A stretch of DNA of 64,000 bases. It comes from Acidiluteibacter ferrifornacis (lineage in GTDB: Bacteria; Bacteroidota; Bacteroidia; Flavobacteriales_E; Vicingaceae). The notes beneath the pieces were generated by a model. The model did no database searches, was not told the origin of the DNA, and saw only the letters and a list, made by a program, of their open reading frames with translations. Location: positions 186,001 to 250,000 of the forward strand of contig NZ_WWNE01000004.1 of the NCBI RefSeq assembly GCF_009909615.1, written 5' to 3'. A program made the position numbers and the translations under genes. Shown here piece after piece: positions 1 through 64,000 of the stretch (positions within the stretch are counted from its first letter, which is position 1; each line of letters starts with the position of its first letter).

Positions 1-722
1 CTTCTGAGGCTGTTTTAAGCCAGGAAGAAAAAGAAGCCGGAGTAGTTTTAGTGGATATAGGAGGTGGTACTACTGATGTAGCCATTTTTCAAGATGGAAT
101 TATTCGTCATACGGCAGTGATTCCTTTTGGTGGAAATGTGATTACAGAAGACATTAAAGAAGGCTGTAGCATTATTAAAAACCAAGCCGAATTGTTGAAG
201 ATTAAGTTTGGTTCTGCATTGTCGAACGAGAGTCAGGATAATGAGATTGTTTCTATTCCTGGATTAAGAGGAAGAGAGCCAAAAGAAATTTCAATCAAAA
301 ACCTAGCAAGTATTATTCAGGCTAGACTGGAAGAAATTATTGAGAATATATATTACGAAATAAAGAATTCTGGATATGAGAATAAGCTGATTGCCGGTAT
401 GGTAATCACAGGTGGTGGAGCTCAGTTGAGACATGTGGGACAGCTTTTTGAGTATGTTACAGGAATGGATACTAGAATTGGTTATCCGAATGAATATTTA
501 GCAAAAGGAAATGCTGATGAAGTAACGAGTCCAATGTTTGCGACAAGTGTTGGATTGGTGATTAAAGGTTTCCAAAAGTTAGAAAAACAAAAAAATAGAA
601 TAAATCGTTCTTCGCAACAAGAGCCTGAATCGGGCACTGTTCGTCAGGGCGATAAAATCAAAGGAGGCTTCTTCCAAAATATTTTGAATAAGGGGAAGCA
701 GTTTTTTGAGGAAGAAGATTAA
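1..722 (+). CDS. ftsA: Cell division protein FtsA, C-terminal part (5' end outside window)
   Basis: Actin-like ATPase that tethers FtsZ filaments to the inner membrane and recruits later divisome proteins. The frame is open from the first bases of the window, so the GTG at 51 is an internal valine, not the start. The actin-family phosphate-2 loop (VDIGGGTTD) is near the left edge and the adenosine-binding loop (VITGGGAQL) lies about 120 residues later. A polar, lysine-rich tail ends in acidic residues (FFEEED) and would hold the membrane-targeting region. ftsZ follows after 46 bp in the usual ftsA-ftsZ order. Identity is secure from these motifs and the neighbour; the N-terminus cannot be judged. 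Confidence 0.95.
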   Translation, partial: SEAVLSQEEKEAGVVLVDIGGGTTDVAIFQDGIIRHTAVIPFGGNVITEDIKEGCSIIKNQAELLKIKFGSALSNESQDNEIVSIPGLRGREPKEISIKNLASIIQARLEEIIENIYYEIKNSGYENKLIAGMVITGGGAQLRHVGQLFEYVTGMDTRIGYPNEYLAKGNADEVTSPMFATSVGLVIKGFQKLEKQKNRINRSSQQEPESGTVRQGDKIKGGFFQNILNKGKQFFEEED

Positions 723-768
723 TTATTTAGAAAAAGAATTTTAGCAGAACAATAAAAACCATAGCATT

Positions 769-2313
769 ATGAATTTTGACTTACCAAAAGATCAATCATC
801 GATCATCAAAGTAATTGGTGTAGGCGGCGGCGGAAGCAACGCAGTGAACCATATGTATAATCAAGGGATTACTGGTGTAGATTTCATCATCTGCAACACT
901 GATCAGCAAGCTTTAGATTTAAGCCCTATTCCTAATAAAATTCAGTTGGGGGCAACACTTACCGAAGGTAGAGGAGCAGGATCTAATCCAGAAGTAGGTA
1001 AAAATTCTGCTATTGAGAATGTTGACGAATTGAAAGAATTGTTTGCGACCAATACACAAATGGTATTCATTACCGCTGGTATGGGTGGTGGAACTGGTAC
1101 AGGTGCGGCGCCAATTATTGCTCAGACTGCCCGTGAAATGGGTATTTTGACAGTTGGTATTGTTACAATTCCTTTTTCTTTTGAAGGGAGAAGAAGAAAA
1201 TTGCAAGCTGATGAAGGTTTGGAGTCTTTGAGAAATAATGTGGATACATTGCTAATTATCTGCAACGATAAATTGCGTGAGATGTATGGAAACTTAAAAA
1301 TGTCTGAAGCTTTTTCAAAAGCTGATGATATTCTAACTGTTGCAGCAAAAGGAATTGCTGAAATAATTACAGTAGCAGGTTATATCAACGTCGATTTTGA
1401 AGATGTAAAAACTGTAATGAAAGATGGTGGAACCGCCATTATGGGGTCAGCAAGTGCTGAGGGAACTGATCGAGCGATAACAGCGGTGACGAAGGCTATG
1501 GCGTCTCCATTGTTGAACGATAATGAAATTAAAGGTGCCAAGTATATTCTGCTAAATATTACTTCTGGCGAGGATGAAATTTCTATGGATGAGATCGATT
1601 CCATCACTGAATATATTCAAGAAGAAGCTGGTAATACAGCTGATATTATTTGGGGTAACGGAATTGACGAATCTTTAGGGAATAAAGTAAGTGTGACGAT
1701 AGTTGCTACTGGTTTTGGGTCAAAGAATGCCATTGATGTAAACTTTAATGCTGAACCTAAGAAGATTGTTAGAAACTTGACGGACGAAGTGCCAACCAAT
1801 ATCACTCAGCAAGTAAACGGAGATGATAAAAAAGAAGAGGAGCCTAAAAAGGCCCCTAATGAGCCCTATTTAAAATCTTCTGAGAGTCAAGTTAGTTTTG
1901 AGTTTGAAATCAAAAAGCCTGAGCCAAGACAAATGCCATCTCCTGAGCCAGAAATGAAGAAAAAACCTGAGCCAGAAATAATACGTCATACGCTAGACGA
2001 GGAGATCGATAGCGCAAACGACGATTCTTCTCACGAAGAAACGATGCAACGAAAAACAATTAGTGATGAAGAGCAGATGCGAAGAGCGCATGAGCGTATT
2101 TTGAAACTAAAGAGTTTGAATTTGAAAATGAAGACTCCTGGAGGAATTAATGATTTAGAAAATGAGCCGGCCTACAAACGCCGAAACATTCGTTTGGATT
2201 CTACTCCACATAGTTCAGAATCTAATGTCTCTAGATATACGCTCTCCGAAGATGATGATAAAAAGACAACGTTAAGACAGAACAATTCTTTCTTACACGA
2301 TAATGTGGATTGA
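769..2313 (+). CDS. ftsZ: Cell division protein FtsZ
   Basis: Tubulin-like GTPase that polymerises into the Z ring. The N-terminal nucleotide site (GVGGGGSNAVNHM, about residues 17-29) and the tubulin signature GGGTGTG (residues 106-112) are intact, as is the T7-loop region around residue 205-215. The conserved core ends near residue 320. After it comes a long charged linker rich in Pro, Glu and Lys and a short terminal peptide (NSFLHDNVD) that plausibly binds FtsA. At 514 residues it is longer than proteobacterial FtsZ (about 380), which is normal for Bacteroidota. Probably cotranscribed with ftsA; a strong terminator follows the stop. Confidence 0.97.
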   Translation: MNFDLPKDQSSIIKVIGVGGGGSNAVNHMYNQGITGVDFIICNTDQQALDLSPIPNKIQLGATLTEGRGAGSNPEVGKNSAIENVDELKELFATNTQMVFITAGMGGGTGTGAAPIIAQTAREMGILTVGIVTIPFSFEGRRRKLQADEGLESLRNNVDTLLIICNDKLREMYGNLKMSEAFSKADDILTVAAKGIAEIITVAGYINVDFEDVKTVMKDGGTAIMGSASAEGTDRAITAVTKAMASPLLNDNEIKGAKYILLNITSGEDEISMDEIDSITEYIQEEAGNTADIIWGNGIDESLGNKVSVTIVATGFGSKNAIDVNFNAEPKKIVRNLTDEVPTNITQQVNGDDKKEEEPKKAPNEPYLKSSESQVSFEFEIKKPEPRQMPSPEPEMKKKPEPEIIRHTLDEEIDSANDDSSHEETMQRKTISDEEQMRRAHERILKLKSLNLKMKTPGGINDLENEPAYKRRNIRLDSTPHSSESNVSRYTLSEDDDKKTTLRQNNSFLHDNVD

Positions 2314-2340
2314 TTAACTTTTATTACTTTTTAAATTTAG

Positions 2341-2387
2341 AAGCCATTCTGTCTCATTTTTGTTGAGATGGGATGGCTTTTTTTTAT
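2341..2387 (+). terminator. Intrinsic terminator after ftsZ
   Basis: Long imperfect hairpin (AAGCCATtCtgTCTCA pairing with TGAGAtggGATGGCTT) followed by eight T residues. It ends the ftsA-ftsZ transcript. Its 3' arm also carries part of the yqeY promoter. Confidence 0.88.
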
Positions 2388-2392
2388 CTTTG
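2363..2392 (+). promoter_or_regulatory. Promoter of yqeY
   Basis: TTG at 2363-2365, a 19-bp spacer, then TATCTTTG at 2385-2392, an exact match to the Bacteroidota TAnnTTTG -7 element. The start codon of yqeY is 25 bp downstream. The -33 element sits in the loop of the ftsZ terminator hairpin and the -7 element begins in its T tract. Confidence 0.65.
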
Positions 2393-2416
2393 TTTCTCAT
2401 AAAAAAATAGATTGAA

Positions 2417-2863
2417 ATGACTTTAACAGAACAAATCAATAACGATATAAAAACGGCAATGAAAGAGCGTAATCAGCCTAAGTTAGCTGCTTTAAGAGCA
2501 ATAAAATCTGCATTGTTATTAGCAGCAACCGAAAAGGGTGGAGGTTCAAATGCTGAAGCAGAAGAGGTGAGAATGTTGCAAAAGCAAGTGAAGCAACGCC
2601 GTGAAGCTGCTGAAATATACAAAACCCAAGGGAGAGAAGATTTGGCAAATGATGAAATTGATCAGGCTATTATAATAGAACAATACCTTCCAAAACAAAT
2701 GAGTGAGGAGGAGTTGGTAAAGGAGATTACTGCAATTATAAGTGAAGTAGGTGCTACTAGTCCTGCTGATATGGGTAAGGTAATGGGAGCTGCTACAAAA
2801 AAGTTAGCTGGTAAAGCAGACGGGAAAGATATTTCAAGAATTGTAAAAGGAATGTTGAGTTAG
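2417..2863 (+). CDS. yqeY: GatB/YqeY domain protein
   Basis: Small helical protein of the GatB/YqeY family, which resembles the tRNA-binding tail domain of the amidotransferase subunit GatB. Its cellular role is not firmly known; a link to tRNA or amidotransferase function is assumed from the fold. The whole 148-residue ORF matches the family length and pattern: an N-terminal MTLTEQINNDIKTAMKE helix, a KLAALRAIKSAL segment, the EQYLPKQMSEEEL stretch and a C-terminal MGKVMGAATKKLAGKADG motif. It has its own promoter and terminator, so it looks monocistronic. Confidence 0.92.
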   Translation: MTLTEQINNDIKTAMKERNQPKLAALRAIKSALLLAATEKGGGSNAEAEEVRMLQKQVKQRREAAEIYKTQGREDLANDEIDQAIIIEQYLPKQMSEEELVKEITAIISEVGATSPADMGKVMGAATKKLAGKADGKDISRIVKGMLS

Positions 2864-2895
2864 TTGAGGCCAATTCAACTATTCAAAGCAATATT

Positions 2896-2928
2896 AAAAA
2901 GGGGGGCATTTTGCTCCCCTTTTTTTAT
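2896..2928. terminator. Bidirectional terminator between yqeY and the convergent gene
   Basis: Hairpin AAAAGGGGGGC / GCTCCCCTTTT (one G-T wobble) with a 5-base ATTTT loop and T tract. The A run on the 5' side supplies a T tract for the minus strand, so it can serve both yqeY and the gene ending at 2929. Confidence 0.88.
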
Positions 2929-3543
2929 TTAATTGGGTTTATTGTACTCGAAAAATAGTTTTTCATTAAATAACTCTACCGTGCGGTCATGACCTCTGTT
3001 GAATATGGGTAATGATTCATAAGTTCTAGTGAAATAGGGGAAGGGTGGTGGCATTTGATTGAGGCTAGAGTCGTAAATGACCAATGCGGGAATTCCCAAA
3101 TTTTCTGTTCGGTTGAAATCTGCAATGAGAAAATAATCTATATTGATGCTTTCTTTAATTGGGTTTAAATTGGTGTCCAAGAGGATTCCAATAAACCTGC
3201 CATCAATAACTTCTGGCGTGTTTTCACTATAAAAATAATAAACCTGCTTAGTAAAGGTTAATTGATTCTGAAAAGCCTCAACAATGCTTTTATTCTCATT
3301 CTGTTGTTCTTTTTTGACTTCTTCTAACTTTTCAGTTAGCCCCATTTTTTGAAGCAATTCCAATTGTTTACTAGAAGTATTTAATCTCACTAAAAGAGTT
3401 CCATTCCTTAAATTTACTAAAGCATTGGAGGCGATTTCTTTTCTTTTCATCGCGATTTCCTCTCCATATATCAAATGGTCCTCTTGAGCAATTGTATTCA
3501 TGCCAAAAAGTAGAAGTAGGAATAGTATAAGATAATATTTCAT
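2929..3543 (-). CDS. Secreted or periplasmic protein of unknown function
   Basis: I do not recognise a family. The 204-residue product begins with a clear Sec signal peptide (MKYYLILFLLLLFGMNTIAQ, cleavage probably after the final Ala/Gln) with no lipobox cysteine. A charged, probably helical stretch follows (residues 40-95, rich in Lys, Glu and Gln). The C-terminal half has alternating hydrophobic and polar segments (GRFIGILLDTNLNP, YFLIADFNRTENLG) suggesting beta strands. It stands alone on the minus strand, convergent with yqeY and divergent from the lipoprotein gene at 3682, and shares the terminator with yqeY. Function cannot be inferred. Confidence 0.7.
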   Translation of the reverse strand: MKYYLILFLLLLFGMNTIAQEDHLIYGEEIAMKRKEIASNALVNLRNGTLLVRLNTSSKQLELLQKMGLTEKLEEVKKEQQNENKSIVEAFQNQLTFTKQVYYFYSENTPEVIDGRFIGILLDTNLNPIKESINIDYFLIADFNRTENLGIPALVIYDSSLNQMPPPFPYFTRTYESLPIFNRGHDRTVELFNEKLFFEYNKPN

Positions 3544-3681
3544 GGTGTTTATTTTCTACAATAATATAGACATATCGTAACGGTTTTTTGTCTACTAGAG
3601 TCTATTTTCCTATAAAATTAAGGATTTATAAAAAGGTCTTGCGTTTGCTTATGATGTTTCCAAACCAATAAAACATTTATT

Positions 3682-4302
3682 ATGAAACAAGCTAACATAC
3701 TTAATCACAAATCAACTTTACTAGCCTTAATTATTGCCGTTGTTTTTTCTTCTTGCTCAATGGTGAAATCTGGTGATGTTAATAATTTCAATCGAGTGAA
3801 ATATCACCCGCATTTAAAGGGGGTAAAATTGACCAAAACGGATAAAGTTGAAAGGTCGGAGGCTACTGAGTTGAGTCAAGGTGACATTGAAAAATATGAA
3901 ACCGAAAAATTAGAGCGAACTGTTATTGAATCTGATCTGATAGCGAATGAAGTTTCAAGTCCAAAGCTACAGAATAGAAAACCTGAAAGGTTGAAGTCAA
4001 TCAAGCTAAGAACAGAGAAAGAGGTTCAGCATGAAAAGAGTAAGTTGAATGAATTTCCTCCATTTCTTGGACTAAGTGGGCTAAGCAATTGGAATGATTT
4101 GATGCCTTCTAATGGAACTATGCTTGCTACCCCCGCCGTTGACGACGATTCGGCAATCGGAGGACTCATTTGGCTATTGTTAGTGATATTACTTGTTCTT
4201 GTAATTTTAAGTATTCTAGCAGAATTGGGAGGTGGAGTAATTGGAACTCTAGTCGCCGTTTTGTTAATTTTATTAATACTAAGATTATTGGGGGTTATCT
4301 AG
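3682..4302 (+). CDS. Putative lipoprotein with a C-terminal transmembrane hairpin
   Basis: Unknown function. Residues 1-25 form a lipoprotein signal (hydrophobic LLALIIAVVFSSC, lipidation expected on Cys25). A polar central region of about 115 residues starts with FNRVKYHPHLKGVKL, reminiscent of short Bacteroidota lipoproteins that carry K-R-x-Y-x-G-type motifs after the signal. The last 50 residues are almost entirely hydrophobic and make two membrane helices separated by ELGGG. A protein that is both N-terminally lipidated and anchored by a C-terminal hairpin is uncommon; it would be expected at the inner membrane. Monocistronic, with its own terminator. Confidence 0.72.
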   Translation: MKQANILNHKSTLLALIIAVVFSSCSMVKSGDVNNFNRVKYHPHLKGVKLTKTDKVERSEATELSQGDIEKYETEKLERTVIESDLIANEVSSPKLQNRKPERLKSIKLRTEKEVQHEKSKLNEFPPFLGLSGLSNWNDLMPSNGTMLATPAVDDDSAIGGLIWLLLVILLVLVILSILAELGGGVIGTLVAVLLILLILRLLGVI

Positions 4303-4333
4303 AACTAGCTTTTTTAGTTCGATCTATATATTT

Positions 4334-4367
4334 AAAAGACCTTGGAGTATCCAAGGTCTTTTTTTTG
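4334..4367 (+). terminator. Intrinsic terminator
   Basis: Perfect stem AAAAGACCTTGG / CCAAGGTCTTTT with a 5-base loop and eight T residues, ending the lipoprotein gene transcript. Confidence 0.92.
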
Positions 4368-4440
4368 AGTTTTTATCTATTTAGATAAACCTTTATTTAT
4401 TCTATTAATAAATCCCCTAAAAATTAATTAGAGCATTAAC

Positions 4441-4474
4441 AAAATAAAAGAGCCCCAATACATTGGAGCTCTTT
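4441..4474 (-). terminator. Terminator of groES-groEL
   Basis: 12-bp stem (AAAGAGCCCCAA / TTGGAGCTCTTT, one mismatch) with a TACA loop. Read on the minus strand it is followed by TTTTATTTTG, placing it 31 bp past the groEL stop. Between this and the lipoprotein terminator the DNA is plain AT-rich sequence. Confidence 0.85.
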
Positions 4475-4504
4475 CTATATAAATTAAGTCGATTGAGAGG
4501 ATGA

Positions 4505-6145
<1,641 letters not shown>

Positions 6146-6158
6146 TTAATTTTTAGAT

Positions 6159-6434
6159 TTAAACAATTGCTAAAATATCAGACTCTCTCATGATCAAATA
6201 GTCTTTTCCTTCTAATGCCAACTCTGATCCTGAGTATTTTCCATAAAGAACCTTGTCTCCAACTTTTACAGTCATTGGTTCATCAGGTTTGCCATTACCC
6301 ACGGCTACTACAACGCCTCTCTGTGGTTTCTCTTTAGCGGTATCAGGAATAAAAATACCTCCTGCCGTTTTCTCTTCTGCTGCAGCTGGTTCTACCAGAA
6401 CTCTATCTGCAAGTGGTTTAATGTTTACTGACAT
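6159..6434 (-). CDS. groES: Co-chaperonin GroES (10 kDa)
   Basis: Heptameric lid of the GroEL chamber. At 91 residues it has the full family length, with the N-terminal motif [14 protein letters not shown], the mobile loop ([18 protein letters not shown]) and the [14 protein letters not shown] segment. First gene of the groES-groEL transcript. The 170-bp upstream gap holds the secG terminator and a possible promoter with TGTCA/TGACA half-sites (see findings). Confidence 0.98.
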
Positions 6435-6482
6435 ATATTTACTAAATTTTAAAAATGAATTTAATTTTTACGAGAGAGCAAT

Positions 6483-6500
6483 TGTCATATTTTATGCCAA
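6483..6500 (-). promoter_or_regulatory. Possible sigma-54-like element upstream of groES
   Basis: On the minus strand TTGGCATAAAATATGACA lies 49 bp before the groES start. TTGGCAT fits the -24 box, but the -12 position reads GA rather than GC at the right 10-base spacing, so the match is partial. No TAnnTTTG box is seen in this gap. Confidence 0.25.
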
Positions 6501-6545
6501 TGCTGTTTTTGTTAAAAATTGACAGAATAAATGAATTTTGGACAC

Positions 6546-6580
6546 AAAAAAAGTGTCAGAATATGACATTCTGACACTTT
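6546..6580 (-). terminator. Terminator of the miaB-secG operon
   Basis: Perfect 13-bp stem (AAAGTGTCAGAAT / ATTCTGACACTTT) with a 5-base loop, followed on the minus strand by seven T residues. It lies 26 bp after the secG stop and separates that operon from groES. Confidence 0.92.
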
Positions 6581-6605
6581 AAAATAAGATTTATTTTCTA
6601 TTTTT

Positions 6606-6971
6606 TTATTCTGCTTCTTCAGCAGGAACATCTTCTGCATTATCAGGAGTAGCAATATCGTCTTGCAACAATGGAGCTTGCTCTGTTGGAATGATAATTT
6701 GGTTGGCTTCGTTGGTCAATTCAGACTCTGTAGGCTCTACCGAAACAGTAGTGTTCTCATTAAAAGTCGCCGAGACAACGCTTAGTACTACCAATGCAAT
6801 CGCTAATGTCCAAGTCGCTTTCTCTATAAAGTCGGTTGTCTTTCTAACTCCCATTACTTGGTTGGATGATGAAAAGTTAGAAGCAAGACCACCTTTTGGA
6901 TTTTGAACTAGTACTACTAGAATCAATAAGATGGCGATGATTAAAATCAATACGGATATAATTGTGCCCAT
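6606..6971 (-). CDS. secG: Preprotein translocase subunit SecG
   Basis: Small inner-membrane partner of SecY and SecE that assists protein translocation. Two membrane helices (residues 5-22 and about 53-72) flank the conserved cytoplasmic loop VQNPKGGLASNFSS. The C-terminal 45 residues form an acidic tail (ending VPAEEAE), a common feature of Bacteroidota SecG, which is longer (121 residues here) than the minimal family length of about 75. Last gene of the minus-strand operon, 11 bp after the TPR protein gene. Confidence 0.93.
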   Translation of the reverse strand: MGTIISVLILIIAILLILVVLVQNPKGGLASNFSSSNQVMGVRKTTDFIEKATWTLAIALVVLSVVSATFNENTTVSVEPTESELTNEANQIIIPTEQAPLLQDDIATPDNAEDVPAEEAE

Positions 6972-6982
6972 TCTATTTTTAT

Positions 6983-7996
6983 TTATTTAGGTTCTTCACC
7001 CAGTTTATTAATTTGGTTTGCAAAATAAATTCTTTTTTCTGGATATTTCAAGGCTAATTTCTCATAAGCTGAAATTGCTTTCTCTTTATTGCCTTGTTGA
7101 GCATAAATTTTTGCTAATGTTTCAGTTACCAAGTCATCATCTTCCTTTACACTTAGCCTAGCCATGTTGGCCGGAGAGTAAAATTCTCGCTTAGGACGTA
7201 TTTGAGGTTCCGATTTAATAAACTTATTGATTAAATCAGTTTTTGCAGCAGTTGGTTTTGTTTCTTCCTTTTTTTGAGGTGCATCGTTGGCATATATCCC
7301 CAACCATTCATTAAAGCTGTGTTCTCCAGCCTCTATTACTGACGCTGCACTTACAGTTGGTTGTTCATCATTCTGCGTATTGTCTTCCGAATCTATTTCA
7401 TCTACTTCTAAAAGTAAGGAACTACTAATAGCGGAACTTAATATTTGTTGTTCTAAGAAGATGTCTTCTTCCGTTTTTACCGGTTTTATGGATTCAGTAG
7501 TAGAGTTAGTTTCAACGATAGTAGAAGCTGGAGTGTTCTCCGATTGATTGTGAGCTGATGCTATATCGTTATTAATAGAGCTCGTAGGGGTAACATCTAT
7601 CGTATCAGGTGCCTTTTGATTGTCCTCTAAGCTTTTCTTACTTTCGTTTAAATGCGATTCTGAATTATTAGGAAAAGTGCTAATATCTCCTGACGTTGTT
7701 TCTGCATCAGAAGGAAATTGCGTTTCATCTAATTCAGTCACTTTTTCAGATATTGAAACTGTTTTTCTCTCTAATATTAATCGATGCAAAACTTTTCTAT
7801 CTGCTGCGTATGCTGCAGCTAAGCGCAATTGATTCTCGAACGCTATATCATCTGAATTGTGAAAAGCCTTGGCTAATACTATTTGTCCAGTTTGGCAATA
7901 CGGGAAATCTATCGTGAACTGTTGTAATGCCGCAATTGCATCCTGCTGAACATTTTCAGGGTGTTTTATAAATGATATGAATTCATTTTTATTCAT
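6983..7996 (-). CDS. TPR-tail protein of the lptE-secG operon
   Basis: Product of 337 residues, function unknown. I start it at the ATG at 7996, which overlaps the lptE stop by one base (TAATG); a TTG two codons upstream is less likely. The N-terminal 75 residues look helical and resemble a partial repeat (AIAALQQFTIDFPYCQTGQIVLAKAFH). The middle (75-270) is low-complexity, rich in Ser, Thr, Asn and Glu, and probably disordered. The C-terminus has one clear TPR-like unit (ETLAKIYAQQGNKEKAISAYEKL split over residues 296-322). No signal peptide or membrane segment, so probably cytoplasmic. Its tight coupling to lptE and secG suggests an envelope-related role, by inference only. Confidence 0.8.
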   Translation of the reverse strand: MNKNEFISFIKHPENVQQDAIAALQQFTIDFPYCQTGQIVLAKAFHNSDDIAFENQLRLAAAYAADRKVLHRLILERKTVSISEKVTELDETQFPSDAETTSGDISTFPNNSESHLNESKKSLEDNQKAPDTIDVTPTSSINNDIASAHNQSENTPASTIVETNSTTESIKPVKTEEDIFLEQQILSSAISSSLLLEVDEIDSEDNTQNDEQPTVSAASVIEAGEHSFNEWLGIYANDAPQKKEETKPTAAKTDLINKFIKSEPQIRPKREFYSPANMARLSVKEDDDLVTETLAKIYAQQGNKEKAISAYEKLALKYPEKRIYFANQINKLGEEPK

Positions 7997-8505
7997 TACC
8001 AATTGCTAACTGATGCATTAAAAATATCTTGTGTCAGTTTTTCATTAATTGATTCAATCAATTGATCTTCTACTGCAGATAAATTTTCTGTAGAAGAGAA
8101 GTCTTCAAACTGAGTAAATGAGCGTTCAAAGCTTTGTGTTTCGTCCACAGTGTTGGTAAACTTAACATTTACTGTCATATTTAAACGGGTTTGTGCAGCA
8201 ACTTCATTTCCTTGGATAGCTAAAGGAACTGCTTCATACCGCGTAATGGCACCTTCAAATCTAAGGTCACCTGATTCTCTTACTAACGTTAAGTTAGTTT
8301 GAGAGATAAAAACATCTTTTAATGCTTCAGTAAATTTTTGACTCACCGTAACCTGAGCAATTGGTGCATAGTTGGGAAATAGTGCAACAGAAACAGTTTT
8401 TACTTTAGGATCAATTGAGGCGCCAGTAAACGAGTAGCACCCATTGAAACAGAACAGTGTTGCGATAACACAACTGATGAGTATGGATTTGATCGTCATT
8501 TTCAT
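7996..8505 (-). CDS. lptE: LPS assembly lipoprotein LptE
   Basis: Outer-membrane lipoprotein that plugs and helps assemble the LptD barrel, the last step of LPS export. The 169-residue product has a lipoprotein signal with the cysteine in FNGCYSF (about residue 23). It then follows the Bacteroidota LptE pattern: KTVSVALFPNYAPIAQ, a TEALKDVF helix and beta strands (LRFEGAITRYEA). It overlaps the upstream activator gene by 4 bp (ATGA) and the downstream gene by one base. lptB, the ATPase of the same export path, is also in this window (30666). Confidence 0.88.
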   Translation of the reverse strand: MKMTIKSILISCVIATLFCFNGCYSFTGASIDPKVKTVSVALFPNYAPIAQVTVSQKFTEALKDVFISQTNLTLVRESGDLRFEGAITRYEAVPLAIQGNEVAAQTRLNMTVNVKFTNTVDETQSFERSFTQFEDFSSTENLSAVEDQLIESINEKLTQDIFNASVSNW

Positions 8506-9764
8506 AAGTCTGCAATATTATATTCTTTTATCTTACGATATAACGTTCGCTCAGAAATTCCTAATTCTTTGGAGGCATTTTTTCGTTTGCCATCGTATTT
8601 CTTTAAGGCACGTTTAATCAATTCTTTCTCTGTGTCAGCTATGGATAAGGTGTCTTCTACAATTTCATGGTTAGGCTCTTCAGTCTCGTCCTCTTCATAA
8701 TTAGCAGCGGAGTTATTTTCGATTGGTTGACTGTATTGCTGGATTCTTACTGGTAATTCATTTTTTTCAACATCATGTTCATCATCGTACAATCGCTGAA
8801 TAATTTGAGCACCTTCTTTACTATTTACAAAACCATTGTCAGAGTTAAGTGCTTTGAAAACAAGAGTTTTTAAGTCAGTGACGTCTCGTTTTAAATCAAA
8901 TAATACTTTATACAAAATTTCTCTTTCATTCATTCCGGCTTCACCTTCATCGCTTTTATAAATTGCAGGTAGATGGTGATTGTCAATAGTTGGTAAGTAA
9001 TTTTTTAATATAGATTCATCAATCTCCTTTTTTTTCTCAATTACAGAAATTTGCTCAGTTACATTTTTTAATTGACGAATATTACCTGGCCATCTGAAGT
9101 TCTCTAATAAAATTCTTGCTCTATCAGTTAACTGAACGACAGGCATTCGGTATTTAGCAGCGAAATCTGAAGCAAACTTTCTAAATAATAGGTAGATGTC
9201 TTCTTTTCGCTCCCGCAAAGGTGGAATTAAGATTGGAACGGTATTTAATCGGTAGTATAAATCTTCCCGAAATTTATTGTTCTTTATTGCTTCTGGAATA
9301 TTAACGTTGGTCGCTGCTACTATTCTAACGTTTGTTTTTTGAGTTTTCGAAGATCCTACTTTTAAGAATTCACCGGTTTCTAAAACTCTTAACAATCGAA
9401 CCTGAGTCTGTAAAGGTAGTTCAGCAACCTCATCCAAAAAGATAGTTCCGCCGTCTGCGACTTCGAAGTATCCTTTTCTCGCCTCATTAGCCCCTGTAAA
9501 TGAACCTTTTTCATGTCCAAATAATTCGGAATCAATAGTGCCTTCTGGAATAGCCCCACAGTTTACTGCAATGTATTTATTGTGTTTTCTCGCACTTAGT
9601 TGATGGATAATCTGAGGCATATTTTCTTTTCCAACTCCACTTTCACCACCTACTAACACAGATAGGTCGGTAGGGGCTACTTGAACAGCAATATCAATAG
9701 CTCTTAATAGTACCGGGGAGTTTCCGATAATCCCAAAACGTTGTTTTATTTGATCTACTGTCAT
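8502..9764 (-). CDS. Sigma-54-dependent transcriptional activator without receiver domain
   Basis: AAA+ activator of RpoN-type RNA polymerase. Residues 1-240 carry the full central domain: Walker A GESGVGKE (39-46), the sigma-54 contact loop GSFTGA (87-92), Walker B FLDE (109-112) and the arginine-rich segment PPLRERKEDI. A variable, charged linker (about 265-370) leads to a Fis-type helix-turn-helix at the C-terminus (NASKELGISERTLYRKIKEY). There is no N-terminal receiver, GAF or PAS domain, so how it is switched is unclear. It lies 6 bp after miaB and overlaps lptE by 4 bp, so it is expressed with envelope and tRNA genes. Its targets cannot be read from the sequence. Confidence 0.92.
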   Translation of the reverse strand: MTVDQIKQRFGIIGNSPVLLRAIDIAVQVAPTDLSVLVGGESGVGKENMPQIIHQLSARKHNKYIAVNCGAIPEGTIDSELFGHEKGSFTGANEARKGYFEVADGGTIFLDEVAELPLQTQVRLLRVLETGEFLKVGSSKTQKTNVRIVAATNVNIPEAIKNNKFREDLYYRLNTVPILIPPLRERKEDIYLLFRKFASDFAAKYRMPVVQLTDRARILLENFRWPGNIRQLKNVTEQISVIEKKKEIDESILKNYLPTIDNHHLPAIYKSDEGEAGMNEREILYKVLFDLKRDVTDLKTLVFKALNSDNGFVNSKEGAQIIQRLYDDEHDVEKNELPVRIQQYSQPIENNSAANYEEDETEEPNHEIVEDTLSIADTEKELIKRALKKYDGKRKNASKELGISERTLYRKIKEYNIADL

Positions 9765-9770
9765 TTCTGT

Positions 9771-11219
9771 TTAATTTACGACTTTTCCTAATAAAGTGCC
9801 GGTTGTGCAATCTTCTATTAGCACATTTACATATGTGCCAATTTTGTGATTTTCTTTTGGGAAAACCGCTACTGCATTTTGGGGAGTTCTGCCAAATAAC
9901 TCCTGGTCAGACTTTTTAGAGACCCCTTCAATTAGTACTTCAAAGGTTTTGCCTACCATTTCACTATTTCTAAATGCAGCGTTTTCTCTATGCAGTCGGA
10001 TTATCTCTTCTAATCTTCGTTGTTTAGTATCCTCTGGTACATCGTCCTTAAACTTTCTCTGAGCGACAGTGTTTGGTCTCTCGGAGTACTTAAACATATA
10101 TCCCAAGCCGTATTTAACATAACGCATCATTTCTAAGGTTTCTTGATGATCATCTTCCGTTTCGGTACAAAAACCAACAATAATATCAGTAGAAATAGCA
10201 CAACCGGGTATAATTCTATTTATTGCATCGATTCGTTCTTTATACCATTCTTTGGTATAACCTCGATTCATTAATTTGAGTATTCTTGAGCTTCCTGACT
10301 GCACTGGTAAGTGTATGTAGCTACAAACATGATGATACTTTGCAATAACATGTAATACATCATCTGTCAAATCCTGAGGGTGTGAAGTTGAAAAACGAAC
10401 CCTTAAGAGCGGACTAATCTGTGCAACCTTCTCTAGTAATTGAGCAAAATTGACACTTTTAGCTTTTTCTTCTTCAGAAAGATTTTTAAATTCTTTCTTT
10501 AAGCCGCCTCCATACCATAGATAGGAGTCTACGTTTTGTCCCAATAAAGTAACCTCCCTATATCCGCTTTCAAACAATTGTTTTGCTTCATTATAAACAC
10601 TCTCTGGATCTCTACTTCGTTCTCTTCCTCTGGTAAAAGGGACAACGCAAAAGGTACACATATTGTCGCAACCTCTAGTAATAGAAACAAAGGCTGTTAC
10701 GCCGTTTTCGTTGGTTCTTTTTGGAACAATATCTCCGTAGGTTTCCTCCTTGGATAAAATTACATTTACCGCTTTTTGACCATTGTCTACTTCATTCACT
10801 AAGTTCGGAAGATCTCTGTATGCATCAGGACCCACAACTAAATCAACCAACTTTTCTTGGTCGATTAGTTGAGACTTTAGGCGCTCAGCCATACATCCTA
10901 AAACCCCGATTATCATTTCGGGTTTGTTTTTTTTGATAGTATTAAAATTTGAAAGTCTCTTCCGAATAGTTTGTTCAGCTTTGTCACGGATAGAACAAGT
11001 GTTCAATAACACCAAGTCCGCTTCAGCTAATTCTTTGGTCGTGCCAAATCCATCCTGCGAAAGAATAGAAGCTACTACTTCGCTATCCGCAAAATTCATT
11101 TGACAACCATAGCTTTCAATGTATACTTTTCGCTCAGAGCTACTTTTGATTGCTGAGGGAGGAGCCAAAGCCTCTCCTTGTCTATTCTCATCCACTACTT
11201 TTATTCCTTCTTTCAGCAT
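9771..11219 (-). CDS. miaB: tRNA-2-methylthio-N6-dimethylallyladenosine synthase MiaB
   Basis: Radical-SAM methylthiotransferase that converts i6A37 to ms2i6A37 in tRNAs reading UNN codons. The 482-residue product has the N-terminal UPF0004 domain with three cluster cysteines ([29 protein letters not shown]), the radical SAM motif CDNMCTFC in the centre and a C-terminal TRAM domain (ending [11 protein letters not shown]). The roughly 30-residue extension before the first domain is usual in Bacteroidota. First gene of the operon running to secG, with its own promoter facing away from topA. Confidence 0.97.
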
Positions 11220-11247
11220 TTTTGTTTAATTGTACTTTTTCGAATTT

Positions 11248-11278
11248 CAAAATTAGCCATTTTTTAAAAGTGTGACAA
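11248..11278 (-). promoter_or_regulatory. Promoter of the miaB operon
   Basis: Minus strand: TTG at 11278-11276, 20-bp spacer, TAATTTTG at 11255-11248 (exact TAnnTTTG). The -33 TTG lies inside a direct repeat TGTCAttTTGTCA (minus strand), a possible regulator site. The miaB start is 29 bp downstream. Confidence 0.6.
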
Positions 11279-11380
11279 AATGACATATTTTTTAAGATAA
11301 TTTAATTTAAGTGGATATTGTGATTTTAGCGTCCTAGAAAGCAGTGTGTTGGGAATGAGTTTTAAAATGATATTTGTGAA

Positions 11381-11388
11381 TACTTTTG
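11381..11388 (+). promoter_or_regulatory. Candidate -7 box for topA
   Basis: TACTTTTG, an exact TAnnTTTG match, about 67 bp before the chosen topA start. No TTG is found at the usual distance upstream. It lies at the beginning of an upstream ORF extension, which argues that translation starts later, at 11455. Confidence 0.45.
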
Positions 11389-11454
11389 TTAGCTAATTGT
11401 TTTATCATTTTATTTGTATCGAATTTTTCACTTAATAGATTTAAAAAATCAAGA

Positions 11455-13872
11455 ATGGCCAAAAACTTAGTAATAGTAGAATCACCAGCAAAAGCAAAGA
11501 CAATTGAAGGATTTTTAGGGAAGGACTTTGTTGTGAAATCGAGTTTTGGTCACATTCGAGATCTTCCAGGAAAAGATATTTCCATTGATATAGAAAATAA
11601 TTTCGAACCCAAATATGTTATCTCCGATGACAAGAAAAAAGTGGTCGCTGAATTAAAAAAACTTTCGAAATCCTCAGATATGGTGTGGTTAGCGACGGAT
11701 GAGGATCGCGAAGGAGAGGCCATCTCATGGCATTTATTAGAAGCGCTTGGGTTAGATGAGAAAAAGACTAAACGAATTGTTTTTCATGAGATTACAAAGG
11801 GTGCTATAACTCACGCTATTGAAACCCCAAGAGCATTAGATAAAAATTTGGTGGATGCGCAACAAGCAAGAAGAGTATTAGACCGACTAGTAGGCTATGA
11901 ATTGTCTCCTATTCTTTGGAAGAAAATTAAACCTTCTCTCTCTGCTGGTAGGGTGCAATCTGTTGCAGTTCGCTTAATTGTTGAAAGGGAGCGTGAAATC
12001 ATGAATTTTAATGCTTCTTCCTCTTATCGAGTTATTGGGAATTTTGTAATTGGTGGAAAAACCATTTTAAAAGCAGAGTTGCCAAAGCGATTTCCTTCAA
12101 TGGAAGAAGCGCAAGATTTTTTAGAAGCATGTGCTAAGTCTGAATTCTCGATTGCAGACCTAGAGACTAAGCCTGCCAAAAAATCACCTACGGCTCCTTT
12201 TACTACCTCTACTCTTCAGCAGGAAGCAAGTAGGAAGTTAGGGTATTCTGTTAGCCAAACAATGATGATCGCTCAACGATTGTATGAATCTGGAAAGATT
12301 ACATACATGAGAACAGATTCTGTTAACTTATCAGAAACGGCATTGAATGGTGCACGTAATGAGATTATTTCGGCTTACGGTAAAGAGTATGCACAAACTA
12401 GGAAGTATGCGACTAAGTCAAAGGGAGCGCAAGAAGCTCACGAGGCCATTCGACCGACAGACTTTGCTGTACATGAAATTGGAGGTTCCTCTCAAGAGTC
12501 AAGATTGTATGACTTGATTTGGAAACGGTCTATTGCTTCCCAAATGAGTGATGCTCAATTGGAAAAAACGACTGTTAAAATTGATGTTTCTAAAGCTGAT
12601 CAAGATTTCGTTGCAAAAGGAGAGGTTATCAAATTTGAAGGATTCTTGAAAGTCTATCTTGAATCAACAGATGATGAATCTGAAGAGGAAAAAGAAGGAG
12701 TGCTTCCTCCAATGAAAGTTGGTGAGAAGTTGGGATTGAAGGAAATTTCGGCTACGCAGCGTTTTACACAACATCCACCAAGATATCAAGAGGCAAGTTT
12801 AGTTCGAAAGCTAGAAGAGTTAGGTATAGGTCGTCCGTCTACATATGCACCAACTATATCAACGGTTCAAAAGAGGGGGTATGTAATCAAAGAGGCAAGA
12901 GAAGGTGTTGAACGAAAATACATGCAATTAACACTAGATGCGAAAGGGATAAATAAAGAAGAGCGAACCGAGACGACAGGAGCTGAAAAAAATAAATTGT
13001 TTCCTACTGATATAGGAATGGTAGTAACTGATTTTTTATTAGAGCATTTCGAAAGAATCATGGACTATAGTTTCACTGCAAATGTTGAAAAGCAGTTTGA
13101 TGAAATTGCAGAGGGACAAAGGAAATGGAATAAGATGATTGAAACCTTCTACAAAACTTTTCATACCAATGTTGTGGATACATTAGAAAATGCGGATCGC
13201 GCTAGTGGTGAAAGAGAGTTGGGGAAGGATCCAAAAACAGGTAAAAAGCTAATCGTTAGAATTGGAAGATTTGGACCCATGGCTCAAATTGGAGATTCTG
13301 AAGATGAAGATAAGCCACAGTTTGCTAGTCTTCTTCCAACTCAAAATTTGGAAACAATCACTTTTGAAGAAGCATTGGATTTATTCAAGTTGCCTCGTGA
13401 AGTTGGAGAATATAAAGGGGAAAAGATGTTTGCAGCAATTGGAAGATTTGGACCTTATATACGTTATGGTAAACTATTTGCTTCTATTAAGAAAGCGGAT
13501 GGGGATGACCCAATGACAATTACTCACGATAGAGCAGTAGAAATTGTTCAGGCTAAAATTCAGGCAGAAAAAGAAAAATACATCAAAGTATTTGAAGAAG
13601 ATCCGGATGTTCAGGTTCTAAAGGGTAGATTCGGGCCTTACATTAAACACGGGAAAAAAAATGTTAAAATTCCCAAAGATGTTGAGCCAAGTTCTTTGAC
13701 ATTGGAGCAATGTTTAAAGTTATCAGCTGAGGCGCCGGATAAAAAAGGTAGAGGAGCGGCTTCTACTAAGAAGACTGCAGCAAAAAAAACTACCACTAAA
13801 AAAGCTCCAGCAAAGAAAAAGACTACAGCCAAGAAGACGACTGCGAAAAAGACACCACCTAAAAAGAAGTAA
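11455..13872 (+). CDS. topA: DNA topoisomerase I
   Basis: Type IA topoisomerase that relaxes negative supercoils. I start it at 11455 (MAKNLVIVESPAKAKTIEGF); a TTG 69 bp upstream adds residues unlike the family. Visible are the Toprim metal site (TDEDREGEA), the catalytic tyrosine in ITYMRTDS (Tyr284) and the DNA gate region. The C-terminus has repeated IGRFGPxx units instead of cysteine zinc ribbons, then a histone-like tail of Lys, Ala and Thr repeats (about residues 765-805) that should bind DNA. Length of 805 residues is normal for Bacteroidota. The next gene starts 2 bp after the stop. Confidence 0.97.
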   Translation: MAKNLVIVESPAKAKTIEGFLGKDFVVKSSFGHIRDLPGKDISIDIENNFEPKYVISDDKKKVVAELKKLSKSSDMVWLATDEDREGEAISWHLLEALGLDEKKTKRIVFHEITKGAITHAIETPRALDKNLVDAQQARRVLDRLVGYELSPILWKKIKPSLSAGRVQSVAVRLIVEREREIMNFNASSSYRVIGNFVIGGKTILKAELPKRFPSMEEAQDFLEACAKSEFSIADLETKPAKKSPTAPFTTSTLQQEASRKLGYSVSQTMMIAQRLYESGKITYMRTDSVNLSETALNGARNEIISAYGKEYAQTRKYATKSKGAQEAHEAIRPTDFAVHEIGGSSQESRLYDLIWKRSIASQMSDAQLEKTTVKIDVSKADQDFVAKGEVIKFEGFLKVYLESTDDESEEEKEGVLPPMKVGEKLGLKEISATQRFTQHPPRYQEASLVRKLEELGIGRPSTYAPTISTVQKRGYVIKEAREGVERKYMQLTLDAKGINKEERTETTGAEKNKLFPTDIGMVVTDFLLEHFERIMDYSFTANVEKQFDEIAEGQRKWNKMIETFYKTFHTNVVDTLENADRASGERELGKDPKTGKKLIVRIGRFGPMAQIGDSEDEDKPQFASLLPTQNLETITFEEALDLFKLPREVGEYKGEKMFAAIGRFGPYIRYGKLFASIKKADGDDPMTITHDRAVEIVQAKIQAEKEKYIKVFEEDPDVQVLKGRFGPYIKHGKKNVKIPKDVEPSSLTLEQCLKLSAEAPDKKGRGAASTKKTAAKKTTTKKAPAKKKTTAKKTTAKKTPPKKK

Positions 13873-13874
13873 AA

Positions 13875-15056
13875 ATGGATTTTTTGGATTTTATTGAAGG
13901 TGTTCAATTAGATAAAGCGCTTGCCAATATAAATTATCAAGCAGATCATCTAAAAAATGTTGTTAGAATTAGAACCACTGAAGATGTTGGTTCCTTTGAG
14001 TGGTTGCCTTCTGATAAAATTGCTATTGTTGGAGTAGAAGAAGATCGGGGAAATGCTGTTAACCTTGGTGCTGCAGATGCTCCTGACCAATTTAGAAAAT
14101 ATTTTTACCAACTTTATAAAGGAGTAGGTTTTGCCAATATAGTCGATCTGGGAAATATCAAAGCAGGAGATGCATTGTCTGATACTTATTTTGCAGTTTC
14201 AGAAACAGTTAGTGGTTTAATAAAGAAAGGGATAATTCCGGTAATTATTGGTGGGACCAAAGATTTGACTTTTGCAAATTTCCAAGCTTATAAAACACTG
14301 GAACAAACGGTTAATCTTACTGCTATAGATTCTGCATTTAATATAGGGGAAACTACTGCGCCTATATCAGCCTCGAATTATTTGAGTAAAGTAGTGCTTC
14401 ATCAACCTAATTTTCTTTTCAATTTTAGCAATATAGGTTACCAGACTTATTTCGTCAGTCAAAACGAAGTGGCTTTGATTGATCAATTGTTTTTCGACAC
14501 CTATAGGCTTGGTTTTGTGCGTTCTGATATTCGGGAAAATGAACCGATTATAAGGAATGCGGACTTCGTAAGTTTTGATATTTCTTCAATCAGGCAGTCT
14601 GAGGCTCCTGCATGTGCATCAGCTACACCCAATGGGCTGTTTGGTGACGAAGCCTGTCAATTGGCAAGATACGCTGGTTTGAGCGACAAATTAACATCAA
14701 TTGGCTTTTACGAGGTGAATCCTTCTCTTGATTTTCACGGACAAACAAGCCACTTGTTAGCTCAAATGGTTTGGTATTTTATGGATGGTGTTTTTAATCG
14801 TAAAAAGGATTTTCCTGCTTGTAATAAAACAGAATATATTAAGTATACGGTTGCTATGGAATCTCAAAAGGACGATATCGTTTTTTATAAAAGTGAGAAA
14901 AGTGACCGTTGGTTTATGGATGTGCCATATCCGAATGCCTCAGGTAGTAAATATGAACGACATTTGTTAGTTCCATGTAGCTATTTGGATTATCAAGTAG
15001 CTTGCAATAACGAGTTGCCAGACAGATGGGTTCAGACATTTAAGAAGCTACGATAG
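13875..15056 (+). CDS. Arginase/formimidoylglutamase-fold protein lacking most metal ligands
   Basis: The 393-residue protein follows the ureohydrolase fold: IAIVGVEEDRGN, the glycine loop IIGGTKDLTF (125-133), AIDSAFNIG (150-158), FVSFDISSIRQSEAPA (231-245) and IGFYEVNPSLD. Active members bind two Mn ions through GGDH, DAHxD and SxDxD. Here these read GGTK (His to Lys129), DSAFN (Asp152 kept, His to Ala154, Asp to Asn156) and SFDIS (Asp235 kept, second Asp to Ser237). Four of six ligands are gone, so hydrolase activity is unlikely. It sits 2 bp after topA and about 110 bp before the type IX/gliding genes. A role as a scaffold or regulator is possible but unproven. Confidence 0.82.
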   Translation: MDFLDFIEGVQLDKALANINYQADHLKNVVRIRTTEDVGSFEWLPSDKIAIVGVEEDRGNAVNLGAADAPDQFRKYFYQLYKGVGFANIVDLGNIKAGDALSDTYFAVSETVSGLIKKGIIPVIIGGTKDLTFANFQAYKTLEQTVNLTAIDSAFNIGETTAPISASNYLSKVVLHQPNFLFNFSNIGYQTYFVSQNEVALIDQLFFDTYRLGFVRSDIRENEPIIRNADFVSFDISSIRQSEAPACASATPNGLFGDEACQLARYAGLSDKLTSIGFYEVNPSLDFHGQTSHLLAQMVWYFMDGVFNRKKDFPACNKTEYIKYTVAMESQKDDIVFYKSEKSDRWFMDVPYPNASGSKYERHLLVPCSYLDYQVACNNELPDRWVQTFKKLR

Positions 15057-15166
15057 TCAAAAAATTGGAAAGAAAAATTCAAGAGATTCGTTAAAAAAGT
15101 TTAACAACTTACAAATTTTAGGTATTTTAGTGCACCAAAATCTTTGTTAAAAAGAAATTTCATCCT

Positions 15167-16117
15167 ATGAAGAAACTGTTACTTAGTGCTTTAGTTCTTT
15201 TTGCTGGTGCGTCGTATGCGCAACAAGATCCGCAATTCACACAAAACATGTTTAATAAGCTGGCTGTCAATCCTGGTTTCGCAGGAACAAGCAATGCGTA
15301 TTGTGGTACTTTAATTTCTCGCCAGCAATGGATGGGTTTTGAAGGAAATCCTCAAACAAACCTATTTAGCTTAGATGCTAAAATTAGGCCGTTCGATAGA
15401 TTTAATAGTGGTGTGGGTTTGACCATTATGCAAGACGAGATTGGGCCTGAAAAAACTTTTTCTGCAAAATTAGCATATGCTTACCATAAGACCATTGGAA
15501 ACGGATTGCTGTCTGTAGGTGTTGAAGGGGGAGTTTATAATAAGAATATAAATGGAGACTGGGTTACAGGTGGTTTTTTTGGAGATGGATCCGAAGATCC
15601 TTCGATTCCAAATGGAGAAGCTTCAGATTTGTCATTTGATTTAGGAGTCGGTGCATATTATGTAACAACTGATTACTATGTTGGAATTTCAAGTACTCAC
15701 CTAACTGTGCCTTCATTAAGTGGCAAGGCTACAAGGTCATCGTTTGAGTATAGTTTAGCCAGACACTTTTATGTAATGGGGGGATACAATATTAGCTTTA
15801 GTAGTCCGTTTGTATTGAAGCCTTCGATTTTTATCAAGTCTGATGTTTCTTCTACGCAAATAGATGTGAACGCTTTGTTGGAGTGGAACGAAACGGTGTG
15901 GGGAGGTTTTACTTATAGATATGAAGATGCTGTGGCAATTTTGGCAGGAGTGAATGTGCCCATGATTGATGGGTTGAAAGTTGGGGTCTCATATGATTTC
16001 AGTACCTCGATCTTAAATGAATATAATGATGGTTCACTTGAGTTTATGTTAGGGTATTGTTACCCAATCAAGAATCCATTAAAAATACAGCGATATAAGA
16101 GCGTTCGATTTTTATAA
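15167..16117 (+). CDS. Type IX secretion membrane protein, PorP/SprF family
   Basis: Outer-membrane beta-barrel protein of the PorP/SprF family, linked to the type IX secretion system and, in SprF paralogues, to export or anchoring of particular adhesins. The 316-residue product has a signal peptide (MKKLLLSALVLFAGASYAQ) followed by the family signature (QDPQFTQNMFNKLAVNPGFAG, split by many aromatic residues downstream) and alternating strands to a final aromatic residue. It precedes gldK by about 100 bp, which favours the structural PorP role over a cargo-specific SprF, though several paralogues usually exist per genome. Confidence 0.9.
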   Translation: MKKLLLSALVLFAGASYAQQDPQFTQNMFNKLAVNPGFAGTSNAYCGTLISRQQWMGFEGNPQTNLFSLDAKIRPFDRFNSGVGLTIMQDEIGPEKTFSAKLAYAYHKTIGNGLLSVGVEGGVYNKNINGDWVTGGFFGDGSEDPSIPNGEASDLSFDLGVGAYYVTTDYYVGISSTHLTVPSLSGKATRSSFEYSLARHFYVMGGYNISFSSPFVLKPSIFIKSDVSSTQIDVNALLEWNETVWGGFTYRYEDAVAILAGVNVPMIDGLKVGVSYDFSTSILNEYNDGSLEFMLGYCYPIKNPLKIQRYKSVRFL

Positions 16118-16126
16118 AAAAAAGTA

Positions 16127-16134
16127 TACATTTG
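16127..16134 (+). promoter_or_regulatory. Candidate -7 box for gldKLMN
   Basis: TACATTTG, an exact TAnnTTTG match, 82 bp before gldK and just past the porP-like stop. No good TTG is found 17-23 bp upstream (TTCG instead). It would allow gldKLMN to be transcribed apart from the porP-like gene. Confidence 0.4.
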
Positions 16135-16215
16135 AAACCTTTTAAAAAAAAGAAGGTATAAAGAACTCTTCAACCAAGGCTTTGTAGTAAGGGCCTTATT
16201 AGTAAATAGAAAAAA

Positions 16216-17505
16216 ATGAAAAAGTTAGTCATATTAGGAGCGGTTATAGCTTTGTTTTCTTCTTGTAGTCAGGAGAACGGCGAGCTTATAGGAGTGCAAG
16301 GACGGGAGATGTTTTATCAGCCTGTTCCTTACGGTATGTTGTTAATTCCTCAGGGTAGTTATACTATGGGAAATGATGATCAGGATGTTACCAGTTCTGC
16401 CGTTGCACAGACAAAAGTAGTTTCTGTTGCGGCATTTTACATGGATCAGACAGAAATATCAAATAATGAATATCGACAGTTTGTTTATTGGGTGAGAGAT
16501 TCAATCGCAAGAAAAATTCTTGGAGAAGAAGTTTCAGAAGATTATCTACACACAGTAAATATCTACGGTGAAGATATTGATCCACCAATTATCAATTGGC
16601 AAATGAAGTTCCGTTGGGATGGAGATGAGGAGAGAGAAGCTCTTGAGGTGATGTATCTGCCTGATTATGAGCGTTTTTATGGAAGAAAAGAAATTGATAC
16701 TCGAAAGCTTATGTTTGAGTATTCATGGATTGATTGGCAAGCAGCTGCCTCTAGAAAAAACAGAGAGCAAGGAAAAATTGACCGTTCTGTATTTATAAAA
16801 AAGGATATCATCAACATCTATCCAGATACTTTAGCATGGGTGCATGATTTTACATACTCATTCAATGAGCCAATGACCAATGCTTATTTTTGGCATCCAT
16901 CTTATGATGACTATCCATTGGTAGGTGTTAGCTGGAAACAAGCAAGAGCGTTTTCTATTTGGAGAAGTGAATTGTTGAACAATTTCCTGGACCAGCGAGG
17001 AATGACAACCGTACAATACTTTAGATTGCCGACTGAGTCTGAATGGGAATGGGCTGCAAGAGGCGGTTTGGATAATAACCAATACCCATGGGGTGGTCCT
17101 TACATCAGAAATACCAAAGGTTGTTTCTTAGGAAACTTTAAGCCATTAAGAGGGAATTATGTGGATGATGGTGGATTAACAACAGTAGCAGTTAATGCTT
17201 ATAATCCAAATGATTATGGATTGTTTTGTATGGCTGGAAATGTTGCTGAGTGGACAAGTAATGCATTTGATGAGTCTTCGTACAATTTTGCACATGATTT
17301 AAATATGGATTATGTCTATGAAGCCAAGGAATCTGATCCACCTTCATTGAAAAGAAAAGTTATTAGAGGAGGTTCATGGAAGGATGTAGGAATGTACCTT
17401 ATGAATGGAACTAGAACATACGAATATCAAGATACTGCTAAATGTTATATTGGATTTAGAAACGTTATGTCTTATTTGGGAAGAGGAACTAACGACCAGT
17501 TGTAA
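16216..17505 (+). CDS. gldK: Gliding motility/type IX secretion lipoprotein GldK
   Basis: Outer-membrane lipoprotein that, with GldN, forms the periplasmic ring of the type IX secretion system. The signal peptide ends in a lipobox (LFSSCSQ, Cys at about residue 17). The remaining sequence is an FGE/SUMF1-like fold: GMLLIPQGSYTMG, QTEISNNEYRQFV, GVSWKQARAFSIW, RLPTESEWEWAARGG, MAGNVAEWTSN, IRGGSWKD and CYIGFRN. At 429 residues it has the expected length. In GldK this fold is structural rather than enzymatic. First gene of the gldK-L-M-N series. Confidence 0.97.
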   Translation: MKKLVILGAVIALFSSCSQENGELIGVQGREMFYQPVPYGMLLIPQGSYTMGNDDQDVTSSAVAQTKVVSVAAFYMDQTEISNNEYRQFVYWVRDSIARKILGEEVSEDYLHTVNIYGEDIDPPIINWQMKFRWDGDEEREALEVMYLPDYERFYGRKEIDTRKLMFEYSWIDWQAAASRKNREQGKIDRSVFIKKDIINIYPDTLAWVHDFTYSFNEPMTNAYFWHPSYDDYPLVGVSWKQARAFSIWRSELLNNFLDQRGMTTVQYFRLPTESEWEWAARGGLDNNQYPWGGPYIRNTKGCFLGNFKPLRGNYVDDGGLTTVAVNAYNPNDYGLFCMAGNVAEWTSNAFDESSYNFAHDLNMDYVYEAKESDPPSLKRKVIRGGSWKDVGMYLMNGTRTYEYQDTAKCYIGFRNVMSYLGRGTNDQL

Positions 17506-17573
17506 CAAATAGCTAAGATTTACACTAACTAATTATTATTTATCAATTTTTTTAAACTACTTATTTAAATATT

Positions 17574-18395
17574 ATGGGATTTGTTGAGTTTTTATTTGAA
17601 ACCAAGAAAGGTAAAAAGGTAATGGGCCTTTTGTACGGAATGGGTGCTGCTGTTGTAATTATTGGCGCTTTATTTAAAATACAACACTGGCCTGGTGCAT
17701 CAGCGATGCTTATTATCGGTCTTAGTGTTGAGGCATTAATTTTTGCAGTATCAGCATTTGAACCTCCACATATGGAAGTTGATTGGACTCTGGCTTATCC
17801 TGAATTAGCAGGAATGGAAGATGATGCATTGACTAAACCTTCAAGAAGAAATGTTGGTGGTGGAAATGGAGATGCTGTTTCTCAAGAATTGGACAGAATG
17901 TTAGAAGAAGCCAAGATTGGACCTGAATTAATTGAAAGTCTTGGTAAAGGATTTCAAAACTTGTCTGAGCACACTTCTCACTTAAATAATATTTCAGATG
18001 CTTCTGTAGCAACTAACGAGTTTGTTGACAATGTTAGAGCAGCTTCAAATAATATGGGTCAGTTGTCAGAATCTTATTTAAAAGCTTCTGAAAGCCTAAC
18101 AAGTATTTCAGTTTCTCCTGATGCAGGAAATTCCTATTCTGAGAATTTGATGTCTATTTCTGCAAAGTTATCTGAATTGAACAATGTTTATGAGTTACAA
18201 TTGAACTCAGCAAGTCAGCACATGGAGGTCACCAATAAGGCTTTTGAAGGTATGAGTAGTTTGATTACTAACTTGAATAATTCAGTTGAAGATACTCAGA
18301 AATACAAAGAGAACATTGCTGAGCTTTCTAAAAACCTAGGTGCTTTAAATAGAGTTTATGGTAATATGCTTACTGCTATGAATGTGAATGCTTAA
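17574..18395 (+). CDS. gldL: Type IX secretion/gliding motor protein GldL
   Basis: Inner-membrane protein that surrounds a GldM dimer and couples the proton gradient to secretion and gliding. Two N-terminal membrane helices are visible (about residues 17-34 and 42-62) around a KIQHWPGA loop. A glutamate inside the second helix (Glu53) matches the conserved intramembrane acidic residue required for proton-driven work in the family. The rest (to residue 273) is a long helical cytoplasmic part with heptad-like LNNV/LNNS repeats. 68 bp after gldK, 54 bp before gldM. Confidence 0.97.
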   Translation: MGFVEFLFETKKGKKVMGLLYGMGAAVVIIGALFKIQHWPGASAMLIIGLSVEALIFAVSAFEPPHMEVDWTLAYPELAGMEDDALTKPSRRNVGGGNGDAVSQELDRMLEEAKIGPELIESLGKGFQNLSEHTSHLNNISDASVATNEFVDNVRAASNNMGQLSESYLKASESLTSISVSPDAGNSYSENLMSISAKLSELNNVYELQLNSASQHMEVTNKAFEGMSSLITNLNNSVEDTQKYKENIAELSKNLGALNRVYGNMLTAMNVNA

Positions 18396-18449
18396 TAATC
18401 ATTAAGCCAAATCAATTATTACAAACACATTTAAAATACTTTAAAGAAG

Positions 18450-20099
18450 ATGGCAGGAGGAAAATTACCCCCACGGCAGAAAATGATTGGAATGATGTAC
18501 TTAGTGCTTACTGCACTTCTTGCATTGAATGTTTCCAAAGAAATATTAGACTCTTTTGTAATCATCAATGATGGTTTGGAAAAGACTGTTGTAAATTTTA
18601 AAAGCAAGAACTCTGATTTATATGCAGATTTCGAAGCTTCATATCAAGAAAATCAGAAAAAGGTTAAGCCTTATTATGATAATGCTCAAGAAATTAAGGT
18701 TGTTGCTGATGCGGCATCAGACTATATTGATCGAATAAAAGTAAATATTATTGCTTTATTAGAGAAGATGGATACTGCAGCAGTAATCGGACCGGATCAA
18801 TTTGGGAACGATACTATTTTGAACTTAGCAAGAATTAGCTCTAAGGACAATACTGATATCGGAACCTCGATATTGATTGGTAGTGAACCAGGAAAGCCTA
18901 AAACTGGTGATCTTTCAGCAACTGCTTTAAAAGGTAAATTAGAAGATTTCAAAAATGTGATTGCAAGTAAAGTTGATTCTTCAACAGCTATTTACCAATC
19001 ATTGATGAAAACTTTTGACTTCAGCGATAAAAAGGAAAGCGGAGGTACAAACTCATCATGGGAGTCATTTAACTTCTATGGTGTACCAGCAGCAGCATCT
19101 ATTACATTGTTGTCTAAGATGCAAACAGACATTAGAAACTTCGAGTCGGACGCTGTAAAATACCTTTATTCAGAAGTTGATGCAGCCTCTTTTAAATTTA
19201 ACAAGCTGGAAGCTGCTGTTATTTCCCCATCAAATTATATTTTGTTGGGAGACACATTTAGAGCAGAGATTTTCTTAGCAGCTATGGACTCTACTAAGAA
19301 TCCAAAGATTGTTGTTGGAAAAGATATACTTCCTGATGGTGAGGGTTTTAAATCTTCTGGCGATTCATTGAATGTTAAAATGGTTGACGGTAAAGGATAT
19401 GTAAAGGTTCCTACTCGTTCTGAAGGGGAGTTTACTTGGAAAGGAGCTATTAATTTTGAAGCTCCAGGCGGAAAAATTATTCCTAGAACTTTTGAGACAA
19501 CCTATATGGTGGCAAAGCCAAGTACTACTATTTCTGCTACTAAAATGAATGTTTTCTACATGGGAGTGCCGAATCCAGTTTCTATTTCTGCACCTGGTGT
19601 TCCTGCTGAAGCAATACGTCCATCAATTTCTGGTGGTGGCGGTAGTATTAAAAAAGGTACTGGCGGAGAATGGATTGTTACTGTTACTAAACCTGGAGAT
19701 GTTAAGATTACTGTAAATGCTGAAATGAATGGAAGAAGTAAAATGATGGGGTCTATGGATTTCAGAGTTAAACAAATTCCAACTCCAAAAGCCTTAATTT
19801 CAGGTAAAAGTAGTGGAGCTTTATCTCCTAGAGTTTTAGCTGCAGTTTCTGGTATATTTTTAGATATGGAAGGTTTTGTATTTGATGTTAATGTAGATGT
19901 TTTATCCTATGAATTTAGCTACGTGGTTGATGGTTTTACCAGTACAATCAAGGTTAATGGAGGAAACATTACTGAAGACGTAAAAGATAAACTACGAAGA
20001 GTAAAAAGAAATACAACAGTTTCGTTTGAAACAATCAAGGTAAAGATGCCTGATGGTACAACCCGTTTTTCAACGCCTGTTGTGTTTAAAATGATATAA
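18450..20099 (+). CDS. gldM: Type IX secretion/gliding motor protein GldM
   Basis: Partner of GldL; one N-terminal membrane helix anchors a rod of four periplasmic domains that reaches the GldK-GldN ring. The N-terminus MAGGKLPPRQKMIGMMYLV includes Arg9 just before or within the helix (about residues 11-30), a conserved feature. A helical domain D1 follows (residues 35-220), then three beta-rich domains, the last one ending at VVFKMI. Total 549 residues, slightly longer than the commonly described ~515 but continuous and without frameshift. gldN starts 10 bp downstream. Confidence 0.97.
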   Translation: MAGGKLPPRQKMIGMMYLVLTALLALNVSKEILDSFVIINDGLEKTVVNFKSKNSDLYADFEASYQENQKKVKPYYDNAQEIKVVADAASDYIDRIKVNIIALLEKMDTAAVIGPDQFGNDTILNLARISSKDNTDIGTSILIGSEPGKPKTGDLSATALKGKLEDFKNVIASKVDSSTAIYQSLMKTFDFSDKKESGGTNSSWESFNFYGVPAAASITLLSKMQTDIRNFESDAVKYLYSEVDAASFKFNKLEAAVISPSNYILLGDTFRAEIFLAAMDSTKNPKIVVGKDILPDGEGFKSSGDSLNVKMVDGKGYVKVPTRSEGEFTWKGAINFEAPGGKIIPRTFETTYMVAKPSTTISATKMNVFYMGVPNPVSISAPGVPAEAIRPSISGGGGSIKKGTGGEWIVTVTKPGDVKITVNAEMNGRSKMMGSMDFRVKQIPTPKALISGKSSGALSPRVLAAVSGIFLDMEGFVFDVNVDVLSYEFSYVVDGFTSTIKVNGGNITEDVKDKLRRVKRNTTVSFETIKVKMPDGTTRFSTPVVFKMI

Positions 20100-20109
20100 A
20101 TTTATAATT

Positions 20110-20943
20110 ATGAAAACTCATTTAAAGTCGTTTGCGGTTTCAATCTTAATCCTGTCTGGTAGTGCATCAGTGGCGCAGGAAGTATTGGATGGGGTATATA
20201 TTAAAGAGAACACTCCTACACGAAAAGTAGTACCTTATACTCATGTTCGTGAGGCAGACGTATTGTATACCAAGCGAGTTTGGAGAATGGTTGAATTGGC
20301 TGAAAAGCAGAATTATCCAATGAAATTTCCAAATGAGCCTATTAATGAATTGGGCTACGTTAGAATGAGTTTGATTGATGTGATTAAGCAAGGTATTGAC
20401 GAGGGGACAATTCAAGCTTATGATTCAGAGATTTCTGGTTTTACTGTTAAATTAACCCAAGCTGAGGCTTCAGATAAAATGCAGTATACTGAGATCGTTA
20501 CTGATTATGATGAGAATGGATTTGAAACTCAAACTGAACTACCTGTAGCATTTTCAAGTGCAGACGTAGTAAGATTTGAAATAAAAGAAGACTGGTTCTT
20601 TGACAGAGAGCGCTCTGTTATGGATGTTAGGATTATAGGTATTGCTCCTATATATGTTAACCCTAAGGATCAATCAATGGTTCGTCCATTTGTTATTTAT
20701 TTTCCGGAAGCTAGATATGTTTTTGCTAATGCTGAGGTGTATAGTTCTGGAAATGATGGTGCTCGAATGACTTTCGATGACTATTTCTGGAAAAGAATGT
20801 TTAGTAGCTATATTTATCAAGAAACAAACGTTTATGATAACAGAAAGTTAACATCTTATAAGTCTGGAATTGATTTGCTTTTAGAGTCAAATAAAATCAT
20901 GGAAGAGATTGTTAATTTCGAACACGATATGTGGCAATACTAG
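20110..20943 (+). CDS. gldN: Type IX secretion/gliding protein GldN
   Basis: Periplasmic partner of GldK in the secretion ring (PorN in Porphyromonas). The 277-residue product has a signal peptide (ending GSASVAQ) and the family landmarks READVLYTKRVWRMVELAEKQN (split), PMKFP, WFFDRERSVMDVRIIGIAP and the C-terminal ARMTFDDYFWKRMFSSYI. No second gldN copy (gldO) follows. A strong terminator lies just after the stop, closing the operon. Confidence 0.96.
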   Translation: MKTHLKSFAVSILILSGSASVAQEVLDGVYIKENTPTRKVVPYTHVREADVLYTKRVWRMVELAEKQNYPMKFPNEPINELGYVRMSLIDVIKQGIDEGTIQAYDSEISGFTVKLTQAEASDKMQYTEIVTDYDENGFETQTELPVAFSSADVVRFEIKEDWFFDRERSVMDVRIIGIAPIYVNPKDQSMVRPFVIYFPEARYVFANAEVYSSGNDGARMTFDDYFWKRMFSSYIYQETNVYDNRKLTSYKSGIDLLLESNKIMEEIVNFEHDMWQY

Positions 20944-20961
20944 AAATGAAATATTTTTTAA

Positions 20962-20992
20962 AGAGGGGAGTCAATTTGATTCCCCTTTTTTA
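20962..20992. terminator. Terminator after gldN
   Basis: Stem AGGGGAGTCA / TGATTCCCCT (one G-T wobble) with a short AT loop followed by TTTTTTA. It lies 19 bp after gldN. Its T tract reaches the stop codon of the convergent esterase gene. Confidence 0.88.
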
Positions 20993-21640
20993 TTTCCACA
21001 ATTTAGTGTATAAGCCCTTTAATTCAGAAATAGGAATACGATGTCCACCCCGGTATCTGATAATTTTATATTGTAAATTTTCATATGTTTTCAATTGTTT
21101 ATCGAAGTATTCTTGATTGGCTTTGATATATACGTCCTCATCACCGTAAACACAATACGTGTTGGAGGGATTAAATTGATTTTTCAATTCTAGACTGTCA
21201 GGAATTAATGCTCCCCACAGTATGATATTATTAATCTGAAAATTGATTTGAGAATACCAGCGACTCAATGTAGCTACCCCTTGGGAGAAGCCAAGTAGAT
21301 TAATTTTAAGGTGACTTTTTTGGTTTAATTGGTATAAATAAGCTATTTCATTTAAGTAATTGATGTAGTCTTTAATAGCGTCTTCACGTTCATATGCAGT
21401 CATCCAATTGGCACCTATTCTTCCTGAGGTTCCTTGAAGATAGAAGTAGTTTGTTGCCTCAGGTGCAATAATAAAGGATTGTTCTAAGAATGAAAACTTC
21501 CGAATAAAATGTTCTGCCATTTGTCCATATCCATGAAAAACTATCCAAATTGATTGTGTGTTTTTATTCAACTGTCCCATTGTATATACATTAGCAGTCG
21601 TTTTTACAATTAGTTTCTCTTTTAAAATACTTTCTATCAT
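20990..21640 (-). CDS. Alpha/beta-hydrolase, phospholipase/carboxylesterase family
   Basis: Cytoplasmic serine hydrolase of the small carboxylesterase type; the natural substrate is unknown. The 216-residue protein shows the oxyanion strand IWIVFHGYGQ (residues 32-41), a nucleophile elbow GFSQG (near residue 117), an acid-bearing segment VYGDEDVYI and the histidine in RYRGGHRIP near the C-terminus, so the catalytic triad seems complete. No signal peptide. It is divergent from the ABC-F gene and convergent with gldN; its stop touches the gldN terminator. Confidence 0.86.
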   Translation of the reverse strand: MIESILKEKLIVKTTANVYTMGQLNKNTQSIWIVFHGYGQMAEHFIRKFSFLEQSFIIAPEATNYFYLQGTSGRIGANWMTAYEREDAIKDYINYLNEIAYLYQLNQKSHLKINLLGFSQGVATLSRWYSQINFQINNIILWGALIPDSLELKNQFNPSNTYCVYGDEDVYIKANQEYFDKQLKTYENLQYKIIRYRGGHRIPISELKGLYTKLWK

Positions 21641-21654
21641 CAGTCTAGTTTTAA

Positions 21655-21662
21655 TACTTTTG
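21655..21662 (+). promoter_or_regulatory. -7 box directly before the ABC-F start
   Basis: TACTTTTG at 21655-21662, only 4 bp before the ATG at 21667. The -33 element is not obvious. If used, the transcript would begin at or within a few bases of the start codon, giving a leaderless mRNA. Confidence 0.5.
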
Positions 21663-21666
21663 CGCT

Positions 21667-23631
21667 ATGGTTGGAATCAATAAAATTACGTTAAGTTTCG
21701 CTGATCGATTCTTGTTTAACAATGTATCATTTATAATCAATAAACAAGAAAGAATAGGTTTAGTAGGGAAGAATGGAGCAGGAAAGTCTACGATGCTTAA
21801 AATTTTGGCAGGAGTTCAAATCCCTGATTCAGGTAACATTTCTACCCCTAGTGACTTTTCTTTAGGTTACTTACCTCAAGACATGGAGTTCGAAGAAGGA
21901 AGAACGGTGTGGGAGGAAACAGCTACTGTGTTTGATAAATTGGCTCATATTCAGTCTAAAATTGATAAAATTAATCACCAACTTGTAGAAAGAGAAGATT
22001 ATGAGTCTGACGGTTACTTAAAGTTGCTAGATGATCTAACCCATTTGAATGAGGAATTGATTTTATTGGATGCAGGAAATGTTGACGCATTAATTGAACA
22101 AATACTACTTGGATTAGGCTTCAAACGTTCAGATTTTATTCGTCAGACATCTGAGTTTAGTGGTGGCTGGAGAATGCGCATAGAATTAGCTAAAATTCTA
22201 TTGACTAATGCTGATCTTTTACTTTTGGATGAGCCAACCAACCATTTAGATATTGAATCTATTCAATGGTTAGAAGATTTCATGAAGACATATGATGGTG
22301 CCATTGTTTTAATCTCACACGATAGGGCATTTTTGGATAATGTTACGAATAGAACTATTGAAATATCAATCGGGAAGGTATATGATTATAAAGCGCCGTA
22401 CACTAAGTATGTTCAACTTAGGAAAGAAAGAAGAGAGCAGGAAATAGCGGCCTATAATAATCAACAAAAGCAAATAAAGGACACTGAAGAGTTTATTGAG
22501 CGTTTTAGATCAAAGGCTACAAAAGCTGTTCAAGTGCAGTCTAGAATTAAGCAATTGGATAAAATAGAACGTATTGAGATTGATGAAGAAGATACATCTG
22601 CAATGCGATTTTATTTTCCACCGGCTCCCAGGTCTGGTAAAGTTGTTGTCGATATAAAAGATGTGGGTAAAGCATATGGAAAGCGGCAAATATTTGATGA
22701 TGTTAGCCTAAGTATAGTAAGAGGGGAAAAGGTAGCTTTCGTGGGGAAGAATGGTGAAGGTAAATCTACAATGGTGAAATTGTTGGTAGGATTAGAAAAC
22801 TATACAGGTAATATTACTATAGGTCATAATGTAGAGCTTGGTTATTATGCCCAAAATCAGTCGGATATTCTTGATGGTGAGAAGACACTATTTCAAACAA
22901 TAGATGACGAGGCGAAAGGAGATATGCGCACTAAGGTGAGGGGTCTATTGGGATCTTTTTTATTTAGTGGTGAGGATGTAGATAAAAAAGTGAAAGTGTT
23001 ATCTGGAGGAGAAAGGGCGCGTTTGGCTTTTTGTAAATTGTTATTAGCGCCAATTAATTTATTAATTCTTGATGAGCCAACTAATCACCTGGATTTAAGA
23101 TCGAAGGAAATTTTAAAAGAAGCCCTTATAGCCTACGATGGAGCTATGATTGTTATCTCACACGATAGGGATTTTCTTCAAGGATTAACAGAAAAGGTGT
23201 ATGAATTTAAAGATGGAAATGTTAATCAACACATTGGTGATGTATATGAGTTTTTGCGAACAAGAAAGGTAGATTCTTTTACTGATATTGAGAAGGGTGT
23301 AGGTAGTTCAAAACCAACAATCAGAGAAGAGCAGCCGAAGAAAGATAGCAATCCAAATTTATTTGAACTTAAAAAAGAACTAAAAAGGGAATGTAAAAGT
23401 TTGAAAAATACAATCCAAAACTTAGAAAAAAATATCTCAAAGTTCGAGGAGATTTCTGAAAAGTTGAATGAGAAATTGCATGATCCAATGTTTTATAAGG
23501 ATAAAGAATATGATAAAATACTTAAACAATGGCAAGAGAATAACTCTGAACTAGAACTTGCTATGGGTAAGTGGGAGGACGCACAAGAAGCATACGACAA
23601 AAAAACAGCCGAGCTTGAAAAGCTCGGCTGA
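21667..23631 (+). CDS. ABC-F family ATPase
   Basis: Soluble protein with two ABC domains and no membrane part; ABC-F members act on the ribosome, relieving stalls or (in ARE members) protecting against antibiotics. First Walker A GKNGAGKS (about 35-42), first signature FSGGWRMRIELAKIL, first Walker B LLLLDEPTNHLD; second Walker A GKNGEGKS, signature LSGGERARLAF, Walker B LLILDEPTNHLD. The interdomain linker (about 245-320) is charged. A long coiled-coil C-terminal extension (about 560-654) follows, as in Uup/YdiF-type members. Specific subfamily and any resistance role cannot be decided. The last codons also encode the recQ terminator. Confidence 0.93.
   Translation: MVGINKITLSFADRFLFNNVSFIINKQERIGLVGKNGAGKSTMLKILAGVQIPDSGNISTPSDFSLGYLPQDMEFEEGRTVWEETATVFDKLAHIQSKIDKINHQLVEREDYESDGYLKLLDDLTHLNEELILLDAGNVDALIEQILLGLGFKRSDFIRQTSEFSGGWRMRIELAKILLTNADLLLLDEPTNHLDIESIQWLEDFMKTYDGAIVLISHDRAFLDNVTNRTIEISIGKVYDYKAPYTKYVQLRKERREQEIAAYNNQQKQIKDTEEFIERFRSKATKAVQVQSRIKQLDKIERIEIDEEDTSAMRFYFPPAPRSGKVVVDIKDVGKAYGKRQIFDDVSLSIVRGEKVAFVGKNGEGKSTMVKLLVGLENYTGNITIGHNVELGYYAQNQSDILDGEKTLFQTIDDEAKGDMRTKVRGLLGSFLFSGEDVDKKVKVLSGGERARLAFCKLLLAPINLLILDEPTNHLDLRSKEILKEALIAYDGAMIVISHDRDFLQGLTEKVYEFKDGNVNQHIGDVYEFLRTRKVDSFTDIEKGVGSSKPTIREEQPKKDSNPNLFELKKELKRECKSLKNTIQNLEKNISKFEEISEKLNEKLHDPMFYKDKEYDKILKQWQENNSELELAMGKWEDAQEAYDKKTAELEKLG
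23598..23629 (-). terminator. recQ terminator located inside the ABC-F coding sequence
   Basis: Minus strand: hairpin AGCCGAGCTT / AAGCTCGGCT with a 3-base loop, then seven T residues, starting 18 bp after the recQ stop. On the plus strand the same bases encode the last residues (KKTAELEKLG) of the ABC-F protein. The plus strand lacks a T tract, so it is directional for recQ. Confidence 0.85.
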
Positions 23632-23646
23632 TATTACTCTTAAGTG

Positions 23647-25842
23647 TTAATTTCCTAATTCAGATAAAAATTTAATTCGCATTAATCGTAACTCTTGCTC
23701 TGAATAAATTCCTTCGAATTCATCAACTGCATCCTCAATAGAGTCAGTTAAGGTTTCTCTGAAATAATCGAATATTTCATCTTGATATTCTTCGTCAAGT
23801 AGCTCTCCAATGCAATAGTCTAGGTTAACTCTAGTTCCAGAATGGACAATATGTTCAATATCCTCTAAAATTTCATCGACAGTTTTTCCTTTAGCAGAGG
23901 CAATATCTTCCAATGGAAGTTTTCGGTCTACACTTTGTATTATGTATACTTTTAAACCGGATTTGTTGACTACAGACTTTACTACCATATCATCAGGACG
24001 GTCGATTTCATTCTCGTCCACATACTTTCTGATAGCATCAATAAAAGGTTTTCCAAACTTCTCAGCTTTACCCTGACCTACACCTGTGATGTTTGTTAAC
24101 TCTTCAATGGTTATAGGGTACCGAGTGGCCATATCTTCAAGAGATACATCTTGAAAAAGTACATAAGGTGGTAAGTCCTTCTCTTTTGCGACTTTCTTTC
24201 TTAAATCTTTTAAGATAGAATATAGCTGATCATCTCCAGCACCTCCACCTTTGGAGCCATTATCTATTTCTTTGTCATTTTCATCCTCACTATAATCGTG
24301 AGGTTTTACTAAGTCAACCTTACCAGGTTTCTTTGCAAATTCTTTTCCTTTTTTACTCACTTTTAAAACGCCGTAATTTTCTATTTCTTTTATTAAAAAA
24401 CCATCTATAATACATTGTCGAATAATTGATTCCCAATGCTTAGGGTCACTACTAATGTTGTCTCCTTTGCCAAATAATTCATGCGTTAAATGGTTATAAG
24501 TTTTGATTTCACTAGTCTCTTTTCCCGCGATAAAATTAGAGATATATTTTGCTTTAAATTTCTCTTTTAGTGCAAAAATTGTTTGTAATAATAGAGTGAC
24601 TTCTACTTGTCCGTCATACTTTTCTTTTGGGTTCAAACAATTGTCACAGCTTCCACAGTTTTCTTCAGTAAATTCCTCACCAAAGTAATGTAAAAGTTGT
24701 TTTCTTCTACAAACAGCCGTCTCTGCATAAGATACTGTTTCAAATATTAATTGACGACCAATTTCTTGCTCGGCTATTGGTTTTCCTTGTAAAAATTTTT
24801 CTAGTTTTTCGATGTCTTTATAACGGTAAAATGCAATACATTTCCCTTCTCCATCATCTCTTCCAGCTCTTCCAGTTTCTTGGTAATAGCCTTCTAAACT
24901 TTTGGGAATATCGTGATGAATCACAAATCGAACATCAGGTTTGTCGATTCCCATTCCAAATGCTATAGTGGCCACTATCACATCCGCTTCTTCCATCAGG
25001 AACATATCTTGATGCTTTGCTCTTGTGTTCGCATCTAGTCCTGCATGATAAGGTAGAGCTTTAATCCCATTAACCTGTAAAGTTTGTGAGATTTCTTCTA
25101 CCTTTTTTCTACTTAAACAATAAACAATCCCAGATTTATTTGAGTTATTCTTAATAAATCGTACGATCTGACTTCCTACGTCTCTCTTTGGCTGTACTTC
25201 GTAGTAAAGATTCTTTCTATTGAATGAATCCTTAAAAACTTTTGCATCCTGCATGCCTAAGTTTTTTTGTATGTCTTGCTGAACTTTTGGTGTTGCAGTT
25301 GCAGTAAGCGCAACGATAGGAACCCTATCAATTGCCTCAATTATGCTTCTTAGTTTCCTATATTCAGGTCTAAAATCATGTCCCCATTCTGAGATACAGT
25401 GAGCTTCATCTATAGCAACAAATGAAAGTTTTATTTGCTTTAAAAAATCAATGTTCTCTTCTTTAGTTAGAGTCTCAGGTGCTACATAAAGTAGCTTCGT
25501 AACGCCTTCCATTAAATCATTTTTAACTTTGGCAGTATCTGTTTTGTTCAATGATGAATTCATAAAGTGAACAATTCTATCATCTGAAGAAAAGCCCCTT
25601 AGCGCATCCACTTGATTTTTCATTAACGCAATTAGAGGAGAGACTATTATTGCAGTTCCCTCTGACATTAATGCTGGAAGTTGGTAACACATGGATTTTC
25701 CACCACCTGTAGGCATGATAACGAAGGTGTCATTTCCATTTAGTATGTTAGAAATGATCGATTCTTGTTTGCCTTTAAATTTATTGAATCCGAAAAACTT
25801 TTTCAGCTCCTTGTTTAAGTTCAATTCCTCAAGGGTTTGCAT
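23647..25842 (-). CDS. recQ: ATP-dependent DNA helicase RecQ
   Basis: 3'-5' helicase in recombination and replication-fork repair. Walker A MPTGGGKSMCYQ (about residues 42-53), the DEAH box AIDEAHCISEWGHDFRPEY, motif VI YYQETGRAGRDDGEG and the RecQ zinc site (AVCRRKQLLHYFGE ... CGSCDNC) are all present. A winged-helix region, an HRDC domain (about residues 525-610) and a further helix-turn-helix tail (ending RIKFLSELGN) follow, making 731 residues, the usual long Bacteroidota form. Convergent with the ABC-F gene and divergent from kdsD. Confidence 0.96.
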   Translation of the reverse strand: MQTLEELNLNKELKKFFGFNKFKGKQESIISNILNGNDTFVIMPTGGGKSMCYQLPALMSEGTAIIVSPLIALMKNQVDALRGFSSDDRIVHFMNSSLNKTDTAKVKNDLMEGVTKLLYVAPETLTKEENIDFLKQIKLSFVAIDEAHCISEWGHDFRPEYRKLRSIIEAIDRVPIVALTATATPKVQQDIQKNLGMQDAKVFKDSFNRKNLYYEVQPKRDVGSQIVRFIKNNSNKSGIVYCLSRKKVEEISQTLQVNGIKALPYHAGLDANTRAKHQDMFLMEEADVIVATIAFGMGIDKPDVRFVIHHDIPKSLEGYYQETGRAGRDDGEGKCIAFYRYKDIEKLEKFLQGKPIAEQEIGRQLIFETVSYAETAVCRRKQLLHYFGEEFTEENCGSCDNCLNPKEKYDGQVEVTLLLQTIFALKEKFKAKYISNFIAGKETSEIKTYNHLTHELFGKGDNISSDPKHWESIIRQCIIDGFLIKEIENYGVLKVSKKGKEFAKKPGKVDLVKPHDYSEDENDKEIDNGSKGGGAGDDQLYSILKDLRKKVAKEKDLPPYVLFQDVSLEDMATRYPITIEELTNITGVGQGKAEKFGKPFIDAIRKYVDENEIDRPDDMVVKSVVNKSGLKVYIIQSVDRKLPLEDIASAKGKTVDEILEDIEHIVHSGTRVNLDYCIGELLDEEYQDEIFDYFRETLTDSIEDAVDEFEGIYSEQELRLMRIKFLSELGN

Positions 25843-25868
25843 GAAATATCTATTTAGCTATTTTAAAT

Positions 25869-25876
25869 TACTTTTG
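25869..25876 (+). promoter_or_regulatory. Candidate -7 box for kdsD
   Basis: TACTTTTG (exact TAnnTTTG) 68 bp before the TTG start of kdsD in the recQ-kdsD divergent gap. No TTG at the usual spacing upstream. No minus-strand box for recQ was found in this gap. Confidence 0.35.
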
Positions 25877-25943
25877 CTTTACTAATTTACTATCATTTAC
25901 AGTGTAATTTAGCAAAAATTGAAATAATAAAAAAAATAAGGGC

Positions 25944-26909
25944 TTGAAATCTGACATAGAAGTAAAAAGAATTGCAAAAGAAGTTTTAAAAAATGAAGCT
26001 GATGCGCTACTTAAGTTAATAGACTACATTGACGACGACTTTGTTAAAAGTGTTCAATTGATTTTTGAGTCAAAGGGCAGAGTAGTTATTACAGGTGTAG
26101 GTAAAAGTGCAATAATTGCACAAAAAATTGTGGCCACCATGAATTCTACAGGTACTCCCTCCATTTATATGCATGCGGCGGATGCTATTCATGGAGATCT
26201 TGGGAATATTCAGCAAGATGATGTGGTAATCTGTATTTCTAAAAGTGGAACAACACCGGAAGTAAAGGTGCTTATCCCTTTAATTAAGAATTTTGGAAAT
26301 AAAATTATTGCGATTACCGGAAATATGACTTCTAATTTAGCTACCTCAGCTGATTTTGTTTTGAATGCCACTATAGATGTGGAGGCTTGTCCCAACAATT
26401 TAGCTCCAACCACCAGCACAACAGCTCAATTGGCCATTGGTGATGCTTTGGCAGTTTGTCTATTGAATTTAAAGTCATTTAGTTCTACGGATTTTGCAAA
26501 GTATCATCCCGGAGGGGCTTTAGGCAAAAAATTGTACTTAAGAGTTGGAGAGGTCGCAGATCGAAACGAGAAGCCTTCTGTCAAGTTAACAGATAATTTA
26601 AAAGCCGTGATTGTTGAAATATCTGCCAATCGATTGGGAGCTGCAGCTGTAGTGGAGAATGGAGGTTTGAAAGGGGTGATTACCGATGGAGACTTAAGGA
26701 GAATGCTTTCTGGGTCTGTTGATTTTGATACTATTACGGCGGCGGATATTATGTCTAAATCCCCAAAATCAATAGATTATGATAGTTTGGCTGTAGAAGC
26801 TTTAAAGGTTATGAAGATGCACAACATTTCTCAGTTGATTGTGCTAAAAGAAGGACAATACGCGGGTTTAATACATATTCACGATTTGATTCGTGAAGGG
26901 ATACTTTAG
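25944..26909 (+). CDS. kdsD: Arabinose-5-phosphate isomerase KdsD/KpsF
   Basis: Interconverts ribulose 5-phosphate and arabinose 5-phosphate, the first step toward Kdo for the LPS inner core. The 321-residue product has an N-terminal SIS domain (VVITGVGKSAIIAQK, ICISKSGTTPEV, the histidine region FAKYHPGGALGK) and two C-terminal CBS motifs (AVIVEISANRLGAAAVV and ALKVMKMHNISQLIVL). The start is a TTG (25944), since no ATG precedes the conserved region. Fits the LPS theme of lptB, lptE and the acyltransferase. tatC follows after 31 bp. Confidence 0.94.
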   Translation: MKSDIEVKRIAKEVLKNEADALLKLIDYIDDDFVKSVQLIFESKGRVVITGVGKSAIIAQKIVATMNSTGTPSIYMHAADAIHGDLGNIQQDDVVICISKSGTTPEVKVLIPLIKNFGNKIIAITGNMTSNLATSADFVLNATIDVEACPNNLAPTTSTTAQLAIGDALAVCLLNLKSFSSTDFAKYHPGGALGKKLYLRVGEVADRNEKPSVKLTDNLKAVIVEISANRLGAAAVVENGGLKGVITDGDLRRMLSGSVDFDTITAADIMSKSPKSIDYDSLAVEALKVMKMHNISQLIVLKEGQYAGLIHIHDLIREGIL

Positions 26910-26924
26910 TTAATAGATTACCAT

Positions 26925-26932
26925 TAAATTTG
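26925..26932 (+). promoter_or_regulatory. -7 box directly before tatC
   Basis: TAAATTTG at 26925-26932 (exact TAnnTTTG), 8 bp before the tatC ATG. No clear -33 TTG. If active, the leader would be only a few bases. Confidence 0.35.
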
Positions 26933-26940
26933 CCGCTTCT

Positions 26941-27774
26941 ATGAAAGGCAACCAATCCCCATACGACGAAGAATTTTCTAACCAAGGTGAAATGTCATTT
27001 CTTGATCACTTAGAGGTATTAAGATGGCATTTAGTGCGATCAGTAATAGCTGTATTGTTGTTCATGACCCTTGCCTTTATTTTTAAAGAGTTCGTTTTTG
27101 ATCAAATTATTCTTGCTCCACAAAAAAGTAATTTTTTAACTTATAGATTATTTTGTGATTTGTCACATTATTTAGACTTAGGAGATAAATTGTGCTTCAA
27201 TGATATTTCCTTCAGTTTAATTAATATTACTATGTCGGGGCAGTTTACCACTCATATCTTGGTTTCTGCAGTGGCTGGAATTATATTAGCGTTCCCCTAT
27301 ATTCTAATAGAAGTATGGCGGTTTATATTGCCTGGGTTAAAACAGTCAGAGAAGAAATCTGCTATGGCTTTGGTATTTTTTGGCTCTCTTCTTTTTATGG
27401 GGGGAGTGCTGTTTGGCTATTATGTGATTAGTCCTTTATCTGTTCAATTTTTAGGGAATTACACAGTTAGTAGTACCGTTTCAAATTCCATCAGTCTGAA
27501 CTCGTATATTAGCACTTTAACATCTATTACTTTGGCTTGTGCTATTGTTTTTCAGTTGCCAATCATTGTATATTTCTTGTCAAAAGTGGGAATCTTGACT
27601 CCGCAGTTAATGAAAGCTTATAGAAAGCATTCCATTGTTGTTGTACTTATTTTAGCTGCAATCATAACACCTCCTGATATTACTAGTCAGATTTTAGTGG
27701 CTATTCCTTTGGTGTTTTTATATGAGGTTAGTATTATAATATCTAGAATGGTGGTTAGAAAACAAGCTACTTAA
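26941..27774 (+). CDS. tatC: Sec-independent translocase TatC
   Basis: Polytopic receptor that binds twin-arginine signal peptides and, with TatA, exports folded proteins. The 277-residue protein has a cytoplasmic N-terminus with the motif MSFLDHLEVLRWHLVRS (residues 18-34), the FPYILIEVWRFILPGL segment after the second helix and about six membrane helices. No tatA is in the window, as is common in Bacteroidota where tatA lies elsewhere. Likely read with kdsD and the downstream AhpD-like gene (18 bp gap). Confidence 0.95.
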   Translation: MKGNQSPYDEEFSNQGEMSFLDHLEVLRWHLVRSVIAVLLFMTLAFIFKEFVFDQIILAPQKSNFLTYRLFCDLSHYLDLGDKLCFNDISFSLINITMSGQFTTHILVSAVAGIILAFPYILIEVWRFILPGLKQSEKKSAMALVFFGSLLFMGGVLFGYYVISPLSVQFLGNYTVSSTVSNSISLNSYISTLTSITLACAIVFQLPIIVYFLSKVGILTPQLMKAYRKHSIVVVLILAAIITPPDITSQILVAIPLVFLYEVSIIISRMVVRKQAT

Positions 27775-27792
27775 TTTAAACTTCTTGCAATT

Positions 27793-28140
27793 ATGAGTGA
27801 TTTGGTTAATGAATTCAATACTTATCGCGAAAAAATGAATGAAAAGATCTTAGCTGCCGATAACAAGGTGATTAAACGTCTTTTTAATTTGGATACCAAT
27901 ACCTACGCTGAAGGGGCTTTAGATGTAAAAACAAAAGAAATGCTCGGATTAGTAGCTTCAATGGTTCTAAGGTGTGATGATTGCATAAAGTATCATCTAG
28001 GTAAATCATTTGAAAATGGAGTGACTAAAGAAGAGGTATATGAAGTTTTTGCAATAGCGAATATAGTTGGAGGTACTATTGTTATTCCACATACCAGAAG
28101 AGCTGCTGAGTATTGGGATGAATTGGAATCCTTGAAATAA
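27793..28140 (+). CDS. Carboxymuconolactone decarboxylase/AhpD-like protein
   Basis: Small all-helical protein of 115 residues with the AhpD-type redox motif CxxC followed by a histidine (RCDDCIKYHLGKSF, about residues 59-72), which suggests thiol-disulfide or peroxidase-related chemistry instead of lactone decarboxylation. The surrounding segments (VKTKEMLGLVASMVL and GVTKEEVYEVFAIANIVGGTIVIP, split) fit the family. Lies 18 bp after tatC and 46 bp before the DUF5686 gene; no functional link is evident. Confidence 0.88.
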   Translation: MSDLVNEFNTYREKMNEKILAADNKVIKRLFNLDTNTYAEGALDVKTKEMLGLVASMVLRCDDCIKYHLGKSFENGVTKEEVYEVFAIANIVGGTIVIPHTRRAAEYWDELESLK

Positions 28141-28186
28141 ATTTCAACTACTTTAATTTCTTATTTTTACCGTTTTCAAAAAGTAA

Positions 28187-30655
28187 ATGTCACGGAATAT
28201 ATTCAAATTATTTTTTCTTACATCAATTACAATTCTGTGTTCACAGCTGCTTTTTGCTCAGAAAACGATTGTTAGTGGCTCTGTGATTGACGCCAAAACG
28301 AAGGAGCCGATGCCCTTTGTTAACGTTATATTTAAAAATACTAAATCGGGAACAACAACTGATATCGATGGAAACTACCGAATAGAAACCTACTATGCCT
28401 CCGATTCATTAACAGTAAGTTTTATTGGTTATAATTCTCAAACCAAAAAAGTACGACAGGATCAAAGTCAAGTGGTGAACTTTGAAATGTCAATTGGTGG
28501 AGGTGTTGAATTGGGCGAAGTAGTGGTGACTTATACTGGTAATCCGGCCCACAAAATTCTAGATAGAGTTATTGATAACAAAGCAATCAATAATCGAGAA
28601 AAGTATGATGCATATGAATACGAAGTATACAATAAGGTAGAATTTGACTTGAATAACATCTCCGATGAGTTTAAAGATAGAAGGGTCTTCAATAGCCTCC
28701 AATTTATTTTTGATTATATCGACAGCACATCAAGTGATAAGGAATATTTACCAATGTTTATGACAGAATCATTGTCTGATTATTATTATCGTCGAGATCC
28801 AAAAGCTGAAAGGGAAGTAATAAAAGGAACGAAGGTCTCAGGTGTTTCGAATGAAAGTATTTCTCAGTTTTTGGGAGATATGTATCAGAATGTTAATGTA
28901 TATGAGAATCATATTGGGGTTTTTGGGAAGTCATTCGTTAGCCCTATAGCTGATTTTGGTAAGCGATTTTATAAATACTACTTAATTGATTCAATGGTTG
29001 TTGATGGTAATTTTTGCTATCAAATAGAATTTGTGCCTAAGCAAGCTCAAGAACCTGTTTTTTCTGGAACTATGTGGATCAATGATACTACCTATGCAAT
29101 TAAACGAATTGAAGCAGGAATAAATGAACAAGCCAACATCAACTTTATTAATGGATTTACTGTAGAGCAGCGCTATAAAAAAGTAGATGGTGAGTTCTGG
29201 ATGTTATCCAAAGATAATTTGGTAGTGGACTTTACCATTACAAAGAACTCCATGGGTTTGTATGGCCGTAAAACGACAACCTACAAAGATTTCGTCATGA
29301 ATAAACCTCGACCTGATGCAACTTTTGAAGGAGTTGAGAAGGTTGTGGTACAAAAGGGCGCCAATGAAAAGGATGAGGAATTTTGGGATAAAAACCGACA
29401 TGATTCTTTATCAGAGAACGAAAAGAATATATACCTAATGGTGGATTCTGTAAAGAATGTACCCGCTTTTAGAACATTTATTGATGTGGTTCAATTGGTG
29501 TTCACAGGTTATAAGGAGGTGGGACTTTTCGAAATTGGCCCTTACTTTAATGCATACAGTTTTAATAAAGTAGAAGGACATCGATTTAGAGTGGGAGGCA
29601 GAACTAGTAATAACTTCAGTACGCAGGTTATGTTTGATGGTTATTTGGCTTATGGTCTCAAAGATGAACGTTTTAAATATGGTGGTGGAGTTTTATATTT
29701 TCTATCGAAGGAACCACGACATTCGGTTAGTTTTAACTACTCCTTGGATGTAGAGCAGCTAGGGCTTAGTCAGAACGCATTCAGTGAAGACAATATATTA
29801 TCTTCAGTATTAAGAAGAAATCCCAATGATAAACTGACAGGCGTAGAAGAGTTTAAGTTGGGTACTGAACGTTTTTGGTTCAATGGGTTTTCCAATACAC
29901 TTTCGATCACCAATAGAACAATGAAGCCGCTAGGAAGTATTCGATATAATAAATCTCTAGACGACGGTTCATTGTCTTCTGTGTCTAGTATTCGAACCAC
30001 AGAAGTTGGATTAAAAACTCGATTTGCTTACCAAGAAGCCTTTGTCGCAGGAGAGTTTGATCGGATTAGTTTAGGAACCGAGTACCCTATATTAGAACTC
30101 AATATGGGGTTTGGTTTGAAAGATGTGTTTGGTGGAGATTATAACTACACAAAAGTAGCTCTTTCAGTTTCTGATAATATTAAATTGGGAACTTTTGGAA
30201 GAACTGAAGTAAAAGCCCAGGCAGGAAAATACTTTGGTACATTACCCTTTACATTATTAGAAATTCACAATGGGAATGAAACCTACTTTTTCGACAATGC
30301 GGCATTTAACCTCATGAACTTTTTTGAGTTTATTAGTGATGAGTATGCCAGTTTAATGATGACCCATCATTTTGAAGGTTTCTTCTTGAATAAAATACCT
30401 TTAATGCGAAAATTAAAATGGAGAGAGGTTGTAACAGGAAGAGCGGTTGTTGGGAGTCTCCAAGATAAGAATAAGGCAGTATTGGAGTTGCCAAATAATA
30501 TGTACGAGTTAACAGGGCCATATGCAGAAGCTGCTGTTGGAATAGAAAACATTTTCAAAATAATTCGAGTGGACGCACTTTGGCGATTAACGTATTTGGA
30601 TCATCCAGATATTGCTAAATTTGGAATTAGAGCAACTTTTGAAATACAGTTCTAG
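28187..30655 (+). CDS. Outer-membrane DUF5686/carboxypeptidase-regulatory-like protein
   Basis: Large (822 residues) outer-membrane protein. Signal peptide (ending LLFAQ), then a carboxypeptidase-regulatory-like beta-sandwich (residues 26-105: [19 protein letters not shown] ... [10 protein letters not shown]), as found at the front of TonB-dependent receptors, but no plug domain. The remainder is the DUF5686 region, rich in aromatic and alternating strands, ending on a barrel-type C-terminal Phe (TFEIQF). Function is unknown; a membrane barrel is inferred. Its end is followed immediately by lptB, suggesting joint expression. Confidence 0.85.
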
Positions 30656-30665
30656 AAAATATACT

Positions 30666-31403
30666 ATGAAGTTACGCGCTGAGAATATAATAAAGAAATA
30701 CAAAAAGAGAGTCGTTGTAAAAGGCGTTTCTGTTGAAGTAGAACAAGGAGAAATCGTTGGATTATTAGGGCCTAATGGTGCTGGTAAAACTACTTCATTT
30801 TATATGATGGTTGGCTTGGTGACTCCGAATGAAGGGAAGATATTTTTAGATCATGAAGATATAACTAGTTTGCCAATGTACAAAAGAGCTCAAAGAGGTG
30901 TTGGTTATTTAGCGCAAGAGGCCTCGGTGTTTCGTAAACTGTCTGTAGAAGATAATATTCGCGCAATCCTTCAAATGACAAAGCTCAGCAAAAAGGAGCA
31001 GTCCGATAAGTTAGAGAGTCTTTTAGATGAATTTAGTTTGCATCACGTAAGAAAAAACAGAGGTGATTTATTATCTGGTGGAGAGAGAAGAAGGTGTGAA
31101 ATCGCCAGATGTTTGGCTACAGATCCTAAATTTATTTTATTGGATGAACCTTTCGCGGGAGTAGACCCTATTGCTGTAGAGGATATTCAAGGTATTGTAG
31201 CAGGTTTGAAAAAACGTAATATAGGCATTTTGATTACCGACCACAATGTGCAAGAAACCTTAGCAATTACAGATAGGGCCTACTTACTTTTTGAAGGTAA
31301 CATTCTGAAGGCAGGCACAGCTGAAGAGCTGGCTGCCGATGAACAAGTAAGAAAGGTATATTTGGGTAAGAATTTTGAATTGAAGAAACCTAAATTGGAT
31401 TAG
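30666..31403 (+). CDS. lptB: LPS export ABC transporter ATP-binding protein LptB
   Basis: ATPase that powers extraction of LPS from the inner membrane with LptF, LptG and LptC. I start it at 30666 ([15 protein letters not shown]); the longer frame reaches into the previous gene and adds non-family residues. Walker [12 protein letters not shown] (about 36-46), Q-loop [13 protein letters not shown], signature [15 protein letters not shown], Walker [14 protein letters not shown] and switch histidine ITDHNV are intact in 245 residues. It starts 10 bp after the DUF5686 gene and overlaps purS tail-to-tail by 4 bp. Confidence 0.95.
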
Positions 31404-31651
31404 GCTTCTATTAATTCGAATTCATAGCTTTCCATTAGCTGATTAGCTAGTAATTTCTTACACGCTTCTTCAACTTTTAAGGATGCCGTAGCTTTATCAG
31501 TTGCTTCTATTTCTAATGAAATATGTTTGCCAATTCTTACATTTTCGATTTCACTAAGGTTTAGGTTTTTTAGGCTAGAAGTTACAGCTTTACCTTGTGG
31601 GTCTAAAAGTGCTTTCAATGGCATAATGTCTATTTCGGCTCTAAATTTCAT
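31400..31651 (-). CDS. purS: Phosphoribosylformylglycinamidine synthase subunit PurS
   Basis: Small subunit of the three-part FGAM synthase (PurS-PurQ-PurL) of purine synthesis. The 83 residues fit PurS throughout: N-terminal strand [43 protein letters not shown] (split) and the C-terminal helix [21 protein letters not shown]. Its stop overlaps the lptB stop on the other strand (TTAG). It overlaps the end of pssA by 11 bp, so it is probably translated from the pssA transcript. purQ and purL are not in the window. Confidence 0.88.
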
Positions 31652-32363
31652 GATTTTTTGAGATGGAGTTATTAATAACTGATAAAATGATGTACAAAAT
31701 TAAAATAATTGGGACAGCAATAAAATAAAATGATGCAATAAGTGCAACAGAAACGGCAATAAAACTAAATTTAAGTTTGTTCTCCTTCCATTTCAAGGAT
31801 TTAAATTTTAAAGCAAATAATGGGATTTCACTAACCATTAATAAACTCCAAACCAAGATCCCGATTAGAATAAAGTAGGAGTTCGTCAGCAGACTTAAAA
31901 CTTCACGAGCAAAAACATCATCAAATGTGTCTTTCTGCCAAGCTATTAATGGAATGGATAACCAAAAAAGTGCGTTGGCAGGAGTGGGTACTCCTATAAA
32001 TGAAGAAGTTTGTCTTTCGTCTAGATTAAATTTTGCTAATCGATAAGCAGAGAAGATAGTCATAAGGAATGCTGAATATTCTAAATAGGGAAAATCTAGG
32101 CTTGAGCGAAGTAACAACTGATAAACAATTACTGAAGGTGCAAATCCGAAAGAAACGACATCCGCTAAACTATCTAGTTCTTTACCGATAGGTGAGGCAA
32201 CATTCAATAATCGGGCAGAAAGTCCATCGAAAAAGTCTAAAAACGCGGCTACTAATATTAATATCCCCGCCTCCGCTAGTTTACCATTGAAGGCCATTAC
32301 TACGGATAAGCAACCAGAGAATAAGTTGGCTGATGTTATAATATTTGGGACACTCTTTTTCAT
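31641..32363 (-). CDS. pssA: CDP-diacylglycerol-serine O-phosphatidyltransferase
   Basis: Inner-membrane enzyme making phosphatidylserine, the precursor of phosphatidylethanolamine. The CDP-alcohol phosphotransferase motif DGxxAR...GxxxDxxxD is visible as FFDGLSARLLNVASPIGKELDSLAD (split, about residues 47-70 of this start). Several membrane helices follow. I start at ATG 32363 (MKKSVPN), since the TTG 21 bp upstream lies inside the -7 promoter box. 240 residues. Overlaps purS by 11 bp. Confidence 0.92.
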   Translation of the reverse strand: MKKSVPNIITSANLFSGCLSVVMAFNGKLAEAGILILVAAFLDFFDGLSARLLNVASPIGKELDSLADVVSFGFAPSVIVYQLLLRSSLDFPYLEYSAFLMTIFSAYRLAKFNLDERQTSSFIGVPTPANALFWLSIPLIAWQKDTFDDVFAREVLSLLTNSYFILIGILVWSLLMVSEIPLFALKFKSLKWKENKLKFSFIAVSVALIASFYFIAVPIILILYIILSVINNSISKNHEI

Positions 32364-32381
32364 CTTATGATTCTGTGGCTG

Positions 32382-32389
32382 CAAAAGTA
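32382..32389 (-). promoter_or_regulatory. -7 box of pssA-purS
   Basis: Minus strand TACTTTTG followed by CA, an exact TAnnTTTG match 18 bp before the ATG at 32363. It decides the pssA start against the upstream TTG. No clear -33 TTG. Confidence 0.5.
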
Positions 32390-32465
32390 AGGATATATTA
32401 ATGCCTTAGTATATTTTTATGAATGCTTTTGTGGCGATATAATGACCAATCACCGAATAAATAAC

Positions 32466-32494
32466 TTGCCTGTCTTTAGAATTACTTATTTTTG
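32466..32494 (+). promoter_or_regulatory. Promoter of porV-porU
   Basis: TTG at 32466-32468, 18-bp spacer, TATTTTTG at 32487-32494: a full Bacteroidota promoter. The porV ATG at 32559 is about 65 bp downstream. Confidence 0.65.
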
Positions 32495-32558
32495 GGTAAT
32501 AAAATAATGAAATTGCAGTTATTAGAGCATTCAATTGTTTTACACGCTATTTAAGTCT

Positions 32559-33635
32559 ATGAATAATAAAGCCTATTTAATATTAGCCGCATTCGTTTTT
32601 TCGAGTAGTTTATTTGCTCAAACACGAAAATACAGTAATGAATTTTTAAACATTGGTGTGGGCGCAAGAGCACTTGGAATGTCGAATGCTTTTTCCGCTA
32701 GAGCAAATGATGTTACTGCAGGATATTGGAATCCAGCTGGTCTAACTCAGATAGAAGGTGATTTTCAAGTAGGTTTGATGCATTCCGAGTATTTTGCAGG
32801 AATAGCCAAGTATGATTATGGTGGTTTTGCCACTCGTATTGATGAAAAAAGTGTAATTGGATTTTCTGTTTTGCGTTTTGGAGTAGACGATATTCCCAAC
32901 ACTACCCAATTGATAGATCAAAACGGGAATGTTAATTATGATAATATCAAATCATTTACTGCTGCAGATTATGCATTCTTGATTTCATATGCTAGGGAGA
33001 CAAATATTACAGGATTGAGCTTGGGTGGAAACGCAAAGGTGATTTATAGAAATGTAGGAGATTTTGCCAATGCATATGGTTTTGGTGTAGATTTCTCAGC
33101 ATTGTATAAAAAGGACAATTGGGCTTTTTCAGCAGTAGGAAAGGATGTAACTAGTACTTTTAATGCGTGGAGTTATACTTTAGACGACGAAACCGAATCT
33201 GTTTTTATTAACACAGGTAATGAAATTCCTGAGAATGGTTTAGAAATAACTCTACCACAGTTGATTTTAGGGGCAGGGCGATTAATTAATTTTGGAGAAA
33301 AATTTTCTGCCTTCACGGAATTGGATCTTGGAGTTACCTTCGATGGAGAAAGGAATGACTTAATTAGTGCTGACCCTATATCCATAAGCCCAAGGTTTGG
33401 ATTGGAGTTGGCCTACCAAAAGTTTATATTTTTGAGAGGAGGAGTCGGAAACTTTCAGAAAGAACAAACAGTTTTGGGTTTAAGTCAAACAACTTTTCAA
33501 CCTAATTTCGGTGTAGGTGTTCAATTTAAAGGTTTTTCGATAGATTATGCTTTAACAGATGTCGGAGATCAATCTGCATCTTTATATTCCAACGTTTTCT
33601 CTTTGAGAATAGAATTGAATAAAAAAGGTAGCTAG
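32559..33635 (+). CDS. porV: Type IX secretion outer-membrane protein PorV
   Basis: Outer-membrane shuttle protein that takes type IX cargo from the translocon to the attachment complex and binds PorU. I choose the ATG at 32559 (MNNKAYLILAAFVFSSSLFAQ, a signal peptide); the TTG 24 bp upstream is less likely. The family signature EFLNIGVGARALGMSNAF, ARANDVTAGYWNPAGLTQ and LGVGVQFKGFSIDYAL-like strands (GVGVQFKGFSIDYALTD) are present, ending in barrel-type strands. 358 residues. Its stop overlaps the GTG start of porU by one base (TAGTG), indicating translational coupling. Confidence 0.95.
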   Translation: MNNKAYLILAAFVFSSSLFAQTRKYSNEFLNIGVGARALGMSNAFSARANDVTAGYWNPAGLTQIEGDFQVGLMHSEYFAGIAKYDYGGFATRIDEKSVIGFSVLRFGVDDIPNTTQLIDQNGNVNYDNIKSFTAADYAFLISYARETNITGLSLGGNAKVIYRNVGDFANAYGFGVDFSALYKKDNWAFSAVGKDVTSTFNAWSYTLDDETESVFINTGNEIPENGLEITLPQLILGAGRLINFGEKFSAFTELDLGVTFDGERNDLISADPISISPRFGLELAYQKFIFLRGGVGNFQKEQTVLGLSQTTFQPNFGVGVQFKGFSIDYALTDVGDQSASLYSNVFSLRIELNKKGS

Positions 33636-36600
33636 TGAAGAAACTTTTACTGTTTTGTATTTTAATCTTTTCAGTTTCAGGCATTATTGCTCAATCGTTT
33701 GGCAATGAGTGGATCAACTATAATCAAAAATATTACGAATTTAAGATAGTTAAGGACGGAATTTATAGAGTTACTTATGCAGATTTAGCAAGTGCAGGAA
33801 TCCCAATTAACACTATTAATCCAAAGAACATCCAAGTATTTGGAAGAGGAACTGAAATTCCTTTATATATTCAAGGAGAGGGAGATAATACTTTCAATCC
33901 TACAGATTTTATAGAATTTGTTGCTAGAAAAAATGATGGTTGGTTAGATTCTAATTTATACAAAGGGTTTAAAAACCAACCGAATCCATACTATAGTTTA
34001 ATCACTGATACTGCGTCCTATTACCTAACTTGGAATACTAGTGGGAATAACTTGAGGTATCAAATAGAAACGGATAATAATTTTACTGGATACACACCCG
34101 TTCCTTCTATTCTGGTGGAGAAAAGAAATTCTTTTCAATCTAACTATTATGATGGAGAAACTGTTCAAGGGGATTTAACGAGTCCAGAATATGTTCCTTC
34201 TGAAGGTTGGATGAGCCCTGTTATTAGTAATTCAGGACAACGAACGTTTACAACCAATGTTAACAGCGAGAAAGCTGCTTCTAATGGTTTCGCTGCTATA
34301 GAGTTTTTAGTGACAGGTCAATCTAATTATGGTCCAATTCAAAATGGAGACCACCATTTAGTGGTGAATTATTCCAATCAATCATTTGATACTATATTTG
34401 AAGGTTATCAGTTAATAAGGAAAAGGAAGCTGATTTCAACCAGTAATTTAGGGCAGCTTACTTCAGCTTTTTCATTTAATCAAATAGACGACCTAGGTGC
34501 TGGTAGCGATCGAATGTCAATTGGCTATGTAAAAATTCAATACGATCATCTGCCTGATGCGGAAGGAAAGTCCTTTTTTGAATTCGCCGTGAATGATGTT
34601 TCCGTTGGAAATAAAAGTTATCTAAGACTCAATAATTTTGCTGGTTCAACCAATAATTTTGTAATCGACGAAACTAATAATAGAAGAATTGAAGTTACTC
34701 AAGTTGGTAATGAATATCGTTTTTTGATTCCTAACGGCGGATTAAAGTCATGTATTATTTTTTCTGAAAATGCGGTGCAATCGGTTGGTGGTATCCGACC
34801 TGCTGGAGAAAATGGTTTTTTTAATGATTATTTCTCTACTATACCTGATTCGGCCTATTTAATGGTGAGCAATCCGATTTTAGCTAACGAAGTATTCAAT
34901 TATTTTAATTACAGACAGGCTAAAGGATTTAGGCCATTTGTCGTAGATGTGAATCAATTGTATAAGCAATATGGATTTGGTATTGCTCAGCATCCATTGG
35001 CAATTCGTAATTTTTTGAATGAGTTGGTTTTAAAAAAGAGTGCTCCACCTAAATATTTATACTTCATTGGTAAGTCGGTTAGGGCAAAGTTTGTTCGTGG
35101 TAAACCATCCTTGTTTGCGAATAACCTAGTTCCAACTATGGGTAATCCCGCAACAGATAATTTATTTTCTTCAGGTTTAGGGACCTCTGGATTAGAAGTC
35201 GCAATTCCTACAGGTAGAATAGCAGCCAGAAATACTGAAGAACTTAAAATGTATCTTAATAAGGTGGTTGAGTATGAGTCTGCCACTACAGCCAATTGGA
35301 TGAAAAATGCACTACATTTTGTGGGAGGCACTAGTTTGTTTGAAACACAGCAACTAGAAAATTATATGATTCAATATGCCAATACCTTCACGGATGTTCA
35401 ATTTGGAGGTAAGGTTAGTACATTTAAAAAAACAACTTCGGCCCCTATCCAAACCACCTTGTCGGATTCTATTCAGAACTTAATCAATTCGGGTGCTAGT
35501 TTGATGACTTTTTTCGGTCATGCTTCTAATACGGGTGGTTTTGATATCAATATAGATGAGCCTCAAAACTTAAAGAATAAAGGAAAGTATCCGTTTATTT
35601 TGGGAAATGCTTGTTACACAGGTGATGTGCATCAGGAAGGTAATTTGAGCACTTCAGAGGATTTTGTGCTCATTGCGGATAAGGGAGCAATAGGGTTTAT
35701 AGCTACTGTAGACTTGAGCTATTCAGCAAGCCTTAATGTTTTTTCTAGTGAATTTTATCGCCAGTTTTCAGATAAGAATTACGGAAAAAGTATGGCTTAT
35801 TGTATGCAACAAGCTGTTAAGACAGTAGGTCCGAATCCTGATCCTAGCCTAGAAAGTGTTTTGTTGGAAATGAGTTTACATGGTGATCCAGCTCTAGTAA
35901 TGAATTCGCCATTGAAACCTGATTTTAGAATACTAAAGTCAAATATTTCATTCAATCCAAGAGAAGTAACAACTGAAGTGGATTCTTTTTTTGTGAACGT
36001 AGTGATAGAAAATTTAGGAAAAGCGGTCCCTGACTCACTCACCATCGAATTGAATAGAAGATTTCCAGGAACAAATGGAGATACATCATACATTTTTAAG
36101 TTAGCGCCGCTCTTATATCAATCTAACTTTAAATTGAAAGTGCCGATAGATGTATTGAGAGGAATAGGGGAGAACGTGTTTACGGTAATACTTGATAGGT
36201 ACAGCGAAATAGAAGAGTTGAGCGAATTAAATAATCAAGCCTCAAATACTATCATTATTCGTTCTGGAGATTTGATTCCAATTTATCCATACAATTATGC
36301 TGTTGTGCCTAATCAAGGAATTACTTTAAAAGCATCTACTGCATTTGCATTCGAAACTGGTAAAAACTACTTATTGGAAATTGATGTGAACGCAGATTTT
36401 AATTCGCCATCTCGTCAATCTGCATCGGTGTTTTCAGCTGGAGGGGTTGTCGAATGGGCACCGTCGATACTTACAAATATGCCAGATAGTGCGGTTTACT
36501 TTTGGAGAGTAAGTAAGACACCTGATAGTCAAGGAAGGTATTTCTGGAAGACATTCTCATTTCAGTATATTCCTAACAAAAGAGGGTGGGGGCAAGATCA

Positions 36601-38623
36601 TTTCGATCAATTAAAGTTGAACGATTTTCAATTTATGGAGCCGAATATTTCCAGTCAACGATTTGATTTCGTTGATAATGTTCGTCAATTGTCATGTGTG
36701 AATATAGGAAATCCACCAACCACTACCATCTTAGGAAACATTAAGTATTCAGTAGATAGCGAGCTGAGGGAGAAGAATGGATGTACAGTTTCGCCAACAT
36801 TTATGGTTGCAGTGTTAGACTCCCTTTCTTTTGAATCTTGGCAGACCCCTTATAATGGACAGAATGCCAATAGAAACTATGGTCAAGCAAATATTAATGG
36901 CAGTTGTCGTTCTCGATCAGAAGGTTACTTCATGTTCAGGGCTAATTCACCAACACAATTGCAGTCGATGCGAACAATGCTCTTAGACAGTGTGCCCGAT
37001 GGAAATTATATATTGGTTTATTCATGGTACAATATAAAGTATACGGATATAAATGTTATCGACCCAGCTATTATGCAAACGTTTACAACTTTAGGGGCAA
37101 CTAAGGTGACAGGAATATCTGACTCTATTCCTTTTATTCTTGCGGTAAAAAAAGGGAAGCCATCCACTATTAAAGAAGTGGTAGGGGATAGTATTAACCA
37201 ACAGATAGAATTGAAGATGACATTAGTTTCTAGTTCTACTTTCGGAGATATTACCTCAAGGTTTGTGGGTCCGGCTATGGCATGGGATACTGTAGTTTGG
37301 GTAACGAAAAGTTTGGAATTAAACTCTCAAGATAGTTCAGCACTGACAATTAGTTCATTTGTAAATTCAGAGGTAAACGGTACAGAAATATTTACAAAAC
37401 TTCCCAAGTCTATGAGTCGATTGGATGTGAGTGCCGCAATTGACGCTGTTACAAAACCTTATTTAAGATTACAAATGTCTGCCAATGATGAGCAGTTTCA
37501 AACTCCTCCGCAGTTGGATTTGTGGCATGTGTACTATGACCCAGTCCCTGAAGCGGCTCTAAATCCCCAAAATTATTTTAGCGTCAACAAGGATACCTTA
37601 ATGGAAGGAGAAACCTTTCAGTTGGCTGTAGATTTGACTAATGTCAGTGAGTTTGATATGGATAGTGTTTTGATAAAATATCAAATTGTTAATTCCCAGA
37701 ATAAAGTAATAGGATTGCCTCAAACTCGAATAAAACCCTTGTTATCTGGAGAAAATTATCAGCTTGAAGTATCGGTTCCTACATTGGGTTTACCAGGGAG
37801 TAATACCCTCATTATTGAGGTTAATCCTTTGAATGATCAGCCTGAACAATTTCACTTTAACAATATTGGTCAATACAGTTTTTATGTTTTAAAGGATAAT
37901 ATCAATCCGTTAATGGATGTAACATTTGATGGACGAAGAATAATAAATGGAGAGTTGATTGGGCCAGAGCCTGAGATTGTTATTCAATTAATGGATGAAA
38001 ATAAGTACTTGCTTTTAAACGATACCTCTGATTTTGCTATTTATTTGAAAACACCCAATCAAAATGAAAAGCGGGTATATTTTGGAGTTCAATCCGATGG
38101 AAGTCAGATGGAGTTTAGAGAAGGGACTTTACCACAGAATAAGGCAAGAATCGTATATCGACCAAAGCTTTATGAAGACGGGACTTATCAATTGAGGGCT
38201 CAGGCAAATGATAAAAGTGGAAATTTATCAGGTAGCAACGACTATTTAATTAGCTTCCAAATTGAGACTAAAGCTTCGATTTCTCGATTGATGAATTACC
38301 CTAACCCTTTTACTACCTCTACGAGATTCGTATTCACACTAAGTGGAACAAGGATTCCAGATTTTATGCAAATACAAATAATGACTATTACAGGTAAAAT
38401 AGTGAGAGAGATTGATTTGGCTGAGCTTGGAAATATTCACATTGGTCAAAATATTACGGATTATGCATGGGACGGTACAGATGAATTTGGAGATCGATTG
38501 GCAAATGGTGTTTATTTATACCGAGTAAGAACTAACCTCGATGGTCAGTCAATTGAGCATAGAGCTTCTGGTGCTGATAAATATTTTAAAGAAGATTTTG
38601 GCAAAATGTATCTAATGCGATAA
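33635..38623 (+). CDS. porU: Type IX secretion sortase PorU (C25 family)
   Basis: Cell-surface gingipain-like peptidase that removes sorting domains from type IX cargo and links the cargo to anionic LPS. GTG start with signal peptide (ending SGIIAQ). The C25 catalytic pair is visible: His629 in MTFFGHASNTGG and Cys660 in ILGNACYTGD. Upstream is the gingipain-type propeptide and caspase-like fold; downstream are long Ig-like beta regions (CARDB-type repeats around residues 760-860 and 1290-1400) and a C-terminal FlgD-like/sorting-type domain starting MNYPNPFTTSTRFVF. The 1662-residue length is larger than Porphyromonas PorU (about 1160) but common in Flavobacteriales. Coupled to porV. Confidence 0.94.
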   Translation: MKKLLLFCILIFSVSGIIAQSFGNEWINYNQKYYEFKIVKDGIYRVTYADLASAGIPINTINPKNIQVFGRGTEIPLYIQGEGDNTFNPTDFIEFVARKNDGWLDSNLYKGFKNQPNPYYSLITDTASYYLTWNTSGNNLRYQIETDNNFTGYTPVPSILVEKRNSFQSNYYDGETVQGDLTSPEYVPSEGWMSPVISNSGQRTFTTNVNSEKAASNGFAAIEFLVTGQSNYGPIQNGDHHLVVNYSNQSFDTIFEGYQLIRKRKLISTSNLGQLTSAFSFNQIDDLGAGSDRMSIGYVKIQYDHLPDAEGKSFFEFAVNDVSVGNKSYLRLNNFAGSTNNFVIDETNNRRIEVTQVGNEYRFLIPNGGLKSCIIFSENAVQSVGGIRPAGENGFFNDYFSTIPDSAYLMVSNPILANEVFNYFNYRQAKGFRPFVVDVNQLYKQYGFGIAQHPLAIRNFLNELVLKKSAPPKYLYFIGKSVRAKFVRGKPSLFANNLVPTMGNPATDNLFSSGLGTSGLEVAIPTGRIAARNTEELKMYLNKVVEYESATTANWMKNALHFVGGTSLFETQQLENYMIQYANTFTDVQFGGKVSTFKKTTSAPIQTTLSDSIQNLINSGASLMTFFGHASNTGGFDINIDEPQNLKNKGKYPFILGNACYTGDVHQEGNLSTSEDFVLIADKGAIGFIATVDLSYSASLNVFSSEFYRQFSDKNYGKSMAYCMQQAVKTVGPNPDPSLESVLLEMSLHGDPALVMNSPLKPDFRILKSNISFNPREVTTEVDSFFVNVVIENLGKAVPDSLTIELNRRFPGTNGDTSYIFKLAPLLYQSNFKLKVPIDVLRGIGENVFTVILDRYSEIEELSELNNQASNTIIIRSGDLIPIYPYNYAVVPNQGITLKASTAFAFETGKNYLLEIDVNADFNSPSRQSASVFSAGGVVEWAPSILTNMPDSAVYFWRVSKTPDSQGRYFWKTFSFQYIPNKRGWGQDHFDQLKLNDFQFMEPNISSQRFDFVDNVRQLSCVNIGNPPTTTILGNIKYSVDSELREKNGCTVSPTFMVAVLDSLSFESWQTPYNGQNANRNYGQANINGSCRSRSEGYFMFRANSPTQLQSMRTMLLDSVPDGNYILVYSWYNIKYTDINVIDPAIMQTFTTLGATKVTGISDSIPFILAVKKGKPSTIKEVVGDSINQQIELKMTLVSSSTFGDITSRFVGPAMAWDTVVWVTKSLELNSQDSSALTISSFVNSEVNGTEIFTKLPKSMSRLDVSAAIDAVTKPYLRLQMSANDEQFQTPPQLDLWHVYYDPVPEAALNPQNYFSVNKDTLMEGETFQLAVDLTNVSEFDMDSVLIKYQIVNSQNKVIGLPQTRIKPLLSGENYQLEVSVPTLGLPGSNTLIIEVNPLNDQPEQFHFNNIGQYSFYVLKDNINPLMDVTFDGRRIINGELIGPEPEIVIQLMDENKYLLLNDTSDFAIYLKTPNQNEKRVYFGVQSDGSQMEFREGTLPQNKARIVYRPKLYEDGTYQLRAQANDKSGNLSGSNDYLISFQIETKASISRLMNYPNPFTTSTRFVFTLSGTRIPDFMQIQIMTITGKIVREIDLAELGNIHIGQNITDYAWDGTDEFGDRLANGVYLYRVRTNLDGQSIEHRASGADKYFKEDFGKMYLMR

Positions 38624-38671
38624 TTTGTAAGCATTAATATCGTTTGAAGGGAACTAATCAGAATTAATTGT

Positions 38672-39562
38672 ATGAATATAAAGGTTGGGTTAATTGGAAT
38701 TGTTTTTTTCTCAGTTTTGACGAGTATTGCTCAGAATAGTGATCAATCAAAGCTAGTTTTCTCAGGCGTCTCTGTATACTCTGGAGTACTTTCACATCAA
38801 GGAAGTATTGGTACAATGCAAAATTTTAGAATGCTTGCACCTGAATCAGATATTCTAAAGGAGGACTTTTCTTCCTATGATAAAAATGCACTTTTTGATA
38901 ACTATGAATCGGCATCTATGACCGGTATAAATATTCATTTCAAGTTTATTAATGAACAAAAGAAAGACCAAAAACTTTTTAGTTCGCTTAGGTTGGGAAT
39001 TTCCTTCTCCGATACAAGAAAGCTGTCCAGAGGGTATTCAAAATCTGAGAAATTTAGAATTGACACGTTATACTCTTCTACTACTAATAGAGTTTATTAT
39101 GTAGACTCAACGGCGAGTAGTGGAGTGTATATGGATTATGGTCAGACTGAAGTCTTTTTAAATGGAGCCTACTTGATTAGTACCCATCCTGCTAAACGAT
39201 GGTCATTTTTTGGAGGAGGTAGTATTATGCTAGGATTTGCAATTGATTCATATACTTTTATATCAAAATATAATAGTTCGTACAACAGTAATTCAAATGC
39301 TTCTATAGATGATCCTTGGAGAAATTATGAATCTCTATCCAAGGATGAATATTACCAAAATGACCCTAGCTTTTCTTTTATAGCTTCCCTACCATTGGGA
39401 GTAGATTTTAGGATTGGGAAAAGCACGCCCTTTTGGATGAATAGCCATATTGTTTTCGATTACCAGCCAAGTGTTTATTTTTATAATATACCTGAAGCCA
39501 GCACAAGTACGATAACTACAGCGAGAATATGGACATTAGGTTATAAATATGAATTCAGATAA
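38672..39562 (+). CDS. Putative outer-membrane protein downstream of porU
   Basis: Unrecognised 296-residue protein. Signal peptide (residues 1-20, ending SIAQ) without lipobox. The body is rich in Ser, Tyr and aromatic residues in alternating strands (WSFFGGGSIMLGFAID, FIASLPLGVDFRIG, PFWMNSHIVFDYQP) and ends in ARIWTLGYKYEFR, a barrel-like strand though the final residue is Arg, not Phe. I infer a small outer-membrane beta barrel. It starts 48 bp after porU and ends at a terminator, so it probably belongs to the porV-porU transcript; a type IX accessory role is a guess. Confidence 0.7.
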   Translation: MNIKVGLIGIVFFSVLTSIAQNSDQSKLVFSGVSVYSGVLSHQGSIGTMQNFRMLAPESDILKEDFSSYDKNALFDNYESASMTGINIHFKFINEQKKDQKLFSSLRLGISFSDTRKLSRGYSKSEKFRIDTLYSSTTNRVYYVDSTASSGVYMDYGQTEVFLNGAYLISTHPAKRWSFFGGGSIMLGFAIDSYTFISKYNSSYNSNSNASIDDPWRNYESLSKDEYYQNDPSFSFIASLPLGVDFRIGKSTPFWMNSHIVFDYQPSVYFYNIPEASTSTITTARIWTLGYKYEFR

Positions 39563-39577
39563 ATTGAGATAAATGAT

Positions 39578-39615
39578 AAAAAAAGGAGCTTCAAATTTTG
39601 AAGCTCCTTTTTTAT
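39578..39615. terminator. Bidirectional terminator
   Basis: Stem AAAGGAGCTTCA / TGAAGCTCCTTT with an AT loop, flanked by an A run on the left and a T run on the right. It can end both the porV-porU transcript and the convergent endonuclease gene. Confidence 0.9.
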
Positions 39616-39632
39616 TTTACCGTTCAAAAAGA

Positions 39633-41261
39633 CTATTTCATAATTTTTTTAAGAATTCGCTCATTTCCATTGGTCAATTCTAATAAATAAACGCCTTCAG
39701 GTAATTCAGTGGTGTTTATCTGAATATTGCCATTGCTGTTAATTTGATCAACTGCAGTTGGTTGTCCCAATAAATTATACAATTTAACATCTAGCTTTCC
39801 ACTATAGGAACTGTTAATATTCAATTGATTATTTACAGGATTTGGGAAAATACTGATGGATTGCTCCCATGTAATTTCTCCTAAAGAAGTAACCACATTT
39901 GCGGTAATTGGAACTGAGATTGATCCTTGAGAGCCTGGAAGCCCTGTATTGAATGATAGAGTTTCTGACAAGGTCCCAAAAGTGTTGGCTGAAAGCTTAA
40001 TTGGAAACACAAAGGCTTCACCTACATTTAACGTGGCTGATGCACCAATAGCAGGAGAGAAACTTAAATCAGTGGTATTAGACAATGTGATGTTAGTTAA
40101 ATTCAGAGCAGTATTTCCGGTGTTTACAATGATATAGTTGAAAAGTGTATCCGAATTTACAGTTCCAAAACTAATAGTAGGTTGAGTAATGTCTATACTT
40201 TTAATTGTTGGAGCGGATGAGGTGGTTACAAAATTGGTGATTCGGTCAGCGAATTGAGGGTAATCAATAAATGGGTTTCTATTGCCTTGAACCGCAAAAA
40301 TATCGTCATTTCTTCTTTGCTCAATCGCATCTGGAGCGAAAGTAGCATGCCATTGTTTTAAAATGTTTTCTTGAGAGGTGAAATGATTCCCATAATTCTG
40401 ATACCTTAATACAAAATACATTAAAGCTCTAGCTGTAGTTCCCTTTTGGGCATCTCGAGGCTCAAACATGGAGCTATTGTAAAAAGATCCTCCTCCTGTT
40501 GCAGTACCATTAGAAACAACTCCAAATGGATTGTTTCCTCTATTACTATTGGATGTGTTTGTAGTTGGAAATAGATGGAACAAGTCGCTTTTCATTGGTT
40601 CTGCCGAGCTAAATGTACTTTGCGGATAGGTATGCTCAGTGTTGAACTGTGGTGAACCGTTTTGCGCGGCAGATCGGCTGCTATAACCTGTAATTTTTGT
40701 TCCGGTATATACACATTCTAAGGTGTTTACAGTCGCATTTTGTCCATTCGTTTTTTCGTTGTCAATGGTCATAAACATGGCATCTCTTGCCGAATTATAT
40801 CCCAAAGAGATGTATCCTTGACCCAACCGAGTATTTAAAGCCGTTTTCAATGCCTCTTCTGAAGTGTTCTCTGTCGAAGAATAATAGGTTTTAGAATACG
40901 TTCCTTGACCCATTAAGTCCACTCTTGTATAACCGCTATTAGCAGTATGCTTTATAATCATCTCTGAGTTGTGCATGATGTTATGTTGGGGACTAAACTT
41001 CACCCAAACCGTTTTGTTTCCATTTGCAGCAATGGTAAAGTTGCTTTCATTCACAGAAAACGGAGTGGTGTTATAGGTGTTGTAAAATTTGATCTGATTA
41101 ACGGTTATCGGAGTGGCAGAAGTATTAGTAATCGTCAACTGAAGGCTGTCTGGAGTAATTTCATTTACGGTTCCAAAATTTAATTGAGTTTGATCTACTG
41201 TCAAAACTTGAGCCGTTGAAAATAAAGGGATACAGATTGCTAGAAGTAATAATTGTTTCAT
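39633..41261 (-). CDS. Secreted endonuclease I family protein with type IX sorting domain
   Basis: Extracellular nuclease, likely for DNA or RNA scavenging. Order: signal peptide (1-17, ending STAQ); a HYDIN/choice-of-anchor-D type beta domain (about 20-115, VDQTQLNFGTVNE); the endonuclease I domain (about 130-335) with the His-metal motif FNTEHTYPQSTF, HLFPT and NSNRGNNPFG; a second anchor-D domain (about 350-450, TISFGTVNSDT); and a type A sorting domain (about 470-542, SIFPNPVNNQLNI to RILKKIMK). Two matching beta domains flank the nuclease. It would leave via the type IX system encoded nearby. Monocistronic, with its own promoter. Confidence 0.92.
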   Translation of the reverse strand: MKQLLLLAICIPLFSTAQVLTVDQTQLNFGTVNEITPDSLQLTITNTSATPITVNQIKFYNTYNTTPFSVNESNFTIAANGNKTVWVKFSPQHNIMHNSEMIIKHTANSGYTRVDLMGQGTYSKTYYSSTENTSEEALKTALNTRLGQGYISLGYNSARDAMFMTIDNEKTNGQNATVNTLECVYTGTKITGYSSRSAAQNGSPQFNTEHTYPQSTFSSAEPMKSDLFHLFPTTNTSNSNRGNNPFGVVSNGTATGGGSFYNSSMFEPRDAQKGTTARALMYFVLRYQNYGNHFTSQENILKQWHATFAPDAIEQRRNDDIFAVQGNRNPFIDYPQFADRITNFVTTSSAPTIKSIDITQPTISFGTVNSDTLFNYIIVNTGNTALNLTNITLSNTTDLSFSPAIGASATLNVGEAFVFPIKLSANTFGTLSETLSFNTGLPGSQGSISVPITANVVTSLGEITWEQSISIFPNPVNNQLNINSSYSGKLDVKLYNLLGQPTAVDQINSNGNIQINTTELPEGVYLLELTNGNERILKKIMK

Positions 41262-41281
41262 TTTGTTATTTTAATTTACCA

Positions 41282-41308
41282 CAAAAGTAAATATTAATAA
41301 CTTTACAA
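41282..41308 (-). promoter_or_regulatory. Promoter of the endonuclease gene
   Basis: Minus strand TTG at 41308-41306, 16-bp spacer, TACTTTTG at 41289-41282 (exact -7 match). Spacer is slightly shorter than usual. The start codon is 20 bp downstream. Confidence 0.5.
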
Positions 41309-41323
41309 AACTTCAAATGCCAA

Positions 41324-42928
41324 ATGACAAGGATTAAGAATACGTTACTATCTACTTTAAGCGGTTTATTATTGGCATTCGCTTGGCCAGAAACTCCAGG
41401 TATCACATTCTTAATCTTTTTTGCGCTTGTTCCATTATTAATTGTAGAGCATAATCTTTCTAAAGCGTCTCAAAACAACTCAGTTTCGGTCTTTTTACAC
41501 AGCTACTTAACTTTTTTTGTTTTCAATCTCATCACTACGTGGTGGATTTATTATGCATCCCTTCCAGGAGCTATAATGGCCATAGTGTTCAATTCATTTT
41601 TTATGGCTGCTGTGTTTTTCTTTTTCCATTTGGTGAAAACCAGGGTAGGGAAAAAAGAAGGCTACATAGGATTGGTTATTTTATGGATTGCTTTTGAATA
41701 TTTACATCTGAACTGGGAGTTGTCATGGTCTTGGTTAACTTTTGGAAATGCTTTTGCAAATACACCTGATTGGATACAATGGTATGAGTATACTGGTCAT
41801 TTGGGTGGTTCACTATGGATTTTAGTAGTCAATTTAGTCGTGTTCTTTATCTTCAGAAACATTGCCTTACTCAAACAGAATATGATGCAACAAGTGGGCT
41901 TAATTGTGTTTTTATTGATGATTCTAGTTGGACCGATGATTTGGTCGCTACAACTATTTGATAAATACGCTGAGTCGGTAGATCCTGTTGAGGTAGTTGT
42001 AGTTCAGCCCAATATTGATCCCTACAACGAAAAGTTTGGTGGAATTTCAGAGTCTGAACAAATCGACCGAATTTTTGATTTAGCAGAAAGAGAAGTGGAT
42101 GAAAATACAGACTATATTGTAGCACCTGAGACCTCTTTTCCTGCCAACTATTGGGAACATGAGTTGGACTTTATTTATGGGACTGAGCGTGCACGAGAAA
42201 CCATTAAAAAGTTTCCAAGAGTAACATTTGTTGGAGGTTTGTCTACTGCAAAGTTGTATACGGAAGGAGAAGAATATCCCTACACTGCAAGAAGTTTTGG
42301 AAAGGATAGTCCTGGTAGATACGATATATACAATGCAGCTCTCCAGATTGATAGTACACCAAATATTCCATTGCATCGGAAATCTAAATTGGTTTTAGGA
42401 GTAGAGAAATTACCCTTTAGAAAATACCTTAGCTTTATCGATAAATTTTCTATAAAGCTAGGTGGCGCAACTGGATCTTTAGGCTATCAAGAACATCCAA
42501 CTAATTTTGAAAGTACGGAACATACAGTTATAGCTCCAGTGATTTGTTATGAATCTGTTTATCCAGAATATGTGGGAGAATACATTAGTCAAGGAGCAGA
42601 ATTGATTTTTATCATCACCAACGATGGGTGGTGGGACAATACAGCTGGTTATAGACAGCACTTGGCCTATGCTCGAATTTTAGCCATATCCTACAGAAGG
42701 AGTATTGCAAGAAGCGCCAATACCGGAATTTCTGCATTTATTAATCAAAAGGGAGAAGTATTTCAAAAGACTGCTTGGTGGGAACAAGCAGTAATTAAGG
42801 CGCAGTTGAATAAGAACGATACAATTACAGTTTATGCCGACTATGGAGACATTATTGGTAGGTCAGCTGCTTTTATCGCTCCCTTGTTATTGTTGTTAGC
42901 CTTTGTTAGGAAGCTTAGCGCGAAATAA
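41324..42928 (+). CDS. lnt: Apolipoprotein N-acyltransferase
   Basis: Adds the third acyl chain to the N-terminal cysteine of lipoproteins in the inner membrane. 534 residues: about six to seven N-terminal membrane helices (to about residue 215), a nitrilase domain with the catalytic triad Glu in VAPETSFP, Lys in RKSKLVLGVEKLPF (conserved LVPFGE-like loop) and Cys in PVICYESVYPE, and a final membrane helix (AAFIAPLLLLLAFVRK). It serves the many lipoproteins implied here (GldK, LptE, the gene at 3682). Followed by lpd after about 100 bp. Confidence 0.95.
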   Translation: MTRIKNTLLSTLSGLLLAFAWPETPGITFLIFFALVPLLIVEHNLSKASQNNSVSVFLHSYLTFFVFNLITTWWIYYASLPGAIMAIVFNSFFMAAVFFFFHLVKTRVGKKEGYIGLVILWIAFEYLHLNWELSWSWLTFGNAFANTPDWIQWYEYTGHLGGSLWILVVNLVVFFIFRNIALLKQNMMQQVGLIVFLLMILVGPMIWSLQLFDKYAESVDPVEVVVVQPNIDPYNEKFGGISESEQIDRIFDLAEREVDENTDYIVAPETSFPANYWEHELDFIYGTERARETIKKFPRVTFVGGLSTAKLYTEGEEYPYTARSFGKDSPGRYDIYNAALQIDSTPNIPLHRKSKLVLGVEKLPFRKYLSFIDKFSIKLGGATGSLGYQEHPTNFESTEHTVIAPVICYESVYPEYVGEYISQGAELIFIITNDGWWDNTAGYRQHLAYARILAISYRRSIARSANTGISAFINQKGEVFQKTAWWEQAVIKAQLNKNDTITVYADYGDIIGRSAAFIAPLLLLLAFVRKLSAK

Positions 42929-42964
42929 GACTTGAATTAAATAATGATTCCATTGAACTTTCAT

Positions 42965-42972
42965 TAATTTTG
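42965..42972 (+). promoter_or_regulatory. Candidate -7 box for lpd
   Basis: TAATTTTG followed by CA (exact TAnnTTTG), 57 bp before the lpd ATG. No TTG at the standard distance. Confidence 0.4.
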
Positions 42973-43029
42973 CAATGGATTTGAAACGAAGAATATAATT
43001 TATAGAACTATAATTTCAATATAAAGAAA

Positions 43030-44427
43030 ATGGAAAAGTACGATGTAGCAATTATTGGATCAGGACCTGGTGGATATGTGTGTGCCATAAGATGCGCTCA
43101 ACTAGGTATGAAAACAGCACTCATCGAAAAATATGATTCGTTAGGTGGGACTTGCTTAAATGTAGGGTGTATACCGTCTAAGGCTTTATTAGATTCATCT
43201 GAGCATTATCATCAAGCTAAACATCAATTTCCTGAGCATGGAATCAACCTGAAAGATTTGAAAGTGGATTTCAAGCAGATGGTAGCTCGGAAGAGAAGTG
43301 TAGTTGAGCAAACAGTTGGTGGTATCGACTTTTTAATGAAAAAGAATAAGATTGATGTGTTGCATGGTACAGGTTCTTTGGAAAGCAATACGGTTATCAA
43401 TATCGAAGGGAAGGATATCAAAAAGATCGAAGCAAAAAAGATTGTAATTGCTACAGGTTCTAAACCTGGTTCTCTTCCTTTCATCGAATTAGATAAAGAA
43501 AGAGTGATTACATCTACAGAAGCGTTGGAATTGAAAGAAATTCCTAAAAAGATGATTGTAATCGGTGGTGGAGTAATCGGATTGGAATTGGGTTCTGTTT
43601 ATGCTCGTTTAGGTACAGAAGTATCCGTTATTGAATACATGGATGGAATAATTCCTACTATGGATAAAACCATGGGTAAGGAATTACAAAAATCGATGAA
43701 GAAAATTGGTGTTGAATTCTATTTGAGTCACAAAGTTAAGTCGGTTAAAAACGAAGGGAAATCAGTTACAGTAAAGGCTGACAATAAAAAAGGAGAAGAA
43801 GTAACACTTGATGCGGATTATTGCCTAGTATCTGTAGGTAGAATTCCGTATACAAAAGGCTTAGGATTAGAGAAAGCAGGTGTAAAATTAGACGATAGAG
43901 GTAGAGTAGAAGTAGACGGACATTTGAAGACCAATGTCGATAATATCTATGCCATTGGAGATGTAGTGAAAGGAGCAATGTTGGCTCACAAGGCTGAAGA
44001 AGAAGGAATGTTTGTAGCCGAGCATATGAATGGCGAACATCCTCATATCGATTACAATTTAATTCCGGGAGTAGTTTATACTTGGCCAGAGGTGGCTAGT
44101 GTTGGACAAACGGAAGAGCAGTTGAAAGAGAAAAAAGTAGACTACAAAGTAGGTTCATTTCCATTTAAAGCAAGTGGAAGAGCTAGGGCAAGTATGGATA
44201 TTGATGGTTTGGTGAAAGTTTTGGCAGATAAAACCACTGATGAAATTTTAGGTGTCCATATGATTGGTCCACGAGCTGCAGATATGATTGCTGAGGCTGT
44301 TGTAGCCATGGAGTATAGAGCGACAGCTGAAGATATTTCAAGAATGAGTCATGCTCACCCAACTTTTACAGAAGCATTAAAAGAAGCAGCATTAGCAGCA
44401 ACTGACAACAGAGCAATACATATTTAA
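43030..44427 (+). CDS. lpd: Dihydrolipoyl dehydrogenase
   Basis: E3 flavoenzyme shared by pyruvate and 2-oxoglutarate dehydrogenase complexes; reoxidises dihydrolipoamide with NAD. 465 residues with the FAD motif IIGSGPGGYVCAIR (residues 8-21), the redox disulfide GGTCLNVGCIPSK (Cys42 and Cys47), the NAD motif VIGGGVIGLELGSVYARLG, the second FAD motif VDNIYAIGDV and the active-site His-Glu in HAHPTFTE near the C-terminus. All catalytic residues are in place. A hairpin separates it from hemH. No E1 or E2 genes are nearby. Confidence 0.96.
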   Translation: MEKYDVAIIGSGPGGYVCAIRCAQLGMKTALIEKYDSLGGTCLNVGCIPSKALLDSSEHYHQAKHQFPEHGINLKDLKVDFKQMVARKRSVVEQTVGGIDFLMKKNKIDVLHGTGSLESNTVINIEGKDIKKIEAKKIVIATGSKPGSLPFIELDKERVITSTEALELKEIPKKMIVIGGGVIGLELGSVYARLGTEVSVIEYMDGIIPTMDKTMGKELQKSMKKIGVEFYLSHKVKSVKNEGKSVTVKADNKKGEEVTLDADYCLVSVGRIPYTKGLGLEKAGVKLDDRGRVEVDGHLKTNVDNIYAIGDVVKGAMLAHKAEEEGMFVAEHMNGEHPHIDYNLIPGVVYTWPEVASVGQTEEQLKEKKVDYKVGSFPFKASGRARASMDIDGLVKVLADKTTDEILGVHMIGPRAADMIAEAVVAMEYRATAEDISRMSHAHPTFTEALKEAALAATDNRAIHI

Positions 44428-44454
44428 GCGAACTATTTTTCTAAAAGAATGTTT

Positions 44455-44489
44455 GAAAAGCGTTGTGAGTGAAAATTTACAACGCTTTC
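44455..44489 (+). terminator. Hairpin between lpd and hemH
   Basis: Stem AAAGCGTTGT / ACAACGCTTT with a 12-base loop, followed by a broken T-rich run (CAATTTTTAAAA). Likely a terminator or attenuator; the loop and weak T tract make it less certain than others here. Confidence 0.55.
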
Positions 44490-44508
44490 AATTTTTAAAA
44501 ATAACAAA

Positions 44509-45522
44509 ATGGATAAGACAGGAGTATTGGTAGTTAATTTGGGAACTCCAGATAGCCCAAAAGTAAAAGATGTTCGACCATATTTAAGTGAGTTTTTGAA
44601 CGACCCACGGGTGATTGATATCCCATGGTTGGCTCGAAAAATTCTAGTGAACCTTATCATTGTTCCTTTCCGATCGTTTAGCTCCTCCAAAATTTATAAA
44701 GAACTGTGGACAGAAAAAGGGTCACCGTTGTTGTATTATGGAGAGGAAGTAAAAAACATGCTTCAGGAGAGGCTAGGAGATCAATTTGGAGTTCATTTAG
44801 CTATGCGCTACAAGAATCCGAGTATGGACGATGTGTTAGCTGAAATGCGAATGCAGAATTATACCAAGATAATCGTGTTCCCAATGTTTCCGCACTATGC
44901 TTCGGCCAGTACAGGGTCTGCAATAGAAAAGGCAATGAAAATTATGAGCAAATGGTGGGTGATACCCGAAGTTACTTTCATAAGCCAATATTGGGATCAT
45001 CCGGGGTTTATTAATGCTTGTGTAGAGCGAGCCAAGCAATACGATCTGAATGAATACGAACATTTCTTATTTTCTTATCACGGAGTGCCTGAAAGGCATG
45101 TCGATAAAGTATATTTAGATGGCTCTCCTTGTTCAGACCACAATTGTGAAAATGAACTGACAGACACGAATAAATATTGCTATAAAGCGACTTGTTTTGC
45201 AACTACACGATTAATTGCGGAGCGTTTAGGTATCCCTGAAGAGAAGTATACAGTAGCTTTCCAATCTCGTTTAGATAATAAGTGGCTAACGCCATTTTCT
45301 GATAAAGTAGTGGAAGAAAAGGCAAAGTCAGGTATGAAAAAGATGTTAGCCTTCAGCCCAGCTTTCGTCGCTGATTGCTTAGAAACTACGGTAGAAATAG
45401 GAATAGAATATCAAGAAATTTGGGAGGAGCATGGTGGCGAGAAACTACAGCTAGTAGAAAGCTTAAATGCTCACCCTGTATGGGTTGATGCCATAAAAGA
45501 TATGATTATAGAGCGAGTTTAA
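44509..45522 (+). CDS. hemH: Ferrochelatase
   Basis: Inserts ferrous iron into protoporphyrin IX, the last step of heme synthesis. 337 residues with the N-terminal GVLVVNLGTPDSPKVKDVRPYL segment (split), the metal-site histidine in LFSYHGVPERHV and the conserved FQSRLDNKWLTPF and FSPAFVADCLETTVEIG region (split) carrying the C-terminal glutamate. Alternative upstream starts were not seen. The last codons form part of the terminator. It follows lpd but no other heme gene is present. Confidence 0.95.
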   Translation: MDKTGVLVVNLGTPDSPKVKDVRPYLSEFLNDPRVIDIPWLARKILVNLIIVPFRSFSSSKIYKELWTEKGSPLLYYGEEVKNMLQERLGDQFGVHLAMRYKNPSMDDVLAEMRMQNYTKIIVFPMFPHYASASTGSAIEKAMKIMSKWWVIPEVTFISQYWDHPGFINACVERAKQYDLNEYEHFLFSYHGVPERHVDKVYLDGSPCSDHNCENELTDTNKYCYKATCFATTRLIAERLGIPEEKYTVAFQSRLDNKWLTPFSDKVVEEKAKSGMKKMLAFSPAFVADCLETTVEIGIEYQEIWEEHGGEKLQLVESLNAHPVWVDAIKDMIIERV

Positions 45523-45537
45523 TACTCGCTTTTTTTT
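45512..45537 (+). terminator. hemH terminator overlapping the stop codon
   Basis: Stem AGCGAGT / ACTCGCT with a TTAAT loop and eight T residues. The hemH stop codon TAA (45520-45522) is in the loop, so the 5' arm is coding sequence. Confidence 0.88.
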
Positions 45538-45611
45538 GGATTGATTCTAATGAAGACCTAGTAATTTGTTTGTATTGCACTCGATATTAGAAGGATAGTT
45601 GGATTATTAAG

Positions 45612-45680
45612 AAATTACCTTATCTTTATGAAGTATTGCAAGATGGAACAGCTATTCACAAAGTAAAATTGATCATTCAA
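45612..45680 (+). repeat. 69-bp direct repeat, copy 1
   Basis: Matches 47582-47650 in the same orientation: the first 40 bp are identical, and 61 of 69 positions overall. The frame reads KLPYLYEVLQDGTAIHKVKL in both copies with small changes, is open from 45591 and ends at TGA 45684-45686, overlapping the next gene start. No start codon precedes it, so it looks like a remnant of a coding segment. Function unknown. Confidence 0.85.
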
Positions 45681-45682
45681 AA

Positions 45683-47185
45683 ATGAAAAAGGGATTAACC
45701 GTTATTTTTATATTATTTAATTTCCAATTTATTGGAACGAAGGCTGAGCTGTGTGCTCAGCCTTCTTTTGCAATGGACACCACTTTTCAACCATTTTTCA
45801 ATTTTAATCAAGGCCACGGAAAGGGGTATGTTTCAATGATATGGGAAAACCCCGTAACAGGGACGTTGCATGTAGCAGGCAGTTTTAGAAAGTTTTTAGG
45901 CAACGACCCCTTCTATTCTTTAATGAGTATGCACAGAGATGGAAGTCGAAATTTTGGCTTTCAGGGGTTTAATGTTCAGAATCATTCGTTCTTTTATCCG
46001 ATAAACGACAGTGTTTTTATATCAAGTTCGAGTGGGTTTTATTTTCCCATGGATATAGACGGAAATCCTGTGTGGCAAAATTGGTTGCAAATGTATCAAC
46101 AAACGGTGAGTTGCTCACGTGCTTACTGGCCCTACTTTTTTCCGAATGGCTCTTCTTTAATGACCAACAGTTGGAATGGAAACCCCAACCGATGTTTAAT
46201 TAGTAACCCTCCCAACACTTATCTTGGACAATCCATAGTAAAGGTAGATTCTTTAGGGTATTATGATTCCACTTTTCAGCACACCACTGATGGCACCGTT
46301 TCCGGGTTTTGGCCTTACGACAGTACCCGAATTTTGGTGTTTGGTTTGCCAAGACTTTTTACGCAGTACGATGGACATATCGTTAATGGATTGTGCCGCA
46401 TTTATTTGGATGGCACATTAGATACTACCTTCCACAGTCCTATTATTCCCGGTAACGGAGGGTTTCGGCCTAATTTGGTAGAGGAAGACGGCAAATTCTT
46501 CATTATCGGAAATTTTCAGGTGTATAATCACCCTAGTGAATGGTTTTCTATGCTGAAACTCAATGCCGATGGAAGCCTGGATACCACCTTTAATAATATG
46601 GGAAGACCAATAGATTCAGCCTCAAATGGATCACAAATAGGAAGTGTGGTCAAAACTCCTGACAATGGGTATTTAGTTGGAGGTGTTTTTAATCAAGTAC
46701 AAGGATATGTTAAGAATGCAATTGTGAAGTTGGATTCCAATGGCAACATAGAGCCGCAGTATTTTACCTCAAGAGGTCCTGACACCACCATCCTTTTTCA
46801 ATTTCAAGGAGGTATTTCTAATATTGTTGAATCAAAATTTGGAGGGTATTATGTAATGGGCGATTGGACCCATTGGGACGGAGTGCCTACCCAACCCATT
46901 ATTCGCATTCATGAAATGCAAACCGTTGGTTTGAAGAAGAACGAGCAAGAGTCAGTATTACTAAAAGTGTATCCTAATCCTGTGCAAGAGCAGTTGTATT
47001 TGGAGTTTTTGCCCAATGCACGCATTACTTCTATTTTATTTTACGATTTACAAGGTAAAGTGGTTCAATCGTTTCATCAAAAGGTGAATTCGATTTCTGT
47101 CAATGGCTTAAAAAACGGCATTTACTTTCTGAAAGTGATTTCAGAGCATGGGGTGAGTACGGAGAAAGTGGTGGTAGGGAAGTAA
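45683..47185 (+). CDS. Surface protein with delta-60-type repeats and type IX sorting domain
   Basis: Secreted protein of 500 residues, specific function unknown. Signal peptide (residues 1-26, cleavage likely after ELCA). The body carries delta-60-like beta-propeller units (LYLDGTLDTTFHSP; LNADGSLDTTFNN; LDSNGNIEPQYF, each after a strand such as GYLVGGVFNQ). The last 80 residues are a type A sorting domain (KVYPNPVQEQLYLEFLPN to STEKVVVGK), so it should be exported by the type IX system and cleaved by PorU. It lies between two copies of a 69-bp repeat, and its signal-peptide codons contain a terminator-like hairpin. Base composition is a little richer in GC than neighbours, by eye. Confidence 0.88.
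   Translation: MKKGLTVIFILFNFQFIGTKAELCAQPSFAMDTTFQPFFNFNQGHGKGYVSMIWENPVTGTLHVAGSFRKFLGNDPFYSLMSMHRDGSRNFGFQGFNVQNHSFFYPINDSVFISSSSGFYFPMDIDGNPVWQNWLQMYQQTVSCSRAYWPYFFPNGSSLMTNSWNGNPNRCLISNPPNTYLGQSIVKVDSLGYYDSTFQHTTDGTVSGFWPYDSTRILVFGLPRLFTQYDGHIVNGLCRIYLDGTLDTTFHSPIIPGNGGFRPNLVEEDGKFFIIGNFQVYNHPSEWFSMLKLNADGSLDTTFNNMGRPIDSASNGSQIGSVVKTPDNGYLVGGVFNQVQGYVKNAIVKLDSNGNIEPQYFTSRGPDTTILFQFQGGISNIVESKFGGYYVMGDWTHWDGVPTQPIIRIHEMQTVGLKKNEQESVLLKVYPNPVQEQLYLEFLPNARITSILFYDLQGKVVQSFHQKVNSISVNGLKNGIYFLKVISEHGVSTEKVVVGK
45739..45769 (+). terminator. Terminator-like hairpin inside the signal-peptide codons
   Basis: Perfect 11-bp stem GAAGGCTGAGC / GCTCAGCCTTC, 5-base loop TGTGT, then TTTT. It starts 56 bp into the gene at 45683 and would pause or end transcription there unless translation keeps it open. 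No other annotated role explains it. Confidence 0.55.
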
Positions 47186-47581
47186 TGTAAATTGTGGTTT
47201 TGTCCTACATTTCGACTCCGCTCAATGTGACAAAACTTTAATAAATTTTACTTCGGCAAATCTCAGTGTGAACTCTCTGCTCCATGTGACAAAAACGTCT
47301 ATGCGAAAACACATGTTCATTTTTTAATCATGGTTAATTGGTGTGATTGGCCTTGAGTGATTCTCGAGATTTTCGAAGTAGAGCCTTAGTAAATTCGTCT
47401 AGCTCCGAAGCCCTTTACTTCGGCAAGGCTCAGTATAAACTTAAAAAGCTCAGGACAAAAAACGAGTGACTTATTAAAATAAATTGGTCAAAGCCTTGAA
47501 TTTTTCGCCTGAGGCGAGACAGGTTGATTCATTTTGGACCCTGTCCGTCCCAGTTCACACGGCGGGAAACCAAAAGAACGA
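47186..47581. repeat. Non-coding region with degenerate intergenic repeats
   Basis: No credible gene. Two related 51-bp units start TTTACTTCGGCAA and end GACAAAAA(A)CG (47247-47297 and 47414-47464). A shorter relative (TTCGACTCCGCTCAATGTGA, 47211-47230, then CAAAAC) lies at 47206-47236. Small palindromes occur at 47405-47423 (CCGAAG / CTTCGG) and 47505-47517 (TCGCCT / AGGCGA). A GC-richer block (about 47535-47580) precedes copy 2 of the 69-bp repeat. An ORF running from here is not supported. Confidence 0.6.
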
Positions 47582-47650
47582 AAATTACCTTATCTTTATG
47601 AAGTATTGCAAGATGGAACAGTTATCCACCAAGGGAAACTAATCATGCAA
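47582..47650 (+). repeat. 69-bp direct repeat, copy 2
   Basis: Second copy of 45612-45680 (40 identical bp, then 21 of 29). It ends inside the last 12 bp of the minus-strand acyltransferase gene. The conserved frame reads KLPYLYEVLQDGTVIHQGKL; three of eight differences are silent, which suggests past coding. No start codon or protein family is recognisable. Confidence 0.85.
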
Positions 47651-48523
47651 TACCTCTCCTTCCGGACGAGTATGCTTCCATCGTTTGTGGCTCCACAACC
47701 AATAGGCTGGTTCTTTGATGATTTCCGCTTCTAGCAATCTAGTATGTGCTTTTGTAATCTCACCATATTCCATCATGCTGGCATCGTCACAAATGGTTTG
47801 ATAAGAAATTTTATAATGACCTCTTTTTAGTCGATAGATATGTCCGTATACCACCGCGCAATTGTGAGTTACTGCAAATTTTTCAGCCCCAAACTGTACC
47901 CCTGTTTCTTGATTTAAAAAGGTCATCCAATAAGCTCGTTGCGTTTTTCTAGGTGATTGGTCAGAGCCGAAAATTACCATTTTATTACCGTCGTTATCCT
48001 TGTTCATCAATACTTTAACTTCGTTGCTGGGCAACAAATTTAAGCCAAATCGAGATCGACTTGCTTTTACTTTTTTGTCGAAAAACTTATTCAAAAGAGG
48101 GGTGAAAAGGGCTATGGGTTTAATATTAATAGTGGGCCCAACGGCAATAGCAAACAATTCCCAATTCCCGTAATGACCTCCAATAAGAACAACATCTTTA
48201 CCTTGTTTGCCAAAATTGTTAATAATCTCAACATGTTCAGAACCCATTCTTTTTTGTGCTTCTTTGGAGGAAATGCTAAATCCTTTAATGCTTTCTAAAA
48301 TCAAATCGCAGAAGTGACGATAAAACTTAAACATAATGGCTTTTACTTCTTTAGGACTCTTTTCGGGAAATGATCTTTGAATATTTCCAAAAACTACTTT
48401 TTTGCGATAGCCTACAACAAAGTAAATGATAACGAACACCAAGTCCGATATTCGGTAGATTACCCAGAAAGGCAATAAGGAAATGGGCTTAATGATTAGA
48501 TAATATAAAAGTCTACTTAGCAT
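47639..48523 (-). CDS. Lysophospholipid/lipid A acyltransferase, LpxL-like
   Basis: Inner-membrane enzyme of the LpxL/HtrB family that adds secondary acyl chains to lipid A. I start at ATG 48523 (MLSRLLYYLIIKPISLLPFW); a GTG 57 bp upstream lies before the -7 box. The catalytic motif HxxxxxE is present as GGHYGNWELFA (about residue 120), with SDQSPR further on. 294 residues, one N-terminal membrane helix. The C-terminal WLWSHKRWKHTRPEGE motif matches the family. The last codons lie within copy 2 of the 69-bp repeat. Fits with kdsD, lptB and lptE. Confidence 0.9.
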   Translation of the reverse strand: MLSRLLYYLIIKPISLLPFWVIYRISDLVFVIIYFVVGYRKKVVFGNIQRSFPEKSPKEVKAIMFKFYRHFCDLILESIKGFSISSKEAQKRMGSEHVEIINNFGKQGKDVVLIGGHYGNWELFAIAVGPTINIKPIALFTPLLNKFFDKKVKASRSRFGLNLLPSNEVKVLMNKDNDGNKMVIFGSDQSPRKTQRAYWMTFLNQETGVQFGAEKFAVTHNCAVVYGHIYRLKRGHYKISYQTICDDASMMEYGEITKAHTRLLEAEIIKEPAYWLWSHKRWKHTRPEGEVLHD

Positions 48524-48550
48524 TGACCTGTTGTTAATTGATTCTCGCGA

Positions 48551-48558
48551 CAAAACTA
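48551..48558 (-). promoter_or_regulatory. -7 box of the acyltransferase gene
   Basis: Minus strand TAGTTTTG, exact TAnnTTTG, 27 bp before the ATG at 48523 and downstream of the alternative GTG start. No clear -33 TTG. Confidence 0.45.
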
Positions 48559-48651
48559 AACTAAAATGATTATTCGGCACTCATTCACTTTCAATTTTAT
48601 AAGCCATTAAGCCGTAGAATTGATTTATTTTAAACTATTTCATCTATTTTG

Positions 48652-48684
48652 TTGTTCTTCTCGCTTAATATCGCCTTAAATTTG
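48652..48684 (+). promoter_or_regulatory. Promoter of pabB, very close to its start codon
   Basis: TTG at 48652-48654, 22-bp spacer, TAAATTTG at 48677-48684 (exact -7 match). The pabB ATG begins at 48689, so the mRNA would be leaderless or nearly so. Confidence 0.55.
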
Positions 48685-48688
48685 TTGC

Positions 48689-49972
48689 ATGTATCAGTGT
48701 TACCAAAATAGCTCGCTTTCTGCAATTACATTTGATCAATTAATTGGCATTGCAGATCAATTTGATGTATCGTTGGTTTTTAATTCAAATGATTACCCTG
48801 ATAAGTATGGAAAGTTTGAGTGGGTTGCAGCTTATGGCGTAGAAAAGGAGTTGGAAGCCAATGAATCGTCATTTGAGAAGCTAGCCGTATTTATAAATGA
48901 GAATAGCTGGGTTTTTGGTGGACTTTCTTATGATTTAAAAAATCAGTTGGAAAATTTAAGTTCGAGGCACCCAAACCCTATTGGTTTTCCTGAACTGTAC
49001 TTTTTTACACCTCGATATATTCTCCTTAAAGAAAGGGATACTCAAAAGGTGAAGTTATGGTCTAGTTCTAAAATGAGTAAAAAGCAGTTGGATGAATTGT
49101 TGAGTTGTTCACTCATTGAAAATCAATCAGTAAGTCAAGCTGTAAACTTAAGGCCTCGTATAGAAAAATCTGCTTACTTAGACAAAATAAAAGCATTACA
49201 ACGTCATATACAATTAGGGAATATCTACGAAGTCAATTTTTGTCAAGAATTTTATGACGATGAAGCTTTAATTGAGCCCTCACAAGTAATGCGGACATTG
49301 AACAGTCAATCTCCTATGCCCTTTGCGACTTTTTTTAAATGGAATTCTGTTTACTTAATGGGAGCAACTCCAGAGCGATTCCTATGCAAACGAGGAGAAA
49401 AAATTATTGCTCAACCCATAAAAGGTACGGCTAGAAGAGGGAAAACAGAAGTAGAAGATATTCAGATTAAATCCAATTTAAAGACAGACCTGAAAGAACA
49501 GAATGAGAATGTAATGATTGTAGACTTAATGCGTAATGATCTTTCTAAAATTGCAAAAAGGGGCAGTGTGGAGGTGGAAGAGTTATTTGGGATTTATACT
49601 TTCCCTCAGGTTCATCAAATGATTAGCACAGTTGTCGCTGATGTCAGTATTGATTATTCCTCCTTAGAGGTCATTCAGGCCGCTTTTCCGATGGGTTCTA
49701 TGACAGGAGCCCCCAAGGTTAGAGCGATGGAATTAATTGATGAACTGGAGGAGTCTAGGCGAGGATGGTATTCAGGATCGGTAGGGTATTTTTCTCCTGA
49801 AGGAGATTTCGATTTCAATGTGATAATTCGTAGTTTGCAGTATAATGCTTCAACTCACTATTTATCACTAACAGTTGGAGGGGCCATAACCGCCAAAGCC
49901 GATGCAGATAAAGAATATCAGGAATGCTTGCTAAAAGCTAAAGCCGTATTCAATGTTTTAAAACAAGATTAA
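48689..49972 (+). CDS. pabB: Aminodeoxychorismate synthase component I
   Basis: Converts chorismate with ammonia to 4-amino-4-deoxychorismate for folate synthesis. 427 residues; the chorismate-binding domain (about 160-425) has the catalytic lysine motif PIKGTARRG that separates PabB from anthranilate synthase TrpE, plus NVMIVDLMRNDLSKIA, FPMGSMTGAPKVRAMELIDELE (split) and GYFSPEGDFDFNVIIR. The N-terminal part is short and divergent. No glutaminase (PabA) or lyase (PabC) gene adjoins. tilS starts 1 bp after the stop, so the two are cotranscribed. Confidence 0.9.
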   Translation: MYQCYQNSSLSAITFDQLIGIADQFDVSLVFNSNDYPDKYGKFEWVAAYGVEKELEANESSFEKLAVFINENSWVFGGLSYDLKNQLENLSSRHPNPIGFPELYFFTPRYILLKERDTQKVKLWSSSKMSKKQLDELLSCSLIENQSVSQAVNLRPRIEKSAYLDKIKALQRHIQLGNIYEVNFCQEFYDDEALIEPSQVMRTLNSQSPMPFATFFKWNSVYLMGATPERFLCKRGEKIIAQPIKGTARRGKTEVEDIQIKSNLKTDLKEQNENVMIVDLMRNDLSKIAKRGSVEVEELFGIYTFPQVHQMISTVVADVSIDYSSLEVIQAAFPMGSMTGAPKVRAMELIDELEESRRGWYSGSVGYFSPEGDFDFNVIIRSLQYNASTHYLSLTVGGAITAKADADKEYQECLLKAKAVFNVLKQD

Positions 49973-49973
49973 C

Positions 49974-51287
49974 ATGTTAGACAGACTGAAAGGTTATATT
50001 GAGGAGAAGAATCTTTTTAACCACTCCGAAAAATTACTCATTGCAGTAAGTGGTGGAGTAGATTCTATGGTGCTATTGGATTTAATGAGGCAATTAAACT
50101 ATTCCATCCATGTAGCCCATTGTAATTTTAATCTACGTGCTCGAGAAAGTGATTTAGACGAAGAATTTGTAAAAGAGTATTGTGAGACACATCAGATCCC
50201 ATTTTTTGTAACTTCTTTTGAAACTAAAGAAATAGCAGCAGAAAGAAAGATTTCTATTCAGATGGCTGCAAGAGAGTTGCGATATGAGTGGTTTGCGGAA
50301 TTACAAAAAGAGCATGGTTTAGATCGATTGATAACTGCCCACCATTTGAATGATCAGGTGGAAACTTTTTTTATTCATCTAATTAGAGGAAGTGGATTGA
50401 GGGGATTAAGTGGCATTCCCATCAAAACGGAGTGGATCGCTCGACCCTTGAGTTTTAGTACAAAAGCAGAAGTTCGGGAGTATGCAGCCCAGAAGAATAT
50501 CAAGTTTAGAGAAGATGCATCTAATCAGGATGATAAATATTTAAGAAATAAGATTCGATTGGATATTATCCCTGAATTGGAAGAATTGAATCCTACTTTT
50601 ATACAAAATGCACAAAAGAGCATGAGCTTGATTCAGGAATCTCTGAGTTTGTTGGATGCAGAAGTAAAGCGGTTTACGGCGATCGGAGTGGAGGTAAAGG
50701 GTAACGAAAGTAAGATTGATTGGAAAAAGTTGCAGCAGTCTATTTCACCTCAATTACTAGCATTTGAATTGCTCAAGCCTTTTGGTTTTAATGGTGCTCA
50801 GATAGAATCCATCATTAATTCGCCTGAAATAACTACAGGAAGCATTTTAGAGTCAGAAACACACACCCTTTTGGTCAATCGTCAAGAGTTAGTGATTGCA
50901 CCTAAAAGCGATCGGTCGGTAGCGCGAGAAACCATTCAATCTTTAATATTTGAAAATCGATGGCTGAAAGGAGAAGTTATTGCTCGGGAAGAATTAAATT
51001 CTTTTCCTGATGGGAAAAATACAGCTGTTTTCGATGCCGATAAAATAGCGTTGCCTGTTGTGCTCGATGGTTGGAAGAAAGGAGATGCTTTTCAGCCCTT
51101 TGGAATGAAAACGTTTAAAAAGCTGAGTGATTTTTTTATCGATGAGAAATTATCGCTATTTCAAAAAGAGAAAGTTCAAATATTAAGGTCCGTTGATGCT
51201 ATCATTTGGGTGGTTGGACATCGAGTAGATAATCGATTTAAAGTAGAAGAGAACACAGAGCGAGTTTGGAGGGTGAACGTAAAATGA
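49974..51287 (+). CDS. tilS: tRNA(Ile)-lysidine synthase
   Basis: Modifies C34 of the tRNA reading AUA to lysidine, an essential step for isoleucine decoding. 437 residues with the PP-loop AVSGGVDSMVLLD (about residues 23-35), the conserved HCNFNLRARESDLDEEFV (residues about 46-63) and the AHHLNDQVETFFIHLIRGSG segment, a middle domain and a C-terminal substrate-binding domain (GDAFQPFGMKTFKKLSDFFID, split). Directly follows pabB and overlaps the transporter gene by 4 bp (ATGA). Confidence 0.95.
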   Translation: MLDRLKGYIEEKNLFNHSEKLLIAVSGGVDSMVLLDLMRQLNYSIHVAHCNFNLRARESDLDEEFVKEYCETHQIPFFVTSFETKEIAAERKISIQMAARELRYEWFAELQKEHGLDRLITAHHLNDQVETFFIHLIRGSGLRGLSGIPIKTEWIARPLSFSTKAEVREYAAQKNIKFREDASNQDDKYLRNKIRLDIIPELEELNPTFIQNAQKSMSLIQESLSLLDAEVKRFTAIGVEVKGNESKIDWKKLQQSISPQLLAFELLKPFGFNGAQIESIINSPEITTGSILESETHTLLVNRQELVIAPKSDRSVARETIQSLIFENRWLKGEVIAREELNSFPDGKNTAVFDADKIALPVVLDGWKKGDAFQPFGMKTFKKLSDFFIDEKLSLFQKEKVQILRSVDAIIWVVGHRVDNRFKVEENTERVWRVNVK

Positions 51288-51982
51288 ATATCCAACAAAC
51301 CATAAAAGCCGAAAAGTGGTATTTTATTTTTGGTGGGATTTTTATCGCCTGCTTGGTAAGTGGTAATCTAATTTTCCAGAAGTTTTTTTCTTGGGATTTT
51401 TTCAATACATACACCTTTGAATTGTCGGTTGGTATTTTACCTTATCCACTGACTTTCTTGATTACTGATTTGATATCAGAAATTTATGGGCGAAAGCGTG
51501 CCAATTTTGTAGTGGTTTCTGGCTTGGTTGCTACAGTTTTTATTTTCTTGTTAGTGCTTATTGCTGATGCCGTACCTGCTACTTCTTGGTCTCCTGTGGA
51601 TAATGCTACTTTTTCCAAAGTTTTTGGGTTGACAGGAGCAGCCGTGAGTGCTTCTATGATTGCATACCTATTGGCACAGTTCATCGACATTAGAGTGTAT
51701 CATTTTTGGAAAAAGAAAACCAATGGAAAGCACCTTTGGCTGCGGAATAATTTCAGCACCATTACTTCTCAGTTAGTGGATACGGCTAGTGTATTGGCGC
51801 TACTTTGTTTGTTTGGGTCCATCGAGTGGATCCGATTTGGAGATTTATTGATCAATGGATTTTTATACAAGGTATTGATTGCTTTATTCGATACACCACT
51901 GTTGTATTTATCGGTTTATCTATTCCGGAAGAAATTTGGCTTAAAAGCAAATGAAGAAATCGGATTTGCCGATGAAATGTAA
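51284..51982 (+). CDS. Queuosine precursor transporter (YhhQ/VUT family)
   Basis: Inner-membrane transporter family that takes up queuine precursors (preQ0/preQ1) in E. coli. I start at ATG 51284 (MNIQQTIKAEKWYFI), overlapping the tilS stop by 4 bp; a TTG 18 bp upstream gives an unlikely N-terminus. 232 residues and about six membrane helices. Family landmarks are FPLTFLITDLISEIYGRKRAN-like (PYPLTFLITDLISEIYGRKR), the RVYHFWKKKT loop and LRNNFSTITSQLVDT. Pairing with tilS links two tRNA-modification steps; the exact substrate is inferred. Confidence 0.88.
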   Translation: MNIQQTIKAEKWYFIFGGIFIACLVSGNLIFQKFFSWDFFNTYTFELSVGILPYPLTFLITDLISEIYGRKRANFVVVSGLVATVFIFLLVLIADAVPATSWSPVDNATFSKVFGLTGAAVSASMIAYLLAQFIDIRVYHFWKKKTNGKHLWLRNNFSTITSQLVDTASVLALLCLFGSIEWIRFGDLLINGFLYKVLIALFDTPLLYLSVYLFRKKFGLKANEEIGFADEM

Positions 51983-52003
51983 AGTCTTATTGTTTTTTGA
52001 GCA

Positions 52004-52042
52004 TAAAAAAAGCCCTTGCTAGAAAAACTAACAAGGGCCTTT
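52004..52042. terminator. Bidirectional terminator between transporter and atpC
   Basis: Stem GCCCTTG / CAAGGGC extended by TAG / CTA across one mismatch, loop AAAAA. The A run on the left gives seven T residues for the minus-strand atpD-atpC transcript; the right side gives a weaker T tract. Confidence 0.88.
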
Positions 52043-52063
52043 GTACTTTAATGCAAGCTAATT

Positions 52064-52303
52064 TTACTCAGCTAACACAATTATTTTATCGTGTTTTACC
52101 TCTAAAACTCCACCATCTACTTCAAAAAATAGTTCTTCTTTGGAATTAACTTCCAATACTTTAATACTACCTTTTTTTAGTACAGCTACCATAGGAGCGT
52201 GACGATGTAAAATCCCAAAAGAACCATCAGTACCTGGAAATGAGGCGGAAGTGATGTCTCCTTTATAGACTTGTTTATCTGGTGTTACTATTTCTAATTG
52301 CAT
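52064..52303 (-). CDS. atpC: ATP synthase F1 epsilon subunit, short form
   Basis: Central-stalk subunit of F1. Only the N-terminal beta-sandwich is present (MQLEIVTPDKQVYKGDITSASFPG, split, GILHRHAPMVAVLKKG, FEVDGGVLEVKHDKIIVLAE, split). The C-terminal helical pair that inhibits ATP hydrolysis in longer epsilon subunits is absent: 79 residues versus about 135 in E. coli. This short form is usual in Bacteroidota. Lies 36 bp after atpD; other ATP synthase genes are elsewhere. Confidence 0.92.
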   Translation of the reverse strand: MQLEIVTPDKQVYKGDITSASFPGTDGSFGILHRHAPMVAVLKKGSIKVLEVNSKEELFFEVDGGVLEVKHDKIIVLAE

Positions 52304-52339
52304 AATTTTTAGTTATAACGATCGTCGAAACAAAAATAA

Positions 52340-53857
<1,518 letters not shown>

Positions 53858-53909
53858 TTAAAATTTGGTTATTTAAAAATGTAAAATTTCTTCCTTGAAA
53901 TTTAGGCTG

Positions 53910-53917
53910 CAAAAGTA
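53910..53917 (-). promoter_or_regulatory. -7 box of atpD-atpC
   Basis: Minus strand TACTTTTG followed by CA (exact TAnnTTTG), 55 bp before the atpD ATG. No TTG at 17-23 bp. It lies about 27 bp from the ribF -33 element, so the two promoters are back to back. Confidence 0.5.
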
Positions 53918-53943
53918 AAATAAATTGACAAGTTTAGGAAGCA

Positions 53944-53972
53944 TTGTTGATATTTTTATTTTGCTAATTTTG
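53944..53972 (+). promoter_or_regulatory. Promoter of ribF
   Basis: TTG at 53944-53946, 18-bp spacer, TAATTTTG at 53965-53972. The ribF GTG start is 45 bp downstream. This rules out the earlier in-frame start at 53925, which lies upstream of the promoter. Confidence 0.62.
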
Positions 53973-54017
53973 AGTTTCATAATTGAAACCAAATTTTACA
54001 CAAACCAGAGGAGAGGA

Positions 54018-54947
54018 GTGAAGGTATATCAAGGGATAGAAAATTTCAAGCCAGTTCAATACCCCGTAGTGACTACGGGAACTTTTGATGGGGTGCATTT
54101 AGGACACTTAACCATTATTAATCGCCTGAAAGAAATTGCTAGAAAGGAAAATGGTGAAACGGTGTTATTAACATTTTTCCCGCATCCAAGGATGGTTTTG
54201 CAAGAAGATAATGACTTAAAATTGATCAATACACTTCAAGAAAAGATCGATTTGCTCGAAAAAGCTGGTGTTGACCATTTAATTATCCAACCATTTACTA
54301 AGGCTTTTTCTAGAATGACTTCATTAGAGTTTGTGCGAGATTTAATCGTCAATAAAATTGGAACAAAGAAGCTGGTAATCGGTTACGATCACCATTTTGG
54401 AAGAAACCGAGAAGGATCTTTCGAGCATTTAATGGAATTTGGTCCATTGTATGGTTTCGAAGTGGAAGAGATTCCGGCTCAAGACATTGACGATGTAAAT
54501 GTAAGTTCTACGAAAATTCGGAGAGCGTTGGAAAATGGCGATTTAAAAACAGCAAACGAATACCTAAGCCACCCCTTTTCACTAAGTGGAGTGGTGGTGG
54601 ATGGAGAAAAGTTAGGTCGGAAGTTAGGTTATCCCACAGCAAACATCAAAATTGAAGAATCGTTTAAATTGATTCCAGCAAATGGAATTTATGCTGCCCG
54701 AATAATAACCGCTCTAGGAACTTATAAAGGGATGCTCAATATCGGGGTTCGTCCTACCATTGAAAATGCAGACGGAAGCAGAACTATAGAAGTCAATATT
54801 TTTGATTTCAATGAAGAGATTTATGGTGAAACCATCACTATTCAGCTAATAGAGCGAATTAGAGAAGAGAAAAAATTCAACTCTTTGGATGAGTTAATTG
54901 AGAATATGGGAAAGGATAAAGTGAATACCCTTAAAATACTACAATGA
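54018..54947 (+). CDS. ribF: Bifunctional riboflavin kinase/FAD synthetase
   Basis: Makes FMN from riboflavin and then FAD. I start it at GTG 54018 (MKVYQGIENF when initiated), which agrees with the family N-terminus and lies after the promoter. The N-terminal nucleotidyltransferase domain has TTGTFDGVHLGH (about residues 17-28) and FFPHPRMVL, plus SSTKIRRALENGDL; the C-terminal kinase domain has GRKLGYPTANI and GMLNIGVRPTI. 309 residues, normal length. Overlaps the LRR gene by 4 bp (ATGA). Confidence 0.95.
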   Translation: MKVYQGIENFKPVQYPVVTTGTFDGVHLGHLTIINRLKEIARKENGETVLLTFFPHPRMVLQEDNDLKLINTLQEKIDLLEKAGVDHLIIQPFTKAFSRMTSLEFVRDLIVNKIGTKKLVIGYDHHFGRNREGSFEHLMEFGPLYGFEVEEIPAQDIDDVNVSSTKIRRALENGDLKTANEYLSHPFSLSGVVVDGEKLGRKLGYPTANIKIEESFKLIPANGIYAARIITALGTYKGMLNIGVRPTIENADGSRTIEVNIFDFNEEIYGETITIQLIERIREEKKFNSLDELIENMGKDKVNTLKILQ

Positions 54948-55543
54948 AAAAGTGGGGGCTAATCTTCTTTTTTATTTATTCTACTGTTGTGTTGGCTCAA
55001 AGTGGTGTTTATAATTCAGAAGTGGATCGCTTTACGACTTATTCCTCCTTATCCTCAGCATTAAGTAATCCAATGGCAGTTGTTCGATTGGATTTAAGTC
55101 GATCTAAATTAAAGGAAGTGCCATCTGATTTAGCACAATTCAAAAATCTAAAATACCTCGACCTTTCGGGAAATAAGTTGGAAGAAATTCCTGATTTTGT
55201 TTTTGAATTGCCTTTCCTATTAGAATTAGATGTTTCTCAGAACAAGCTGATTGATTTGCCATTTTCTGTTGAAAAAGCTAGCAACTTAAAAGTGTTGAAG
55301 GCCGGGAATAATCCATTGCAAAGTATACCATACACCATAAAAGGTGCAGAAAACTTAGTTCAGTTGGACTTGATTCATACAGAGATTCGAATTTTTCCTT
55401 CGGAGTTGAAGGAGTTGAAAAATTTGCAGTTGTTAGAGTTGAGAGGTATCAAAATTGAAGACGAACAAAAGAAATTGATTGAAGAATACCTTCCCAATTC
55501 TAAAATCTATTTTACAAACGGGTGTAATTGCGGACCGTTTTAG
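54944..55543 (+). CDS. Secreted leucine-rich repeat protein
   Basis: 199-residue exported protein with signal peptide MKKWGLIFFFIYSTVVLAQ and about five leucine-rich repeats of 22-24 residues (AVVRLDLSRSKLKEVP, LKYLDLSGNKLEEIP, LLELDVSQNKLIDLP, LKVLKAGNNPLQSIP, LVQLDLIHTEIRIFP). It ends with a cysteine-containing tail (GCNCGPF) and has no sorting domain, so periplasmic or outer-membrane location is likely. LRRs usually bind other proteins; the partner is unknown. Translationally coupled to ribF, which may be only chance. Confidence 0.85.
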   Translation: MKKWGLIFFFIYSTVVLAQSGVYNSEVDRFTTYSSLSSALSNPMAVVRLDLSRSKLKEVPSDLAQFKNLKYLDLSGNKLEEIPDFVFELPFLLELDVSQNKLIDLPFSVEKASNLKVLKAGNNPLQSIPYTIKGAENLVQLDLIHTEIRIFPSELKELKNLQLLELRGIKIEDEQKKLIEEYLPNSKIYFTNGCNCGPF

Positions 55544-55592
55544 GTTTAAGTTGCTTATAACGTACAATATGTAGTTATTTGTTTACGTTCTC

Positions 55593-57104
55593 ATGAAAAT
55601 TTATAACCAACCTATGAAACACCTGATATTCACAATGACCTCAATGCTTTTTAGCATTGGGGTTTTTTCACAGCAGTTTGATTTTTATTTGAATAATTCT
55701 TCAGAACAAAACCTGGTGGATGTATTTGAGAATGCCAATAGTTATGATTTTGTTGGTCGTCAACGAGTAAATAATTTAGAGGTTCCCTATCGACTAAAGA
55801 TTTCTAAAACGGGAGTGTTTATCTCAGATAGTTTATATTCTAGTAATTTAAATTCAATGTTTACCGGAATTATTAATTGGAAGGATTATGAATTGGTAAC
55901 TCAAGCAGGGGTGAGGAAAGGAGATTCTTCTTGTGTTATATTGGTGGATAGCTTGGGTTACAATAGAATTATACAATTGAAAGATGGAGATAAACAATTC
56001 TTTGCAGAGCATTTTAGGCAATTGGATGATTCCATTTTTGTTGCATTGGGATATTTTTATGATAGTACACCATTTCCAAATGCGGGATTATGGGTGGTGA
56101 ATATGCTCGATACATCAATGAATAAGTTTGTCAATTTATCAGATCCACAAAGTCCTGGTTATGAAAATGTCTTTGACATCATTCAACTCAACAATAAATA
56201 CATAGTTACTGCAATTGGTACTTATGCGGGACCCCCTGTTTCTTGGGGTAGTTCTGCAGAAATAATACAATTAGATCACAATTTTCAAGTGGATACTGCT
56301 TTTGATATTTCACATTCACATTATACTCCTGGCTATCGGATGTTTTCATTTAATGCTTCCTTAGCTAAAATCGACGAAGAAAAATTCATGGTTGCTTCAA
56401 GAGCAGGAAACCCCAGAGGTACTTCAATGCAAAATGCAGAAGATTTAGCTGTAATTTTAATGGATACCAATTACAATGAGCTATCCCTAAATTTTTATGG
56501 CTTACCTGATTCTAACGCGGTAGAAGCAAATCGTAATTTATCCAGGTATGATACCCTTCCTTATGTATTTGTTGGCGGAACAGAAAATTTTGTAGTTACA
56601 TTCGGAGGATATGGACAAGATACTACCTTATTTATGCTGACTAAGGCTGATTTAATGGGCAATGAAATTTGGACCCGTTATTACAGTAACAATACTTATT
56701 TGTTTATGTATAAAGTGTTGGCCACTTCTGATGGCGGAGCCATTATGTTCGGTTCTTCTTATGATCCTGCCGGGCCTGATGGTTTTGAGCAAGATGTTTG
56801 GATAGTTAAAGTAGACAGCAATGGTAACTATCAAACAACAGGAATTGCTGATCAACAAATTCCATCAACTGATTTTGTATTTTATCCCAATCCTGTTGGC
56901 GGTGAGGTGCACTTTCGTCAAGTTAATCAGTTGAGAAACTACAATCTGGAGTTGTTTGATATCTCAGGAAAGAAAGTGCTAGAGAGGAAGTTGTTTTCAA
57001 GTGATGAAACCATTAATACCGCTAATCTTAGTTCAGGAACCTTTATCTATCATTTAACCGATCAAAAAGGCAATTACGCAAGTGGGAAGTTGATTAAGAA
57101 GTGA
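55593..57104 (+). CDS. Surface protein with type IX sorting domain
   Basis: 503-residue exported protein of unknown function. Signal peptide; ATG 55593 gives MKIYNQPMKHLIFTMTSML, but the second ATG at 55614 also makes a good signal, so the start is uncertain. The middle contains beta-rich units with GYFYDST, VFVGGTENFVVTFGGYG and SDGGAIMFGSSYDPAGPDG-like stretches, as in propeller or Kelch-type proteins. The last 75 residues form a type A sorting domain (FVFYPNPVGGEVHF to YASGKLIKK). Probable type IX cargo. No terminator is evident directly after it. Confidence 0.82.
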   Translation: MKIYNQPMKHLIFTMTSMLFSIGVFSQQFDFYLNNSSEQNLVDVFENANSYDFVGRQRVNNLEVPYRLKISKTGVFISDSLYSSNLNSMFTGIINWKDYELVTQAGVRKGDSSCVILVDSLGYNRIIQLKDGDKQFFAEHFRQLDDSIFVALGYFYDSTPFPNAGLWVVNMLDTSMNKFVNLSDPQSPGYENVFDIIQLNNKYIVTAIGTYAGPPVSWGSSAEIIQLDHNFQVDTAFDISHSHYTPGYRMFSFNASLAKIDEEKFMVASRAGNPRGTSMQNAEDLAVILMDTNYNELSLNFYGLPDSNAVEANRNLSRYDTLPYVFVGGTENFVVTFGGYGQDTTLFMLTKADLMGNEIWTRYYSNNTYLFMYKVLATSDGGAIMFGSSYDPAGPDGFEQDVWIVKVDSNGNYQTTGIADQQIPSTDFVFYPNPVGGEVHFRQVNQLRNYNLELFDISGKKVLERKLFSSDETINTANLSSGTFIYHLTDQKGNYASGKLIKK

Positions 57105-57138
57105 TGAATCTAATAGGTAGATTGTTATAAATCATGTG

Positions 57139-57324
57139 CGACCCCGACGGGGTCGGAATTAATTCATTAATCCATGTTATTAATGATGTGTGAACCCTAC
57201 AGGTTCATTGTGTGGTGACTGAATCAAATTTAGAATGTATTATTTCTTCCATCTCTCACCCTGTATGGGTGAGAGATTATTAGCAGAGAGTAATGTAAAA
57301 CAAATCGACCCCGTAGGTGGTCGA
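57139..57324. repeat. Cluster of four short palindromes
   Basis: Four hairpin units in 186 bp of otherwise empty DNA: CGACCCCgacGGGGTCG (57139-57155); TGAACCctacaGGTTCA (57191-57207); ATCTCTCACCC-tgtat-GGGTGAGAGAT (57251-57277, perfect 11-bp stem); TCGACC-ccgtaggt-GGTCGA (57305-57324). They share an ACCC(C)-GTA/ACA-GGG(T) core with different flanks and resemble REP-type elements. The 288-bp gap holds no gene. Confidence 0.7.
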
Positions 57325-57340
57325 ACAATCAAGCAAACAA

Positions 57341-57375
57341 AAAAACGCCAGAAGATTTCTCCTCTGGCGTTTTTA
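57341..57375. terminator. Bidirectional terminator of the TonB receptor gene
   Basis: Stem AAAAACGCCAGA / TCTGGCGTTTTT with a 10-base loop, A run on the left and T run on the right. It lies 18 bp after the receptor stop and can also end transcription from the left. Confidence 0.9.
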
Positions 57376-57392
57376 GAAGTAGTTTTTAAATC

Positions 57393-59831
57393 TTAAAATT
57401 TCAAGGTCACACCACCTAAGAAGTTAATTCCTGCTTGAGGGTAATAGAAATTTTCAGTGGTTACATCACCATAAGCGTATGAGTAGGTATATCCGTTAGA
57501 GCTATACTTTACATCCAATACATTGTTCACTAATAAGCTAAAGTTCATTTCTTTGAACAATACATTCTTCAGGCTGTAGCTCAATCGAATGTCATTTACG
57601 AAATATTCATTGATCACTCGATCAGGGTTAGAGGTGTTGTCTAAAAATTGACGACCCACATATTTACTCAATAAAGCAATCTTAAGGTTCTTTATTGGCT
57701 CGTATTGCAACTCAGAACCTGCGATCATATTTGGAGAAAAAGAAATGTCTGCATCTTCAATAGGAGTAACAATGGTTTCTCCGGTTAGGTAGTCTGCAAC
57801 ATTGTCTTCAAAGCTTTTGATCTTGTTTTTACTGAACGTTACATTTCCATTCCAAGTCACTTTTTTGCTCAACTTCATCCCAATGACTACTTCAATACCT
57901 GTTCGGTAACTTTCCTTTACGTTCTGTCTGATTGAAGAACCTACATCGTTCAAAGCACCTGTTAGTACCAATTGGTTTTTATAATCCATGTGGAAAAAGT
58001 TGGTGTGAACAAAGAAGTCTTCTGTATTCACACGGTAGCCCAACTCAATGTTGTTTAGCTGTTCGTGCTTTGGTTTTTCTCCAACCTTTGCATCAATAAA
58101 GTCATTCCTTACGGGTTCTCTATTGCTAACCGAATAAGAAACATAAGTAGACGTAATGTCATTGAATTGGTAGTTCAATCCCGCTTTAGGGTTGATAAAC
58201 TGAAAGTCTTCTTCTACATCAATTGGTCGTTGATCGTTATCAATTCCATAAGTGCTGTAGTCAATCAATCGAACTTGGATATCTCCAAAAGCAGTCAATT
58301 TATCGGTGAATTTATACTCAGCTTTCAAATAACTATTGAAGTCTGATTTCTTACCAACGTTGTCATAATATCGCTCTCTAATAGAGCTGTTGGTTGCCAC
58401 TTCTGCCCAGATTATTTCTCCATAATGTCCACCTTCATACTTATTAAATCCACCACCAAGGGTTAAGTTTAATTTGTCAGTAGCATCGTAGATTAAGCTA
58501 TAAGTCAATCCACCAAAGTGATTGTCCAACCATCTTCGTCTAATTAAATCAGTAGAAGTTACAGTGTCTGCTCCTACAACTGCATCTTGTAATCCATAGT
58601 CCACAAAATCTTCATCGTCTTTAAATTCTTCGTAATAACCCAATCCACGAGTGTAGTGGAAGTTAAGATTCGCATTTAACTTCGGATGAAGCTCTCGAGA
58701 GATCAACAATTGATAATGGTCTTGATTGTAATTATCTGTTTGATTGTCGTACAAATAGTTGTTGTAGGTTCTTCCTGAATTCAACAAATTGTCGATTCTT
58801 TCTTGGGAATAACCTTCGTTAGAAGCATGGGTCAACATGTCGTCTACGTTGTTCTCTATTCGAGATTGAGGTGTTCCATACCATGATTGGTAGGTTTTTT
58901 CTTTTCCTCCAAATACGATGGCTTTTACAATGGTTTTCTTTCCATAGTAGGCTCCCGATAAATAATAAGATTGCAAATCTGAGCTCGCTCTATCGATGTA
59001 ACCATCTGAACGGATTTTAGACAAACGACCTTCAAATGAGAATTTGTCATCGATTAATCCAGAACCCATCTGAACACTGTGCTTAAACGTGTTGAAAGAG
59101 CCAAATGAATTAGCGATTTCACCGTAAGCTTTCGGCTTTAAGGTAGTCGTTTGCATGTTAATGCTCGCACCAAAGGCCGCCGCTCCATTAGTGGAGGTTC
59201 CCACTCCACGCTGAATTTGGATACTTTCTGTTGAAGAAGCCAAGTCAGGCATGTTTACCCAAAATACGCCATGTGATTCTGCATCGTTCATTGGAATCCC
59301 ATTGACAGTTACATTAATACGTGTACCATCGCTTCCTCTAATTCTCAAACCTGTGTATCCGACACCTGCTCCTGCATCAGAGGTGGTTACGATAGAAGGT
59401 GTTTGATTCAATAAAATAGGTAAATCTTGACCTAAATTATTTTTCTCAATGTCTTCTTTGTCTAACTCTGTATAAGTCGTCGCTGAATTTTTTTTCGCTC
59501 TAGTAGAGGAAACCACCACTTCTTCCTGAAGAAAAGATGTCTCATTTAGTGCAATAGATAAAGTTGTGTCTTTGGTTAAGTTAAAGGCGATTTCTTGAGT
59601 TTCATAACCTAAATAACTAATGATAATAGCGTATTCTTTTTGCTTCAGATTTTGCAATGCAAAGTTTCCTGTGAGGTCTGTGGCAGTCGCTTTGTAGCTG
59701 TTTTCGATTCGAACGGTTGCTCCGGGCAGAGGTTCGTTTGTTGAGGAATTTTTTACTGTTCCTGTGACATTCAATTGTGCCATTAATATGCTAGGAAATA
59801 GCATCACTAATGACCAGTACATTTTTTTCAT
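57393..59831 (-). CDS. TonB-dependent receptor, predicted thiamine/precursor uptake
   Basis: Outer-membrane active transporter of 812 residues. Signal peptide (ending ILMAQ), a carboxypeptidase-regulatory-like domain (about 20-100), a plug domain (about 115-225, with RIRGSDGTRINVTVNGIPMN split over residues 165-185) and a 22-strand barrel ending on Phe (FLGGVTLKF). Its substrate cannot be read from the protein, but the leader carries a TPP riboswitch (59958-60047), so thiamine or a precursor is the likely substrate. A PnuC-type transporter and kinase lie just upstream. The barrel and plug are intact. Confidence 0.93.
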   Translation of the reverse strand: MKKMYWSLVMLFPSILMAQLNVTGTVKNSSTNEPLPGATVRIENSYKATATDLTGNFALQNLKQKEYAIIISYLGYETQEIAFNLTKDTTLSIALNETSFLQEEVVVSSTRAKKNSATTYTELDKEDIEKNNLGQDLPILLNQTPSIVTTSDAGAGVGYTGLRIRGSDGTRINVTVNGIPMNDAESHGVFWVNMPDLASSTESIQIQRGVGTSTNGAAAFGASINMQTTTLKPKAYGEIANSFGSFNTFKHSVQMGSGLIDDKFSFEGRLSKIRSDGYIDRASSDLQSYYLSGAYYGKKTIVKAIVFGGKEKTYQSWYGTPQSRIENNVDDMLTHASNEGYSQERIDNLLNSGRTYNNYLYDNQTDNYNQDHYQLLISRELHPKLNANLNFHYTRGLGYYEEFKDDEDFVDYGLQDAVVGADTVTSTDLIRRRWLDNHFGGLTYSLIYDATDKLNLTLGGGFNKYEGGHYGEIIWAEVATNSSIRERYYDNVGKKSDFNSYLKAEYKFTDKLTAFGDIQVRLIDYSTYGIDNDQRPIDVEEDFQFINPKAGLNYQFNDITSTYVSYSVSNREPVRNDFIDAKVGEKPKHEQLNNIELGYRVNTEDFFVHTNFFHMDYKNQLVLTGALNDVGSSIRQNVKESYRTGIEVVIGMKLSKKVTWNGNVTFSKNKIKSFEDNVADYLTGETIVTPIEDADISFSPNMIAGSELQYEPIKNLKIALLSKYVGRQFLDNTSNPDRVINEYFVNDIRLSYSLKNVLFKEMNFSLLVNNVLDVKYSSNGYTYSYAYGDVTTENFYYPQAGINFLGGVTLKF

Positions 59832-59859
59832 TTTGTTTAAGTATTACTAATAAGTTTTA

Positions 59860-59881
59860 GCATTCCCCTGGGAGGCAATGC
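59860..59881 (-). promoter_or_regulatory. Hairpin in the riboswitch leader
   Basis: GCATTgCC / GGgGAATGC palindrome (minus strand) 29 bp before the receptor start, between the TPP aptamer and the ORF. It has no T tract, so it may control ribosome access rather than end transcription. Role inferred. Confidence 0.4.
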
Positions 59882-59957
59882 AATAAAAAATTTATAAGTA
59901 ACCCTTGATAGAAATAGAACGCACACCATTATGGCCAATTAGGTATGTGTTTGTTTC

Positions 59958-60047
59958 AAATCCCTGCGCCCGCATTACCGGTATCAGGTTCAAAGGGTAT
60001 AATCTCAGCCCTAACTTATTTCCTTACGGAATTGGGCACCCCAATCG
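59958..60047 (-). promoter_or_regulatory. TPP riboswitch (THI element)
   Basis: Minus strand shows the conserved parts in order: GGGGTGCCC, a P3 stem-loop region, GGCTGAGA, ACCCTTTGAACCTGAT, CCGGTAATGCGGGCGCAGGG. These are the pyrimidine- and pyrophosphate-binding cores of the thiamine pyrophosphate aptamer, with closing stem ATTGGGG... to ...CAGGGAT. The only gene downstream is the TonB receptor at 57393. It has its own -7 box immediately upstream, so control is separate from the pnuC transcript. Confidence 0.94.
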
Positions 60048-60055
60048 AGACGCTG

Positions 60056-60063
60056 CAAAATTA
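60056..60063 (-). promoter_or_regulatory. -7 box of the riboswitch transcript
   Basis: Minus strand TAATTTTG followed by CA (exact TAnnTTTG), about 10 bp before the aptamer. -33 TTG not seen. About 150 bp between this and the kinase gene hold nothing else I recognise. Confidence 0.5.
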
Positions 60064-60214
60064 GAAAGTTTATTTGAAGAAGCTAGTTCTAGCTAAAGGT
60101 TTTATACCAATTTAATGTATTTTAGATCTAATGATTTAGTTGTAAATACATTATGTATTCAATGTTTTGTGTTTGTTGAAATGGTAAATGCCGAGCTATT
60201 ATAAAACGAGTATA

Positions 60215-60760
60215 CTAGGTACGACGTATGCGACATTTTATAAAGCAATCGGTATTAATTGCTAAAAGTGCATTCGATAATCTAGTATTACCTTCTCCAC
60301 TGATTATAGAATAGTTGAGTTTACGTTTCTGAAGCTCTTTTTTGTATAGATCGAATAGTTCTTGACGTTCATCCAATGATGGATTCTCCCTTAAATCGTC
60401 TAAAGTCCATTCAAGATCTGTGTCCATTAATAAATACAAGTCGAAATTTTGTTGGTGGATGTGATCTTCAATCCAAGCGTCAACTTCACCATATTTATAC
60501 AATTGCCAAATTTTAGTCACAATTAATTCAGTGTCTGCAATTAATGGGCGAGGTGTATGATTTTGAATCAGTTTAAATTGATGTTTTGCGATAGTTGTAA
60601 CATCAGCGTAATTGTAATTGCTTTTTTGTGCTAAAAATGTTCTGGCGTATTCAGGAATGAAAGTAACACCAAAATGATTAGCCAGTGCATTGGCAAGCTC
60701 AGACTTTCCTGTTGATTCAGGACCTAGAATTGCAATTTTTAGATCAGTTGTGTTTTCCAT
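60215..60760 (-). CDS. NadR-like P-loop kinase
   Basis: 181-residue AAA-type kinase resembling the ribosylnicotinamide kinase domain of NadR. Walker A GPESTGKSELA (about residues 13-23), the PEYARTFL motif, IADTELIV, LLMDTDLEWTLDDLREN and DERQELFDLYKKEL are typical. Family members phosphorylate nicotinamide riboside; when next to pnuC and a TPP riboswitch, a thiamine-type kinase is an alternative. It lacks the NadR adenylyltransferase domain. It overlaps pnuC by 22 bp, so the two are coupled. Confidence 0.88.
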   Translation of the reverse strand: MENTTDLKIAILGPESTGKSELANALANHFGVTFIPEYARTFLAQKSNYNYADVTTIAKHQFKLIQNHTPRPLIADTELIVTKIWQLYKYGEVDAWIEDHIHQQNFDLYLLMDTDLEWTLDDLRENPSLDERQELFDLYKKELQKRKLNYSIISGEGNTRLSNALLAINTDCFIKCRIRRT

Positions 60761-61329
60761 TTTCGATATCCTTGGATAGCAATGATAGTATAAATCAAGA
60801 AAAGAAAAGAAGTGAAGTAAAGTTCTTTGTAGAAATACATGCCAATTCCTACACCGTCAACGATAATCCAAATGAGCCAGTTTTCGATTTGTTTCTTGAC
60901 CACCATAACAGTCGCAATGATTGCAAAAACTGTGGTGAAACTATCAACAAATGGTAATGATGCATCGGAGTAATTCAGTGCAATTCCTCCAAATACGAGA
61001 GTTGCTAATCCACCAATGGTCGCATAAAGTAAGAAAGTTTTGTTCTGGATTGATTTTACTTTCTCCTCCACTTTATTCTTGTTTTCTGACCACATCGCCC
61101 ATCCAACAAATGACATGACAATGTAGTAGAGGTTAATTATCGTATCAAAATACAATTGATAGCTGAAGCAGATATAAACGTAAATGGTTGAGCTAATCAG
61201 CCCAAATAGGAAACACAGTCTGTTCTCTTTTGTAGCAAAGTAAATGTAAAGTAAGGAACTGACAACGCCTATAATTTCTAAAATGGAGAAGTTAGAAACT
61301 TCAGAAAGAAAATTGTCGAAAATGGACAT
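60739..61329 (-). CDS. pnuC: PnuC-family vitamin transporter
   Basis: Inner-membrane transporter of 196 residues with about seven membrane helices. Family motifs visible: IYFATKENRLCFLFGLISS, FVGWAMWSENKN and the C-terminal WLIWIIVDGVGIGMYFYKELYFT segment (split), which in PnuC-type proteins holds the substrate. The family moves nicotinamide riboside (PnuC) or thiamine (PnuT); the neighbouring TPP-controlled receptor favours thiamine, the NadR-like kinase favours nicotinamide riboside. It lies 54 bp after the GGGP synthase gene. Confidence 0.9.
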   Translation of the reverse strand: MSIFDNFLSEVSNFSILEIIGVVSSLLYIYFATKENRLCFLFGLISSTIYVYICFSYQLYFDTIINLYYIVMSFVGWAMWSENKNKVEEKVKSIQNKTFLLYATIGGLATLVFGGIALNYSDASLPFVDSFTTVFAIIATVMVVKKQIENWLIWIIVDGVGIGMYFYKELYFTSFLFLIYTIIAIQGYRKWKTQLI

Positions 61330-61383
61330 GTTGAGGTTTAGGCTTTCGCAGGAACTAAGAAGTTTAGTGCCAATTGGTGATAA

Positions 61384-62136
61384 TTATTGGTTGAGTTTGC
61401 TAATTCCAGAAGCGATATCGGAGAGCAAGTTAGGGTTTTTTTCTAGGGCGTTGCCAACAACAACAATATCAGCACCTGCTTTCAAAGCATCCACTGCTTT
61501 TTTGGTGGTGGTCAATCCGCCTCCTATAATTAAGGGGGTATTAGTGTTTGACTTTACTGCTTGAATCATTTCAGTGGGAACTGGAGAATTCGCTCCGCTT
61601 CCAGCATCTAAATAAGTTAATCTCATACCAAGCATTTCTGCTGCCATAGCAGTACTAGCTGCAATTTCAGACTTGTCTGAAGGAATAGGCATGGAGTTAC
61701 TAATGTATGAAGCTGTGGTAATTTTTCCACCGTCTATCAATAAATAAGCAGTAGAAAGTATCTCTAGATTGGATTGTTTCAGATATGGTGCAGCAGTGAC
61801 ATGTTGACCAATTAACATATCCGGATTTCTACTTGAAACTAAAGACAATAATAAAAGGGCATCTGCCTTTGGGTTAATCTGCGAATGGTGACCTGGAAAA
61901 AGAATGACAGGTATTACGGAATTATTTTTAATGAATCCAATGGTTTTGTCTAAATCTCCGCCCGTCATTAAGCTTCCGCCAACAAAAAAGTAATCCACCT
62001 CCATCTCATTTGACAATTGAATCAATTTCAACAAACTTTTGGAAGTAGACTTGTCAGGATCGATTAAAACCGCCAGTTGCTTCTTCTTTTTAGTTGTTTT
62101 GTGAATAATGGTATGGTATACTTCTCCTTGATTCAT
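61384..62136 (-). CDS. Geranylgeranylglyceryl phosphate synthase family (PcrB-like)
   Basis: TIM-barrel prenyltransferase joining a polyprenyl diphosphate to glycerol 1-phosphate, a step known from archaeal ether lipids but also found in Bacteroidota and Bacilli (PcrB). 250 residues with AVLIDPDKSTSKS, YFFVGGSLMTGG, VILFPGHHSQIN, LTYLDAGSGANSPV, PLIIGGGLTT and ADIVVVGNALEKNP, matching the family. Product in this organism is not known; the long-chain type is typical of the group. Between the phosphopantetheinyl transferase (21 bp upstream) and pnuC. Confidence 0.92.
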   Translation of the reverse strand: MNQGEVYHTIIHKTTKKKKQLAVLIDPDKSTSKSLLKLIQLSNEMEVDYFFVGGSLMTGGDLDKTIGFIKNNSVIPVILFPGHHSQINPKADALLLLSLVSSRNPDMLIGQHVTAAPYLKQSNLEILSTAYLLIDGGKITTASYISNSMPIPSDKSEIAASTAMAAEMLGMRLTYLDAGSGANSPVPTEMIQAVKSNTNTPLIIGGGLTTTKKAVDALKAGADIVVVGNALEKNPNLLSDIASGISKLNQ

Positions 62137-62157
62137 AAAGTGAATTTCAATGCAATA

Positions 62158-62784
62158 TTAAACATTCAAGGTATAAACTAGATAATAGTTTTCAAAATAT
62201 AGGTATTTTAATAGGTAATTCTGAGTGTAGTTTTCGTCTATTAATTGCGCAACCACTTTATTTTCGGTCTTATTAATAGATTGAACAAAAATATTTTTCT
62301 TCAAGAAAATTTTTTTTCTTCCATAGGCTTTAAATACAGCTTCTTTGGTACACCATAATATGTGGTAGTCTTCAAGTTGAGATTGTATTAGCTTTAATTC
62401 GCTGTTATCGAGGTATTTGTGGGCAATTGATTCAATGTTGTTGTTTAATATTTGTAAATCGACCCCATTGGACTGATCTCCAATGTACATGGCGCACATT
62501 CCTTTAGAGTGAGAGATAGAAATGTGTTTGTTGGTAGAAGATAAGTGAGGTTTGCCAAATTCACTGTAGTAGATGTCACAATTATTTTCTGGAAGAAGTT
62601 CGTGTAATAGAAGTCGGGTGGATAGCCATTCTATTTTTCGGTTAGTACTATTAATAAGGTAAAACTTTTCTAAGTTAAAATGGAGATCTTCGACACGAGC
62701 AATTAAATCATCAACAGACTCTTCAAATTTCCAATAGCCAATGATGCTGTTTTTTTGTGGTGAGAAAGAATGAACTAAAGCCAT
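62158..62784 (-). CDS. 4'-phosphopantetheinyl transferase superfamily protein
   Basis: Transfers phosphopantetheine from CoA to carrier proteins. 208 residues; the superfamily core is visible as HISISHSKGMCAMYIGDQSNGVDLQ (split, about 105-130; the metal-binding acid in GVDLQ) and WCTKEAVFKAYGRK (about 165-178; conserved KEA helix). Sfp-type size. Which carrier protein it serves is unknown. First gene of the minus-strand group running through GGGP synthase, pnuC and the kinase; divergent from ahcY. Confidence 0.9.
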   Translation of the reverse strand: MALVHSFSPQKNSIIGYWKFEESVDDLIARVEDLHFNLEKFYLINSTNRKIEWLSTRLLLHELLPENNCDIYYSEFGKPHLSSTNKHISISHSKGMCAMYIGDQSNGVDLQILNNNIESIAHKYLDNSELKLIQSQLEDYHILWCTKEAVFKAYGRKKIFLKKNIFVQSINKTENKVVAQLIDENYTQNYLLKYLYFENYYLVYTLNV

Positions 62785-62807
62785 TTTGGATTGTTATTTA
62801 GGTGCTC

Positions 62808-62838
62808 TTGAATTTCAAGAATTTAATTAGGAACTTTG
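62808..62838 (+). promoter_or_regulatory. Promoter of ahcY
   Basis: TTG at 62808-62810, 20-bp spacer, GAACTTTG at 62831-62838 (one mismatch to TAnnTTTG in the first base). The -33 lies in a perfect 13-bp palindrome CTTGAATTTCAAG (62807-62819). The start codon is 29 bp downstream. Confidence 0.45.
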
Positions 62839-62867
62839 TCTTCCATTAAAAATAAAACAATAATAGA

Positions 62868-64000
62868 ATGAGTGATACAAAAGTAGAATTCTTGCCTTAC
62901 AAAGTAAAAGATATTTCTTTAGCAGATTGGGGTAGAAAAGAAATTAGATTAGCTGAGGCGGAGATGCCTGGATTGATGGCACTAAGAGAAGAGTATGCAG
63001 ATGAGCAGCCTTTGAAAGGTGCAAGAATTGCTGGTTGTTTGCACATGACTATTCAAACAGCAGTGTTAATAGAGACGCTTGTAGCTTTGGGGGCTGAAGT
63101 GACTTGGTCTTCTTGTAATATATTTTCAACTCAAGATCATGCAGCTGCTGCAATTGCTGCTGCTGGAATTCAAGTATATGCTTGGAAAGGTATGACTGCC
63201 GAAGAGTTTGACTGGTGTATTGAGCAAACGCTATTCTTTGGTGAAGAAAGAAATCCATTGAATATGATTTTGGATGATGGTGGAGACTTGACTAATATGG
63301 TTTTTGATAACTATCCTGAATTAGTTGATGCAATCAAAGGATTATCTGAAGAAACTACTACTGGTGTTCACCGTTTATATGAAAGAGAGAAAAACGGAAC
63401 ATTAGTAATGCCTGCAATTAATGTAAATGATTCGGTTACCAAATCTAAGTTTGATAACAAATATGGTTGTAAAGAGTCTTTAGTAGATTCTATTAGAAGA
63501 GCTACTGATGTTATGATGGCCGGTAAAGTAGCAGTTGTTGCAGGTTACGGAGATGTAGGTAAGGGTTCTGCACAGTCGTTGAGAGGTGCCGGTGCAAGAG
63601 TTATCGTTACTGAAGTAGATCCTATTTGTGCATTGCAAGCTGCAATGGATGGATTTGCGGTTAAGAAAATGGACAATATTGTTGGAGAAGTTGATATAGT
63701 TGTTACAGCAACCGGAAATAAAGACATTATCCAAGGAAAGCATTTTGAAAAAATGAAGGACAAAGTAATCGTTTGTAATATCGGTCACTTTGATAATGAA
63801 ATCGACGTTGCTTGGTTAGATAAAAACTTTGGACATACTAAAGATGAAATTAAGCCGCAGGTTGACCTTTATAATGTAAACGGTAATGATATTATTTTGT
63901 TAGCTCAAGGTAGATTAGTAAACCTAGGTTGTGCAACTGGTCACCCTTCATTTGTAATGTCAAATTCATTTACGAATCAAACATTAGCTCAAATTGAACT
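62868..64000 (+). CDS. ahcY: Adenosylhomocysteinase (3' end outside window)
   Basis: Splits S-adenosylhomocysteine into adenosine and homocysteine, keeping methylation going. Start ATG 62868 ([18 protein letters not shown]). The first 377 residues are present: [40 protein letters not shown], the NAD site [15 protein letters not shown] and [12 protein letters not shown] all match the family. The C-terminal 60-odd residues, including the NAD-contacting tail, lie past the window edge. Divergent from the phosphopantetheinyl transferase gene. Confidence 0.96.

What the first reader, a model, noticed from the sequence alone, without database searches (positions are those of the whole stretch)
45612..47650. 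69-bp direct repeat brackets a surface-protein gene
45612-45680 and 47582-47650 share 40 identical bp and 61 of 69 overall. The reading frame KLPYLYEVLQDGT is kept with several silent changes. The bracketed 1.9 kb carries one type IX cargo gene and odd intergenic repeats, while both flanks are core genes. It may be an inserted cassette or the trace of a duplication.
Basis: partly seen in the sequence, partly recalled or inferred. Interest (0 to 1): 0.6.

Follow-up and report, generated by a model that had tools for sequence, protein, structure and literature searches.

The report
Copied surface-protein unit with gene-end scars
A gene for a secreted surface protein was copied into the gap between two housekeeping genes, and the short repeat on either side of it is the leftover end of a partner gene that this genome seems otherwise to have lost.

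Summary
In detail: 45612-45680 and 47582-47650 match at 61 of 69 bases (E 2.4e-19). The repeat is not a transposon end. It is the last ~24 codons of a large type IX cargo gene (L) otherwise lost here; one L query finds only sorting-domain matches. L lies next upstream of the bracketed DUF5122 gene (D) in 11 of 20 related loci. The repeat's TGA overlaps D's ATG, as L and D overlap in 3 of those 11. The last ~10 bases of copy 2 are also the acyltransferase gene's native end. The segment is absent in 6 of 6 fetched relatives, both congeners included, so it was probably inserted in this lineage. It belongs to a unit 'L tail, D, structured repeat R' seen whole or decayed at four places in this genome. 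R, not in Rfam, is followed by a truncated sorting-domain end at 7 of 16 copies, including a second unit type on contig C19. Best reading: copies of a tandem-duplicated unit, inserted by illegitimate recombination. Whether R drives the copying is open.

The parts
44509..45522 (+). hemH (ferrochelatase), native left flank; native sequence runs on to about 45611 (inferred)
   Evidence: PF00762; same neighbour in the 6 relatives fetched
45612..45686 (+). tail 1: last ~24 codons of the lost partner gene L (KLPYLYEVLQDGTAIHKVKLIIQK*); its TGA overlaps the D start (ATGA, 45683-45686)
   Evidence: 17-nt exact match to the longer L sorting-domain remnant in congener G001
45683..47185 (+). D: 500-aa DUF5122 protein with type IX (type A) sorting domain
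   Evidence: PF17164, PF18962; TIGR04183; dN 0.24, dS 1.51 against the C16 paralogue, dS being near saturation
47348..47579 (+). R: copy of a dispersed structured repeat, centre replaced and second hairpin carrying an extra insert
   Evidence: ends of R by motif
47580..47641 (+). tail 2: a second copy of the end of L, directly abutting R
47630..47650 (.). 3' junction: end of tail 2 coincides with the native 3' end of the acyltransferase gene (stop codon 47639-47641)
   Evidence: congener acyltransferase ends without the insert
47639..48580 (-). lipid A acyltransferase family gene, native right flank; start probably 48523 (294 aa) by comparison with congeners
   Evidence: PF03279

Best explanation
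The segment is an inserted copy of a unit made of 'end of L, whole D, R', followed by the end of L that belongs to a next unit. An ancestor carried an L-D operon of two type IX cargo genes with R downstream. A tandem duplication, with one breakpoint inside L's sorting domain and the other at the 3' end of R, made the R|L-tail junction. Pieces of that array were copied to several places, one of them the gap between hemH and the acyltransferase gene, where the 3' joint formed at ~10 bases shared by the end of L and the end of the acyltransferase gene. The bodies of L were lost; D stayed intact. The L tail may have been kept because it holds D's translation start region. Shown: identity of the repeat, the gene pair in relatives, the empty site in the relatives fetched, the other copies, the R|tail junctions. 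Inferred: the order of events, the tandem duplication, microhomology joining, and the reason the tail was kept.
For: Third copy of the repeat at C16:602806-602877, directly before a D paralogue of 68% identity. In 11 of 20 D-bearing loci examined (L115-L134; 9 genomes, three of the loci from G001) a large type IX gene lies directly upstream of D, gap -14 to +144 nt; all 55 pairs of these 11 proteins match without their last 100 residues. G001 keeps, at the place orthologous to C16, a longer L sorting-domain remnant (PF18962 31.1 bits, cut-off 27) containing the start of the tail: 17-nt exact match to both window tails. C21 holds the other half of the same domain (77% over 87 bp, E 1.8e-16), a D 3' remnant, R and the first 16 bases of the tail. 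C18:291360 holds R|tail, a D end and spacer. In G042 the tail peptide matches the very end of a 535-aa gene (E 0.006). Interval 114 bp in G001, 320 bp in G002, 2116 bp here. C17 and C16 D genes are sisters, support 100/100.
Against: The 5' edge of the tail is the same in all copies, and R's 3' end is the breakpoint in two different unit types: more regular than random illegitimate joining predicts. The R core is 95-99% identical between C17 and C16 while D averages 70% at DNA level, so conversion between copies or separate movement of R must be added. The second hairpin of the window R carries an insert like that of R copies in G001 and G002 rather than of C16 and C21, so this R is itself mixed. 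The 5' joint (45611/45612) shows no clear microhomology. The tail alone reaches no Pfam family. The overlap of stop and start is found in only 3 of the 11 L-D pairs at 1-4 nt; in 7 there is a gap of 21-144 nt. The full L genes of G001 stand before D genes only 40-43% identical to the window's, so no full L of the exact type is in hand.
Confidence: 0.72

Rival explanations
1. Circular unit model: tail-D-R exists as an excised circle and enters by recombination at a resident solo tail, so the two window tails are the left and right joints.
For: The window has a tail at both ends; R|tail, which would be the circle junction, occurs at C17, C21 and C18:291360; a solo tail without D exists in G001 at a place where G000 and G002 have none.
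Against: Neither congener has a solo tail in the hemH-acyltransferase interval. The right tail ends in a match to the acyltransferase end, not in its own stop codon. No second open reading frame above 66 aa lies between the repeats, so no recombinase is carried.
Confidence: 0.12
2. R-driven movement: R is the constant 3' end of a one-ended (rolling-circle-like) or other non-autonomous element that carries the gene upstream of it, with a variable 5' end inside the preceding gene.
For: R is followed by 5'-truncated sorting-domain ends at 7 of 16 copies in two unit types, L tail/D and X tail/B; collapsed to two junctions among 11, chance about 7e-4; R is strongly structured with compensatory changes.
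Against: The window insert ends in tail 2, not in R. 9 of 16 R copies here have no tail, nor have the R copies shown for G001 and G002. No transposase was identified, but none was sought in the genome. No target duplication was seen by eye at C16.
Confidence: 0.1
3. Ancestral segment lost in relatives: the whole L-D operon sat here in the common ancestor and was deleted cleanly in the others.
For: The interval varies in length among relatives (114 and 320 bp in congeners), and other genes occupy it in G009 and G004.
Against: Absent in 6 of 6 relatives fetched (34 relatives had an acyltransferase match, the other 28 were not looked at), so several clean losses would be needed; and two tails are not explained.
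Confidence: 0.04
4. Assembly artefact at the repeats.
For: The genome is in 22 contigs and R occurs in 16 copies.
Against: The window R differs from the C16 and C21 copies by a hairpin insert (similar inserts exist in G001 and G002), and both flanks are in their orthologous order.
Confidence: 0.02

Closest known systems
Type IX secretion type A cargo (PF18962 / TIGR04183)
   Same: D, L and X carry this sorting domain; the repeat encodes the end of one
   Different: the repeat copies are remnants without a protein in front of them
Operon remnants and segmental gene duplication in bacteria (general knowledge, recalled)
   Same: paralogues at several places, each with pieces of the neighbour gene
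   Different: the edge at R is the same in two unit types
REP elements and RAYT (PMC3733652, abstract read)
   Same: palindromic and dispersed, some copies downstream of genes
   Different: R is ~170 nt with two hairpins, not 20-40 bp, and 0 of 8 aligned copies have GTAG or CGTC near the hairpin feet
BrickBuilt MITE of Porphyromonas gingivalis (PMC4596501, abstract read)
   Same: intergenic repeat of a bacterium of the same phylum, 19 copies in one strain
   Different: BrickBuilt is a 23-nt minisatellite with leader and tail; R is one long hairpin plus a short one
Domain rearrangement of P. gingivalis surface proteins (PMC5266723, abstract read)
   Same: surface-protein genes as places of recombination
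   Different: there, exchange of domains between strains; here, whole genes copied with the end of the neighbour gene

Membership tests
Type IX (type A) cargo gene, for D | C-terminal sorting domain over the curated cut-off | tested here: met
   PF18962 53.5 bits, cut-off 27; TIGR04183 49.1 bits, cut-off 23
Type IX (type A) cargo gene, for D | secretion and surface attachment | not testable with these tools
   needs an experiment
End of partner gene L (the repeat) | homology to the sorting-domain end of a gene that stands directly upstream of D | tested here: met
   remnant in G001 with PF18962 31.1 bits and 17-nt exact match; stop/start overlap as in 3 of 11 L-D pairs. The tail by itself reaches no Pfam family
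Insertion sequence or transposon | transposase gene inside | tested here: not met
   D is the only open reading frame above 66 aa between the repeats; Pfam finds no transposase in it
Insertion sequence or transposon | terminal inverted repeats at the segment ends | tested here: not met
   none of the 7 inverted pairs joins the two ends; the ends are direct repeats
Insertion sequence or transposon | target site duplication | tested here: inconclusive
   the native left flank aligns poorly with the congeners
REP element, for R | 20-40 bp palindrome | tested here: not met
   R is about 170 nt
REP element, for R | GTAG or CGTC tag at the hairpin foot | tested here: not met
   0 of 8 aligned copies
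Integron gene cassette | attC site recognised by an integrase | not tested
   no attC search was run; no integrase gene was sought in the genome
Known RNA family, for R | match to an Rfam model at gathering score | tested here: not met
   no match at R in the 6 sources searched

The most novel reading that the evidence does not exclude
R is the fixed 3' end of a new kind of non-autonomous mobile cassette in this genus (Vicingaceae, by its congener's record). It carries type IX cargo genes, each with the end of the preceding gene's sorting domain, so that operons of surface proteins are taken apart into single-gene units (L tail/D/R and X tail/B/R), dispersed and re-arrayed. The odds cover rival 2 and that part of rival 1 in which a circle opens at R's end.
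Probability: 0.13. Interest if true: 0.75.

Novelty: new variant of a known kind. Interest (0 to 1): 0.45.

Why it matters
This genome has 114 matches to the type A sorting domain, fragments included. How such cargo sets grow and shuffle is little documented as far as I know (recalled). Here the scars at each copy (end of the neighbour gene, structured repeat) let the steps be read. If R proves to be the moving part, it would be a new route for spreading surface-protein genes. If not, this is still a clear case of operon break-up by segmental copying.

Tried and rejected
Phage origin: a degenerate tail pattern had 0 matches in viral contigs; D itself was not searched there. Leader peptide starting at the internal ATG: that frame is stopped after four codons in the G001 tail. 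Known RNA: no Rfam match at R. REP/RAYT: tags absent in 8 of 8. Mostly silent change between copies 1 and 2: not supported. In one search the C16 and G001 tails were taken one base out of frame, so its codon counts for them are void; one search repeats them in frame. The chance figures for R beside truncated sorting domains are rough: copies share descent, and the collapsing to 11 was my judgement. Of the 7 cases, two X tails were scored by a profile (for C19:239649, for C19:161139); the others were read by eye or by DNA match. Paper searches listed no title about R or R-bounded type IX genes; that covers only the held library, those terms and the rows shown. Names such as PhoD-like and cation antiporter are recalled from the look of the proteins and come from no call.

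Full report
What was checked. The match is not chance (E 2.4e-19; 0.02 expected for a 20-base core). In the genome (3,516,632 bases, 22 contigs, 99.93% complete) the 69-nt query finds three places: the two window copies and C16:602813-602874, which the peptide extends to 602806-602877.

What the repeat is. At C16 and at window copy 1 the repeat ends in a TGA that overlaps the ATG of a DUF5122 gene with a type IX sorting domain; the two genes are 68% identical. The genome-contig scan returned 30 loci; I examined the 20 closest, L115-L134, and not the last ten. In 11 of 20 a large type IX gene is next upstream of D: gaps -1, -1, -4, -14 and seven from +21 to +144 nt. All 55 pairs of these 11 proteins match each other without their last 100 residues. 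The 11 come from 9 genomes, three loci being from G001. Of the other 9, two have D at a contig end, two have a smaller sorting-domain gene or fragment upstream, and five have another neighbour. The repeat therefore sits where the last codons of the large gene (L) should be.

Direct support comes from G001. At the place orthologous to C16 it keeps 65 codons of an L sorting domain (PF18962 31.1 bits, cut-off 27) that run through NQLENGAYLYEV, with a 17-nt exact match to both window tails. At C21 of this genome the first half of the same domain (77% over 87 bp, E 1.8e-16) is fused to the end of D. Among 60 genomes searched with the tail peptide, 3 had a match at E 0.01 or better: this one, G001 (solo tail) and G042, where it is the very end of a 535-aa gene. 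One L protein as query finds in this genome only two weak sorting-domain matches (best E 5e-5). L appears to be lost here.

The insert. In G001 the hemH and acyltransferase stop codons are 114 bp apart, in G002 320 bp, here 2116 bp. Four further family members fetched have the pair with no D between: touching in G007, about 350 bp in G022, unrelated genes in G009 and G004. So 6 of 6 fetched lack it; 34 relatives had an acyltransferase match and the other 28 were not looked at. The 3' junction falls on bases shared by the end of L and the native acyltransferase end: longest matches 9 and 11 nt with window tail 1, 11 and 12 nt with the G001 tail.

The unit. Behind D lies R, then the second tail. 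The same order recurs: C16 tail-D-R; C21 remnant of L and D, then R and the first 16 bases of the tail; C18:291360 R, tail, end of D, spacer. G001 has a solo tail at a place where G000 and G002 have none. D of C17 and C16 are sisters (100/100) and look constrained (dN 0.24, dS 1.51, the latter near saturation). The R core is 95-99% identical between them and the sorting domain 81%, against 68% for the rest of D. This gradient suggests conversion between copies, or later arrival of R. The second hairpin of the window R has an insert of the kind seen in G001 and G002 copies, not in C16 or C21.

R itself. R is about 170 nt: one long hairpin and a short second one. One copy folds at z -5.04. Over 8 aligned copies 15 of 51 pairs have changes on both sides, 0 of 500 shuffles reach this, and sliding the pairing destroys it; the structure was derived from these same copies. 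A hand-made consensus found 17 matches in this genome, which I count as 16 copies because two lie in one C16 copy; 8 are near full length. It found 2 in G001, 5 in G002, 1 each in G007 and G009, and none in 9 of the 14 family genomes searched. Rfam has no match at R in six sources.

R and truncated sorting domains. I looked downstream of all 16 copies. At 7 a truncated sorting-domain end follows within ~40 bp on the same strand: C17, C21 (16 bases only) and C18:291360 with the L tail; C19:161139, 239649, 237380 (a fragment) and 99379 with the tail of another gene, X. At 9 it does not: C16 unit, C14:240320, C14:87825, C18:87167, C16:211882, C11:2732, C11:548, C19:515392, C20:321972. R copies shown for G001 and G002 have no tail either. 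The X tail is 49% identical over 67 residues to the end of gene 3 of a G001 L-D-X-B operon, and the genes behind it on C19 are homologues of gene 4, which in G001 is read as two frames. On C19 the order R, X tail, B, R, X-tail fragment repeats the layout of the window with other genes. Counted singly, 7 of 16 is far above chance (1e-13); collapsed to two junctions among 11 it is 7e-4. The pattern is real but rests on two events.

Reading. The simplest account needs no new machinery: tandem duplication of tail-gene-R makes R|tail; pieces are copied elsewhere by illegitimate recombination; L is lost. What it does not explain is why R's 3' end was the breakpoint in both operons. That keeps the bolder reading open, that R is the end of a moving unit. 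Against it: the window insert ends in a tail, not in R, and no recombinase was identified (none was sought outside the segment).

Verdict. The wider pattern merits a strain survey.

Noticed in passing
window 47348-47579; L187 1821-1990; L189 1668-1837; L042 5936-6103: R, a dispersed ~170-nt structured repeat with compensatory base changes, no Rfam match; 16 copies in this genome, several just behind type IX cargo genes.
   Followed up: partly
L186 1881-4209 (-), L185 648-2807 (-), L184 1772-5022 (-): A second unit type on contig C19: R, truncated sorting domain of gene X, then gene B (a type B sorting domain in the copy scanned, L186), with R behind B in two of the three places.
   Followed up: partly
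L072 4402-11977: Five closely similar DUF5122 type IX genes in tandem, 4 nt apart, behind one large L gene in congener G001; the N-terminal parts look mosaic between copies (by eye).
   Followed up: no
window 47411-47495 and L004 11583-11667: The C17 and C16 R copies share the same replaced centre (CTTTACTTCGGCAAGGCTCAG...), a mark of common descent; C21 has the usual centre.
   Followed up: partly
window 59944-60053 (-): TPP riboswitch by Rfam (64 bits).
   Followed up: no
L111 4777-5891, L113 4245-6493: The hemH-acyltransferase interval holds other genes in two other genera (by recall, from no call: a toxin-antitoxin-like pair; a GH3-like and a protease-like gene), so it seems to tolerate insertions.
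   Followed up: no
L041 4743-4824 (-): Solo L tail in G001 without D or R; no tail at this place in G000 and G002.
   Followed up: partly
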